Assembly: GCA_030531425.1 (NCBI GenBank)
Contig: JAUNNO010000007.1
Coordinates: forward strand, 1 to 37,035
Length of the DNA: 37,035 nt
Direction: 5' to 3'
Origin: a bacterium
GTDB taxonomy: Bacteria; Bacillota_I; Bacilli_A; RF39; UBA660
Positions 1-37,035 of this stretch are shown piece by piece (positions within the stretch are counted from its first letter, which is position 1; each line of letters starts with the position of its first letter). Under the pieces are notes generated by a model, which searched no databases, was not told the origin of the DNA, and saw only the letters and a list, made by a program, of their open reading frames with translations. The position numbers and the translations under genes are program-made.

Positions 1-984
1 ATCATTAATATTGTTATCACTATCTAACTTATTAAAATATTCATTTAAATTATTTAAATCAACTTTTAATTGTTTTATATCTTCATGTAATAAAGAGTTT
101 TCATCATTATATAAATAATTTTTTATTTCTTTTGTTAAAGATAATATTTGTTTACCTATATCAGTTCTTTTAATAGAATTATAATTCATTTTATTACTAC
201 TATAATTTTTATTACTTCTATATTGTTTTAATAATTCTCCTAACCTTAATATATTTTCTTCCGTTTTTATATCGCTTATATTTTTTAATACAAAGTTTTT
301 TTCAGTAGGAAGAAAATATTTTTTTAGATAATCAATATCATCATTTACCTGTGTAAGCATTGGAGAATATATTTTATCTCTCTCAATAGCTAACTGAACT
401 AATCTTTTTAAATAATTCTTTTCATCACTTGATAACATACCTAATCTTCTATAACCAACTTTACCATTTCTATAAATATAATTAGGTTTCTTTTCTATAA
501 ATGCTAAATGAATATGATAATGTTTTGTATTAGTATGAATACTGAAAACATAATCCATATCTTTAATATTTTTAAATCCACAATACTTTAAGAACTTTGG
601 CATTACTTCTGTTGCAATTCTTTTTTCTAAATTATCAAAACTAATATTTTGATCTATGAAATCATTATTGAAAGAAATAATACCTTTCCATAGATTAGAG
701 TTCTTAATATATTTTTTATAATTATTTTTTCTTTTTTCTATTTCTTCTTTTGTTGCAACACTACCATCTTCCAATATTAAATTATAATCTTCATCTCTTG
801 TATGTCCCTGATAATAATCAAATAATCTTACAACACTTTTTTTTGGATTAGAAAAATAATCAAACATATCAGACACATCTTTACTTCTATTACTTTCATA
901 AGTAGTTCCATATTGTTTATTAGATTTATTTTTTAATCCTAGCAAATACTCACAAGCAAAAATAACATTAGGACTTTTACTCAT
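1..984 (-). CDS. MobL/MobP-type conjugative relaxase, 3' end cut by window
   Basis: DNA-nicking relaxase that would start conjugative transfer at oriT. The reading frame is open from the ATG at 984 to position 1 (328 codons), so only the N-terminal part is seen. Around residues 150-160 there is a His-rich motif (HTNTKHYHIHL) that fits the metal-binding three-His motif of MobP/MobL relaxases; before it come the typical short 'LWKGIISF' strand and an N-terminal segment starting MSKSP. The start overlaps the stop of the preceding gene (977) by 8 bases, which suggests coupled translation. The start is supported by that overlap and not by a strong ribosome site. Family assignment is from motif recognition only. 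Confidence 0.8.
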   Translation of the reverse strand, partial: MSKSPNVIFACEYLLGLKNKSNKQYGTTYESNRSKDVSDMFDYFSNPKKSVVRLFDYYQGHTRDEDYNLILEDGSVATKEEIEKRKNNYKKYIKNSNLWKGIISFNNDFIDQNISFDNLEKRIATEVMPKFLKYCGFKNIKDMDYVFSIHTNTKHYHIHLAFIEKKPNYIYRNGKVGYRRLGMLSSDEKNYLKRLVQLAIERDKIYSPMLTQVNDDIDYLKKYFLPTEKNFVLKNISDIKTEENILRLGELLKQYRSNKNYSSNKMNYNSIKRTDIGKQILSLTKEIKNYLYNDENSLLHEDIKQLKVDLNNLNEYFNKLDSDNNIND

Positions 985-1309
985 TAAACTTATTTATATT
1001 TTTTTGTAATAATTCTTGATATGTTTTTGACTCGCTTGGATTAGCATTTGCTAAATAACCATGATTAACAAAATGTTGTGCTGATATTTGATAATGAACA
1101 TTTTGTTTTTTCTTTATATTATCTAAAACATATAAGCACTCTTTAATATCTTTTGAAATATTTTCTATTTCTGCAAATTCTTTTGGCTTATATATTTCAT
1201 TTCTTAATATAGTCATTACAATATTTCTAATAGTAGTTTTTTGTTCTTTTGATAAATTATATATAGGATAATATATATCATCTTCAAAAGTTAATGTTAA
1301 TCTTTTCAT
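977..1309 (-). CDS. Small mobilisation-operon protein, unknown function
   Basis: A 110-residue basic/acidic mixed protein that I do not recognise. It starts MKRLTLTFEDD, has no membrane segment, and is predicted mostly helical. It sits between the HTH protein (ATGA overlap at 1306-1309) and the relaxase (8-base overlap), so it is translated as part of the mobilisation operon. An accessory role in the relaxosome is an inference from position alone. Confidence 0.7.
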   Translation of the reverse strand: MKRLTLTFEDDIYYPIYNLSKEQKTTIRNIVMTILRNEIYKPKEFAEIENISKDIKECLYVLDNIKKKQNVHYQISAQHFVNHGYLANANPSESKTYQELLQKNINKFNE

Positions 1310-1707
1310 TTATCTTCTTCCAACAACTCACGAATTGCTTTTAAATCTTTGTCCATTTCTTTTAATGATTTACGAGCAATAATTAACTTTTGTTTTTTCT
1401 TTGAAGTATATGTATATTGATTAGTAATTTGAAAATATTCTATTCCAAACATCTCATATTTTTTTAACCAATAACAAATTCTTTTTTGAGGTGTTGTATC
1501 ACTTAATATAGTCATATCAAAACCTTCTTCTTCAAATATTTGTCTTGCAGTTTTCTCTGGATGTGTTAATCTTTCCAAAACTGCTTTATATTTAAAATCA
1601 TTACTATATATAATTTGTGAACGATTTTTTATTGCAACTACATTTGGATTTTCTAAAAGTTTCATTATCTCATAATCATTATAAACTCTAATTCTCGCTA
1701 TCATCAT
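1306..1707 (-). CDS. HTH-domain protein of the mobilisation operon
   Basis: A 133-residue protein with a segment (about residues 34-65, YSNDFKYKAVL...TARQIFEEEGFD) that resembles the first helix-turn-helix of IS3-type transposase OrfA proteins, followed by a lysine-rich tail. No catalytic DDE part is present, so this is a stand-alone DNA-binding protein and not a transposase. The first two codons are both ATG; the GGAG ahead of them fits the second (1704) better. It overlaps the RHH gene upstream and the next gene downstream, so all four mobilisation genes appear coupled. A role in oriT binding is inferred. Confidence 0.7.
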   Translation of the reverse strand: MMIARIRVYNDYEIMKLLENPNVVAIKNRSQIIYSNDFKYKAVLERLTHPEKTARQIFEEEGFDMTILSDTTPQKRICYWLKKYEMFGIEYFQITNQYTYTSKKKQKLIIARKSLKEMDKDLKAIRELLEEDK

Positions 1708-1900
1708 TACACTCCTTTATTAATTTTATATTTTCATTTTTTAAATAATTATCAAACTTTTCAAAGTAAGTTTCTATTCCAAGTTCTAATAAATATTCTT
1801 TCATTTTATTTTCGCTAACATTATTTCTTTTAGCAATTAATTTAATTTTAAAATCTAATCTATCATCAATTCTTAATGTAGAACGAACTGTCTTTTTCAT
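1688..1900 (-). CDS. Ribbon-helix-helix protein, probable relaxosome accessory factor
   Basis: A 70-residue protein whose N-terminal half (TVRSTLRIDDRLDFKIKLIA, then helix SENKMKEYLLEL) has the strand-helix-helix pattern of Arc/CopG/MobC-like DNA-binding proteins. It is the first gene after the inverted-repeat region at 1921-2184 and starts behind a clear GGAGGG ribosome site. In many mobilisable elements the RHH protein binds oriT next to the relaxase operon and also represses it; that role is inferred here from fold and place. Confidence 0.75.
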   Translation of the reverse strand: MKKTVRSTLRIDDRLDFKIKLIAKRNNVSENKMKEYLLELGIETYFEKFDNYLKNENIKLIKECNDDSEN

Positions 1901-1920
1901 TTTCCCTCCTATCTTTTAAT

Positions 1921-2184
1921 TTGTTTACTACACCAAACATATTTTAAAACTACCATTATCAACTGAATATTAATGTATATTAACAATGGGCATAAGAGAA
2001 ATGACACCATTTTACACTTAAACCCTTATAAAATGGGCTTTAATTGTGGTGTCTTAATTTTGGAACTTTCCAAAATTGGTGCTTTTTTCTATTTTGTTTG
2101 GTGTAGTAAATTATATTTTTCCTATATTTAAAGGTTATTTTAGCAATTAAAAATACACCAATTTAAAATATGTTTGGTGTAGTT
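1921..2184. other. Candidate oriT / operator region with nested inverted repeats
   Basis: This gene-free stretch lies directly upstream of the RHH-HTH-relaxase operon. A 22-base sequence at 1927-1948 recurs as its exact reverse complement at 2162-2183; a third, shorter copy (GTTTGGTGTAGTAAA) lies near 2098-2112. Between them are gacacca (2003-2009) against tggtgtc (2047-2053), ccatttta (2007-2014) against taaaatgg (2029-2036), and a perfect 10+2+10 palindrome at 2056-2077. Such a nest next to a relaxase operon is the usual look of oriT plus relaxosome binding sites. The nick site cannot be named from the sequence alone. Confidence 0.55.
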
Positions 2185-2202
2185 CTTAAAATACCCATAT
2201 TT

Positions 2203-3096
2203 CTATGCACCAGTAGGATTATAATTCTCATCATATTCTACTAATAAATCTACAAGTTCCATACCATCTATTAAGTTCCAATCTTTATCGTAAACTTGAA
2301 AATGTAAATGATTACCTGTTGAATATCCTGTTGTTCCTACTTCTGCAACTTCCGTATAATGTCCTACTTCATCTCCAACATTTAGCTTAATACTATGTGG
2401 ATATAAGTGAGCATATAGAACATAATATTTTTCTGCATAATCATCTGAACATTCTATTGTTAGTGAATTACCTGTCCTATTACCACTTTCATCATAAGGA
2501 ATATTTTCTTCTTGTGTTTCTACTTTCTTATATATTTTTCCTTTACAAACTGAATATACTTTTGTTTGAGCAGGAAGAGCAAAATCCCAACCACTATGTC
2601 TATTACTTTCGCCATAAATAATCCTTTCTTCATTAAAGAAACTTGTTATTGTATAACTATTATTTAATGGAAAATTAAAATACTGATTAGTGGAATTAAT
2701 AAAATCTTTATTTTCATTTATACTTGATTCTTCACAAGCAGTCATATTTTTTAATTTATCTTCTTTACAAACACTTTCAATATCTCTCATTTTTTTAGTA
2801 TCAGGATTAACATTTAATTTATATATCTCATCAAAAGATAATGTATCATTTTCTAAATAGAAATATAATATTCTTGCAAGAGATACATATCCATCTTTGA
2901 TATTATTATTTAAAGCACTTTTATATTCATCAGCATATTCTGCATTGTCATCAATCGTAGAAACTGTTATTTTTGCTCCAAAGAAATTAAATAACATTAA
3001 TACACAGATTATAATAATAACAAAAAAAGAAGTTGTCAGTATGCTACTTGAAAATATTATTTTAAGGAGTTTATTTCCTTTTTTCTTTTCAAACAT
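2203..3096 (-). CDS. Membrane-anchored M23 peptidoglycan peptidase of the conjugation machine
   Basis: Cleaves peptidoglycan locally so that the transfer channel can cross the wall. One membrane segment lies near residues 12-40, then about 100 linker residues, then an M23 (LytM) domain: HSGWD near residue 167, a middle His in the YVLYAHL segment near 230, and HLHF near 263. All four zinc/catalytic positions of the family are present. I chose the ATG at 3096, not the in-frame TTG just before it, because the previous small gene stops with TGA sharing one base with this ATG. It lies in the secretion-gene operon after VirB4 and the OB-fold protein, where VirB1-type hydrolases are found in Gram-positive systems. 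Confidence 0.88.
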   Translation of the reverse strand: MFEKKKGNKLLKIIFSSSILTTSFFVIIIICVLMLFNFFGAKITVSTIDDNAEYADEYKSALNNNIKDGYVSLARILYFYLENDTLSFDEIYKLNVNPDTKKMRDIESVCKEDKLKNMTACEESSINENKDFINSTNQYFNFPLNNSYTITSFFNEERIIYGESNRHSGWDFALPAQTKVYSVCKGKIYKKVETQEENIPYDESGNRTGNSLTIECSDDYAEKYYVLYAHLYPHSIKLNVGDEVGHYTEVAEVGTTGYSTGNHLHFQVYDKDWNLIDGMELVDLLVEYDENYNPTGA

Positions 3097-3257
3097 CAAT
3101 ATTTCTCTATATTATCATAGAAAATATTTTTACCATTACTAACAACTTTTTTTAATATCTTTTCAGGAATTAGCGATAATAAAAAAAACATAAATGCTTC
3201 ATTTGGATCATCTAATTCTTCTTCAAACATATCTTTAAAAATCTCTAATGTTGTCAT
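3096..3257 (-). CDS. 53-residue protein of the conjugation operon, unknown
   Basis: A short acidic protein beginning MTTLEIFKDMFEEELDDP and ending NIFYDNIEKY, with a hydrophobic middle (FMFFLLSLIP). It is tightly packed: its ATG shares one base with the stop of the upstream OB-fold gene and its TGA shares one base with the ATG of the M23 gene. This exact packing at both ends is the main reason to call it real. I do not recognise a family. Confidence 0.65.
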   Translation of the reverse strand: MTTLEIFKDMFEEELDDPNEAFMFFLLSLIPEKILKKVVSNGKNIFYDNIEKY

Positions 3258-4111
3258 TACCTCTGTGCCTCTCTATCCATATTACGATTTAATATTTCTA
3301 AATCATAACAATTTATTACTGATTGACTTTGTTTATTTCTATCTGTATATGAACTTAATTGTCCTGTTATTCCTACTTTGTCGCCTTCATTTATTTTACT
3401 TGCAAATTCATTAAAAACATTACCCTCAAGCATAACAGAGATAATATTTTTTTTAACTTTACCATTGTATTCATAATTTTGTTCTAACTCTATGAACTCG
3501 GCTTTTAATCCATCTTTTTTAGTAAATTCTTTTCCAATCTTTTTAAGATTACCATCTATCTGAACATAATTTTTATTAAGTTCTATTTCTTGTTCTTCTT
3601 TTTCTTCAAGTATTTTTACAACATCTGCTTGTTCTTTTTGTTTAATATTAAAACATTTATTAAAGACATCTTTATATGGTATTTCTTCTACATCTTCTAA
3701 AAACTTATGATACTTACTACTTTGATTTATAAAATCTCTACAAGAATCAAAATTACTTTTGCTACCACAAGTTATGTATGTAAGTTCTTTACCTGTATCA
3801 AATAGTTCATTATTTAATTTTACATATCTATCTTTATCTGCATTATATATGCAAATAACATTTCCATCTTCACAAAATGAAATTGAGCCATATTTGCAAT
3901 TACCTAATTCACTTTCTAGCAAATTATCAAAGTTTATAAACTCATCTTGATTTTTATCTGATATAGGTTTTAAGTAATTACCATCTGGTGTTGCAATAAC
4001 ACTTTTTGAATAACCATTGATAGATAAATTATTAACTCTATCATATTCTGGACTTTTATATTTATTTACAAAATCAACAATCTTATTGAATAATTTATCT
4101 TTTATACTCAT
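3257..4111 (-). CDS. Conjugation-operon protein with C-terminal OB-fold (SSB-like) domain
   Basis: 284 residues. The N-terminal ~170 residues are not recognised and hold several Cys. The C-terminal ~110 residues (from about residue 175) end in a segment (FASKINEGDKVGITGQLSSYTD...) that has the strand pattern of single-stranded DNA-binding OB folds, where 'GD.V.I.G.L' precedes the last strands. It overlaps VirB4 by the ATGA of 4108-4111. A role in handling the transferred strand or in holding it near the channel is an inference; the domain may also bind something else. Confidence 0.65.
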   Translation of the reverse strand: MSIKDKLFNKIVDFVNKYKSPEYDRVNNLSINGYSKSVIATPDGNYLKPISDKNQDEFINFDNLLESELGNCKYGSISFCEDGNVICIYNADKDRYVKLNNELFDTGKELTYITCGSKSNFDSCRDFINQSSKYHKFLEDVEEIPYKDVFNKCFNIKQKEQADVVKILEEKEEQEIELNKNYVQIDGNLKKIGKEFTKKDGLKAEFIELEQNYEYNGKVKKNIISVMLEGNVFNEFASKINEGDKVGITGQLSSYTDRNKQSQSVINCYDLEILNRNMDREAQR

Positions 4112-6615
4112 GATAATTTATCTCCCATTAACTCTACTTCATTAGGTATAGCAGTAATGTGTGTCCTAATTCTTAGGTTATTAGATACAGTCAGTAAGAA
4201 ATCACCTTTGGTAGCTTTAAGTAAAAAATCTTGTTGAGTTTCTGTTAAAGGATTTTCATAAAATAGATTTAAATATGTATTTAAATCATCACCTTTAAGC
4301 ATTCCAACTAATTGATACTGACAATTATTAAATATTGCTGTCGCACTTCTTACTGACTCATTATCTCCAATAAAGTCATGTATGCTTTGAGTAGCAGGCA
4401 TAAAATTACCATAATATTTTCTTATTCTTCTTGCTAATTGTTCAAATGATAACATAACATCACTATCAGTATTTTTTAAATATAAGTGCATTTCATCTAC
4501 TACTATTGATAGATAATGTAAATCTTCTTTTGATGTATATTTTTCATTTTCAATTTGATTTGCTACCACTATATTATTTAAGTAAGATAATAAATTAACT
4601 AACTGAGTAGTAGTTATTCTAGGATTTTTTGAATACAATAAATCCTTAATATTAAAAGCAATTAAATTATTATTTAAGTTTACTGATGTATATCCATTGA
4701 ATAACATATTATCAATTCCTACATTAAATCTATCTAATAATATTTCTACTTTATCAATTATTTTTAATTTTTCTTCATTAGTAATTAACTTTTTATAATC
4801 AGGAAGATAAGCAATTAAATCACTAAAAGTAGGATAATCAGTATTAGAAAATTTTTCTAATGTAGATATTTCAGTTTTTTGAGTAATACCAAAAACACGA
4901 TATAAGTGTTCTATCATATCTATTAATACAACTACTTCTGCTTCTTTAATATCTTCAAATGCACATTTAATAAATGTTTCTAATGATGCTAAATGTTTTG
5001 CTAGAGGACATTCACTATGATTAATTCTTTCAACAAATTTGTCAGTCCTTTCTTCTTGATCTGATGGTAAATATCTTACTTGTAATGGATTAATTATTCC
5101 ACCACTAGTAGAATATAAATCTATATACTCGCCATTATTTCTATCAACTAATTTTTTATATTCACCCTCTGCATCAAAAATAAAAACTCTATTTCCTCTT
5201 GCAAGTTCATTTACAATTAATTTTTTTAATGTAAAACTTTTACCACCACCACTAGAAGCTATAATAGCAAGATTACTTGATATTCTTTCATCAGTTTGTT
5301 TAAACATATCAAAGAATAACGGAAGTTCAGTATGAGTATCTCTTCCTAACATATAACCTTTTTCATCATTAAAATATGAAATAGTAAACGGAAAAGATGC
5401 TGCTAATGTAACGGTCGGCATATAGATATCATAATCTTCTAACATCATAGGATTTATATCAAATGCTTGCCAACTTTCATATTGTCTTAATCTCGGTATT
5501 TCTAATTTAATTTTATTTACCATTGCAATATTTTTCATTTCCTTAATCTTTTCTTCTCGTTCTTCTTTTGTTCCACATACAACTGCTATGACATTAATTT
5601 CTTTTAATTTTTCATCACCATTTTTTAATTGATTCATTAATTCTTGCATATTCTCTTTATCAGCATCCATCTTGGTTGCCATAGATAATTTTCTTGTTGT
5701 AAGTCTTTCAGATAATAATGTTTCATAATTACTATCTATACTTCTAATAGCATTTTCAGTATTAACTGAATCTTTCATGTGAATACAAAATCTTGTATTA
5801 GGAGTATTAAATAATTCTTCTAAAAACAATTCATCTACAAATGGTGGAATATTTTTTATTGCAACAATTTGTATTTCTTCATCATCTAATCTTATTGAAC
5901 TCATATTTTCCCTAATATAAAAAGGTGCAATCAATTCTATTAAATCGCACCATAATAATTGTTCTAAATCAGCACTAGACATATATAAGTTAATTAAAAA
6001 CTGATATACTTCTAATTTATTATTTATTTCTTTTATATTTAATTTTGGAGTCATATTATAACAATGTATCTTAATATCTTCGGCTTGATGTAAAATTAAT
6101 TTATCATTATTTGATACTAATACAAAGTAATACATACTAGTAGTGCTTAATTTATCACTTTCTAGTTCTAGTATTTTTTCATACTTTTCAGTTAAAAAAT
6201 TAACTTTATGAGGATCATCTTTATATTTCTCAATTAATCTTAAATAATTATCTTTATTTGAATTTAAATCAAGCATATCATCTAATTTATACATTCTTAA
6301 ATCTAAATTTTTAATTTGAAATAAATACTTTAATTGCTCAAAAAAGTTTCGTTTCTGAATATTACTTGCAAGAGATAAATCAAGAGCATCTATTGCAAAA
6401 ACTTTTGCATAATAACCATTTTTCAATGTAATTAATCCATCTTCTTTTACATAATCAAGACTTATAAAACTTTGAGCATTTTTTACTTTATCATCTAATA
6501 TTCTTTTATTAATATATTTATTAGATACTTTATTTTTTATTTTTTTATTTTTATAATTCATTAATAATTTATCTTGTTTTTGTTTTAATTTTATATCTTT
6601 ATTATTTGATTCCAA
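4108..6615 (-). CDS. VirB4/TraE-type conjugation ATPase
   Basis: Cytoplasmic ATPase that powers pilus/channel assembly and substrate transfer in type IV secretion. At 835 residues it has normal VirB4 length. Walker A is SSGGGKS at about residues 454-460; Walker B is the IVVDEMH stretch near residue 690; the ARRIRKYYG segment following it is typical of the family. The start appears to be TTG at 6615, with GGTGA seven bases ahead and inside the end of the PrgI-like gene; the next ATG (residue 19) has no ribosome site. It sits between the VirB3-like gene and the OB-fold gene, as in other Gram-positive elements. Confidence 0.93.
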   Translation of the reverse strand: MESNNKDIKLKQKQDKLLMNYKNKKIKNKVSNKYINKRILDDKVKNAQSFISLDYVKEDGLITLKNGYYAKVFAIDALDLSLASNIQKRNFFEQLKYLFQIKNLDLRMYKLDDMLDLNSNKDNYLRLIEKYKDDPHKVNFLTEKYEKILELESDKLSTTSMYYFVLVSNNDKLILHQAEDIKIHCYNMTPKLNIKEINNKLEVYQFLINLYMSSADLEQLLWCDLIELIAPFYIRENMSSIRLDDEEIQIVAIKNIPPFVDELFLEELFNTPNTRFCIHMKDSVNTENAIRSIDSNYETLLSERLTTRKLSMATKMDADKENMQELMNQLKNGDEKLKEINVIAVVCGTKEEREEKIKEMKNIAMVNKIKLEIPRLRQYESWQAFDINPMMLEDYDIYMPTVTLAASFPFTISYFNDEKGYMLGRDTHTELPLFFDMFKQTDERISSNLAIIASSGGGKSFTLKKLIVNELARGNRVFIFDAEGEYKKLVDRNNGEYIDLYSTSGGIINPLQVRYLPSDQEERTDKFVERINHSECPLAKHLASLETFIKCAFEDIKEAEVVVLIDMIEHLYRVFGITQKTEISTLEKFSNTDYPTFSDLIAYLPDYKKLITNEEKLKIIDKVEILLDRFNVGIDNMLFNGYTSVNLNNNLIAFNIKDLLYSKNPRITTTQLVNLLSYLNNIVVANQIENEKYTSKEDLHYLSIVVDEMHLYLKNTDSDVMLSFEQLARRIRKYYGNFMPATQSIHDFIGDNESVRSATAIFNNCQYQLVGMLKGDDLNTYLNLFYENPLTETQQDFLLKATKGDFLLTVSNNLRIRTHITAIPNEVELMGDKLS

Positions 6616-6910
6616 GTTTATTCACCATTCCTTTCTGCAATTTTTCTTTTGAATATACATAAGTTCTTTTCCTAATTATAAAAATAAATATAAGGACTAT
6701 AACTTTATACATACGATTTTTTTTACTAACACTAATAGGTAAAAGCATAAATATTCCTATCATTAAAAATACTAATGCTTCAATTTTTAAAGGAGTGAAA
6801 GCAAATAAAACTACAAAAGTAAATAAAATAGGAAAACCAATTAAAACATCATTAACTTCAATACCTTTAAAGCCAAGATTTCTTTTTAATGAATCTACTA
6901 CTATATACAT
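6602..6910 (-). CDS. PrgI/VirB3-like membrane protein
   Basis: 102 residues with two adjacent hydrophobic segments (about residues 25-60 and 70-84) and short charged ends. This size, the two-helix form and the position directly before VirB4 match PrgI/TcpE/VirB3-like proteins, which bind VirB4 to the membrane. It starts behind GGAGGAA and overlaps the VirB4 start by 14 bases. The family is inferred from topology and order more than from sequence identity. Confidence 0.75.
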   Translation of the reverse strand: MYIVVDSLKRNLGFKGIEVNDVLIGFPILFTFVVLFAFTPLKIEALVFLMIGIFMLLPISVSKKNRMYKVIVLIFIFIIRKRTYVYSKEKLQKGMVNKLGIK

Positions 6911-6923
6911 ATATCTTTCCTCC

Positions 6924-8321
6924 TTACATTATTTTACTCTTTCGCCTATAATAAGAAGCATTATAACTTGCTCGTGGTGCAACCGATCTTACAGCATTAG
7001 TTAAAGTGCTTGCTCCGACATTCATCATCATGTCACTTGCACTAAAACTTGAACTTTTTGTTCTACTTTTATTAAAACCTCTTTGCCCACTTGCATACAT
7101 TCTACTTCCTAAATCAGATGCCATTCTCTGCATACGATTAGGTGTTGCTCCACTTGAAGAATCTACTGCACCAAGTGATCCAAGTGCAAGACCACCTTTT
7201 GTTAAAGCAGTATTTTTTGCAAAACTTGTTGCCTTTACACCTGCACCTGTTGCAAGTAAACCACCACCAATAGCAGAAGCTCCTCCTACGATAGCACCTG
7301 CCTTTGCTAGTTTTCCATAACCTGCCAAAGACATTAAATGTTCTCTTCCAGAGTTAGCACTTACATTACTTCCTATAAAGCGATTTACTACTTGACTACC
7401 TGTTAAAATAAATGTTGCACATCCTAAATATAATAATGCTTTCATTATTAAATCATGAGTATCATTAGTAAAGAATGTTGTAGCATTTACTTCTTGCATT
7501 ACCATTGTAGTTAAATTAATTATTAACATTATTACTGCACTTTGAAGTGCTAATGAAACTAATTGTTCTATTACTGCACTTCTTCTTTGTTTCTGACATA
7601 CACTTGTAGCAAATACTATTGGAGAGATTGTAAACAAAAATAAAAACTCTATTTGCCTACGACCTAACATTATACCTGCAAAAAATAAAGCATATAAGAA
7701 GAAACCACCCACTAATATTGCCATAATCCAATTAATCTCATATTTGTAGTCTTTATCATCAGATAATATTAATTTACTTTTCGTTACATATTTATCTATA
7801 TATTTTTCTTCGCTATTAAACTTACCACTACTTACTAACTCATCTATTGTTTTAGTTTCATTAAACTTATCACTTTTTTCATAATCTGGATTATAAGTAA
7901 TAAACATAGAAAGCATTGTATCACTCATAGTTCCTGCCGAACTTGACTCGTAAATATTACCCGTAAAATTAGATAATTTTATTGAAAAACTAGATACCTG
8001 TGTAAACATAAATGTAGAAAGTAAAATTAAAACTCCACATTTAATTGAATCCATAACAATATTTTTTATTTTTATCTCATCATCAGGATCTAGTATTTTC
8101 ATTACAAATTTCCATATTATAAATAAAGCAAATAATGTTATAGCTATTGCAATAATACCTGTGTATAAGTTTCTAAATATTTGATTATTAGATAAACTAT
8201 CAATAATATCAAAAGAATTAACTTGTTTTATTATTGATAGTAAATTATTCATTAAATCATATATAAAGTGAACTATATACCATAATATAGATTTAAAAAA
8301 ATCAAATACTTTTGTCATCAT
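6924..8321 (-). CDS. VirB6/TrbL-like polytopic membrane protein
   Basis: 465 residues. The first ~320 residues hold about six hydrophobic segments with an extracellular-looking loop (about residues 110-190); the C-terminal ~140 residues are Gly/Ala/Ser-rich and basic, with little predicted structure. This matches VirB6/TrbL-like inner-membrane channel proteins of Gram-positive conjugation systems. It lies between the pilin-like and VirB3-like genes. The Gly/Ala-rich linker makes long, low-value reading frames on the other strand, which are not genes. Confidence 0.85.
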   Translation of the reverse strand: MMTKVFDFFKSILWYIVHFIYDLMNNLLSIIKQVNSFDIIDSLSNNQIFRNLYTGIIAIAITLFALFIIWKFVMKILDPDDEIKIKNIVMDSIKCGVLILLSTFMFTQVSSFSIKLSNFTGNIYESSSAGTMSDTMLSMFITYNPDYEKSDKFNETKTIDELVSSGKFNSEEKYIDKYVTKSKLILSDDKDYKYEINWIMAILVGGFFLYALFFAGIMLGRRQIEFLFLFTISPIVFATSVCQKQRRSAVIEQLVSLALQSAVIMLIINLTTMVMQEVNATTFFTNDTHDLIMKALLYLGCATFILTGSQVVNRFIGSNVSANSGREHLMSLAGYGKLAKAGAIVGGASAIGGGLLATGAGVKATSFAKNTALTKGGLALGSLGAVDSSSGATPNRMQRMASDLGSRMYASGQRGFNKSRTKSSSFSASDMMMNVGASTLTNAVRSVAPRASYNASYYRRKSKIM

Positions 8322-8334
8322 AAGTATCTACCCC

Positions 8335-8616
8335 TTACTTAAACAAACCAATAACTATATTTACTAATGATATTGCTAAAACAATTCCACCTATTCCTAA
8401 AAGTGTTTGAATAATTCTTTGTTTTGCTCTAGGTTTTTGGTCAACATCTACAACGGAATAAACAACAAAACCTATAACAAGAGAAACACCTGCGAGTGCT
8501 ATACCAACTTTTAATGCCCAATCTGTAACCTGTTTAATTGCATTAAGAACTGTGTCAACATTATAATTGCCACCCTCCAACTTTTCAATTGCTAATAATT
8601 GAATATAATTTTTCAT
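8335..8616 (-). CDS. VirB2/TrbC-like pilin or channel subunit
   Basis: 93 residues with two hydrophobic segments (about residues 34-53 and 70-91) joined by a short basic loop (DQKPRAKQR) and preceded by a polar N-terminus. This is the two-helix plan of VirB2/TrbC-like subunits, and the gene is the first of the secretion set. It overlaps the stop of the XRE gene by ATGA at 8613-8616, which suggests that its expression depends on translation of that regulator gene. Confidence 0.75.
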   Translation of the reverse strand: MKNYIQLLAIEKLEGGNYNVDTVLNAIKQVTDWALKVGIALAGVSLVIGFVVYSVVDVDQKPRAKQRIIQTLLGIGGIVLAISLVNIVIGLFK

Positions 8617-9143
8617 TTCTTTTTAACCCTCACTTTCTTTTTTATTTCCTCTTTTCTTTTTCTTTTTAAATCTTCATGAATAATTCTACTTTCTAATAAT
8701 TTAATAATGTATCTATTTGTATCATTTCTATATTCTAATTCTTTTATCTTTTCTAGTAGCATTTCCTTTACTTCTTTATTTTTTAAACAACTTTTAAATA
8801 ACTTAATAATTTTTTCATTATCTGTTATTTCTTTGTTAATATTATCAATAGTATTTGATATATCATCATACTTAATATTTAAATAATATTCTGCTATAAA
8901 TGGATTTAAAGGTGTAATTTTATAACCTAACCCTGCAGAATATAAAAGTTCTTCATAATCTAAATCGGTAATTTTACTTAACCTTTTTAATAATTTTTGA
9001 TTATGATTATAAACTTTATCAGATTCATACTTAATTAATTTACTTTCCTTTATTTTTAATCTTTTAGCAAATTCTTTAGTAGTTAATCCTAATTTTTCTC
9101 TTGTATTTTTTATTTTCTTTCCTAAACTTATATTTTTTTTCAT
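8613..9143 (-). CDS. XRE-family regulator with coiled-coil tail
   Basis: 176 residues. An HTH_XRE domain spans about residues 5-60 (KKIKNTREKLGLTTKEFAKR... ending in LDYEELLYSAG), followed by a Lys/Glu-rich helical part and a very basic C-terminus (KRKRKEEIKKKVRVKKK). I start it at the ATG at 9143, which has GAAAGGAAA ahead of it; the longer frame reads back through a terminator hairpin. It heads the VirB2-VirB6-VirB3-VirB4 cluster and is coupled to it, so it may control the secretion genes. Only 22 bases separate the upstream terminator's T-run from the start. Confidence 0.8.
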   Translation of the reverse strand: MKKNISLGKKIKNTREKLGLTTKEFAKRLKIKESKLIKYESDKVYNHNQKLLKRLSKITDLDYEELLYSAGLGYKITPLNPFIAEYYLNIKYDDISNTIDNINKEITDNEKIIKLFKSCLKNKEVKEMLLEKIKELEYRNDTNRYIIKLLESRIIHEDLKRKRKEEIKKKVRVKKK

Positions 9144-9165
9144 AATCTTTTTCCTTTCAATATAC

Positions 9166-9206
9166 AAAAAAAAGACCCAACACATTAATTTTAAAATATG
9201 TTGGGT
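9166..9206 (-). terminator. Intrinsic terminator between gene 9212 and the XRE/secretion genes
   Basis: Stem acccaaca (9175-9182) pairs with tgttgggt (9199-9206); on the minus strand it is followed by eight T (9173-9166). It lies inside the tra gene line and directly before the XRE gene, so transcription of the secretion genes must either start in the short gap, read through, or be controlled here. Confidence 0.8.
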
Positions 9207-9211
9207 TTCTT

Positions 9212-9886
9212 TTATTTAATTCTTTCATTTGAATTTTCTTCTAGTAAAGTTCTTACTTCACTTGTTAAGTTTTCATTAACCATTTCTTTTGGAATAATTT
9301 CATTAATTATATCTACACGATCATTATTACCTGCAACAAATGATTTTCCTAAAAAACTATTATCAGAATCTTTAAATCCTCTTTCAAATATTAAAGGAAC
9401 ATTTTCACTGCAATTAGAATGATAAATTGCAAAAAATCCTTTTTCAAAAGATTTAAATCTATTATCTACATAGATTTTATTTTCTATTAAATAACCTATT
9501 ACTTCATAGTATTGATTAAATTCACTACTATATGCTTGTCCTCTAACTAATGGACCTATCTTAATAGGTTTCAATTCTATTTCATCAGTATTAGCATTTG
9601 ATATTATATCTAAACATCTTTTAACTTTTTCTTCATCAGTTGATTTTTCAAGTTCTCTACCTGATTGATAATACCATGTAGCATTTTCAATTAAATCACT
9701 TTTTTCAGGTAGAATTTGTTTAATAAATAAATTACTTTTTACCATATATTTTTGTTCTACATCAGTCCATAAATCTAATGTAGTAAACATAATTTGTTCA
9801 TTATAATCTAATCCTAAATAATAATATTTATTATCATCAACTCCGATAAAAGCCTGACCTTTTTTTAACTCATCTTTCAAGTTCAT
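9212..9886 (-). CDS. Unknown protein of the conjugative element
   Basis: About 224 residues, no signal peptide or membrane segment, mixed helix/strand. I do not recognise a family. A repeated feel is seen between two halves: 'KKGQAFIGVDDNKYYYLGLD' near the start and 'VRGQAYSSEFNQYYEVIGYL' near residue 120 (in part), which suggests two copies of one small beta-rich domain. The start is unsure: ATG at 9886 has GGAG only two bases ahead, while the TTG at 9880 has it eight bases ahead. It overlaps the upstream gene by 17 bases. Confidence 0.7.
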   Translation of the reverse strand: MNLKDELKKGQAFIGVDDNKYYYLGLDYNEQIMFTTLDLWTDVEQKYMVKSNLFIKQILPEKSDLIENATWYYQSGRELEKSTDEEKVKRCLDIISNANTDEIELKPIKIGPLVRGQAYSSEFNQYYEVIGYLIENKIYVDNRFKSFEKGFFAIYHSNCSENVPLIFERGFKDSDNSFLGKSFVAGNNDRVDIINEIIPKEMVNENLTSEVRTLLEENSNERIK

Positions 9887-10358
9887 CACTCCTTTTCTTT
9901 TCAATCATATCATCATTAAAACAACATTGTAATCCACCATAAACTGTTATACTTTTATCAGTTACTTCAAAATAATCATTTAAATTATACTTCTCTATAT
10001 CATTCATTAATAATTCATAATTTTCAGTAGTTATGTTATATGCCATAAAAGAATCTAAATCATCTATCCATATCATATTATTAGCAGTATCACATAATTC
10101 TTTATATATATCATAAGTAATATCACTTAATTCACTTGTTTTAGGTAAATCAAACTCATTTCTATTTGACTCTTTAATTAGTTTAATTAAATCTTCATTT
10201 ATATTACTTCTACCCATATAATCATCTATATCATCAGTATTATATAAAGCACAAGCATGAGCAGTTTCAAATGTTTCAGTATTTTTTACAATATAATCAA
10301 CATATAAATCATCTTGGTCATTCCAATAATTTAATATTCTATAAGTATATTTATCCAT
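9870..10358 (-). CDS. Acidic unknown protein of the conjugative element
   Basis: 162 residues, strongly acidic (many Asp/Glu in the first 110 residues), soluble. Its length and acidity are like DNA-mimic anti-restriction proteins such as ArdA, but I cannot see ArdA's sequence motifs, so this is only a possibility. It starts two bases after the SSB-like gene, whose last codons carry its ribosome site (GGAAAG), and it overlaps the following gene. Confidence 0.7.
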   Translation of the reverse strand: MDKYTYRILNYWNDQDDLYVDYIVKNTETFETAHACALYNTDDIDDYMGRSNINEDLIKLIKESNRNEFDLPKTSELSDITYDIYKELCDTANNMIWIDDLDSFMAYNITTENYELLMNDIEKYNLNDYFEVTDKSITVYGGLQCCFNDDMIEKKRSDELER

Positions 10359-10360
10359 TA

Positions 10361-10750
10361 TTATCTTTCCATTTCACTTTTTGAATTATCAATAACATTA
10401 CCATCAGAAGTATAAGTTTTATTAAGTTTTTTATCTTCAATTTCAAGTGCTATTATTTCTACAACTTTGGAATTATAAGTTTTACCATTATCTTCGGTTT
10501 GTTTATTAAATGTATTAATTGATCCTTTAATAGATAACCAATCTCCCTTTTGAATATTCTCACCATAAGTATTTACTAAACCTGTTGGTAAAACAATAGG
10601 AACATATTGAGTATTGCCTCCTCTTGTTTGAGCTAAATCAAATCTCATTCTTTTCTTTCCATTTTGAGTTTCAAATGGTGTTCCAAATCCTCCAACATTT
10701 CCTTCTAAAATAACTTGATTAATATTATTTTTATTTCTTTCTTCTTCCAT
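10361..10750 (-). CDS. SSB-like single-stranded DNA-binding protein
   Basis: 129 residues with an OB fold: the start NQVILEGNVGG, the central RFDLAQTRGG and the KGDWLSIKGSINTF segment match the strand order of bacterial SSB. The acidic DDIPF-type tail of host SSB is missing, as is common in element-encoded copies. It lies in the tra gene line after the sortase gene with a clean AGGAGG site, and would coat transferred single strands. It is the second OB-fold protein here, the other being at 3257-4111. Confidence 0.85.
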   Translation of the reverse strand: MEEERNKNNINQVILEGNVGGFGTPFETQNGKKRMRFDLAQTRGGNTQYVPIVLPTGLVNTYGENIQKGDWLSIKGSINTFNKQTEDNGKTYNSKVVEIIALEIEDKKLNKTYTSDGNVIDNSKSEMER

Positions 10751-10759
10751 AATTTCCTC

Positions 10760-11419
10760 CTAACTTTTTTCTACTAATTCACTAATAACAACAATTTGTT
10801 TATTAGTATTATGTCTGCAAGTAATAAGTGTTAAAGTATTCTTTTCTTTATTTCTAATGATATTAGCAGTCCCATTTTTCTCTATATCATAAGTATTAAC
10901 TACTTTGTATTTATACTCTATACCATTATAAAAGATACTTATTAAATCACCATTTTGTAATTTATATAAGTTTTTAAAATAAGAAACTGAACTACTACCA
11001 CTATGACTTGCAAGTATAACATTTCCTTTTTCTACATCAGGACTATCTGACTCTTTTATTATTTGAATATTTCTATTTACATTATTATAATAACTTCCTT
11101 TTTCAGCAAGCCCTTTTTCTAAATTAATTTTTGGTATTTTAATAACTGCTACATAATCATACTTTGGTGAATTATCTTGCTTTAATTCATCTATTTTTTC
11201 TTCGGCTATTTCTTCAGGATTATTAGATATAATTTCTTTTATTTGTTCTTGTCCCTGATAAAAGTTTTTTATTTTATTATCTTCATCTTTTTGAGTAGTA
11301 TATAAATTAAAATGTTTTATTCCTATAATTGATATACTTAATAAAATAAATAAAGAGCCAACTAATAAAAGCTGACTCTTCTTATTTATTTTTCTTTTTA
11401 TCTTTTTTGCCGATAGCAT
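10760..11419 (-). CDS. Element-encoded sortase
   Basis: 219 residues. N-terminal membrane anchor (about residues 16-33), then a sortase beta-barrel with catalytic His in LASHSG (about residue 139) and Cys in LITCRHN (about residue 201). The usual catalytic Arg that comes just before the last strand is not there; that place reads NKQIVV. I start at the ATG at 11419, which has AGGAG nine bases ahead and overlaps the end of the adhesin gene. Its partner is most likely the adhesin gene just upstream, which it would fix to the wall or link into fibres. Confidence 0.88.
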   Translation of the reverse strand: MLSAKKIKRKINKKSQLLLVGSLFILLSISIIGIKHFNLYTTQKDEDNKIKNFYQGQEQIKEIISNNPEEIAEEKIDELKQDNSPKYDYVAVIKIPKINLEKGLAEKGSYYNNVNRNIQIIKESDSPDVEKGNVILASHSGSSSVSYFKNLYKLQNGDLISIFYNGIEYKYKVVNTYDIEKNGTANIIRNKEKNTLTLITCRHNTNKQIVVISELVEKS

Positions 11420-14156
11420 AAAGAACAACTCCTATCCCCATCATAAATAAAGCAGATGCAATTATTTCTACAACATAAGTTTTATCTAATAGTGTATTAG
11501 GAACTTCAATGATAACTTTTTCATCTACCATTGTTGCCTTAACAATTTCGCCATCTTCTTTTATTTCAAAATACATTTTTTCAGGATTTAACTGATAACC
11601 TTCTGGTGCTTCTTTTTCTAAAATATAATATTTACCATATTTTAATTCTTCAATTACTATTTCACCATTTTCATCAGTTCTACCCTCATATATTAATACA
11701 TCATTTTCATTAAATATTTGAATTAATGTATTTGGAAGTGGCTCATCATTTGATATATCTTGTTTTTTGAAATGTAATGTTCCTGTAATAAGTTTATTTT
11801 TCATTTCACTTTTTACAACACTACCATCTTCAAGTATTTCAAATTCAACTTCTTCAAAATTATTTACATAACCATCGGCACTTTGAATTTCTTTAATGAT
11901 ATACTTTCCAGCTGATAAATCTTTAATTTCTATTTGACCTTTATCATCAGTATAACCACTAAAAATTACATCACCATCTAATGTTCTAATTTCTAATAAA
12001 GTATTTGGAATTGGAGTTCCATCTACTAAATCAGTTTTAGTAAATGTTAATGTTCCTTTTTTTAGGTAGTTAGTAATTTCTATTGTTTCTTCTACAATAG
12101 GAGTTTCATTATCAATTTCTTTTAATTCCACTTTGTATTCTTTTGTATCAATTACATAATTATCCAAAGTTTTAGTTTCTTTGATTATATATTTTCCCAA
12201 ATATAAATCAGTAAATGATGATTTACCATATTCATCAGTAGTAATAGTTTTAATTAAATCACCTTTATGAAAATGTATTACACCATCTAATGTAGTAATA
12301 TCTTCATCAGCATATAAAGATAATTCAACACCTTTTAAATTAATTAATTCATATTTAAAAGTATTATCATTAACTTTAAATAACTCACCTAACTTTTCTA
12401 TATGAATTTCGCCTTTTATAACTTGATTAGCAAATGATACTTCTACATATTTACCATAATCTTCATCTTCTATTATTTTGCTATCTTCATCAATTCTAAA
12501 AGTTAAATGATCCTTACTTAATAAATAACCTTTTGGACTAGATATTTCTTCTATCTCATAAGTTCCACTATTAAGTGGATATGGAGTTATAAATATACCA
12601 TTCTCATCAGTAGCAAATTCACATATAGTTTGTTTTTTAGGATATGTTACTTTTTGATAAATGTATTCTTTTGTATCTACATTTTTTATTTTAAAAGAAA
12701 CATTACTATAAGGAATTACCAAACCTGATTCTTTATCAATTTTAATTAATTTTAATTTTGCAGTTATTTCTGCATTAGATAACGAATATCTAATTACTTT
12801 TGGAGAATTGTCATTAACAACAATTTTAAAATCTTTTATCTTTTCATGACCACTTGTAGTATTAACTTGTTTGATAGTATAAGTTCCATAAACTAATTCA
12901 GTTTTAATAAAACCTTGACTATCAGTAGTTAAAGTTTTTACAAGATTATTTTTACTATCATATATTTCAAAAGTAATATTTTCTTCTGGTGTTAAAATAC
13001 CTGTTTCTGCACTAGCAAAAAACTTTAATAACTCTACATCTCTTTTTATGATTTGCTCATATACTTTTATAGTAGGATGTAAAGAATCTTCTTTAATTGT
13101 AAAGTAATATTTATTTGTATCTAAATTATATCCTTTACTAGCAGTTATTTCTTTTAGATAATAATCTCCTAATTCTAACATAGTAGGAGTTTTAGCATTT
13201 CCGTTTTCATCAGTAGTTATTGATGTAATTAAAGTATCACTATAATTATACACACCATAAACTGCTCCTTTTAATGAACTATCTACTCCACTTGGAATAT
13301 TAGTTTGACTATCATTATCTAATTTATTTATTGCAACATCACCACCAACACTATGAACTTTTACAGATGCCATTACTGGATCTGAAAATCTAAAATAACC
13401 CATATTTTGAGATGTTACACCATTACCTAGAAATACAATAGTAGTAAAATTATCATAATGTTTTCTTACAACATTTAATTGTAATTCTCCTGTTTTTAAT
13501 GGAGTAGCATAAATAGTATTACCATCTAATCTAACAGAGAAATCAGTTGATTTATAAACTTCATATTCTCCTAATAAACCATTGGTATCAGTAATTGCAA
13601 TTTCTTTGCCTACTACTGCATCTACACTTTGACCATTAAAACTAGGTTTATTATAATGTGCATTTACTAGTCGCATTATTTCATTTCTTTCAGCATCTAC
13701 ATTAATATAGTCGCCCCAACCTGAAGCTTCTGTCCAATACTCAATTATTTGACCTCCGACAGTTTCCCAAATTAACGCTTGTGCTGCCATTCTATAACGA
13801 ATTGTTTGATGACCTGGATAATCATATCCATAATGACCAATCAATTCAATTAATTTATTTGTTTTTTCATCATAAGGCGAAGCAACAAGACCATCATGAC
13901 CTATATAAGATGATGTATCTATTGGAACTCCTGGCTGAATACAATATACAGTTCTTCCATCCATTGTGTAAGTAGTATATTGAGCAGAGGCATATGCTTG
14001 TCCTCCACCTCTTCTTGTGTACCAAACATCAGGTATTTTTTCTTGGACTAATGTCCCCATTACTTCTGCATTAACTCTACTTGGAGAAATGAAATTAAAA
14101 ATACCAAATAAAGAAATTACTAGTAGTAATGTTTTAAGTATTTTTCTCTTTTTCAT
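11382..14156 (-). CDS. Surface adhesin: thioester domain plus six SpaA/Cna-B-type repeats
   Basis: 924 residues. A signal peptide ends near VNA (residue 30). A thioester (TQXA-type) domain follows, with Cys72 in YCIQPG and the partner Gln126 in AAQALIW; such domains form covalent bonds to surfaces. From about residue 275 there are six prealbumin-like repeats of 80-100 residues, each closing with a Y.I.E/K.....GY motif that fits isopeptide-forming SpaA domains. The C-terminus has a hydrophobic helix and a KKDKKKNK tail. The expected LPXTG-type motif reads VPNTLL, without the usual Gly. The adjacent sortase is the likely partner. It would join donor and recipient cells during mating. Confidence 0.92.
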   Translation of the reverse strand: MKKRKILKTLLLVISLFGIFNFISPSRVNAEVMGTLVQEKIPDVWYTRRGGGQAYASAQYTTYTMDGRTVYCIQPGVPIDTSSYIGHDGLVASPYDEKTNKLIELIGHYGYDYPGHQTIRYRMAAQALIWETVGGQIIEYWTEASGWGDYINVDAERNEIMRLVNAHYNKPSFNGQSVDAVVGKEIAITDTNGLLGEYEVYKSTDFSVRLDGNTIYATPLKTGELQLNVVRKHYDNFTTIVFLGNGVTSQNMGYFRFSDPVMASVKVHSVGGDVAINKLDNDSQTNIPSGVDSSLKGAVYGVYNYSDTLITSITTDENGNAKTPTMLELGDYYLKEITASKGYNLDTNKYYFTIKEDSLHPTIKVYEQIIKRDVELLKFFASAETGILTPEENITFEIYDSKNNLVKTLTTDSQGFIKTELVYGTYTIKQVNTTSGHEKIKDFKIVVNDNSPKVIRYSLSNAEITAKLKLIKIDKESGLVIPYSNVSFKIKNVDTKEYIYQKVTYPKKQTICEFATDENGIFITPYPLNSGTYEIEEISSPKGYLLSKDHLTFRIDEDSKIIEDEDYGKYVEVSFANQVIKGEIHIEKLGELFKVNDNTFKYELINLKGVELSLYADEDITTLDGVIHFHKGDLIKTITTDEYGKSSFTDLYLGKYIIKETKTLDNYVIDTKEYKVELKEIDNETPIVEETIEITNYLKKGTLTFTKTDLVDGTPIPNTLLEIRTLDGDVIFSGYTDDKGQIEIKDLSAGKYIIKEIQSADGYVNNFEEVEFEILEDGSVVKSEMKNKLITGTLHFKKQDISNDEPLPNTLIQIFNENDVLIYEGRTDENGEIVIEELKYGKYYILEKEAPEGYQLNPEKMYFEIKEDGEIVKATMVDEKVIIEVPNTLLDKTYVVEIIASALFMMGIGVVLYAIGKKDKKKNK

Positions 14157-14170
14157 AATTTCCTTTCCAT

Positions 14171-14193
14171 AAAAAAAGACAACCGAAGTTGCC
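14171..14193 (-). terminator. Intrinsic terminator with UUCG tetraloop
   Basis: On the minus strand ggcaac-ttcg-gttgtc is followed by seven T. It stands between the 214-residue protein gene and the adhesin gene with no promoter of clear quality after it. Confidence 0.85.
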
Positions 14194-14204
14194 TAATTAA
14201 TTAT

Positions 14205-14849
14205 TTAATTTTCTAATGGGTTTGAATAGTCTATTTTTAACTTATACATTAATTGACCATTATAAGAAATATATGGACAACTAAAACCAAGTATATTTAC
14301 TGTATCTTCAATATGCTTTTCAAACCCTACTTCCATACATTCTTCATAAGTAGAAAATATGAATTTTTTCTTTAAATCTTCTGGAGATTCATTAACGATA
14401 TTATTTTCTTCTTTTTTTTGTTCTTCATTATTAGATGAAACATCACTATTAGAAGAAATTATTTGTTCTTCTTTTTTATCAGTTTTATCTGTATTTTTCT
14501 CAATTCTCTCATTCGTAGAATTAGACTCTACAATTTGTGGAGTTGATTCTCTCTTTTGAGAATTTGACTCTCGGTTAGTGAGATTTTCATTATTTGAAGT
14601 ATTTTCTTCCTTATGTGAATTGGTTTCACTTGATTTTTTATTATTTTCTATATGTGAATTTACTTCACTTGATTTTTCTTCATCTTCTAATAAAGAATTA
14701 TTATCTTCTAAAATAATATCTTCATTTTTTTCAGTTAAATTATTAACTGATGTATTAATCTTTTGATTAAACATTAACTTATAATTTAAAACTATAACAC
14801 CTGCAATTAAAATAACTGCTATTATAGAACAATAAATTATTCTTCTCAT
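14205..14849 (-). CDS. Membrane-anchored Ser/Asn/Glu-rich protein
   Basis: 214 residues. An N-terminal membrane helix (about residues 4-23) is followed by ~130 residues of low-complexity Ser/Asn/Glu/Lys with short repeats (SSEVNSH, SSETNSH). The last ~50 residues form a compact-looking region with two Cys (EECMEVG, FSCPYIS). I do not know the family. It looks like a wall-crossing stalk carrying a small disulfide or metal-bound tip. It is first in line before the adhesin and sortase genes and has operator-like repeats ahead of it. Confidence 0.75.
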   Translation of the reverse strand: MRRIIYCSIIAVILIAGVIVLNYKLMFNQKINTSVNNLTEKNEDIILEDNNSLLEDEEKSSEVNSHIENNKKSSETNSHKEENTSNNENLTNRESNSQKRESTPQIVESNSTNERIEKNTDKTDKKEEQIISSNSDVSSNNEEQKKEENNIVNESPEDLKKKFIFSTYEECMEVGFEKHIEDTVNILGFSCPYISYNGQLMYKLKIDYSNPLEN

Positions 14850-14871
14850 TACTCATCAACCCTCCTAATTA

Positions 14872-14953
14872 AATCGCTTATATGGCAAATAAATGGCATT
14901 ATAAGTGATTTTTTCTCTATACAATTAATCGCTTAAAAAATGAGATTTGTCAA
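14872..14953 (-). promoter_or_regulatory. Promoter with three operator-like 9-base repeats
   Basis: The 9-mer aatcgctta occurs at 14872-14880 and 14927-14935, and nearly as its reverse complement (taagtgatt) at 14902-14910. On the minus strand a perfect TTGACA (14953-14948) is followed after 17 bases by GATTAA (14930-14925), which lies in one repeat; a TATAAT lies in the middle repeat. The layout suggests a repressor that blocks the promoter of gene 14205-14849 and what follows. Confidence 0.5.
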
Positions 14954-15002
14954 TGCTTTTTCAAAAGATTTTTCTTAAACCATACTAACCACCTCCTTTA
15001 AT

Positions 15003-15037
15003 GTAAAATAAAATATCACACTACTATGAATGTGATA
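15003..15037 (-). terminator. Probable intrinsic terminator after gene 15039
   Basis: tatcaca (15014-15020) pairs with tgtgata (15031-15037) around a 10-base loop; on the minus strand a T-rich run follows. Confidence 0.6.
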
Positions 15038-15038
15038 C

Positions 15039-15527
15039 TTATTTATCTTTTAAAACTGCAATATCAAAAGCTAATGCAAATTTTAATATACATGAATTTT
15101 TAATTGGCATTAATCCATTTTTAGATAAATGACCTAATATAGACATAACATATTCTTCTGAATAGTTATTTGTTAAACAATAATCAAAATATATTTTCTC
15201 TTTTGGAGTAAATGTCTTAATAAGTTCTTTTAATAGTGGCTCGGTATTATTAATTACTTCTTCTGAATCTAATCTATTATCTACTGCTGTTGCAAATCCA
15301 CCATTATTTACTCTTGAAGGCATGAATACTTTATTAGGATCTAGATTAATAGTTAAACTTTTAGCAACGATTGATTTTAGACAAATTGCCTTTGCTTCTT
15401 TATATTCACTCATAAAGCAAATAACATTTTCTTTTGTTAAAGTCATATTATATTTATTCCAGATTTCTTTACCTAATACAAATCCATTTTCATTAATATC
15501 ATCAATCTTTGTTTCTAGATCATTCAT
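15039..15527 (-). CDS. Unknown soluble protein
   Basis: 162 residues, soluble, mostly helical, starting behind a perfect GGAGG. I do not recognise it. It has its own terminators on both sides and so is a single-gene unit at the head of the conjugation region. The central part has 'LLKELIKTFTPKEKIYFDYCLTN', which looks like a helical bundle. No DNA-binding motif is clear. Confidence 0.75.
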   Translation of the reverse strand: MNDLETKIDDINENGFVLGKEIWNKYNMTLTKENVICFMSEYKEAKAICLKSIVAKSLTINLDPNKVFMPSRVNNGGFATAVDNRLDSEEVINNTEPLLKELIKTFTPKEKIYFDYCLTNNYSEEYVMSILGHLSKNGLMPIKNSCILKFALAFDIAVLKDK

Positions 15528-15547
15528 AATCTTGCCTCCTTACTATT

Positions 15548-15593
15548 AAAAAAAGAGAAATTAGGGGTTAATAATTCCTAATCTCTCTTTTTA
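15548..15593. terminator. Strong hairpin terminator upstream of gene 15039
   Basis: aaagagaaattagg pairs with cctaatctctcttt almost without fault, with A and T runs on both sides, so it can act in both directions. It ends the short unit starting near 15684. Confidence 0.8.
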
Positions 15594-15684
15594 AAGATAA
15601 AAATCCACACATTTCGTCAAAAACGACATCAAAAAACACAATAATTTTTTTTAAATAGAATAGTTTGCTTTTAAACTTCTTCAT
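15568..15684 (-). CDS. Possible 38-residue basic peptide
   Basis: ATG at 15684 has GGAG eight bases ahead; the peptide MKKFKSKLFYLKKIIVFFDV... is basic and hydrophobic, and its 3' end lies in the terminator hairpin. It sits between two terminators. No homology is known to me; it may be a leader or toxin-like peptide, or a chance frame. Confidence 0.3.
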   Translation of the reverse strand: MKKFKSKLFYLKKIIVFFDVVFDEMCGFLSLKREIRNY

Positions 15685-15704
15685 AACACCACACTCCATA
15701 ATAC

Positions 15705-15822
15705 TAAAAAAGAAGAGCAAAAATCACATATAGAAATGGATACTGCTCTTCTATAATAAATACTATTTACATATTGTATTGTATGTCCACAAGTGCTAGC
15801 ACCCTGAACTTTTAATTAATTG
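15705..15822 (-). ncRNA. Candidate small RNA of about 118 bases
   Basis: A minus-strand promoter (15857-15829) is followed by about 118 untranslated bases ending in a 9-bp stem (agaagagca 15711-15719 with tgctcttct 15744-15752) and a T-run. Inside, gttca/tggac and ggtg/cact segments can form a stem around the palindrome gtgctagcac near 15792-15801. No frame with a ribosome site is seen. It may be a free small RNA or an attenuator for the genes behind it. Confidence 0.45.
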
Positions 15823-15828
15823 TTATCT

Positions 15829-15857
15829 ATTATAACCGATTAATTAATTTTAATCAA
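15829..15857 (-). promoter_or_regulatory. Sigma-A-type promoter for the candidate small RNA
   Basis: TTGATT (15857-15852), 17-base spacer, TATAAT (15834-15829). A second possible promoter, TTGCAA-16-TATAAT, lies upstream at 15943-15916, so the 484-base gap holds at least one start point. Confidence 0.55.
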
Positions 15858-16011
15858 TACAAATCACAAAATTTTCCAATTTTTTTCTTCTTGCCTCTAT
15901 CTTCAAGTTTACTCTATTATACCACTTGACAAAAACATTGCAAGTCTTTATCAGAAACTTGTTGGGCTCAAAGTGGGCTCATTTTGGGATTTTGGTATAA
16001 AATTGGTGTTT

Positions 16012-16425
16012 TTAGGCATTTTCAGTTATAATAATATCTAAAACTTCATCTAGTTTTTTTTCTTTTATTTTACTTTTTTTAATATTAAAATCTTTTAGTG
16101 CTGATTCATAGTCGTTAGTTTTATATGACCATAAATTATTTAATAGATAATTATTATTATCCATATCTATTTTCATCATAATAAAACTCTCATATTCGTC
16201 AAATGCGATAATTTCATCTTTTGGATATTTTAGTAATAATAAACATATCTCAATATCACAATCATTCAAACTATAATTTGTAATCTCTTTATCAATTAAA
16301 CATTCTTCTAAAACTTTTCTTGGATCAAATTCTTCAATAGGAATATTAACATTGAACTTTGATGGAACAACAAGATTTGAACTTATGTCTATTACCTTTT
16401 TTACTTTGTCTTTAATAGTAAACAT
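16012..16425 (-). CDS. Unknown acidic protein
   Basis: 137 residues, soluble, rich in Asp/Glu/Asn, with a good AGGAG site. No family is recognised. It stands alone between the small-RNA gap and a small membrane protein gene. Its place in the regulatory zone of the element is all that can be said. Confidence 0.7.
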   Translation of the reverse strand: MFTIKDKVKKVIDISSNLVVPSKFNVNIPIEEFDPRKVLEECLIDKEITNYSLNDCDIEICLLLLKYPKDEIIAFDEYESFIMMKIDMDNNNYLLNNLWSYKTNDYESALKDFNIKKSKIKEKKLDEVLDIIITENA

Positions 16426-16501
16426 AACTATTCACTCCTATAAATATATTTAAGAACTTCCATTTATATATATTCTACCACACTATTTAATAATAATAAC
16501 A

Positions 16502-16711
16502 TTATTCTTCTATTCCTTTAACATCATCAAACGAAATAAATACTGAACATGGAATAAAAATACACATAATAATACTTGCAACATTACAAGGGATACTACT
16601 TACAGGTAAATACTGTTTAGAAAACCCTATGTCTGTTAAAAAGTATAGCAAATAAATGCAAAAAAGCAAAGATATAATTGAAAATATACTTTTAAAAATT
16701 ATTTTTCTCAC
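16502..16711 (-). CDS. Small two-helix membrane protein
   Basis: 69 residues, two hydrophobic segments (about residues 6-25 and 38-56). The frame could extend five codons upstream, but those codons are the AGGAGG ribosome site, so the GTG at 16711 is the start. It is divergent from the tandem-XRE gene at 16812, and the TATAAT at 16738-16733 on the minus strand is its likely -10. Function unknown. Confidence 0.6.
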   Translation of the reverse strand: MRKIIFKSIFSIISLLFCIYLLYFLTDIGFSKQYLPVSSIPCNVASIIMCIFIPCSVFISFDDVKGIEE

Positions 16712-16746
16712 TCTATACCTCCTCACAATTTATTATATCACACTTG

Positions 16747-16771
16747 CTCGTATATTCCTACGATTTCCGAG
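16747..16771. promoter_or_regulatory. Candidate operator between divergent genes
   Basis: tcgta (16748-16752) and tacga (16759-16763) form a dyad around six bases, in a wider ctcg...cgag frame. It lies between the divergent genes 16502-16711 and 16812-17246, where the tandem-XRE protein could control both. Confidence 0.4.
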
Positions 16772-16811
16772 TATTTTAATTTTTAATGAGAAAATTATTG
16801 CAGGTGATATA

Positions 16812-17246
16812 ATGAATTCTAACAGATTATTTTTTATTAGAGAAGAATTGGATTTGACGCAAGACCAATTAGGTGAAATTGTTAATACTACTCGTGTATC
16901 AGTAAGTAGATGGGAACATAGTCAAGAAATAATTCCAATTAGAAAAGCAAATATTATTTCAAATAAATTCAATTATAGTTTAGATTATATGTTCTATTTA
17001 TCTAATGTTAAGCATTATAACAATTCAAGAAGTGAATTAAATCTAAAATTAATTGGAGAAAGAATTGCTAAAATTAGAAAAGACAATAACTTAACATTAA
17101 GAGATCTAGCGAATAAACTAGGAACATCTTCATCTACTATTAGTGCTTATGAAACAGGTAAAACTTTAATGCTTACAGCTTTTGCATATCAAATGTGTAA
17201 AGAATATAATCTTTCAATGGATTGGCTATATGGGAAAATAGACTAA
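16812..17246 (+). CDS. Tandem XRE regulator
   Basis: 144 residues with two XRE-type helix-turn-helix domains in one chain: residues ~5-58 (REELDLTQDQLGEIV...SLDYMFYLS) and ~80-143 (KDNNLTLRDLANKLG...SMDWLYGKI). Each ends in the 'SLDY/W-aromatic' helix typical of ICE and phage XRE repressors. The ATG at 16812 with AGGTGAT ahead is taken; longer frames run through the divergent promoter. It is divergent from a small membrane gene and precedes the small-RNA unit. Confidence 0.82.
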   Translation: MNSNRLFFIREELDLTQDQLGEIVNTTRVSVSRWEHSQEIIPIRKANIISNKFNYSLDYMFYLSNVKHYNNSRSELNLKLIGERIAKIRKDNNLTLRDLANKLGTSSSTISAYETGKTLMLTAFAYQMCKEYNLSMDWLYGKID

Positions 17247-17287
17247 AAATAATTTTACAATTTCCTACATTTTATGACAAATTAGTA

Positions 17288-17316
17288 TTGATTTTTATAT
17301 TAATCTATTTTATAAT
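17288..17316 (+). promoter_or_regulatory. Promoter of the three-hairpin small RNA
   Basis: TTGATT (17288-17293), 17-base spacer, TATAAT (17311-17316); the start would be near 17323, exactly at the first hairpin. Confidence 0.65.
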
Positions 17317-17322
17317 TATATT

Positions 17323-17477
17323 GTCAGTCAGGTAGTAAGTAGTAGATGACTGATGAATTAAGTATCAATTATTAAGAGTGCCTTTATAATTGATATGTAG
17401 TAAACATCAGTTATGTAGTAATGTAGTATTATAACTGATGAGCAGTAGGACAACCGCTAGTATAGGGTTGTTTTTTT
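17323..17477 (+). ncRNA. Candidate structured small RNA, three hairpins plus terminator
   Basis: About 155 bases between two tandem-XRE genes. Hairpin 1: tcagtca (17324-17330) with tgactga (17347-17353). Hairpin 2: tatcaattat (17363-17372) with ataattgata (17386-17395). Hairpin 3: catcagttat (17405-17414) with ataactgatg (17431-17440). A terminator follows (caacc 17451-17455 with ggttg 17466-17470, then seven T). Loops 1 and 3 each hold two GTAGTA copies. No ribosome site with a reading frame is seen. It could also act as a leader of the next XRE gene if transcription reads through. Confidence 0.65.
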
Positions 17478-17590
17478 GTGCCTTATTTATAATACAATTA
17501 TATTATACTCTTTTTAAAAATAATAGTCTATTTCCCCTAGAAAAATAATATTTCCACAAGTTGATGAAATAATAATTCTAGGTGGTAGTA

Positions 17591-18031
17591 ATGATTATTA
17601 AAAGGTTAAGAGAAAGTCGTGAATTATTGGATCTTAAACAAAAGGAAATAGCTGAAATATTAAAGGTAGATTTTACAACTGTTTCAGGATGGGAAACAGG
17701 TAAAGATACTATTCCATTAGAAAGATTAATTGAATATGCAAATAGATTTAATTATAGTTTAGATTATTTATTTGGTATAACTAAACAAAATACTGAATAT
17801 GATAATTTAAAAATAAATTTAGAACTAATAGGTAAAAATTTAAGAATATTAAGAAAGACAAATAATCTAACACAAAAAGAAGTAGCAGAAAAAATTAATA
17901 CAAATCAGTCTGCTTATGCTCACTATGAAAATGCTATTAATTTAATACCTACTACATTCTTATACAATCTAACAAAAATATATAAACCTTTTTCAATTGA
18001 TATGTTATTAGGTAGAAAGAAAAAACAATAG
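17591..18031 (+). CDS. Second tandem XRE regulator
   Basis: 146 residues with two XRE domains: residues ~4-57 (RESRELLDLKQKEIAEIL...SLDYLFGIT) and ~75-140 (RKTNNLTQKEVAEKIN...FSIDMLLGRK). It has the same two-domain plan as the gene at 16812 and is probably a diverged duplicate. The ATG at 17591 has AGGTGG five bases ahead. It ends in a hairpin shared with the convergent receiver gene. The pair likely works as paired repressors of the element. Confidence 0.82.
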   Translation: MIIKRLRESRELLDLKQKEIAEILKVDFTTVSGWETGKDTIPLERLIEYANRFNYSLDYLFGITKQNTEYDNLKINLELIGKNLRILRKTNNLTQKEVAEKINTNQSAYAHYENAINLIPTTFLYNLTKIYKPFSIDMLLGRKKKQ

Positions 18032-18047
18032 CGATTATTGTTTTTTT
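18021..18047. terminator. Bidirectional terminator between convergent genes
   Basis: aaaacaata (18022-18030) pairs with tattgtttt (18036-18044), with A and T runs on both sides; it includes the last codons of the XRE gene. Confidence 0.8.
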
Positions 18048-18664
18048 ACTTTTTTAAAAGTTAAATTAGGTAATACTTTTTTAAATGCTTTTTTTGCCTT
18101 CTCTATATCTAATGTTTTAACAATATATTCATCAAAGCCACACATATCAACAAAGTATTCTCTTTCATTATCAGAAACAGTCAATATTATAACAGGTGTA
18201 TTAAAATCTTTCCTACTCTTTAAATTTGCTAATAATTCTGGTCCACTAATCTTACCTTTAAAAACATTATTAGTAATTATTAAATCATAATCTTTTTGTT
18301 CAGTAATATGTAGTGCATCTTCACCACTAGGAACTACATCAGTTTCTAGTCCCATACTTGTTAATACTCTATTCGTAATAACTGCTGATTCTTCTATATA
18401 ATCTGCAATCAATACTCTAATTTTATGATCAGGAGTATAAATAACTTCATTATTTTCTTTTAATGTTCTCTCATGAATTAAAAAGTTCCATTTTTCTCTC
18501 TCATATTCTTTAACCATTTCTATGTTTCTATCATGTAATATTTTTACATTAGATAACAAGTTCTTATTTTCTTTTTCTAGTAAAGAACATTTATAAATCT
18601 TATAAATGCAATAGATAATAACACATATAAAAAGAATACCTACCACTACAAAAGCCTCTTCCAT
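18035..18664 (-). CDS. Membrane-anchored degenerate receiver (pseudo-REC) protein
   Basis: 209 residues: a membrane helix (about 4-22), a coiled-coil-like part (28-75) and a response-regulator receiver domain (82-200). The receiver resembles those at the C-end of hybrid histidine kinases (DLII...GPELL, then FNTPVIILT and GFDEYIVK). The phospho-acceptor Asp is replaced by Asn132 (TNNVF), and the acidic pocket keeps one Asp (Asp88) where two are usual; Thr162 and Lys183 are kept. So it probably does not take phosphate in the normal way and may act by binding. No output domain is present. Confidence 0.82.
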   Translation of the reverse strand: MEEAFVVVGILFICVIIYCIYKIYKCSLLEKENKNLLSNVKILHDRNIEMVKEYEREKWNFLIHERTLKENNEVIYTPDHKIRVLIADYIEESAVITNRVLTSMGLETDVVPSGEDALHITEQKDYDLIITNNVFKGKISGPELLANLKSRKDFNTPVIILTVSDNEREYFVDMCGFDEYIVKTLDIEKAKKAFKKVLPNLTFKKVKKQ

Positions 18665-18757
18665 AATTCCCTCCTCAAATATTATATTTTCCCAAGTAGA
18701 TTAATAAAAAAAAAGTCTAATTTTTCTCATAAAAGTAAAAATTAATATACATACATA

Positions 18758-18798
18758 ATTATAGCACCACCGATAACGGAAAGTCAACCGATATCGGT
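18758..18798 (-). promoter_or_regulatory. Operator-promoter of the receiver gene
   Basis: Two palindromes, accgataacgga (18769-18780) and accgatatcggt (18787-18798), are 18 bases apart centre to centre. On the minus strand TTGACT (18787-18782), 18 bases, TATAAT (18763-18758) forms a promoter for gene 18035-18664; the first palindrome fills the spacer and the second touches the -35. The XRE protein encoded just to the right (18851) is the natural candidate repressor. Confidence 0.6.
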
Positions 18799-18850
18799 AT
18801 ATATTTTCATCATAATTATTTTATAATTTTAATAGATGGAGGTGCTAGTA

Positions 18851-19090
18851 ATGTTATTTAAAGAAGCAGTTAGTAGAAGAATTTTAGAATTATGCGAGCA
18901 ATACAATATCACGCCTAATAAATTAGCAGAACTATCAGCAATTCCTCCTACAACATTATGTTCATTAATCGCAAATAGAGTTGATAATCCAAGTTCAACT
19001 AACATCTATAAGATATGTAAAACACTTAAAATATCTTTAAAAGATTTTTTTGATAATGAACTATTCGACTTCAATAATTTCGATGATTAA
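18851..19090 (+). CDS. Small XRE regulator
   Basis: 79 residues, one XRE/Cro-type HTH (about residues 8-65: EQYNITPNKLAELSAIPPTTLCSLI...). Starts at the ATG at 18851 with GGAGG eight bases ahead. It is divergent from the receiver gene; two accgat-type palindromes lie between them. Control of its own and the receiver promoter is inferred. Confidence 0.82.
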   Translation: MLFKEAVSRRILELCEQYNITPNKLAELSAIPPTTLCSLIANRVDNPSSTNIYKICKTLKISLKDFFDNELFDFNNFDD

Positions 19091-19096
19091 ATAAAA

Positions 19097-19120
19097 AATA
19101 AACTCTTTTCAGAGTTTATT
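19097..19120. terminator. Bidirectional terminator
   Basis: aataaactct (19097-19106), loop tttc, agagtttatt (19111-19120), with T- and A-rich sides. It separates the XRE gene from the end of the Hsp70 operon. Confidence 0.85.
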
Positions 19121-19406
19121 TTATTTTATTATATAAATATATATAATATCCACCGCTTATTAAATCAAAAACGATCCAAGATTCTTTTTCCATATAGAAA
19201 GGATATATAGGATTAAATAATATTGCAATTGCTATACAAAAATAATTAATCTTTTTATCTAAATTATAATTTTCGTATGCAATAAAAATACTAGCACCAC
19301 ATACAACCCATCTTAAAATTGAATAAAAATCATAAGTACTAATTGGCAATGCACTAACAAATAATATAATAGCAATAGTCAACACAACATTTTTATATTT
19401 TTTCAT
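19116..19406 (-). CDS. DUF6804-like small membrane protein
   Basis: 96 residues with three to four hydrophobic segments. The sequence pattern (LRWVVCGASIFIAYENY, ILFNPIYPFYMEKESWIVFDLI) matches what I know of DUF6804-like small membrane proteins; their function is unknown. It is the last gene of the Hsp70/AAA operon, nine bases after the tail-anchored protein, and ends in the terminator at 19097-19120. It may belong to the same membrane complex. Confidence 0.75.
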   Translation of the reverse strand: MKKYKNVVLTIAIILFVSALPISTYDFYSILRWVVCGASIFIAYENYNLDKKINYFCIAIAILFNPIYPFYMEKESWIVFDLISGGYYIYLYNKIK

Positions 19407-19415
19407 ATTATTCTC

Positions 19416-21227
19416 CTAACTATTGGCAGCAACAATTATTATAAAAATAATAAATGCAATTATAAACCAAATTAAACATCCAGAATTATTTGATGATGAA
19501 CTAGATGAATAAGAAGTGCTTGATGATGTATTTGTTTCTTCATCATCATCGTCATCTTCATCATCTGATTCTTCATAATCAGACCAATCTAATCCAGTAG
19601 AACATTTTGGACATGTTTCATCTTCTACATCAACAGTATATCCACATTCTGGGCATTCAACCAATTTATTAATCCTCTTCTTCAATTCTTTAAATAGCGA
19701 ATTATAACTAACAATCATATCAGCTGACTCACCACTTGAACCATTAAATGGCTCCCCAAGTCGAGCAAACATTTCTCTAATAGTAATTCCATCGCTCATT
19801 ACCCAATCGCCGGGCAATACTTCATATGTGTTTAAAATTCTTCTACGAATATTATTACGAGTGTAACTATCTAAAAATCTATTTTCTAATTGTTTAGATA
19901 ATTCCTCAGTGGTAGCTAAAATATCAAATCCAATACCTCTAATATTATCAAAGAATGTCTTCGTAATATTAGAATCAAATTTTGTATACACTAACCAATA
20001 ATACATTGCTATAAAATTGTCTACATCAATAGGATTAATATATTTATCAGAAGTATGATTTACAGAAGCCTCATGAGTATTTAGAATATATTCTAAAATT
20101 CTATTAAAACCGCTTACATCTGTAAGAACATTAGCAAAAATTCTTAACACTTCATCATTTGGATTCTCAGAAGTTATAATTGAAACAACTTCATACATAT
20201 TATCAGCATTTATATCATTTATAAGATTTTTAATAGCTTCATTATATTCCGAATACCATTCTTCTCCAGCTAAAACAAAATAATCACACAAATCTGATAA
20301 TAAATCAAAATCTTTATTTTCTTCAGTTTTGCTTTTATGTTTTTGATACAAATACGCACAATATTGAATTTTCTTTAAATTTTTATAATTCTTTTTATAT
20401 TCAGTAGGACTTTTCTCTGCTCTCAAACATAAATTAGTAGAAATATATAAAGTTATAAAACTTGATATTTCCTTTAAATCCTTAGCATTAAAAGATTTGC
20501 AAATTTGTTCATAAATATCAATCAATGTATCTGCATATTTATTAAGATCTTTTGACATTTTTTCTATTAAATATTTAACAGAATTTGTATAAAAATCATT
20601 TTTTAATACCTTATTAAGTGAAATCAATGAAATAAGTCTATTAGTTAAATCTCTACCTGTTGCATCTAAAGTCAATGAATTATTTAAATAATCACATAAA
20701 TCTTCATCAAAGTCTTCTTTTCGATTACCAAATTTCTCACTATCAGAAAAAATATTAGTTATTGCATTATACATCTTCTTTAATTCATCATTTTTTAATT
20801 CACCAATAGAATTATAAAATTCATGCATAATTCTATCTAACAAGCAATTAATAAACTCAATATAAATATCATTAGCTTTTTTCTCTGATAATTTAGTTGA
20901 ATAAAAGAATTTTTTATAAAAAGATTCATCTTCAATAATCAACTTTAATTTTTTTGATAGTTCATCAATTTCAGAATAAATATATCCTTTTTTTGCACTA
21001 TCTAATATTTCTAATACCCTATTTAATGAATCAAACTCTTTATTATCTTTATGAGTGGTAAACAATTCTTCTTCAAATAACTTCTCATCATTTGTAATAA
21101 CTTTTAAAACAACAGGTAAATCTTTTCTTTTATTAGGATCTGTTTGAAAAAGCATTTTTATTTTAGCTTTATCTAAATCTGGATTAATTCCGTATTTTTC
21201 AAATATAGTTGTTTTCTTGTATTCCAT
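19416..21227 (-). CDS. Large helical zinc-ribbon protein with C-terminal tail anchor
   Basis: 603 residues, no N-terminal signal. Residues 1 to ~510 are almost all helical and not recognised. A zinc ribbon follows (CPECG near 525, CPKC near 539), then an Asp/Glu run and a Ser-rich linker, then one C-terminal membrane helix (CLIWFIIAFIIF...) ending the chain. This is a tail-anchored layout with the bulk in the cytoplasm. Near the start 'FEKYGINPDLDKAKIKMLF' and 'TDPNK' faintly recall a J-domain with a lost HPD motif; I hold this weakly. Start: ATG at 21227, with AGGTGG inside the end of the previous gene. Confidence 0.8.
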   Translation of the reverse strand: MEYKKTTIFEKYGINPDLDKAKIKMLFQTDPNKRKDLPVVLKVITNDEKLFEEELFTTHKDNKEFDSLNRVLEILDSAKKGYIYSEIDELSKKLKLIIEDESFYKKFFYSTKLSEKKANDIYIEFINCLLDRIMHEFYNSIGELKNDELKKMYNAITNIFSDSEKFGNRKEDFDEDLCDYLNNSLTLDATGRDLTNRLISLISLNKVLKNDFYTNSVKYLIEKMSKDLNKYADTLIDIYEQICKSFNAKDLKEISSFITLYISTNLCLRAEKSPTEYKKNYKNLKKIQYCAYLYQKHKSKTEENKDFDLLSDLCDYFVLAGEEWYSEYNEAIKNLINDINADNMYEVVSIITSENPNDEVLRIFANVLTDVSGFNRILEYILNTHEASVNHTSDKYINPIDVDNFIAMYYWLVYTKFDSNITKTFFDNIRGIGFDILATTEELSKQLENRFLDSYTRNNIRRRILNTYEVLPGDWVMSDGITIREMFARLGEPFNGSSGESADMIVSYNSLFKELKKRINKLVECPECGYTVDVEDETCPKCSTGLDWSDYEESDDEDDDDDEETNTSSSTSYSSSSSSNNSGCLIWFIIAFIIFIIIVAANS

Positions 21228-21229
21228 AA

Positions 21230-22051
21230 CTACCACCTTTTACTTTTATTAACGACAATAGCTTTTTCCTTTGAAATTAACTTACTCCTTACATATATAG
21301 CAGGAGAAATTGTAATTATGGTATTTACAGATTTTTTAGCAGCTGTCGAATCAATAATATCTATTTTCTTTTTTTCATTATCATCCATTTCCTCATAATT
21401 TTTACCATCTGAATATTCTAATGATATCTCTTGTTTAGAAAGAAATGGAAGTAATCTTTTATCATAAAAATTATGAATGGCTTTATTTGCTTTTTTATCA
21501 TCATCAAGCAACATTATTTTGAAGAACTCATTTGCTAAATCTATACTTTCATTAGTTGTTTTATATCTATTCTTTTCATACTCTTCAATAATTGTATCAA
21601 ATGAGTTCAAAAGAAATTCTATGTCTATGTTAACCTTATCTGGAATAGTATAATTTTCTATTCCTTTTTCTTCAACTGTCATTACAAAAGAACTAAACTT
21701 GAATTTTTCTTCAAATAATTCTAATTGTTTATTATATTCATCTTCTTTATCATTTTTATATAGAAGATATAAATACAATTCGTTTGCTTTCTCATCATCA
21801 GGAGAAAAAGCTAGAAACCTTGATATTTCAAGAATAGCAATAAAATAATTTTTGTCTTTTATTAAATCAATTGTATTATTAAAATATTTATATTTTGAAA
21901 AAATAATACTTTTAAAATCTTTTAAATTATATCCACATGCCGAACATTTTTTATCTTTACTATCACATAGATTTCCACATGATGGGCATTTAAACTCAAT
22001 TAAATTTTTTTTTGCTGAATATACATTCAGAAACGACATATCTTTCATCAT
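21230..22051 (-). CDS. Zinc-ribbon helical protein of the Hsp70 operon
   Basis: 273 residues. An N-terminal zinc ribbon has Cys22, Cys25, Cys36 and Cys39 (CPSCG, CSACG). Residues ~50-190 are helical and may be TPR-like. The last 50 residues look like a small beta-rich tail; its end (YVRSKLISKEKAIVVNK) has a hydrophobic rhythm a little like the GrpE tail, which is too weak to claim. It overlaps the Hsp70 stop by ATGA, so the two are translated together. A co-chaperone or adaptor role is inferred from place. Confidence 0.8.
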   Translation of the reverse strand: MMKDMSFLNVYSAKKNLIEFKCPSCGNLCDSKDKKCSACGYNLKDFKSIIFSKYKYFNNTIDLIKDKNYFIAILEISRFLAFSPDDEKANELYLYLLYKNDKEDEYNKQLELFEEKFKFSSFVMTVEEKGIENYTIPDKVNIDIEFLLNSFDTIIEEYEKNRYKTTNESIDLANEFFKIMLLDDDKKANKAIHNFYDKRLLPFLSKQEISLEYSDGKNYEEMDDNEKKKIDIIDSTAAKKSVNTIITISPAIYVRSKLISKEKAIVVNKSKRW

Positions 22052-24513
22052 GCTTTACTTACCAATCCATTAAATAAAGCATTATTTGTTGATTCTTCTG
22101 GTAATTCTGCCATAACTAATTGATATAATCTAGCTGTTAATGAAACAAGTCTATCAGCATCATCAATCATCTCTGGATCATTATCATTTTCATCATATTT
22201 TTTCATAATTTCATCAATTTCTTTAAAATGAATATTTATTTCATTGTTAATTGCACTCTTTAATGAAGGACTAGTATTAGGATCATCTAACGCTGCTAAT
22301 GAAAATCCAAGAATAGCACTTACAATACCTTTAATTTGCGCAAAATATTTCTTAGGATTTGAAATTAAATCTACAGAACTCTTCATAGATAACAAATTAT
22401 CCATACACTTTTGAGCTTCAACCATGTTATCTTTCTTTAAATAACGTTTTCCATAAAAACATTGGTTATCTACATCAAAACTAGATATTTTACTATCATC
22501 TGTAAGTTTTTCTTTAATATCATTTGCAATTTCATCAAATTTTTCTTCAGTTAAAACAGGTGCTGATGGAAGCTCTGATATTGTTTTTTCAAATTTTTGT
22601 GCAACATTGGCATAATGAGTTTCATCATTATTTGCTTTTGCTTCTTCTAATTCTCTTACAATATCTTCTTTTTGACTAATTATTCTATCTTTTTCTTCAT
22701 CATTATCAACATATCTAATGCGTTCTTCGAAAATTTCTTCATAATTTTCAGTTTCTTCAGAATCAATTTGTTCTTGAGTTATATATTCATATCTTCCTTC
22801 TAATTTCTTACCATCCATATCAACTGAAAGTGTAACATTTGAAATAGTATCAACTGTTGTAGTAACAGATAATTTATTACCAATCTTTGCATCATTTGGT
22901 AAATCAATTATAAAATTAAAGATTTTTCGAGTTCCTTCCCAAATTGGTAAAATAATTTGTTTATTACTATATTCATTTATTTTAAAAGTTTCAGTTGTTT
23001 TACTTGGTAGATAAGTTCCTTCATAAACAATTGGAAATTGTTCAGTTTTTCCTTTTTCTACATCAATAATTGTAACAGCAATAGTTTCATTTTGAATTGG
23101 AGTTGGAGCAATTATATCAACATTTCCATCATTTACAGTAGATAATTTATTAATACATTCTTCACCATTAAATAAATTTAATTCTTGATTATTATAATTT
23201 TTCTCATCTATTTCCAAAACAAATGTATTATCTTCATCTACTTTAGCAAATACTGGTTCATCAATGTCAATAGATACTTTTGTAATCTTTCCTTTTTCTA
23301 TTTTGCCAGAAACATAAACTTTTCCATCAATTGAATAAGTAGCATTCATTTTTACTAAAATATTATTTTTTTCATCTTCTAATGAATATCCATTAGAGTT
23401 TGCAACAAACGCAGCACCTGCACTTACAGATAAGTCAGGTTCATAAATAGTTACATCCTTTAATAAATCAGTCTTACAATAATGATCTTTAATAACCTTT
23501 TTTACATATGGAATTTTTGTAGAACCACCAACCATTAAGATATGAGTAATATCACTTATAGTTTTACCATGGTTCTTTTCTAGAAGTTCTAATGCTTTAT
23601 CACATTCTTTAATAATATCTTTTTCAACTTTATCTTTAATTAAATCATCGAATTGTTTTCTAGTAAAATCATCAATAGATAGTTCTATGCCCGTATTATC
23701 TTTAAAAATATCAGGAAAATATATATTATATGAATCATTAACACTTAATTGTTTCTTAACATTTTCCGCAGCAAACATTAATAATCTAAATTTCTTATCA
23801 TCTGCTGAAACTTCTATATCATCTACATTATTACCTCTTTTTTTCAATTCCTCTAAAAAATAACGAGCTATTATAGAGTCAAAATTATCTCCACCTAGGA
23901 AATTATTACCAGCTGTTGCTAAAACTGTTGGAATATTTTCAGTTTTTTCAAGAATAGAAACATCAAATGTACCTCCACCTAAATCGAAAACAAAGAATAA
24001 ACCATTCTCAATATTATTTGAAACAGCATAATTAATAGCTGCAGCTGTTGGTTCTTCTAACAACATTTGAACTTCTAAGCCAGCCAATTCTCCAGCTTTT
24101 CTAGTAGCATCTTTTTGTGCTAGATTAAAATAAGCAGGAACTGTTATAACAACCTTATCATAAACAACATTTTCTTCTTTACCAATAGTATCAATCAAAC
24201 ATTCTTTACAATAATTAATAATTTTTGAAGAAATATCTTCGGGTGTATATTCTTTTTCTCCAAAATTTATTGTTGTTTTCTTACCCATTTCACGTTTAAT
24301 ACTTTTTTTAGAATTAGTATTACCTGTATAAAACTCGTTTTTGGCTAATGTACCATATACCTCACTGCCATTTTTTCTTACAGCAATAATAGATGGTATA
24401 GTTTTATTTTTTCCAGGATTTTCTTCCGCATAAATTACTTTTCCATCTTTAATAATAGAAGCAGTACTATTTGTTGTACCTAAATCTAATCCAAAACTCT
24501 TGTGTATTATCAT
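22048..24513 (-). CDS. Non-canonical Hsp70 (DnaK-like) with altered linker and C-terminal part
   Basis: 821 residues against about 600-640 for DnaK. The ATPase domain (1 to ~380) is complete: GLDLGTTNS (8-16), KREMG (73-77), VPAYF (125-129), EEPTAAA (153-159), DLGGGTFDV (177-185) and VGGSTKIP (328-335). The DnaK linker (VLLLDV) is only faintly echoed, with charged residues in it (ILVKMNATYS near 385). The ~190 residues after it are beta-rich, and ~240 acidic helical residues follow. So it is likely an active ATPase with a non-standard substrate or partner side. AGGAGG precedes the ATG. It lies between the AAA gene (11-base gap) and the zinc-ribbon gene (ATGA overlap). Confidence 0.93.
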   Translation of the reverse strand: MIIHKSFGLDLGTTNSTASIIKDGKVIYAEENPGKNKTIPSIIAVRKNGSEVYGTLAKNEFYTGNTNSKKSIKREMGKKTTINFGEKEYTPEDISSKIINYCKECLIDTIGKEENVVYDKVVITVPAYFNLAQKDATRKAGELAGLEVQMLLEEPTAAAINYAVSNNIENGLFFVFDLGGGTFDVSILEKTENIPTVLATAGNNFLGGDNFDSIIARYFLEELKKRGNNVDDIEVSADDKKFRLLMFAAENVKKQLSVNDSYNIYFPDIFKDNTGIELSIDDFTRKQFDDLIKDKVEKDIIKECDKALELLEKNHGKTISDITHILMVGGSTKIPYVKKVIKDHYCKTDLLKDVTIYEPDLSVSAGAAFVANSNGYSLEDEKNNILVKMNATYSIDGKVYVSGKIEKGKITKVSIDIDEPVFAKVDEDNTFVLEIDEKNYNNQELNLFNGEECINKLSTVNDGNVDIIAPTPIQNETIAVTIIDVEKGKTEQFPIVYEGTYLPSKTTETFKINEYSNKQIILPIWEGTRKIFNFIIDLPNDAKIGNKLSVTTTVDTISNVTLSVDMDGKKLEGRYEYITQEQIDSEETENYEEIFEERIRYVDNDEEKDRIISQKEDIVRELEEAKANNDETHYANVAQKFEKTISELPSAPVLTEEKFDEIANDIKEKLTDDSKISSFDVDNQCFYGKRYLKKDNMVEAQKCMDNLLSMKSSVDLISNPKKYFAQIKGIVSAILGFSLAALDDPNTSPSLKSAINNEINIHFKEIDEIMKKYDENDNDPEMIDDADRLVSLTARLYQLVMAELPEESTNNALFNGLVSKA

Positions 24514-24524
24514 ATTTTTTCCTC

Positions 24525-25805
24525 CTAAACTTCCATGTTTTTAAATTCGTACATTTTATCCATATCTTGCAATGATACGGAAGATTTTATACTCTTTAAA
24601 ACTTCAACACAATCTTCAAAAGTTATTAAATAATTTTTAATATTATCTATTTCTTTGCTAATAACCTTTCTAATCAAACATTCACTTATTTTTTTAATAT
24701 CAGCTCCATTATAATTATTAGTTGCTGAAGCCAAATATTCTAATATATCTTCTTCTACTTTAATAGAAGATAAGTTTTTTTGAAACATTTTTAATCTTAG
24801 TTTTTTATCTGGCAATTCAATGCAAATTAATGAATCAAATCTTCCAGGTCTTAGCAAAGCTGAATCAATATCCCAAGGTCTATTAGTAGCAGCAATAACT
24901 AAAACTGTTTGATCATTTTGTTCAAAACCCTGCATTTGAGCTAAAAGTTCTGGAACAATAGTTTCTGCAGTTAATTCAGCTCCTCTTTTATCTCTAGATA
25001 CTCCGATTGATTCAAACTCATCAAAGAAAATAACGGAAATATCATGCTTTCTAGCATCTTCAAAAAGTTCTTTTACTTTATTTTCTGTATCTCCAAACCA
25101 TTTTGACTTTAAATCAGAAGATTTAATTGAAATAAAATATGCATCAATTTCATTTGCAACAGCTTGGGCAAACATTGTTTTTCCAGTACCTGGTAAACCA
25201 TATAATAAAATTCCACCGCCTAATGAAATATCATATTTTGAATATATATCCTTATATAAAATAGGATCAATTATTTTTTCTTTGACTTTTCGTTTTGCTT
25301 CATCTAATCCAATTAAATCATCAAACATTGGATAAATTTTATCTTTTTTTATACTGCCATCATCTACAAAATTATTAAATAAATCAATATAATAATTTAT
25401 TAAATCCTCTTTATTTTCAAATTTAACAACATCATAAGCATTATTTAAAATCACGCTATATTTTTCAATAATATTTTTAATTCCTTTATAAAAACGTAAT
25501 TTATTCCAATCTTTTGAATTGTAATCTTCATTTAAATATTGTTTACATTCAAATATCAATTCATACATTTCTTTTTTATGTAAAGAAATATAATACACTT
25601 TATTATCTACATTTGAATTAACTTTTTCATAATTAAATAAGAAAATCGAAAAATTTAATAAATAGCAAAATGCTATACAATCTAATTTTGTATCATTAAA
25701 ATATTGTTTAGAATCATTAATAATATTATTAAACCCAATATCATTGCATGAGGTACTAAAATACTTTTCAGCTATGATCAAATAATAATTATTTTCTTTC
25801 TCCAT
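24525..25805 (-). CDS. Cdc48/Vps4-class AAA ATPase
   Basis: 426 residues. An unrecognised helical N-domain (1-160) precedes one AAA module: GLPGTGKT Walker A (203-210), a pore-loop-like KWFG (235-238), Walker B IFFDEFE (259-265), sensor 1 AATNRP (305-310) and Arg fingers in LLRPGRFD (Arg319, Arg322). These are the marks of classic AAA ATPases (Cdc48, Vps4, katanin group), which form hexamers that thread or remodel proteins. I start at the ATG at 25805; the longer frame covers the promoter. It is the first gene of the Hsp70 operon. Confidence 0.92.
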   Translation of the reverse strand: MEKENNYYLIIAEKYFSTSCNDIGFNNIINDSKQYFNDTKLDCIAFCYLLNFSIFLFNYEKVNSNVDNKVYYISLHKKEMYELIFECKQYLNEDYNSKDWNKLRFYKGIKNIIEKYSVILNNAYDVVKFENKEDLINYYIDLFNNFVDDGSIKKDKIYPMFDDLIGLDEAKRKVKEKIIDPILYKDIYSKYDISLGGGILLYGLPGTGKTMFAQAVANEIDAYFISIKSSDLKSKWFGDTENKVKELFEDARKHDISVIFFDEFESIGVSRDKRGAELTAETIVPELLAQMQGFEQNDQTVLVIAATNRPWDIDSALLRPGRFDSLICIELPDKKLRLKMFQKNLSSIKVEEDILEYLASATNNYNGADIKKISECLIRKVISKEIDNIKNYLITFEDCVEVLKSIKSSVSLQDMDKMYEFKNMEV

Positions 25806-25827
25806 ACATATCACACCCACTATAATG

Positions 25828-25869
25828 ATTATATAATATTTTTGCAAATCCTACAATATTTCGGCAAAA
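25828..25869 (-). promoter_or_regulatory. Promoter and dyad ahead of the AAA-Hsp70 operon
   Basis: TTGTAG (25856-25851), 17 bases, TATAAT (25833-25828) on the minus strand. An imperfect dyad, ttttgcaaat (25840-25849) against atttcggcaaaa (25858-25869), surrounds the -35, as an operator would. The CIRCE heat-shock element (TTAGCACTC-N9-GAGTGCTAA) is not seen here. Confidence 0.5.
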
Positions 25870-25918
25870 AATTAACCTATTTTTTTAAAATTTAATACAT
25901 CTTTTATCATTTTTTACC

Positions 25919-26074
25919 TTATATCAATTTATGTATATTAATAGTAGACTTATCATTATTAGATTCTATTTCAATTTCAACTTTTTGATAACATGAAAAT
26001 TCTTTATACACAACTGTACTTCTAAAAACTATTTTCTTACTAATACCATTATAACACAGAAATAATAATTTATT
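25919..26074 (-). other. Open frame without a start, possible gene remnant
   Basis: The gene-free stretch 25870-26092 holds a 51-codon open frame whose last half (YKEFSCYQKVEIEIESNNDK) looks protein-like, but there is no ATG/TTG start with a ribosome site at its head. It may be the tail of a broken gene or chance. Confidence 0.25.
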
Positions 26075-26092
26075 TTACATAGTTTACACTTT

Positions 26093-26806
26093 TTACAGAT
26101 TATTTTCCCATTCTTCCCACAATGATGAATAATCAAAGTTAAGCAAACGAATATTATTTTTTATCGCACCTTTAAAATAACCATACTTATTCTTTATTTC
26201 ATTTCCATCTTCATCAAGATAATGATTACTTTTTAAACGACATAAAATATAATGAATTATAGTAATTAAATCTCCATACGAATTTTCTTCTAGTAATTCA
26301 TTAAATAAATTATCATAATAATACAAATTAATATCATCTTCATTTATATATTTTCTATCTATTAATTCTATTGTTAATCTATTATGTTCATCAGCATTAA
26401 AAAAAGAAGATTTGGTTTTATCTTCTTTATCTATTTGTTTTTTATTATTTATTATATTAGTATTTATTTGTGTGTCCTTTTCGGTATGCCCTTCTACCGC
26501 ATACCCTTTTTGGTTATACGGTATTTCATATATTAAATAATCATAATCAAATCTTCCATTTTCTAATTGCTTTCTTTCTCTAACTAAATATCCGTTATCT
26601 TCTAGTTCTTTCAATGTAGTTCTTATTGCTTTCATATTTTCTTTACTTATACTTGCTAATCCCTTTACTGAATAATCCCAATCATCTGGTAATGATAACA
26701 TAAATGATAATAAACCTTTTGCTTTATAACTTAAATTTCTATCTCTTAAATGATAATTACTCATTATAGTATAATTATCGTTTTTTTCAATCTTAAAAAC
26801 TGACAT
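26093..26806 (-). CDS. Replication initiator / DnaD-like protein of the element
   Basis: 237 residues. The N-terminal ~100 residues (YTIMSNYHLRDRNLSYKAKGLLSFMLSLPDDWDYSV...) are a winged-helix domain well known from replication-initiator and primosomal proteins of Gram-positive phages and ICEs. The C-terminal part (about 145-237) is helical and ends in YGYFKGAIKNNI...., as in DnaD-like domains that load helicase. It has a perfect GGAGGTGAT site and lies at the element's right end. It would support replication of the circular form. Confidence 0.85.
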   Translation of the reverse strand: MSVFKIEKNDNYTIMSNYHLRDRNLSYKAKGLLSFMLSLPDDWDYSVKGLASISKENMKAIRTTLKELEDNGYLVRERKQLENGRFDYDYLIYEIPYNQKGYAVEGHTEKDTQINTNIINNKKQIDKEDKTKSSFFNADEHNRLTIELIDRKYINEDDINLYYYDNLFNELLEENSYGDLITIIHYILCRLKSNHYLDEDGNEIKNKYGYFKGAIKNNIRLLNFDYSSLWEEWENNL

Positions 26807-26825
26807 AAAATCACCTCCATAATAA

Positions 26826-26844
26826 AAAGCACTTATCGTGCTTT
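26826..26844 (-). terminator. Hairpin upstream of the replication gene
   Basis: aaagcac (26826-26832) pairs with gtgcttt (26838-26844); on the minus strand T-rich bases follow. It would stop dacA transcription entering the element, or act as an attenuator for the replication gene. Confidence 0.6.
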
Positions 26845-26913
26845 ATTGAACAAAATAGACATTACAGTTATATTCTACAACAGGGTTTAAATGGGTTAAT
26901 CCCCCGACATTTC

Positions 26914-26937
26914 TATCACTTTTTTGTGATACCTTTA
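26914..26937. other. Probable right junction (attR) of the element within dacA
   Basis: The dacA frame stops at 26935-26937, directly after the codons for the catalytic motif. On the element side tatcac (26914-26919) and gtgata (26926-26931) form a short dyad with a T6 loop, which could be part of a recombinase site. The exact core cannot be fixed without the left end. Confidence 0.5.
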
Positions 26938-27132
26938 TGTAGTCATAATGTTTGTCATAGAAGCTGGTTCTAATTTTTCATGAGAATTAAATTCATATAA
27001 AATCTCTCCAGTTGATGACTCTAATAATATAGCACTTTTAGCATTAGGAGCTAAAGTATTACTTGATTCTTCTGCTTTTATTAATGGAATACATAAACTT
27101 ATACATAAAAATAAAAACAAAATTTTTTTCAT
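26935..27132 (-). pseudogene. dacA: 5' fragment of a D-Ala-D-Ala carboxypeptidase gene
   Basis: 65 codons: signal peptide (MKKILFLFLCISLCIPLIKA), then NAKSAILLESSTGEILYEFNS and EPASMTNIMTT, which is the well-known N-terminus of PBP5/DacA peptidases up to the SxxK motif. The Lys of SxxK reads Asn (SMTN), and the frame ends six codons after it. Family members have about 370-450 residues, so ~85% is missing. The rest should lie beyond the other end of the element. It keeps an AGGTG site and starts after the terminator of the vWA gene. Confidence 0.88.
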
Positions 27133-27175
27133 AATTCACCTCAATTAAGATTATGAAATACACATAAAAAAAGAA

Positions 27176-27206
27176 TAAAAAAACTCTCTATTTTATATAG
27201 AAAGTT
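27176..27206 (-). terminator. Terminator of the sortase-vWA operon
   Basis: aactctctat (27182-27191) pairs with atagaaagtt (27197-27206); T-run follows on the minus strand. Confidence 0.8.
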
Positions 27207-27215
27207 CTTTTATTA

Positions 27216-29486
27216 TTAATCATTAATTTTTTTCATTATGTTTCTAAAAACTATTGCAAGAGCCAAATAAATTATCATAATAAGATCAAATGAAGATGTT
27301 TTATAATTAATTCCTGTAACTGGTGCTTTTTCTTCTTTTATTTTCTCATAAAATACTTTTATAACATTATCTTTTTCATCATCTATTATTATTGAACCAG
27401 AATTTTTTATATATTTATAACCTTCTAATTCAATTATATCTTCTTCATTTAATGAAACTTCATCACCAAATATCATATTAATATATTCTTTTGTTAAAGT
27501 ACTATCAATTTCACCATCTAAATAATACTCTACTCTATATTTTAGATTATTTTTCTTTTCATAGTAGAATGTAATAGTTAAATCTTCTTCATTGATTACT
27601 AATTCTTGAGTTTCATCTCCAACTAAATTATAACCTTTTATTTCAATAGCATCTTCTACTACTTTAGAATCATAAGTAACATTTGTAACTTCTTTTGTCT
27701 TTTCTAATTCTTTTTCTGTATCTTTTTCAAGATATTTTACTGTATAACTAAAATCATTTCTCTTAGAATAATTAAATACTAGTACCATCTCATCTGAAGT
27801 TAATATTATATCTTTTGCTTGTTCATCATCTAATACATATCCAAATGGCGCATCCATAGCTTCTTCTGTATAAGTTTCTAAATATGTTTTGTTTTCTCTT
27901 TTTACACTATCAAACAATTCTTCTTCTGTATCTTTATCTATATATTTAACTGTATAAGTTAAATCATTTCTCTTAGAATATAATACTTGAATTATATTTT
28001 GTCCTTCGCCTATTATGTATGGCATTGTTGTTACTATAACACCATTTTTATAGAAATCTGGTCTATATAAATCTTTAGATATATCTTCCTCTTTTATTAT
28101 TGATCCAAATAATTGATTTTCAAAAGTAGTACTTCCTAATTTATTTGTTAAATCATCTTTAAAATATTCAACCAAATATATTAAATCATTCTTTTTAGCA
28201 TAATATACATTTATAATATTTTCTCCTTGAGAGATTTTGTGTTCTACTTTTTCAGTTATTAATCTATAACCTGTTGGTCTTTGTTCATCATATTGAACTG
28301 GTATAATTGCGTTTAAAATATCACTACCAGTTGATGTCTTAAAAGGGACACTCTCTCCTTCTTTAAAGTAGTTTATTGTATAATCATATTTTTTTTGTTC
28401 CCAATAAACTTCAGAACTATCTAAAATTGTATCAGTATTCTCTTCATCATCGGAATCATCATATGTAACACTTGCAAAATCATTTGTTCTATACAATCCT
28501 GTTGGTGAATCAGGATCGATTCTAACTTTAAAAGAAACTTCTTTTGCCTCTTCTGTTATTTCACCTGTATAAAAAGTAATTTGTTTTCCATCACTACTTA
28601 ACTCAGATTCATACTCAGGTGAAGCACTACCTTCTACATAAGTAAATTCATCAGCAATAACATCTTTAATTATAGAATTTTTTCCTGCAGGAATTTCTAC
28701 TTTTATATTTTCAACTATATTACTAAACATAGTTACTATATTATCTACTGATGCGCTAAAATAATGATCATCATCTGTTGCTATATATTTTAATACTTTT
28801 TCTGCCTTTTCATTTACTTCATATCCAATAGTAAAAATTTCAATTCCAGCTTCTTTTGCTTTTTCTGATTCTTTTTTATATCTGTTATTGTTATCTCCTT
28901 CATTTGGAGAACCATCACTTAAAACAATCATATAACGCTTACCATCTTTATCTGAAAGTAGTCCTGTCGCTTTTTTAATAGCAGCTCCTATATAAGTATC
29001 TCCATCAGCTTTTGGAAACGTAACATCAGAAAAATCAGAAGCTTCAAGATCCCTTGTTACTTTTACACTTGTACTAAATGTAACAAGCCCTATTTGAGCT
29101 AATGGATATAATTTATGTAACTGGCTTGCAAAATTAATTGCACCTTCCTTGGCACTACCATATTTATCTACATTATTTTTATTTTCATCGTCCATACTTC
29201 CAGATCTATCAAAAACTACAACAGCATAAATATCTTCTGTTTGTGAAGTTGTTGTTATTGTATTTTTTCCAGACACATTTAAAGTAATTTTATATACTCC
29301 TTCTTCATCAGTTTTTTCAACCGTTTTTTCTAGTTTTACATCACCTGCGTTTGTAAGAGTTCCAACTGAATTTTCTGGATTAATTACATCACCTTTTTCT
29401 AAGGCAAATGCTATTGAAGGAAAAAAGTATGAAACTACAATAGCAATAACCATAATAATATTATTTAATTTTTTAAATTTTGTCAT
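27216..29486 (-). CDS. Wall-anchored vWA protein with five MucBP-like repeats
   Basis: 756 residues. Signal peptide to about residue 28 (AFA). A von Willebrand factor A domain follows (about 85-270) with a MIDAS start DRSGS at 93-97 and the later T-D-G type motifs (GDTYIG, LSDGSP). From ~390 come five repeats of about 70 residues, each opening with 'Y.V.Y' after KKND/KRND, like MucBP/beta-grasp repeats of mucus-binding proteins. The C-terminus has APVTG, a hydrophobic helix and a basic end, which is a sorting signal. The sortase gene lies nine bases upstream, so the two form one operon. Confidence 0.9.
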   Translation of the reverse strand: MTKFKKLNNIIMVIAIVVSYFFPSIAFALEKGDVINPENSVGTLTNAGDVKLEKTVEKTDEEGVYKITLNVSGKNTITTTSQTEDIYAVVVFDRSGSMDDENKNNVDKYGSAKEGAINFASQLHKLYPLAQIGLVTFSTSVKVTRDLEASDFSDVTFPKADGDTYIGAAIKKATGLLSDKDGKRYMIVLSDGSPNEGDNNNRYKKESEKAKEAGIEIFTIGYEVNEKAEKVLKYIATDDDHYFSASVDNIVTMFSNIVENIKVEIPAGKNSIIKDVIADEFTYVEGSASPEYESELSSDGKQITFYTGEITEEAKEVSFKVRIDPDSPTGLYRTNDFASVTYDDSDDEENTDTILDSSEVYWEQKKYDYTINYFKEGESVPFKTSTGSDILNAIIPVQYDEQRPTGYRLITEKVEHKISQGENIINVYYAKKNDLIYLVEYFKDDLTNKLGSTTFENQLFGSIIKEEDISKDLYRPDFYKNGVIVTTMPYIIGEGQNIIQVLYSKRNDLTYTVKYIDKDTEEELFDSVKRENKTYLETYTEEAMDAPFGYVLDDEQAKDIILTSDEMVLVFNYSKRNDFSYTVKYLEKDTEKELEKTKEVTNVTYDSKVVEDAIEIKGYNLVGDETQELVINEEDLTITFYYEKKNNLKYRVEYYLDGEIDSTLTKEYINMIFGDEVSLNEEDIIELEGYKYIKNSGSIIIDDEKDNVIKVFYEKIKEEKAPVTGINYKTSSFDLIMIIYLALAIVFRNIMKKIND

Positions 29487-29495
29487 ATAAGCCTC

Positions 29496-30221
29496 CTATA
29501 TTCTTTTCGCATTGACAACAATAAAAGTATTTTCTTCATTATAATTACAAGTTTGCAGTGTTAAAATCTGATCGCTTTCTTCCACTAATACTCCTGTTTC
29601 ATATATTGAATTTACTTTCATCCACTTTAGATGTTCCACCCATTTTACATCACTAAACCTAATTTGAGTATGAATTGTATCATCTTTAGGTAAAATTTGT
29701 ATAGAAAATATTTGCCATTTACTATTTTCATCATTAATATTTAAAATAATATATTGATGACTATTAAAAAAATCTTCTCTTAAATACTTTTCTAACTCAT
29801 AAAAAGGTGTTTTACTAAGATTTCTAGCATTGTGACCATATATTAGTAATTTTCTATCTGACATAGAATTTCTATAATCTAAAAATATAGAACCATATAC
29901 ATCATAATTTCCATACACATCATGATCTAAGTAATATGAATTATCTTTTGCTTGTACTAATTTACTATCAATATTAGTCTCACTTATAGAAATATTACCA
30001 ATAATATCTTTAGAAGTTTGTGAATATGTAACAGTACTATTTTCTATTTCATTTTTAGAATCTTTAGTAGGTGTATTTTCATAGATATAAACATCTTTAT
30101 CAATACTTTCTTTAGTTTTAATATTACTTTTTGACGAATTATTCATAAATAAATATAAAATTATTAAAACAATTCCTAAAAATATTATGCTAGAAATATT
30201 TAACCATTTAGCTTTATTCAT
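29496..30221 (-). CDS. Class B-like sortase, partner of the vWA protein
   Basis: 241 residues. N-terminal membrane anchor (8-26), then a sortase domain with the class B-like segments YYLDHDVYGNYDVYGSIF and LIYGHN (catalytic His130) and catalytic Cys225 in LQTCNYN. At the place of the catalytic Arg the sequence reads ENTFIVV, so the Arg seems to be replaced; the only later Arg is residue 240. It is transcribed first, from a perfect promoter at 30277-30305, followed by the vWA gene. Confidence 0.88.
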   Translation of the reverse strand: MNKAKWLNISSIIFLGIVLIILYLFMNNSSKSNIKTKESIDKDVYIYENTPTKDSKNEIENSTVTYSQTSKDIIGNISISETNIDSKLVQAKDNSYYLDHDVYGNYDVYGSIFLDYRNSMSDRKLLIYGHNARNLSKTPFYELEKYLREDFFNSHQYIILNINDENSKWQIFSIQILPKDDTIHTQIRFSDVKWVEHLKWMKVNSIYETGVLVEESDQILTLQTCNYNEENTFIVVNAKRI

Positions 30222-30276
30222 GACCTGCCCCCTTATCCTATCAATAAGTAATACTATTCCAAAGAATTAGTTTAAT

Positions 30277-30305
30277 ATTATAATCACAAATCAATTTTTT
30301 GTCAA
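30277..30305 (-). promoter_or_regulatory. Consensus promoter of the sortase-vWA operon
   Basis: Perfect TTGACA (30305-30300), 17 bases, TATAAT (30282-30277) on the minus strand, about 55 bases before the sortase start. Confidence 0.85.
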
Positions 30306-30367
30306 CACTAAGATACTGAATTCAAGTCTTCGCTATAATAATTATGCAACTATTTTATTTTTTTATA

Positions 30368-30402
30368 CAAAAAAATCATAAAACATTTAATTCTATGATT
30401 TT
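30368..30402 (-). terminator. Terminator after mnmA
   Basis: aaaatcata (30372-30380) pairs with tatgatttt (30394-30402), with a T-run following on the minus strand. Confidence 0.8.
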
Positions 30403-30428
30403 AAAATATCTTAATTTAAATAATTTGT

Positions 30429-31445
30429 TTATGCTATTATTCCACCACCAAGTACTATATCATCTACATAAAATACTGCAGACTGTCCCTTTGTTACACC
30501 TTTTTGAGGTTCATCAAAATCTACATTTATATAATTATTATCCATAGTTATTGTAGCCTTATACTCTTTACTTTTATAACGAGTTTTAACCATCACTTTA
30601 ATTGGTTTATCTATACTATCTACAAGTAAAAGATTATAATCTTTTACTTTAAAACTTTTAACATATAAATCTTTTTCTTCACCTACTACAAGTTCATTTT
30701 TTTCTTTATTAAATCCTATAACATATAAAGGTGATGAATAAGCTATACCTAACCCCTTTCTTTGACCTATAGTATATTTATAAAGGCCATCATGTTTACC
30801 TATAATTTTATTATTTAAGATTATATTTCCACTTATCTTTTCTATTCCATTATTTTCTAAAAATACCTTATAATTATCATTTTGTATAAAGCATATATCT
30901 TGACTATCAGAAATAGATGCTGTATTTAAATTATTTTCTTTTGCAAGTTTTCTAATCTCATCCTTAGATTTATAATTAGAAAGTGGAAATATTATATATG
31001 GAAGTATATCTTTATCAATATTATATAGGAAATAACTTTGATCTTTTGATATATTATCTGCTTTTTTTAATACATATCTTTCATATTTATCACTATACTC
31101 TATTTTTGCATAATGACCTGTTGCTATAAAATCAATATTATTTTTTTTAGCAAATTCATAAAATAATCCAAATTTAAATTTTTTATTACACATAATACAA
31201 GGATTAGGAGTTCTAGAGTTTGAATATTCATAAATAAAATAATTAATTACTTCTTTTCTAAATTCTTCTTTTAAATCTATTTTCATAAAATCTATATTTA
31301 ATTTATTACAAATATCTACCGAAGATTTACTGTCATCATTAAATAATAACATATTACAACCAATAACCTTATATTTATCCTTTAAAAGCATTGCTGCAAC
31401 ACTACTATCTACTCCACCACTAATACCAACTAAAACACTTTTCAC
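30429..31445 (-). CDS. mnmA: tRNA-specific 2-thiouridylase
   Basis: Puts sulfur on U34 of tRNAs for Lys, Glu and Gln. The PP-loop is SGGVDSS (9-15). The two catalytic Cys are Cys83 in NPCIMC and Cys185 in SQDICF. The central HYAKI and TIGQRKGLG segments and the C-terminal beta-barrel are complete; 338 residues is slightly short for the family. The start is GTG at 31445, behind GGAAGTGAG and a consensus promoter. Divergent from the radical SAM gene. Confidence 0.96.
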   Translation of the reverse strand: MKSVLVGISGGVDSSVAAMLLKDKYKVIGCNMLLFNDDSKSSVDICNKLNIDFMKIDLKEEFRKEVINYFIYEYSNSRTPNPCIMCNKKFKFGLFYEFAKKNNIDFIATGHYAKIEYSDKYERYVLKKADNISKDQSYFLYNIDKDILPYIIFPLSNYKSKDEIRKLAKENNLNTASISDSQDICFIQNDNYKVFLENNGIEKISGNIILNNKIIGKHDGLYKYTIGQRKGLGIAYSSPLYVIGFNKEKNELVVGEEKDLYVKSFKVKDYNLLLVDSIDKPIKVMVKTRYKSKEYKATITMDNNYINVDFDEPQKGVTKGQSAVFYVDDIVLGGGIIA

Positions 31446-31463
31446 GATCTCACTTCCAAAAAT

Positions 31464-31492
31464 ATTATATTAATAAAGTTAATAATTGTCAA
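31464..31492 (-). promoter_or_regulatory. Consensus promoter of mnmA
   Basis: Perfect TTGACA (31492-31487), 17 bases, TATAAT (31469-31464) on the minus strand, close before the GTG start. Confidence 0.85.
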
Positions 31493-31520
31493 ATGTGTTA
31501 TAATATTTGGTGGTGATGTT

Positions 31521-32453
31521 ATGTTTAAATATAGCAATTCAAATAAAAGATATTATACATTAGATTATTTTTATAAACAAAAATTCAATTCAAAAGTATT
31601 CAAGGTTAGTTTAAACGCAGGTTTTACTTGCCCTAATATAGATGGTAAAGTTGGTAAGATGGGTTGCATATACTGTTCTAAATTAGGTAGTGGTGAATAT
31701 GCAGGAGACAAAAATAAAGACTTAGTAACACAGTTTAACGAAGTAAAAGATATGATGTTAAAAAAATGGCCTAATGCCAAATACATTGGATACTTTCAAG
31801 CAAATACTAATACATATGCACCACTTAATGTATTAAAAGAAAAATATGAAACTATACTTAAATTAGATAATGTTGTGGGACTTAATATTGCTACACGTCC
31901 TGATTCAATTACTGATGAATGTCTAAATTATTTAGAAGAATTATCAAAGAAAACTTATTTAACTATAGAACTTGGACTTCAAACAATACATGAGAAAACA
32001 TCTATTCTAATTAATAGATGTCATAGTCTAAAATGTTTTGAAGATATGGTAAAAAAACTTAGAGAAAGAAATATAAATGTTGTGGTTCATATTATAAATG
32101 GACTTCCATATGAAACTAAAAAAATGATGATTGAAACCGTTAAATATTTAAGCAAACTAGATATACAAGGTATAAAAATACATATGTTATCAATATTAAA
32201 AAATACACAATTAGAAAAATTATATAATAAAGAGCACTTTAAAGTATTACGAAGAGAAGAATATATTGATATTGTATGTGACCAATTAGAATACTTAAGA
32301 GAAGATATTGTAATTAATAGAATTACAGGTGATCCTAAAATAGAAGACTTAATAGAACCTGACTGGCTAATAAAAAAAGTTACAATATTAAATGATATTG
32401 ATAAAGAAATGAAAAGAAGAAATTCTTATCAGGGAATAAAATATAACATTTAA
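31521..32453 (+). CDS. TIGR01212/YhcC-family radical SAM protein
   Basis: 310 residues. The 4Fe-4S motif is Cys37...Cys49-x2-Cys52 (TCPNIDGK...GCIYC), the wide-spaced form that marks the YhcC/TIGR01212 family. Later parts (YFQANTNTYA, GLNIATRPD, ELGLQTIHE, HIINGLP) fit that family closely. The exact substrate is not known to me. It starts at the ATG at 31521 behind GGTGGTGATG and ends at the terminator 32530-32560. Confidence 0.93.
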   Translation: MFKYSNSNKRYYTLDYFYKQKFNSKVFKVSLNAGFTCPNIDGKVGKMGCIYCSKLGSGEYAGDKNKDLVTQFNEVKDMMLKKWPNAKYIGYFQANTNTYAPLNVLKEKYETILKLDNVVGLNIATRPDSITDECLNYLEELSKKTYLTIELGLQTIHEKTSILINRCHSLKCFEDMVKKLRERNINVVVHIINGLPYETKKMMIETVKYLSKLDIQGIKIHMLSILKNTQLEKLYNKEHFKVLRREEYIDIVCDQLEYLREDIVINRITGDPKIEDLIEPDWLIKKVTILNDIDKEMKRRNSYQGIKYNI

Positions 32454-32529
32454 CTTGGTATTTTTTTATTTTATATTATAATAGTCTGATTTATACAGCT
32501 ATCTTTTTTATAATTTCTTTTTATATATC

Positions 32530-32560
32530 AAAAAAAGAAATTTTTTTCAAATTTCTTTTT
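32530..32560. terminator. Bidirectional terminator between convergent genes
   Basis: aaaaagaaattt (32532-32543) and aaatttcttttt (32549-32560) form a perfect 12-bp stem around five bases. Confidence 0.85.
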
Positions 32561-33707
32561 AATTTATTGATAAAGTTATAACTGGGCGAACGCCAACTCC
32601 CGTCATATCAAGTGCATCAGCATTTACACTTCCCCAATTATATATATATATTGCATAATAAGAAATGAAACCACCAGCAGCAGATGCAGTCCAATATCCA
32701 TTTATTCCTGTGATACTATTTTCTGGTTTATATGACTCATTTATACCCCATCCATTTAAATCTATATAATCATACAAATAACTATTTGTTCCATTTGCAT
32801 CAGCAATTTCACTACTATATGGCAATCTAGCTTTTAAATTTGTAAGTTCAAATCCATCTACATAATTTCCTGATTTATCTTTCATTTTTGTTACTCCAGA
32901 TATTGTTTCTATTCCTGGTAATTCTCTATTCGCATCTTTTAAGTTAGGTACATTTGTCCAATCCTTAGTTGCATTATATAAATACCTCATAGCAGTTATT
33001 GGTCCCTTTCCACTGTTTCCTCCAGGTCCCTGTTTCCAAGTGGAGTCATCATTAAAATCTGCTTTTGAAATCCACTCAACTTCTCCTGTATGTGTTTCAT
33101 CAGCAAGGCCATAATCTGTATCTGAATTATAATATACATTTCTCTCCATTATTAAATTTACATTTGATCCTTCAATACTTAATACATAGAATGTATAATT
33201 ATTTTCATCATTTACTTGGCAAAATGTTTTCTCTCCTACATCTATTGTATCATTTTCATTTGAATCTACTACTTTACATATTCCTCCTAATTTTATGTAT
33301 TTTGTTAAATCTGCTTCTCCTAATACCAATTTCCCAGATGAATATGTTAATGATTTATCTTTGTATGTCAAAACCATTGTTGAATCTTTTTTGATTGTTC
33401 CATTTACTAGTGTGAACTCTCCACTATCTGGTATTTCTCCATCTACTGTGACATTTAATGTTTTATCACCACATTTTGTTATTCCTGATTCTATAGTACA
33501 ATTATTTGGATTAAACTCTCCATTTAAGTTTTCTTTTGCAATAGCTAACTCTACTGCTTTTAAATAATTTTCTGCACTTCTTTTTAGCGCCTCTTTTTTT
33601 GAGTCTTCAATAATATCTATTATTATTGGAACTGCTATTAGAGCTATTATGGCTAGTATTACTATTACTGCTAAGAGCTCTATCAATGTAAAACCTTTTT
33701 CCTTCAT
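32559..33707 (-). CDS. Type IV prepilin-like protein with large C-terminal domain
   Basis: 382 residues. The N-terminus is a class III prepilin signal: basic MKEKG, cleavage before FTLIELL, Glu at +5 of the mature protein, then a long hydrophobic helix. After ~40 helix residues comes a beta-rich part with Cys pairs, then (about 190-382) a domain ending GYWTASAA...GVRPVITL, which resembles DUF6273-like surface domains. No pilus assembly gene is in the window. Its segment NGTIKKDSTMVLTYKDKSLTY is closely matched in the partial gene at the right edge, so the two are paralogues. Confidence 0.88.
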   Translation of the reverse strand: MKEKGFTLIELLAVIVILAIIALIAVPIIIDIIEDSKKEALKRSAENYLKAVELAIAKENLNGEFNPNNCTIESGITKCGDKTLNVTVDGEIPDSGEFTLVNGTIKKDSTMVLTYKDKSLTYSSGKLVLGEADLTKYIKLGGICKVVDSNENDTIDVGEKTFCQVNDENNYTFYVLSIEGSNVNLIMERNVYYNSDTDYGLADETHTGEVEWISKADFNDDSTWKQGPGGNSGKGPITAMRYLYNATKDWTNVPNLKDANRELPGIETISGVTKMKDKSGNYVDGFELTNLKARLPYSSEIADANGTNSYLYDYIDLNGWGINESYKPENSITGINGYWTASAAGGFISYYAIYIYNWGSVNADALDMTGVGVRPVITLSIN

Positions 33708-33808
33708 AATTACCTCCTCGTATTTTACATTATTATTTTATCGCAAAAAAAACAAGTAATTTTTTCAAAAATCATGAAAATTGTCTTGTCTTTACAGTTT
33801 TAATTTTA

Positions 33809-34030
33809 TTATTTGTGATATTCTTTTTGTATAGGCTCCAAATTATTTAAATCAGAATTAGAAGAAATCAAAGCTTTAAATTTGATCATAAGTAATTGTT
33901 TTTGTGATATATAATTTGCTTCATTAGTTAGATTACCTAATTTCTCAATTTCTAATAACTGTAATAATTGAAGCACCTCAACTTTACTACTACAACCATC
34001 AATAAGTACTTGAAAATCTTTTATATTCAT
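33809..34030 (-). CDS. Small unknown helical protein
   Basis: 73 residues, mostly helical, with a Leu-rich stretch (VLQLLQLLEIEKLGNL). The GGGGGAG site fits the ATG at 34030. No family is recognised and no tight neighbour exists; it lies alone between the prepilin gene and a terminator. Confidence 0.55.
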   Translation of the reverse strand: MNIKDFQVLIDGCSSKVEVLQLLQLLEIEKLGNLTNEANYISQKQLLMIKFKALISSNSDLNNLEPIQKEYHK

Positions 34031-34067
34031 TAATACTCCCCCTTGAGAGTATATTATATCAACATTT

Positions 34068-34108
34068 AAAAAAAAAGCAAAAAGAGCTAAAATATAGAGC
34101 TCTTTTTG
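34068..34108 (-). terminator. Terminator of the NfeD-stomatin-CPBP operon
   Basis: aaaaagagct (34079-34088) pairs with agctcttttt (34098-34107), then a long T-run on the minus strand. A second small hairpin (tgtaagc/gcttaca) lies at about 34112-34130. Confidence 0.85.
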
Positions 34109-34157
34109 TGATGTAAGCTTAATGCTTACATTATTATAATATACAAATATTTTTTAT

Positions 34158-34958
34158 TTATACATCTTTTTTTATATAAAATCTACATAGTAATAAACTT
34201 ATTATACTTATTATAACTAAATATGAATTAAATATTAAAAAATTATAAGTAATTAATTTTAACATTAATATTATAGTTATATTAAGTGACATATGCATAA
34301 TTATTGGTGCTTTTAAAGTTTTATATTTTTCGTATAAATATATAAACATAAAACTTACTCCAAATGCATATACCATATCTATTATATTGGAGTGCATTAA
34401 ACTAAATATTAAACTACATAATATAATAGATGTCATAGGCTTATTAAAACTTTTTAATTTATTATATACTATGCCTCTAAAAAGTATTTCTTCTATTACG
34501 GGGCCAAGTATACCAGAACATACAAGCTGTATCATTAATGGGATATTACTAGGCTTATATGCATTAGTAAAATTAAATATATTATTTAAATTATAAATAG
34601 TTATATTATAAATTAATGATATACTTACACCTAATACTATAGGGAAAAATATATTTTTTACTTTAAAATTATTTTCTTTTTTATATTTTTTTAATATTTT
34701 ATAAAATATTGGAAACAAGATTATTAAAACTATTAGTATTATAAATATTGAATTATTAGTAATATAATTATTTAATTTTGTTTTATAATAATCTGTTTTT
34801 ATATATTTTAGAAATTCATTATTATCCATCGTTCCTTTTTCGGAATTATTAAATATACATACAAATATAAAATTAACAAAAGAATAGCCTATTGTAAATA
34901 CAACAGGCCAAATTAATGTTTTAATTAAATTTAATAAATATTTAAATTTATTTTTCAT
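34158..34958 (-). CDS. CPBP-family intramembrane metalloprotease
   Basis: 266 residues with about seven membrane segments. CPBP/Abi motifs: EEILFR (Glu156, Glu157, Arg161), then His189 in SLMHS, and a final segment with MHMSLN. These residues hold the metal in CPBP proteases, which act on prenylated or membrane substrates. It overlaps the stomatin gene end by 11 bases and shares its transcript. Confidence 0.9.
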   Translation of the reverse strand: MKNKFKYLLNLIKTLIWPVVFTIGYSFVNFIFVCIFNNSEKGTMDNNEFLKYIKTDYYKTKLNNYITNNSIFIILIVLIILFPIFYKILKKYKKENNFKVKNIFFPIVLGVSISLIYNITIYNLNNIFNFTNAYKPSNIPLMIQLVCSGILGPVIEEILFRGIVYNKLKSFNKPMTSIILCSLIFSLMHSNIIDMVYAFGVSFMFIYLYEKYKTLKAPIIMHMSLNITIILMLKLITYNFLIFNSYLVIISIISLLLCRFYIKKDV

Positions 34959-35835
34959 CTTTTATCATTTCTTTTATTGTAGTACCTAGTGTTGCAATAT
35001 TTTGTAAATCTGATGGAACGATAATTTTAGTTGCTTGACCATTAGCTAAATTTTCTAATGCTTCTAAACTTTTCATAGTTATTATTTTTTCATCTGGTTT
35101 TACTTCTTTAATTAATCTAATACCTTCTGCTTCAGCTTGTTTAATTTTAAGAAGTGCCTCAGCTTCACCTTCAGCTTCTTTTATTTGTGCTTGTTTTCTT
35201 GCTTCAGCTCTTAAAATTGAACTTTCTTTTTCTCCTTCAGCAATAAGTATAGCTGATTTCTTTTCACCTTCTGCTTTTAGAATTAATTCTCTTCTTTCAC
35301 GCTCTGCACGCATTTGTTTTTCCATAGCTTCTTGTATATCCCTAGGTGGAAGTATATTCTTAACCTCTACTCTATTTACTTTAATTCCCCAAGGATCAGT
35401 TGCTTCATCTAATATTGCACGCATTTTAGTATTAATAAGATCACGACTAGTTAGTGTTTCATCAAGTTCAAGCTCTCCTATTATATTTCTTAGAGTTGTT
35501 GCAGTTAAATTTTCAATAGCGTTTATAGGATTTTCTACACCATAAGTGTAAAGTTTAGGATCAGTTATTTGAAAATATACAACCGTATCTATTTGCATAG
35601 TTACATTATCTTTTGTTATAACTGGTTGTGGATCAAAATCTTTTACTATTTCTTTTAGAGAAACTTGATTAGCTATTCTATCTAAAAATGGTAACTTAAT
35701 ATGTAGTCCATTAGACCAAGTTTCCAAATAAGAACCTACCCTTTCTACTACATAAGCTTTTGCTTGTGGTACTATTTTAATATTTGGTATTACTAAAATA
35801 GCCACAATTATAAGAATAATAATTAAAATAGTCAT
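34948..35835 (-). CDS. SPFH/band-7 (stomatin-like) protein
   Basis: 295 residues. One N-terminal membrane segment, then an SPFH domain (KAYVVERVGSYLETWSNGLH..., PPRDIQEAMEKQMRAERERRE) and a long Ala/Glu/Lys coiled coil. Such proteins scaffold membrane microdomains. The gene starts with a TAATG overlap after the NfeD-like gene; NfeD-stomatin pairs are a well-known operon. Confidence 0.93.
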   Translation of the reverse strand: MTILIIILIIVAILVIPNIKIVPQAKAYVVERVGSYLETWSNGLHIKLPFLDRIANQVSLKEIVKDFDPQPVITKDNVTMQIDTVVYFQITDPKLYTYGVENPINAIENLTATTLRNIIGELELDETLTSRDLINTKMRAILDEATDPWGIKVNRVEVKNILPPRDIQEAMEKQMRAERERRELILKAEGEKKSAILIAEGEKESSILRAEARKQAQIKEAEGEAEALLKIKQAEAEGIRLIKEVKPDEKIITMKSLEALENLANGQATKIIVPSDLQNIATLGTTIKEMIKDEK

Positions 35836-36251
35836 TATTTTACCTCCTCTACTTTTAATTTTACTCCATCTATCGAAAGTACTTTAACAGTACTATCAAC
35901 CTTAATTGTTTTATCTGATATAGCAGTCCATCTTTTACCATCTACTTTTACTTCACCAGATTTATTTTTTGATATTTCTTCTGTTACAATAGCTTCCATG
36001 CCAATTACTCTATCTAAATTAGTTTTTTCATTATTTTTACCTATTAATTGTAATAAATATTTTCTAGTAGTAAATAAAAGTATCGTACCAAGTATAACAA
36101 ACACTAAAAATTCTATAAAATAACTATCTATAAATAAAGATAATATCAGTGATACAATAGCACTTGCTATATACCAAATTGTTACTAAATTTACTGTAGA
36201 TATTTCTATTAAAACTAAAACTATTACTATTCCAAGCCAAATCCAAGTCAT
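35835..36251 (-). CDS. NfeD-like membrane protein
   Basis: 138 residues: three to four membrane segments (about 5-70), then an OB-fold-like soluble end (about 80-138: GMEAIVTEEISKNKSGEVKVDGKRWTAISD). This is the short NfeD form without the N-terminal protease. It heads the operon with the stomatin-like gene from the promoter at 36268-36296. Confidence 0.9.
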   Translation of the reverse strand: MTWIWLGIVIVLVLIEISTVNLVTIWYIASAIVSLILSLFIDSYFIEFLVFVILGTILLFTTRKYLLQLIGKNNEKTNLDRVIGMEAIVTEEISKNKSGEVKVDGKRWTAISDKTIKVDSTVKVLSIDGVKLKVEEVK

Positions 36252-36267
36252 TTACATCACCACTATA

Positions 36268-36296
36268 ATTATACTAATTTTTTTAATTTTATTCAA
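36268..36296 (-). promoter_or_regulatory. Promoter of the NfeD-stomatin-CPBP operon
   Basis: TTGAAT (36296-36291), 17 bases, TATAAT (36273-36268) on the minus strand, just before the NfeD-like start. Confidence 0.75.
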
Positions 36297-36340
36297 TATT
36301 TTATTATATAAATTATTTTTTAAGTTTTAAAAGCAGTATA

Positions 36341-36389
36341 AAAAAATGAAGATTTTAAAGTGTTTTTATATACACTGATCTTCATTTTT
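36341..36389. terminator. Terminator after the partial prepilin-like gene
   Basis: aaaaatgaagat (about 36342-36353) pairs with atcttcattttt (36378-36389); the loop holds a second small stem gtgt/acac. A/T runs on both sides. Confidence 0.8.
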
Positions 36390-36479
36390 CTTCTATTTAT
36401 ATTTTGTGTTATTTATAAACTTATAATTATTAAATATTAACATAATAAAATTTGATTATTTGAAAAATAAATTTTAAAG

Positions 36480-37035
36480 TTAAATCATACTAAAGCAGCG
36501 AGAACTTCCATCATCATTAATTGTGCAAAAATAATCACGATAACGAGAAGTTACACTTGCGCCAGTTTCTTCTAGAACAATATTCCCATCAACACAATAA
36601 GAATAAGTAGAGCCAAAAGTACAACTAATTTCTAAATCTTGTAACTTTTTTAAAATTAACATATTTCCTGTATAATCACCTGGATCTTCTGCATATCCAT
36701 ATAATATAGCTTGATTTCCACCTTCAAGACAGTATTCCACTTCATTATGTACTGAACATGCATATGAATTTGTTACTATATTTGTATTATTTAGTTTAAA
36801 TTTTAGATAATAATTCTTATCAGTTGGGGCTGTTTGTGAATAGTCTTCTGGGCTAATTATACTATTTAATGATGGACCATTTACACTTCCTCCAGTATAC
36901 CACATATATACATATTTTTCTTGTACTTGTGGAGTTTTTGCTTCACCAAATATTAGTTTTCTATTTTCATCATAAGTTAGTGTATCTTTATCATTGTATG
37001 TTAAAAATGTTTCTGAAGTTTTGTCTATAGTACCA
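36480..37035 (-). CDS. Prepilin-like paralogue, 5' end cut by window
   Basis: The frame is open to the right edge (184 codons to the TAA-side end seen here). Its first visible part (GTIDKTSETFLTYNDKDTLT) matches residues of the prepilin-like protein at 32559-33707 in order and spacing. The rest differs: a Cys-rich beta-type domain with several Cys pairs (YACSVHNEVEYC, SCTFGSTYSYC, YFCTINDDGSSRC). So it is probably a second pseudopilin-like surface protein sharing the stalk but not the tip. The prepilin signal would lie outside the window. Confidence 0.75.
   Translation of the reverse strand, partial: GTIDKTSETFLTYNDKDTLTYDENRKLIFGEAKTPQVQEKYVYMWYTGGSVNGPSLNSIISPEDYSQTAPTDKNYYLKFKLNNTNIVTNSYACSVHNEVEYCLEGGNQAILYGYAEDPGDYTGNMLILKKLQDLEISCTFGSTYSYCVDGNIVLEETGASVTSRYRDYFCTINDDGSSRCFSMI

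Follow-up and report, generated by a model that had tools for sequence, protein, structure and literature searches.

A predicted small RNA of a conjugative-like element belongs to a family displaying repeated GHAGUA motifs and may act as a protein sponge

The DNA analysed here, called the window, is the whole stretch of 37,035 nucleotides. From its sequence, positions 17323-17477 are predicted to form an independent small RNA that has a promoter and a terminator of its own, and this prediction is supported by relatives that share its architecture. We give about even odds (roughly 0.5) to the reading that it is a hairpin-type member of a mobile-element small-RNA family that acts like CsrB/RsmZ, titrating an RNA-binding protein through a GHAGUA motif (H = A, C or U).

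Anatomy and predicted fold of the window RNA

The unit lies between two tandem-XRE genes and consists of the following parts.

16812-17246, plus strand: upstream tandem-XRE regulator gene with two HTH_3 stretches; counterpart in genome G034, 41.5% identical
17288-17316, plus strand: sigma-70-type promoter TTGATT-17-TATAAT (TTGATT 17288-17293, TATAAT 17311-17316)
17323-17352, plus strand: hairpin 1, stem CAGTCA/TGACTG (17325-17330/17347-17352), loop GGTAGTAAGTAGTAGA (17331-17346) with two GTAGTA
17363-17395, plus strand: hairpin 2, TATCAATTAT/ATAATTGATA, loop motif-free, flanking stretches with AAGTA and TGTAGTAAA
17405-17440, plus strand: hairpin 3, CATCAGTTAT/ATAACTGATG, loop GTAGTAATGTAGTATT
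17441-17449, plus strand: linker AGCAGTAGG, equivalent of the GTAGTAG linker of the family
17450-17477, plus strand: terminator ACAACC-GCTAGTATAG-GGTTGT-T6 (17450-17471 plus T6), stem covarying, loop conserved
17582-18031, plus strand: downstream tandem-XRE regulator gene (XRE2), ATG 17591 a likelier start than GTG 17582; counterpart in G034, 42% identical

The original prediction had proposed this promoter, three hairpins with a terminator, and paired GTAGTA copies in two of the three loops. All are present, the promoter at 17288-17316, the hairpins at 17325-17352, 17363-17395 and 17405-17440, and the motif pairs in loops 1 and 3. The predicted RNA is 155 nt long. Taken alone, the promoter is no more than chance would give in this AT-rich region, where 26 promoter-like sites were found against 26.1 in shuffles. 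A simple terminator scan of the window did not call the terminator at 17450-17477, because its rule admits loops of 3-8 and the loop here is 10. The folding energy of 17288-17477 is -52.2 kcal/mol against -33.5 +/- 3.5 in shuffles (z -5.35). For the 155-nt RNA, the global minimum (-47.6) pairs hairpin 1 with hairpin 3 and is nearly equalled by a local four-hairpin fold (-45.8) when the pairing span is limited to 50.

Nowhere else in the 37-kb window, whichever strand is read, are the motifs as dense as in this unit. GHAGTA occurs six times, about six-fold more than in shuffled sequence (0.93 +/- 0.96; 1 of 2000 shuffles reaches six), and AGTA nine times against 4.2 (11 of 2000 shuffles reach nine).

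A family with a shared architecture

Searching other genomes for the motif, as the original prediction had suggested, recovered related units, 15 in all with the window unit. Three are in the genome of the window (C87, the window unit, and C88 and C22 on contigs 88 and 22), 11 are in nine further genomes of its bacterial family (G023, G151:C3, G151:C10, G189, G351, G215, G106, G309, G034, G093:C6 and G093:C67), and one (L101) is on CAMVQZ010000035.1, labelled uncultured Clostridia bacterium. Eight are array units on a GTTGTTAG stem, in which one loop is expanded into an AGUA array (C88, C22, G023, G151:C3, G151:C10, G189, G351 and L101); the other seven are hairpin-type. C88 and C22 carry 15-16 AGUA copies, most of them enclosed by a single long stem.

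These searches used draft genomes that sample the bacterial family rather than exhaust it. The pattern AGTA(N4AGTA)3 was found in 5 of 386 genomes of the bacterial family (15 matches against one for the reversed control), and a terminator pattern in 17 of 291 (23 matches against one in the control). A covariance model, R1, trained on nine units, matched 25 of 319 genomes at E <= 0.01, including 12 sites in nine genomes at E <= 5.3e-9. G215 and G034 (strong) and G093:C6 (weaker) were new to this model, and G151:C3 and G351 resemble its training rows. Some pattern and model matches are not small RNAs: several belong to ordinary genes whose terminators share the loop, and a few are chance matches inside or beside coding regions. 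A search beyond the family, over 203 genomes of the class, matched three genomes, all in the same family. Among the matches listed for a five-copy array pattern, most are simple repeats, and a stem or terminator lies near 1 of 116 stretches in genome contigs (L101) and 0 of 120 in viral contigs. Terminator and stem patterns gave no match in viral contigs, nor did blastn of the window and C88 units against plasmids and phages.

Rfam release 15 gave no match at gathering score at the window, L009, L301, L326, L337, L340, L101, L349, L352, L371, L353, L358 or L333; this cmscan left out units G023, G151:C3, G189, G351 and C22, and L101 gave only a tRNA elsewhere in its contig. At a relaxed threshold, only weak eukaryotic matches far under the gathering scores appeared. 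A literature search at the level of abstracts found no description of this RNA, and the family is apparently undescribed. Thousands of candidate microbiome RNAs are reported in the supplements of PMC8040213, and the family may already be among them.

From 5' to 3', a hairpin of variable sequence, a GUAGUAG-type linker and a terminator follow one another in the 14 units with an intact 3' part (the G189 unit is cut by a contig end, so that 3'-part counts cover 14 units). In the window the -10 box ends 6 bases 5' of the first hairpin, and it does so in all 14 relatives examined (15/15 units), with a spacer of 17 in 13 of 15; the predicted RNA would therefore begin with a hairpin. Against random positions in the same loci, this promoter placement has a combined p of about 1e-22, with hairpin starts assigned by hand from folds and sequences. 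In 14/14 units the end of a hairpin with 6-13 Watson-Crick pairs lies 0-3 nt from the linker, and 11 distinct 5' arms occur among them; depending on the unit, 0-28% of random positions perform equally well. The terminator combines a covarying stem with a conserved GCUAGUAYAG-type loop. In nine units 98.4% of the stem cells are paired, three of seven pairs are changed on both sides, and the covariation score is reached by 0 of 500 shuffles. The original prediction had proposed to look for covarying stems in relatives, and these are found. Other parts recur as well: 5' hairpins opening GTCAG like window hairpin 1 occur in G215, G093 (two units) and G309, and the window loop 3 (GYAGUAAUGUAGUAU) sits on differing stems in G215 and G093:C6 (GYAGTAATGTAGTAT).

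Units hold 3-17 AGUA copies, often in pairs 8 nt apart and mostly as GHAGUA. Of 117 AGTA copies in eight units, 91 have G at position -2 and one has G at position -1; the commonest spacing is 8 nt. AGUA is unpaired more often than the remaining sequence in 14/14 units. Across seven aligned arrays (G151C10 left out), columns of AGTA and G(-2) are variable in 2 of 58 cases against 10 of 39 for other array columns (Fisher p 0.003). The G023 array lacks exactly one 8-nt unit in its tandem part; array units gain and lose whole repeats, and therefore candidate binding sites.

Direct repeats enclosed by an inverted repeat, close to genes for relaxase and coupling protein, could also mark an operator array, an iteron or an oriT acting as DNA rather than RNA. 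This reading is very improbable, given that promoter and terminator placement is fixed, the stems covary, the period is 8 nt rather than 10-11 nt, and hairpin-type units exist. A same-strand gene often follows the unit, as would be expected of an attenuator in the leader of that gene. Yet no alternative pairing is conserved, the array stem stays constant while the terminator stem changes, and the genes downstream are unrelated, which leaves this explanation highly improbable.

Several further observations concern promoters and terminators. Most array-unit promoters, and those of G309 and G034, carry a second CGAC(A) about 11 bp downstream of TTGAC(A/T), inside the spacer, a possible regulator site. 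At L323, L324, L325, L327, L328, L331, L338 and L341, terminators AACAACTGCTAGTAYAGRGTTGTT (or close) follow element genes, with no AGTA arrays. The CUAGUA-type loop is thus recurrent among terminators and may belong to them as such instead of serving as a binding site, which counts against the sponge reading. A second type of small RNA or leader may be present at about 1300-1530 in L353 and L358 (minus strand) and L333 (plus strand). It combines a hairpin at the 5' end with a conserved AACCATTTTACTKTA segment, its terminator has the CUAGUA loop as well, and in L358 and L333 it adjoins conjugation genes.

Genomic setting and the flanking tandem-XRE genes

The window is contig 87 of a 98-contig, 1.3-Mb genome. 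It resembles a conjugative element, as it holds a VirB4/TraG-like ATPase (4108-6615) besides the two tandem-XRE genes around the RNA, and most units of the family are located in such elements. At the array loci G351, G023, G189, G151:C10 and C22 the RNA lies directly 3' of a coupling-protein gene; at C88, whose coupling protein and relaxase were identified by Pfam, two genes separate them, and the G151:C3 array follows another element gene. The coupling-protein gene was matched in 81 of 291 genomes, with an array within 1.5 kb at four of the 30 loci examined. An element in G227 is 95% identical to the C88 element over 5.9 kb and has no RNA at that place, so the RNA is accessory and dispensable. 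A homologue of window gene 26093-26806 (54-58% identity; HTH_36) lies convergent to the unit in G215, G093:C6 and G106, and the G309 unit is flanked by genes of housekeeping appearance, which we take to resemble prs and murI.

Cargo found after array units includes an EF-Tu-type GTPase fragment (L047 15519-15883, Pfam) that resembles ribosomal-protection genes, and a hexapeptide acetyltransferase (L052 2195-2860, Pfam); genes of these kinds can have a role in resistance. In the window, HSP70-like and AAA ATPase genes are adjacent at 22048-25847, and intergenic inverted copies of TTTACTACACCAAAC with further palindromes at 1920-2110 could be an oriT.

The loops had been proposed to imitate the ribosome-binding region of XRE2, so that the RNA would titrate a repressor of the XRE2 message. 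The start-region sequence GGTGGTAGTAATG was located at 17581-17593, GTAGTAATG is common to loop 3 and the XRE2 start, and a single other genus (G034) repeats the XRE-sRNA-XRE order, with proteins about 42% identical. However, the site is not conserved: G034 keeps the gene order, yet its XRE2 start reads AGGTGGAATATATG. Among the five closest XRE2 homologues of nearly full length (59-72% identity), none has the small RNA and only G011 has AGTA between Shine-Dalgarno and start; in the G168 homologue, AGTA lies just inside the gene. GHAGTA occurs within -20 to +3 at 10 of 233 starts, the leading 4-mers there do not include AGTA, and most other family members do not adjoin an XRE2-type gene. The proposed imitation is not supported, and we consider it very unlikely.

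Alternatively, the flanking XRE proteins might bind the RNA themselves, with two motifs 8 nt apart matched to two HTH domains, so that the RNA would titrate the element's own switch. The gene order in the window and G034 and the single-HTH XRE genes adjoining the units of G215 and G106 are in its favor, and Aca2 is a precedent for an RNA-binding HTH repressor. Array units, however, are located elsewhere in the element, G309 is flanked by housekeeping-like genes, and the conserved stretch 5' of XRE2 homologues is TATTTCCCC, not GTAGTA, so this idea is rather unlikely. The TATTTCCCC-like stretches in other genomes are a likely XRE operator; in the window, CTATTTCCCC and TATTTCCAC lie 5' of XRE2 at 17524-17560.

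A possible sponge for an RNA-binding protein

Many unpaired and often paired-spaced motifs, on changing stems and in copy numbers from 3 to 17, favor a protein sponge. Under this proposal the unit would be transcribed into an RNA whose 5' end is sealed in a hairpin, whose loops and linkers would display 3 to 17 AGUA copies, and whose closing terminator would carry the same motif in its loop. Several copies of an RNA-binding protein would bind it in the manner of CsrB/RsmZ, and production of the RNA by the element would free the messages that this protein occupies. Titration of a regulator by the window RNA is plausible from its sequence, and a flanking tandem-XRE regulator may be the partner, a candidate by position only.

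RNAs of the CsrB/RsmZ type have an intrinsic terminator and the motif placed in loops. Like CsrB/CsrC and RsmX/Y/Z, the present RNAs are short and repeat a single short motif many times on hairpins, in variable number; the CsrB/RsmZ type is thought to bind several protein dimers, and RsmZ is described as a protein sponge. Many unpaired copies on a variable scaffold (3-17 AGUA) are likewise found here, save that GHAGUA is absent from the penultimate loop of three units. These units (G309, G034 and G093:C67), with only 1-3 copies in all, suit the sponge reading poorly and weaken it. The family differs from CsrB/RsmZ in its motif, GHAGUA and not GGA (the sole GGA of the 155-nt RNA is at 17448, in the linker), in being carried mostly by conjugative elements, and in that no CsrA was found in the genome of the window. 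In that genome (G000, 94% complete) neither the CsrA profile PF02599, positive in control genomes, nor the Hfq profile PF17209 gave a match, and either protein is unlikely as the partner.

Other repeat-bearing RNAs offer partial parallels. TRAP and HutP target RNAs carry UAG-type repeats at regular spacing, shorter than 8 nt; the regularly spaced UAG-containing motifs are shared, whereas the spacing here is 8 nt and the RNA is a small RNA instead of an mRNA leader. Type III toxin-antitoxin RNAs (ToxI) have repeats of about 35 nt with pseudoknots; they share tandem repeats, promoter, terminator and mobile elements with our units, whose repeat is 8 nt and whose downstream genes vary from member to member, with no type of gene at a constant downstream position.

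Repeated unpaired seeds would also fit an antisense RNA whose GUAGUA copies pair with UACUAC in messages, and multi-seed small RNAs are known. Against this, TACTAC occurs in 1 of 233 gene start regions (1.0 +/- 1.0 shuffled) and TACTDC in 4 of 233 (1.9 +/- 1.4), and Hfq, which is not always needed, was not found in the genome; we regard antisense pairing as unlikely. GTAGTA itself is weakly enriched near gene starts (11/233 against 5.0 +/- 2.4 shuffled; GHAGTA 22/233 against 14.2 +/- 3.4), which is compatible with a regulon, although the starts include homologous genes and are not independent.

The conserved architecture alone, whatever the partner, defines a small-RNA family unrecognised by any Rfam 15 model. 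More tentatively, we suggest as a possible but doubtful extension a Csr-like axis on a new motif, in which a protein reading paired GHAGUA loops would control messages in this bacterial family, one genome of which was tested and gave neither CsrA nor Hfq, and conjugative elements would carry expandable sponges (up to 17 AGUA) overriding that control during transfer. A tagged copy of the RNA would allow a direct search for the partner protein. If the sponge reading is true, the RNA would offer a way to reach an RNA-binding regulator in bacteria with small genomes where the usual candidates were not found, and mobile elements would retune that regulator through an expandable motif array.

What the first reader, a model, noticed from the sequence alone, without database searches (positions are those of the whole stretch)
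19116..25869. Five-gene Hsp70-AAA-zinc-ribbon-tail-anchor operon carried as cargo on a conjugative element
One promoter serves a classic AAA ATPase, an 821-residue Hsp70 with complete ATPase motifs, a zinc-ribbon helical protein, a 603-residue tail-anchored zinc-ribbon protein and a DUF6804-like membrane protein, with overlaps or gaps of about 11 bases or less throughout. Two ATP-driven protein remodellers plus two zinc-ribbon proteins, one held in the membrane, look like a single machine. I know of no described system with this set. Its place between ICE regulators and the replication gene is a usual spot for cargo such as defence or stress systems. Function is inference.
Basis: partly seen in the sequence, partly recalled or inferred. 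Interest (0 to 1): 0.88.

Follow-up and report, generated by a model that had tools for sequence, protein, structure and literature searches.

The report
Mobile Hsp70-AAA protein-remodelling gene cassette
A gut bacterium carries, inside a conjugative element, a compact set of four genes that pairs two ATP-driven protein-remodelling machines with a zinc-binding partner and a membrane-anchored partner; the same set turns up in unrelated mobile elements, and a more distant version sits among known anti-phage systems, so it may be an undescribed chaperone-based defence system.

Summary
Five same-strand genes (window 19116-25805, minus strand) lie within 11 bases of each other: a classic AAA ATPase, an 821-aa Hsp70, a zinc-ribbon/TPR-like protein, a 603-aa zinc-ribbon protein with a C-terminal membrane anchor, and a DUF6804 protein. 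The core is four genes; DUF6804 is absent from relatives. The same four, in the same order, occur in another genus inside a different conjugative element (67/73/50/45% identity, against 24-33% for most shared backbone proteins), and in an Acholeplasmataceae MAG beside a serine recombinase (AAA gene broken, membrane tail swapped for a CFI-box tail). They are rare: 3 carriers in about 1,500 genome look-ups. So it is a mobile accessory cassette. A broader family of long Hsp70s paired with AAA ATPases exists on plasmids, Tn7-like elements and viral contigs; neighbours include Zorya, BREX-1, BREX-2, Hma and a Mokosh-like pair. The link between the window type and that family rests on the Hsp70 alone (C-terminal profile score 53.7, shuffles at most 22). 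No library model or held paper describes the set. Best explanation: a membrane-tethered Hsp70-AAA machine, most likely a defence system (about 0.5). The main rival is a stress-tolerance cassette. Function is untested.

The parts
24525..25805 (-). Core gene 1: classic AAA ATPase, about 426 aa; N-terminal 160 aa of unknown fold, one AAA module, weak Vps4-type C-terminal match
22048..24513 (-). Core gene 2: Hsp70, 821 aa; nucleotide-binding domain residues 1-371, extra segment about 372-464, linker-like VDIIAPTPI and SBD-beta-like region from about 465, long helical tail ending in GLVSKA
23122..23400 (-). About 93-residue segment inserted between the Hsp70 nucleotide-binding domain and the linker-like motif
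   Evidence: NBD match ends at residue 371 and the linker-like motif starts at 465; placed by sequence alignment, no structure model
22051..22068 (-). Extreme C-terminus GLVSKA of the Hsp70, invariant in all three orthologues
21230..22051 (-). Core gene 3: zinc-ribbon protein, 273 aa, TPR-like helices at residues 44-129
19416..21227 (-). Core gene 4: 603-aa all-helical protein, zinc ribbon at residues 525-545, acidic and Ser-rich linker, C-terminal membrane anchor
19422..19481 (-). C-terminal transmembrane segment of the 603-aa protein (residues 583-602)
   Evidence: KD19 3.11
19116..19406 (-). DUF6804 membrane protein, 96 aa; co-transcribed by position but absent from the relatives, so not core
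25819..25847 (-). Sigma-70-like site upstream of the AAA ATG (unproven)
   Evidence: not above the chance level
19092..19120 (-). Hairpin plus T run after the last gene (AATAAACTCT-GAAA-AGAGTTTATT-TTTT)
   Evidence: read; not listed by the scan

Best explanation
A mobile four-gene cassette encodes one membrane-tethered protein-remodelling machine. The 603-aa protein fixes the assembly at the inner face of the membrane through its C-terminal helix and probably recruits the Hsp70, perhaps through a degenerate J-like N-terminus. The zinc-ribbon/TPR-like protein is an adaptor, possibly gripping the conserved Hsp70 C-terminus GLVSKA the way eukaryotic TPR co-chaperones grip EEVD. The Hsp70 binds a target polypeptide and the AAA ring pulls on it, as in the Hsp70-ClpB and Cdc48 pairings. 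Because it travels as cargo of conjugative and other elements, is rare, and has distant relatives inside defence islands, the target is most likely a phage or plasmid protein or complex, or a host complex that invaders perturb: the cassette would be a chaperone-based immune system. Shown: gene content, gene order, mobility, intact ATPase motifs, membrane tail, exchange of the tail. Supported but not proven: the Hsp70 belongs to a wider family of long Hsp70s with AAA partners. Inferred: complex formation, J-like and TPR roles, defence.
For: Same four genes in the same order in G571 and G155. In G571 the cassette is 67/73/50/45% identical (AAA, Hsp70, zinc-ribbon, 603-aa) inside a conjugative element (TrbL and PrgI matches) whose VirB4 and SSB are only 29-32% identical to the window's. 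In G155 it lies beside a serine recombinase. The 603-aa protein is absent from 15 same-genus genomes; 3 carriers in about 1,500 genome look-ups. Hsp70 is the best conserved part and the two partner proteins the fastest changing (58%, 35%, 31% to G155). Wider family: a fixed set of small protein, Hsp70, AAA, peptidoglycan-binding/TM protein and large zinc-ribbon or J-like protein in Shewanella and Aeromonas directly behind Tn7-like genes, Vibrio, four IMG/VR contigs, with a fifth truncated at its start, and G236 of the window's own class without the peptidoglycan-binding gene. Defence neighbours: Zorya one side and BREX-2 the other in Polaromonas; BREX-1 beside the Haliscomenobacter version; HmaA (2139 bits) and a PtuA-like ATPase in L060; a Mokosh-like helicase and PLD pair in Vibrio. 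Hsp70 C-terminal profile of the window type against the long Hsp70s: 53.7, 30 shuffles at most 22.0; against DnaK/HscC C-termini: 34.1, shuffles at most 20.0.
Against: No known defence gene was found next to the window cassette or its two orthologues. In the Hsp70 NBD tree the window type is a long separate branch between the long Hsp70s and the DnaKs (split 84/75), not inside the long-Hsp70 clade. The inserted segment, the AAA N-terminal domain and the partner proteins show no detectable homology to those of the distant systems, so the cassettes may be independent assemblies around an Hsp70 and an AAA. The J-like reading of the 603-aa N-terminus is weak (18.7, 100 shuffles at most 16.3, E 0.005). 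The two structure models are of low confidence and gave no significant fold match. Defence neighbours were seen in a handful of loci, without a matched control.
Confidence: 0.5

Rival explanations
1. [quoted passage not shown]
For: Hsp70 plus an AAA unfoldase is the classic disaggregation pair; mobile islands built on AAA disaggregases are known (PMC8407380, PMC8290217, PMC6995612, listed). The AAA motor is closest to Cdc48/p97.
Against: No small heat-shock protein, ClpG/ClpK, FtsH or thioredoxin gene in the cassette; the AAA is not of the Clp family; relatives sit beside anti-phage systems. The host already has dnaK, grpE and dnaJ.
Confidence: 0.22
2. An accessory of the conjugative element: it helps assemble or regulate the transfer machinery or surface proteins, or helps the element establish in a new host.
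For: Two of the three window-type cassettes lie inside conjugative elements, and membrane anchoring fits a transfer apparatus.
Against: The two elements have very different transfer genes (24-33% identity) while the cassette is conserved, and it sits at different places in them; the third cassette is beside a serine recombinase; the distant versions ride on Tn7-like elements and on contigs of a viral collection.
Confidence: 0.13
3. Independent assemblies: Hsp70 and AAA genes were brought together several times, so the window cassette has no functional relation to the systems in defence islands.
For: Separate place in the NBD tree; partner proteins not homologous at profile level.
Against: C-terminal Hsp70 similarity well above shuffles and above that to DnaK; same Hsp70 length (about 820-845 aa) with extra sequence between the NBD and the SBD-like region; the same CFI-box tail on the large partner protein in both the Acholeplasmataceae and the Haliscomenobacter version.
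Confidence: 0.3

Closest known systems
Canonical DnaK-DnaJ-GrpE with ClpB
   Same: Hsp70 with an AAA motor, both with intact ATPase motifs
   Different: Hsp70 of 821 aa with an extra segment before the linker and a longer tail; AAA of the Cdc48/katanin type with one module, not ClpB; no DnaJ or GrpE gene, two zinc-ribbon partners instead; mobile
Proteobacterial-type operon of small protein, Hsp70, AAA, peptidoglycan-binding protein and large zinc-ribbon/J-like protein (apparently undescribed; Shewanella, Polaromonas, Vibrio, IMG/VR contigs, G236)
   Same: Adjacent long Hsp70 and AAA genes, large partner protein (with a zinc ribbon in some members), mobile context
   Different: AAA after the Hsp70 rather than before; a small first gene and usually a peptidoglycan-binding membrane protein; partner proteins not detectably homologous
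Haliscomenobacter pHALHY02 cluster (apparently undescribed)
   Same: CFI-box partner, Hsp70 and AAA genes together; the CFI-box tail is shared with the Acholeplasmataceae relative of the window cassette
   Different: AAA fused to a Ser/Thr kinase domain; coiled-coil membrane protein instead of the zinc-ribbon/TPR protein; TerB and WD40 genes; lies beside BREX-1
CoCoNuTs types III-A to III-C (CnuD Hsp70-like proteins; PMC11090510)
   Same: Hsp70-like protein in a predicted restriction system
   Different: Built on McrB-like GTPases, McrC homologues and nucleases; their Hsp70-like ATPases are reported as degenerate, here the motifs are intact; no McrB or nuclease here
IetAS (AAA plus subtilisin)
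   Same: Classic AAA module; best PADLOC match of the AAA protein (122 bits, AAA domain only)
   Different: No subtilisin; AAA scores higher against CDC48 (202 bits); Hsp70 present
[quoted passage not shown]
   Same: Mobile island carrying protein-remodelling machines
   Different: No ClpG, small heat-shock protein or FtsH in this cassette

Membership tests
Hsp70 protein family | Complete actin-like nucleotide-binding domain with phosphate and adenosine motifs | tested here: met
   PF00012 1.6e-71; DLGTTNS, DLGGGTFD, GGSTKIP at fixed positions in all three orthologues
Hsp70 protein family | Substrate-binding domain after an interdomain linker | tested here: inconclusive
   C-terminal profile against DnaK/HscC C-termini 34.1, shuffles at most 20.0, but a trimmed region did not beat shuffles; linker-like VDIIAPTPI at 465
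DnaK / HscA (curated equivalogs) | Score above the curated equivalog cut-off | tested here: not met
   DnaK 260.6 against cut-off 648; HscA 220.7 against 620
Classic AAA ATPase (Cdc48 / PAN / katanin clade) | Walker A and B and arginine-finger region | tested here: met
CDC48, PAN, FtsH (curated) | Curated cut-offs | tested here: not met
   CDC48 202 against 803, PAN 194 against 500, FtsH 167 against 600
IetAS anti-phage system | IetA above cut-off and a subtilisin partner | tested here: not met
   NF042959 109 against 510; no protease gene in the cassette
CoCoNuT systems | McrB-like GTPase and McrC/DUF2357 homologue | tested here: not met
   no such domain among the five proteins; paper definition
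tLST-type stress island | ClpG-type disaggregase and small heat-shock proteins | tested here: not met
   no Clp or Hsp20 family among the genes of the cassette
Known anti-phage system of any kind (PADLOC 2023) | Component models matching the set | tested here: not met
   only generic AAA matches; Hsp70, zinc-ribbon and 603-aa proteins unmatched apart from marginal hits
J-domain co-chaperone (603-aa protein) | J-domain fold with HPD motif | tested here: inconclusive
   no HPD; profile match in the expected register but weak; low-confidence model shows helices at 2-12, 20-29, 34-45 with TDP between the second and third
GrpE nucleotide exchange factor (zinc-ribbon protein) | GrpE C-terminal wing | tested here: not met
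   12.1, reached by 10 of 60 shuffles
Anti-phage defence by function | Protects cells from phage or plasmid | not testable with these tools
   needs experiment

The most novel reading that the evidence does not exclude
A first class of immunity built on an active, dedicated Hsp70: a self-contained membrane-anchored Hsp70-AAA machine that recognises or dismantles invader proteins, found in at least three phyla as cargo of plasmids, ICEs, Tn7-like elements and other mobile elements, with the window cassette as its divergent type in gut Bacilli.
Probability: 0.38. Interest if true: 0.92.

Novelty: categorically new. Interest (0 to 1): 0.74.

Why it matters
Chaperones are known as host factors that phages need and, in one case, as sensors used by an immune protein (bNACHT25 needs DnaJ to detect phage coat protein, PMC12169576). 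A mobile operon that brings its own Hsp70 and its own AAA motor would show protein remodelling itself used as a weapon or a sensor, and would make this testable with two ATPase-dead mutants. The exchange of a membrane helix for a CFI-box-CTERM tail at the end of the large partner also suggests that the CFI-box domain, whose role I found described nowhere, may be a localisation tail.

Tried and rejected
Viral-contig scans with the window Hsp70, AAA and 603-aa protein, and the first genome-contig scan with the 603-aa protein, found nothing; plasmid and phage tblastn with the 603-aa protein and plasmid tblastn with the zinc-ribbon protein also found nothing. Zinc-ribbon protein as a GrpE: suggested by its C-terminal strand pattern, rejected by the shuffle test. 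J-domain in the 603-aa protein: kept as a lead only. AlphaFold models from two-sequence alignments were poor (pLDDT 59-60) and Foldseek gave only generic helical repeats and TPRs without significance. Profile comparison of the 603-aa protein with the J-like proteins of the distant type and with the CFI-box protein: no homology in the body. Haloarchaeal, HscC and Paracoccus Hsp70 loci and the Fusobacterium AAA locus were checked and are different systems. The Nonomuraea hit is ordinary DnaK. Literature searches for such a set found only CoCoNuTs, which differ. Most papers of subscription journals and all bioRxiv-only preprints are outside the library, so a description elsewhere cannot be excluded.
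Full report
What is in the window. Pfam names the AAA module, the Hsp70 and DUF6804; the two other proteins carry short zinc ribbons and otherwise match nothing. The AAA motor is closest to Cdc48/p97 in the PDB and does not reach any curated NCBIfam cut-off; the Hsp70 likewise falls far short of DnaK and HscA. The Hsp70 has a complete nucleotide-binding domain (residues 5-371 against a DnaK profile, 275 bits), then about 93 residues that DnaK lacks, then a linker-like VDIIAPTPI, an SBD-like region and a long helical tail ending in GLVSKA, which is invariant in the three orthologues although the tail around it is not. The 603-aa protein ends in a strong membrane helix; no other core protein of the window has a comparable one.

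Is it a unit, and is it mobile? A search with the Hsp70 C-terminal half found the same four-gene block in G155 of another family (the same contig is DUOT01000038, an Acholeplasmataceae MAG) and, in the family-wide search, in G571 of another genus. In G571 the four proteins are 67, 73, 50 and 45% identical to the window's, while the VirB4, TrbL-like and SSB proteins of the two elements are 29, 24 and 32% identical. The G571 element has T4SS genes (TrbL, PrgI, T2SSE-type ATPase), the window's has a VirB4/TraG-type ATPase, an M23 peptidase and an SSB. In G155 the block is followed by a serine recombinase gene. DUF6804 is in neither. Fifteen other genomes of the same genus lack the 603-aa protein, and only three carriers turned up in about 1,500 genome look-ups over family, order, class and phylum (draws overlap). 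This is cargo that moves between elements. In G155 the AAA gene is damaged: it lacks the N-terminal region and has a stop codon inside the motor domain, so that copy may be decaying.

Tail exchange. In G155 the body of the 603-aa protein is retained at 31% but the zinc ribbon and membrane helix are replaced by a CFI-box-CTERM domain (NF041770, 76 bits, cut-off 40). In both forms the tail follows a Ser-rich linker. Two tails that substitute for each other at the same place suggest that the CFI-box is a localisation module too; that is inference.

Wider relatives. The Haliscomenobacter plasmid pHALHY02 has a CFI-box protein, a coiled-coil membrane protein, an 841-aa Hsp70 and a kinase-AAA fusion in a row, directly beside BREX-1 genes. 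In Proteobacteria there is an operon of a 122-aa protein, an 830-aa Hsp70, an AAA of about 475 aa, a peptidoglycan-binding membrane protein and a large protein (540-690 aa, with an N-terminal zinc ribbon in Shewanella and L060): Shewanella and Aeromonas plasmids, directly downstream of Tn7-like transposition genes; Polaromonas without the peptidoglycan-binding gene, between a Zorya system and BREX-2; Vibrio with the last two genes in the opposite order, near a Mokosh-like helicase and PLD pair and a CARF regulator; and five IMG/VR contigs (L063 begins inside the Hsp70 gene, so the first gene is not seen there), one of them beside HmaA (2139 bits) and a PtuA-like ATPase. A genome of the window's own class, G236, carries this type as well, without the peptidoglycan-binding gene.

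How close is the window type to them? The Hsp70 C-terminal profile of the three window-type proteins scores 53.7 against ten long Hsp70s, 30 column shuffles reaching at most 22.0, and 34.1 against DnaK/HscC C-termini, shuffles at most 20.0; so the region is SBD-like and nearer to the long Hsp70s. Both have about 95-120 extra residues between NBD and SBD-like region, but those residues are not detectably alike (13.9, 9 of 30 shuffles as high). In an NBD tree of 16 proteins the long Hsp70s form a 100/99 group, the window type a 100/100 group on a long branch, and the split that would join the two against DnaK, HscC and others has 84/75. Partner proteins and AAA N-terminal domains are not detectably homologous. 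I therefore treat the window cassette as a probable, not proven, member of a wider class.

Mechanism. Shown: two intact ATPases encoded side by side, one partner with a membrane tail, rapid divergence of the partners relative to the Hsp70. Suggested: the N-terminus of the 603-aa protein resembles helices I and II of J-domains (18.7, 100 shuffles at most 16.3), with an invariant FQTDPxKRKDLP where HPD would follow, and the low-confidence model puts a loop there between two helices; the zinc-ribbon protein has TPR-like helices with good local confidence (residues 44-129), which could hold GLVSKA. Inferred: Hsp70 loads a polypeptide, the AAA ring pulls it, and the complex sits at the membrane. 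The most likely use is against invading genetic elements, because of the mobile cargo status, the rarity and the defence neighbours of the distant type. The fair alternatives are a stress-tolerance cassette (the tLST is the precedent) and a conjugation accessory.

Known or new? PADLOC, NCBIfam and Pfam have no model for the set or for the two partners, and full-text searches found no description; the nearest, the CoCoNuTs, use Hsp70-like proteins whose ATPase motifs are degenerate within McrBC-type systems. I rate it categorically new as a gene set, with function open.

Noticed in passing
L006:6967-7790 (G155): The AAA gene of the Acholeplasmataceae cassette lacks its N-terminal region and has an in-frame stop in the motor domain, while the other three genes are open.
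   Followed up: partly
L006:1642-3579 against window 19416-21227: Zinc ribbon plus membrane helix replaced by a CFI-box-CTERM domain after a Ser-rich linker; the CFI-box may be a localisation tail.
   Followed up: partly
L060:500-18394 (IMGVR_UViG_3300044948_000910): A defence island on a contig of the viral collection: HmaA, PtuA-like ATPase, WYL regulator and the Hsp70-AAA operon side by side.
   Followed up: partly
L022:1-17623 and L043: Hsp70-AAA operon directly downstream of Tn7-like transposition genes in Shewanella xiamenensis and Aeromonas caviae plasmids; in Aeromonas the Hsp70 is annotated in two pieces.
   Followed up: partly
L060:7594-7998: The small first gene of the proteobacterial-type operon has a marginal GrpE match (E 0.037).
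   Followed up: no
window 18035-18664: A 209-aa protein with an N-terminal hydrophobic segment and a receiver domain, next to an HTH regulator on the other strand; possibly a regulator of the element.
   Followed up: no
window 11382-14156 and 27216-30221: A SpaA-repeat surface protein within the element region, and a VWA protein with a sortase between the element and mnmA.
   Followed up: no
L013:13621-14193 (G571): A 190-aa protein of unknown family precedes the AAA gene in G571, on the same strand; not in the window.
   Followed up: no
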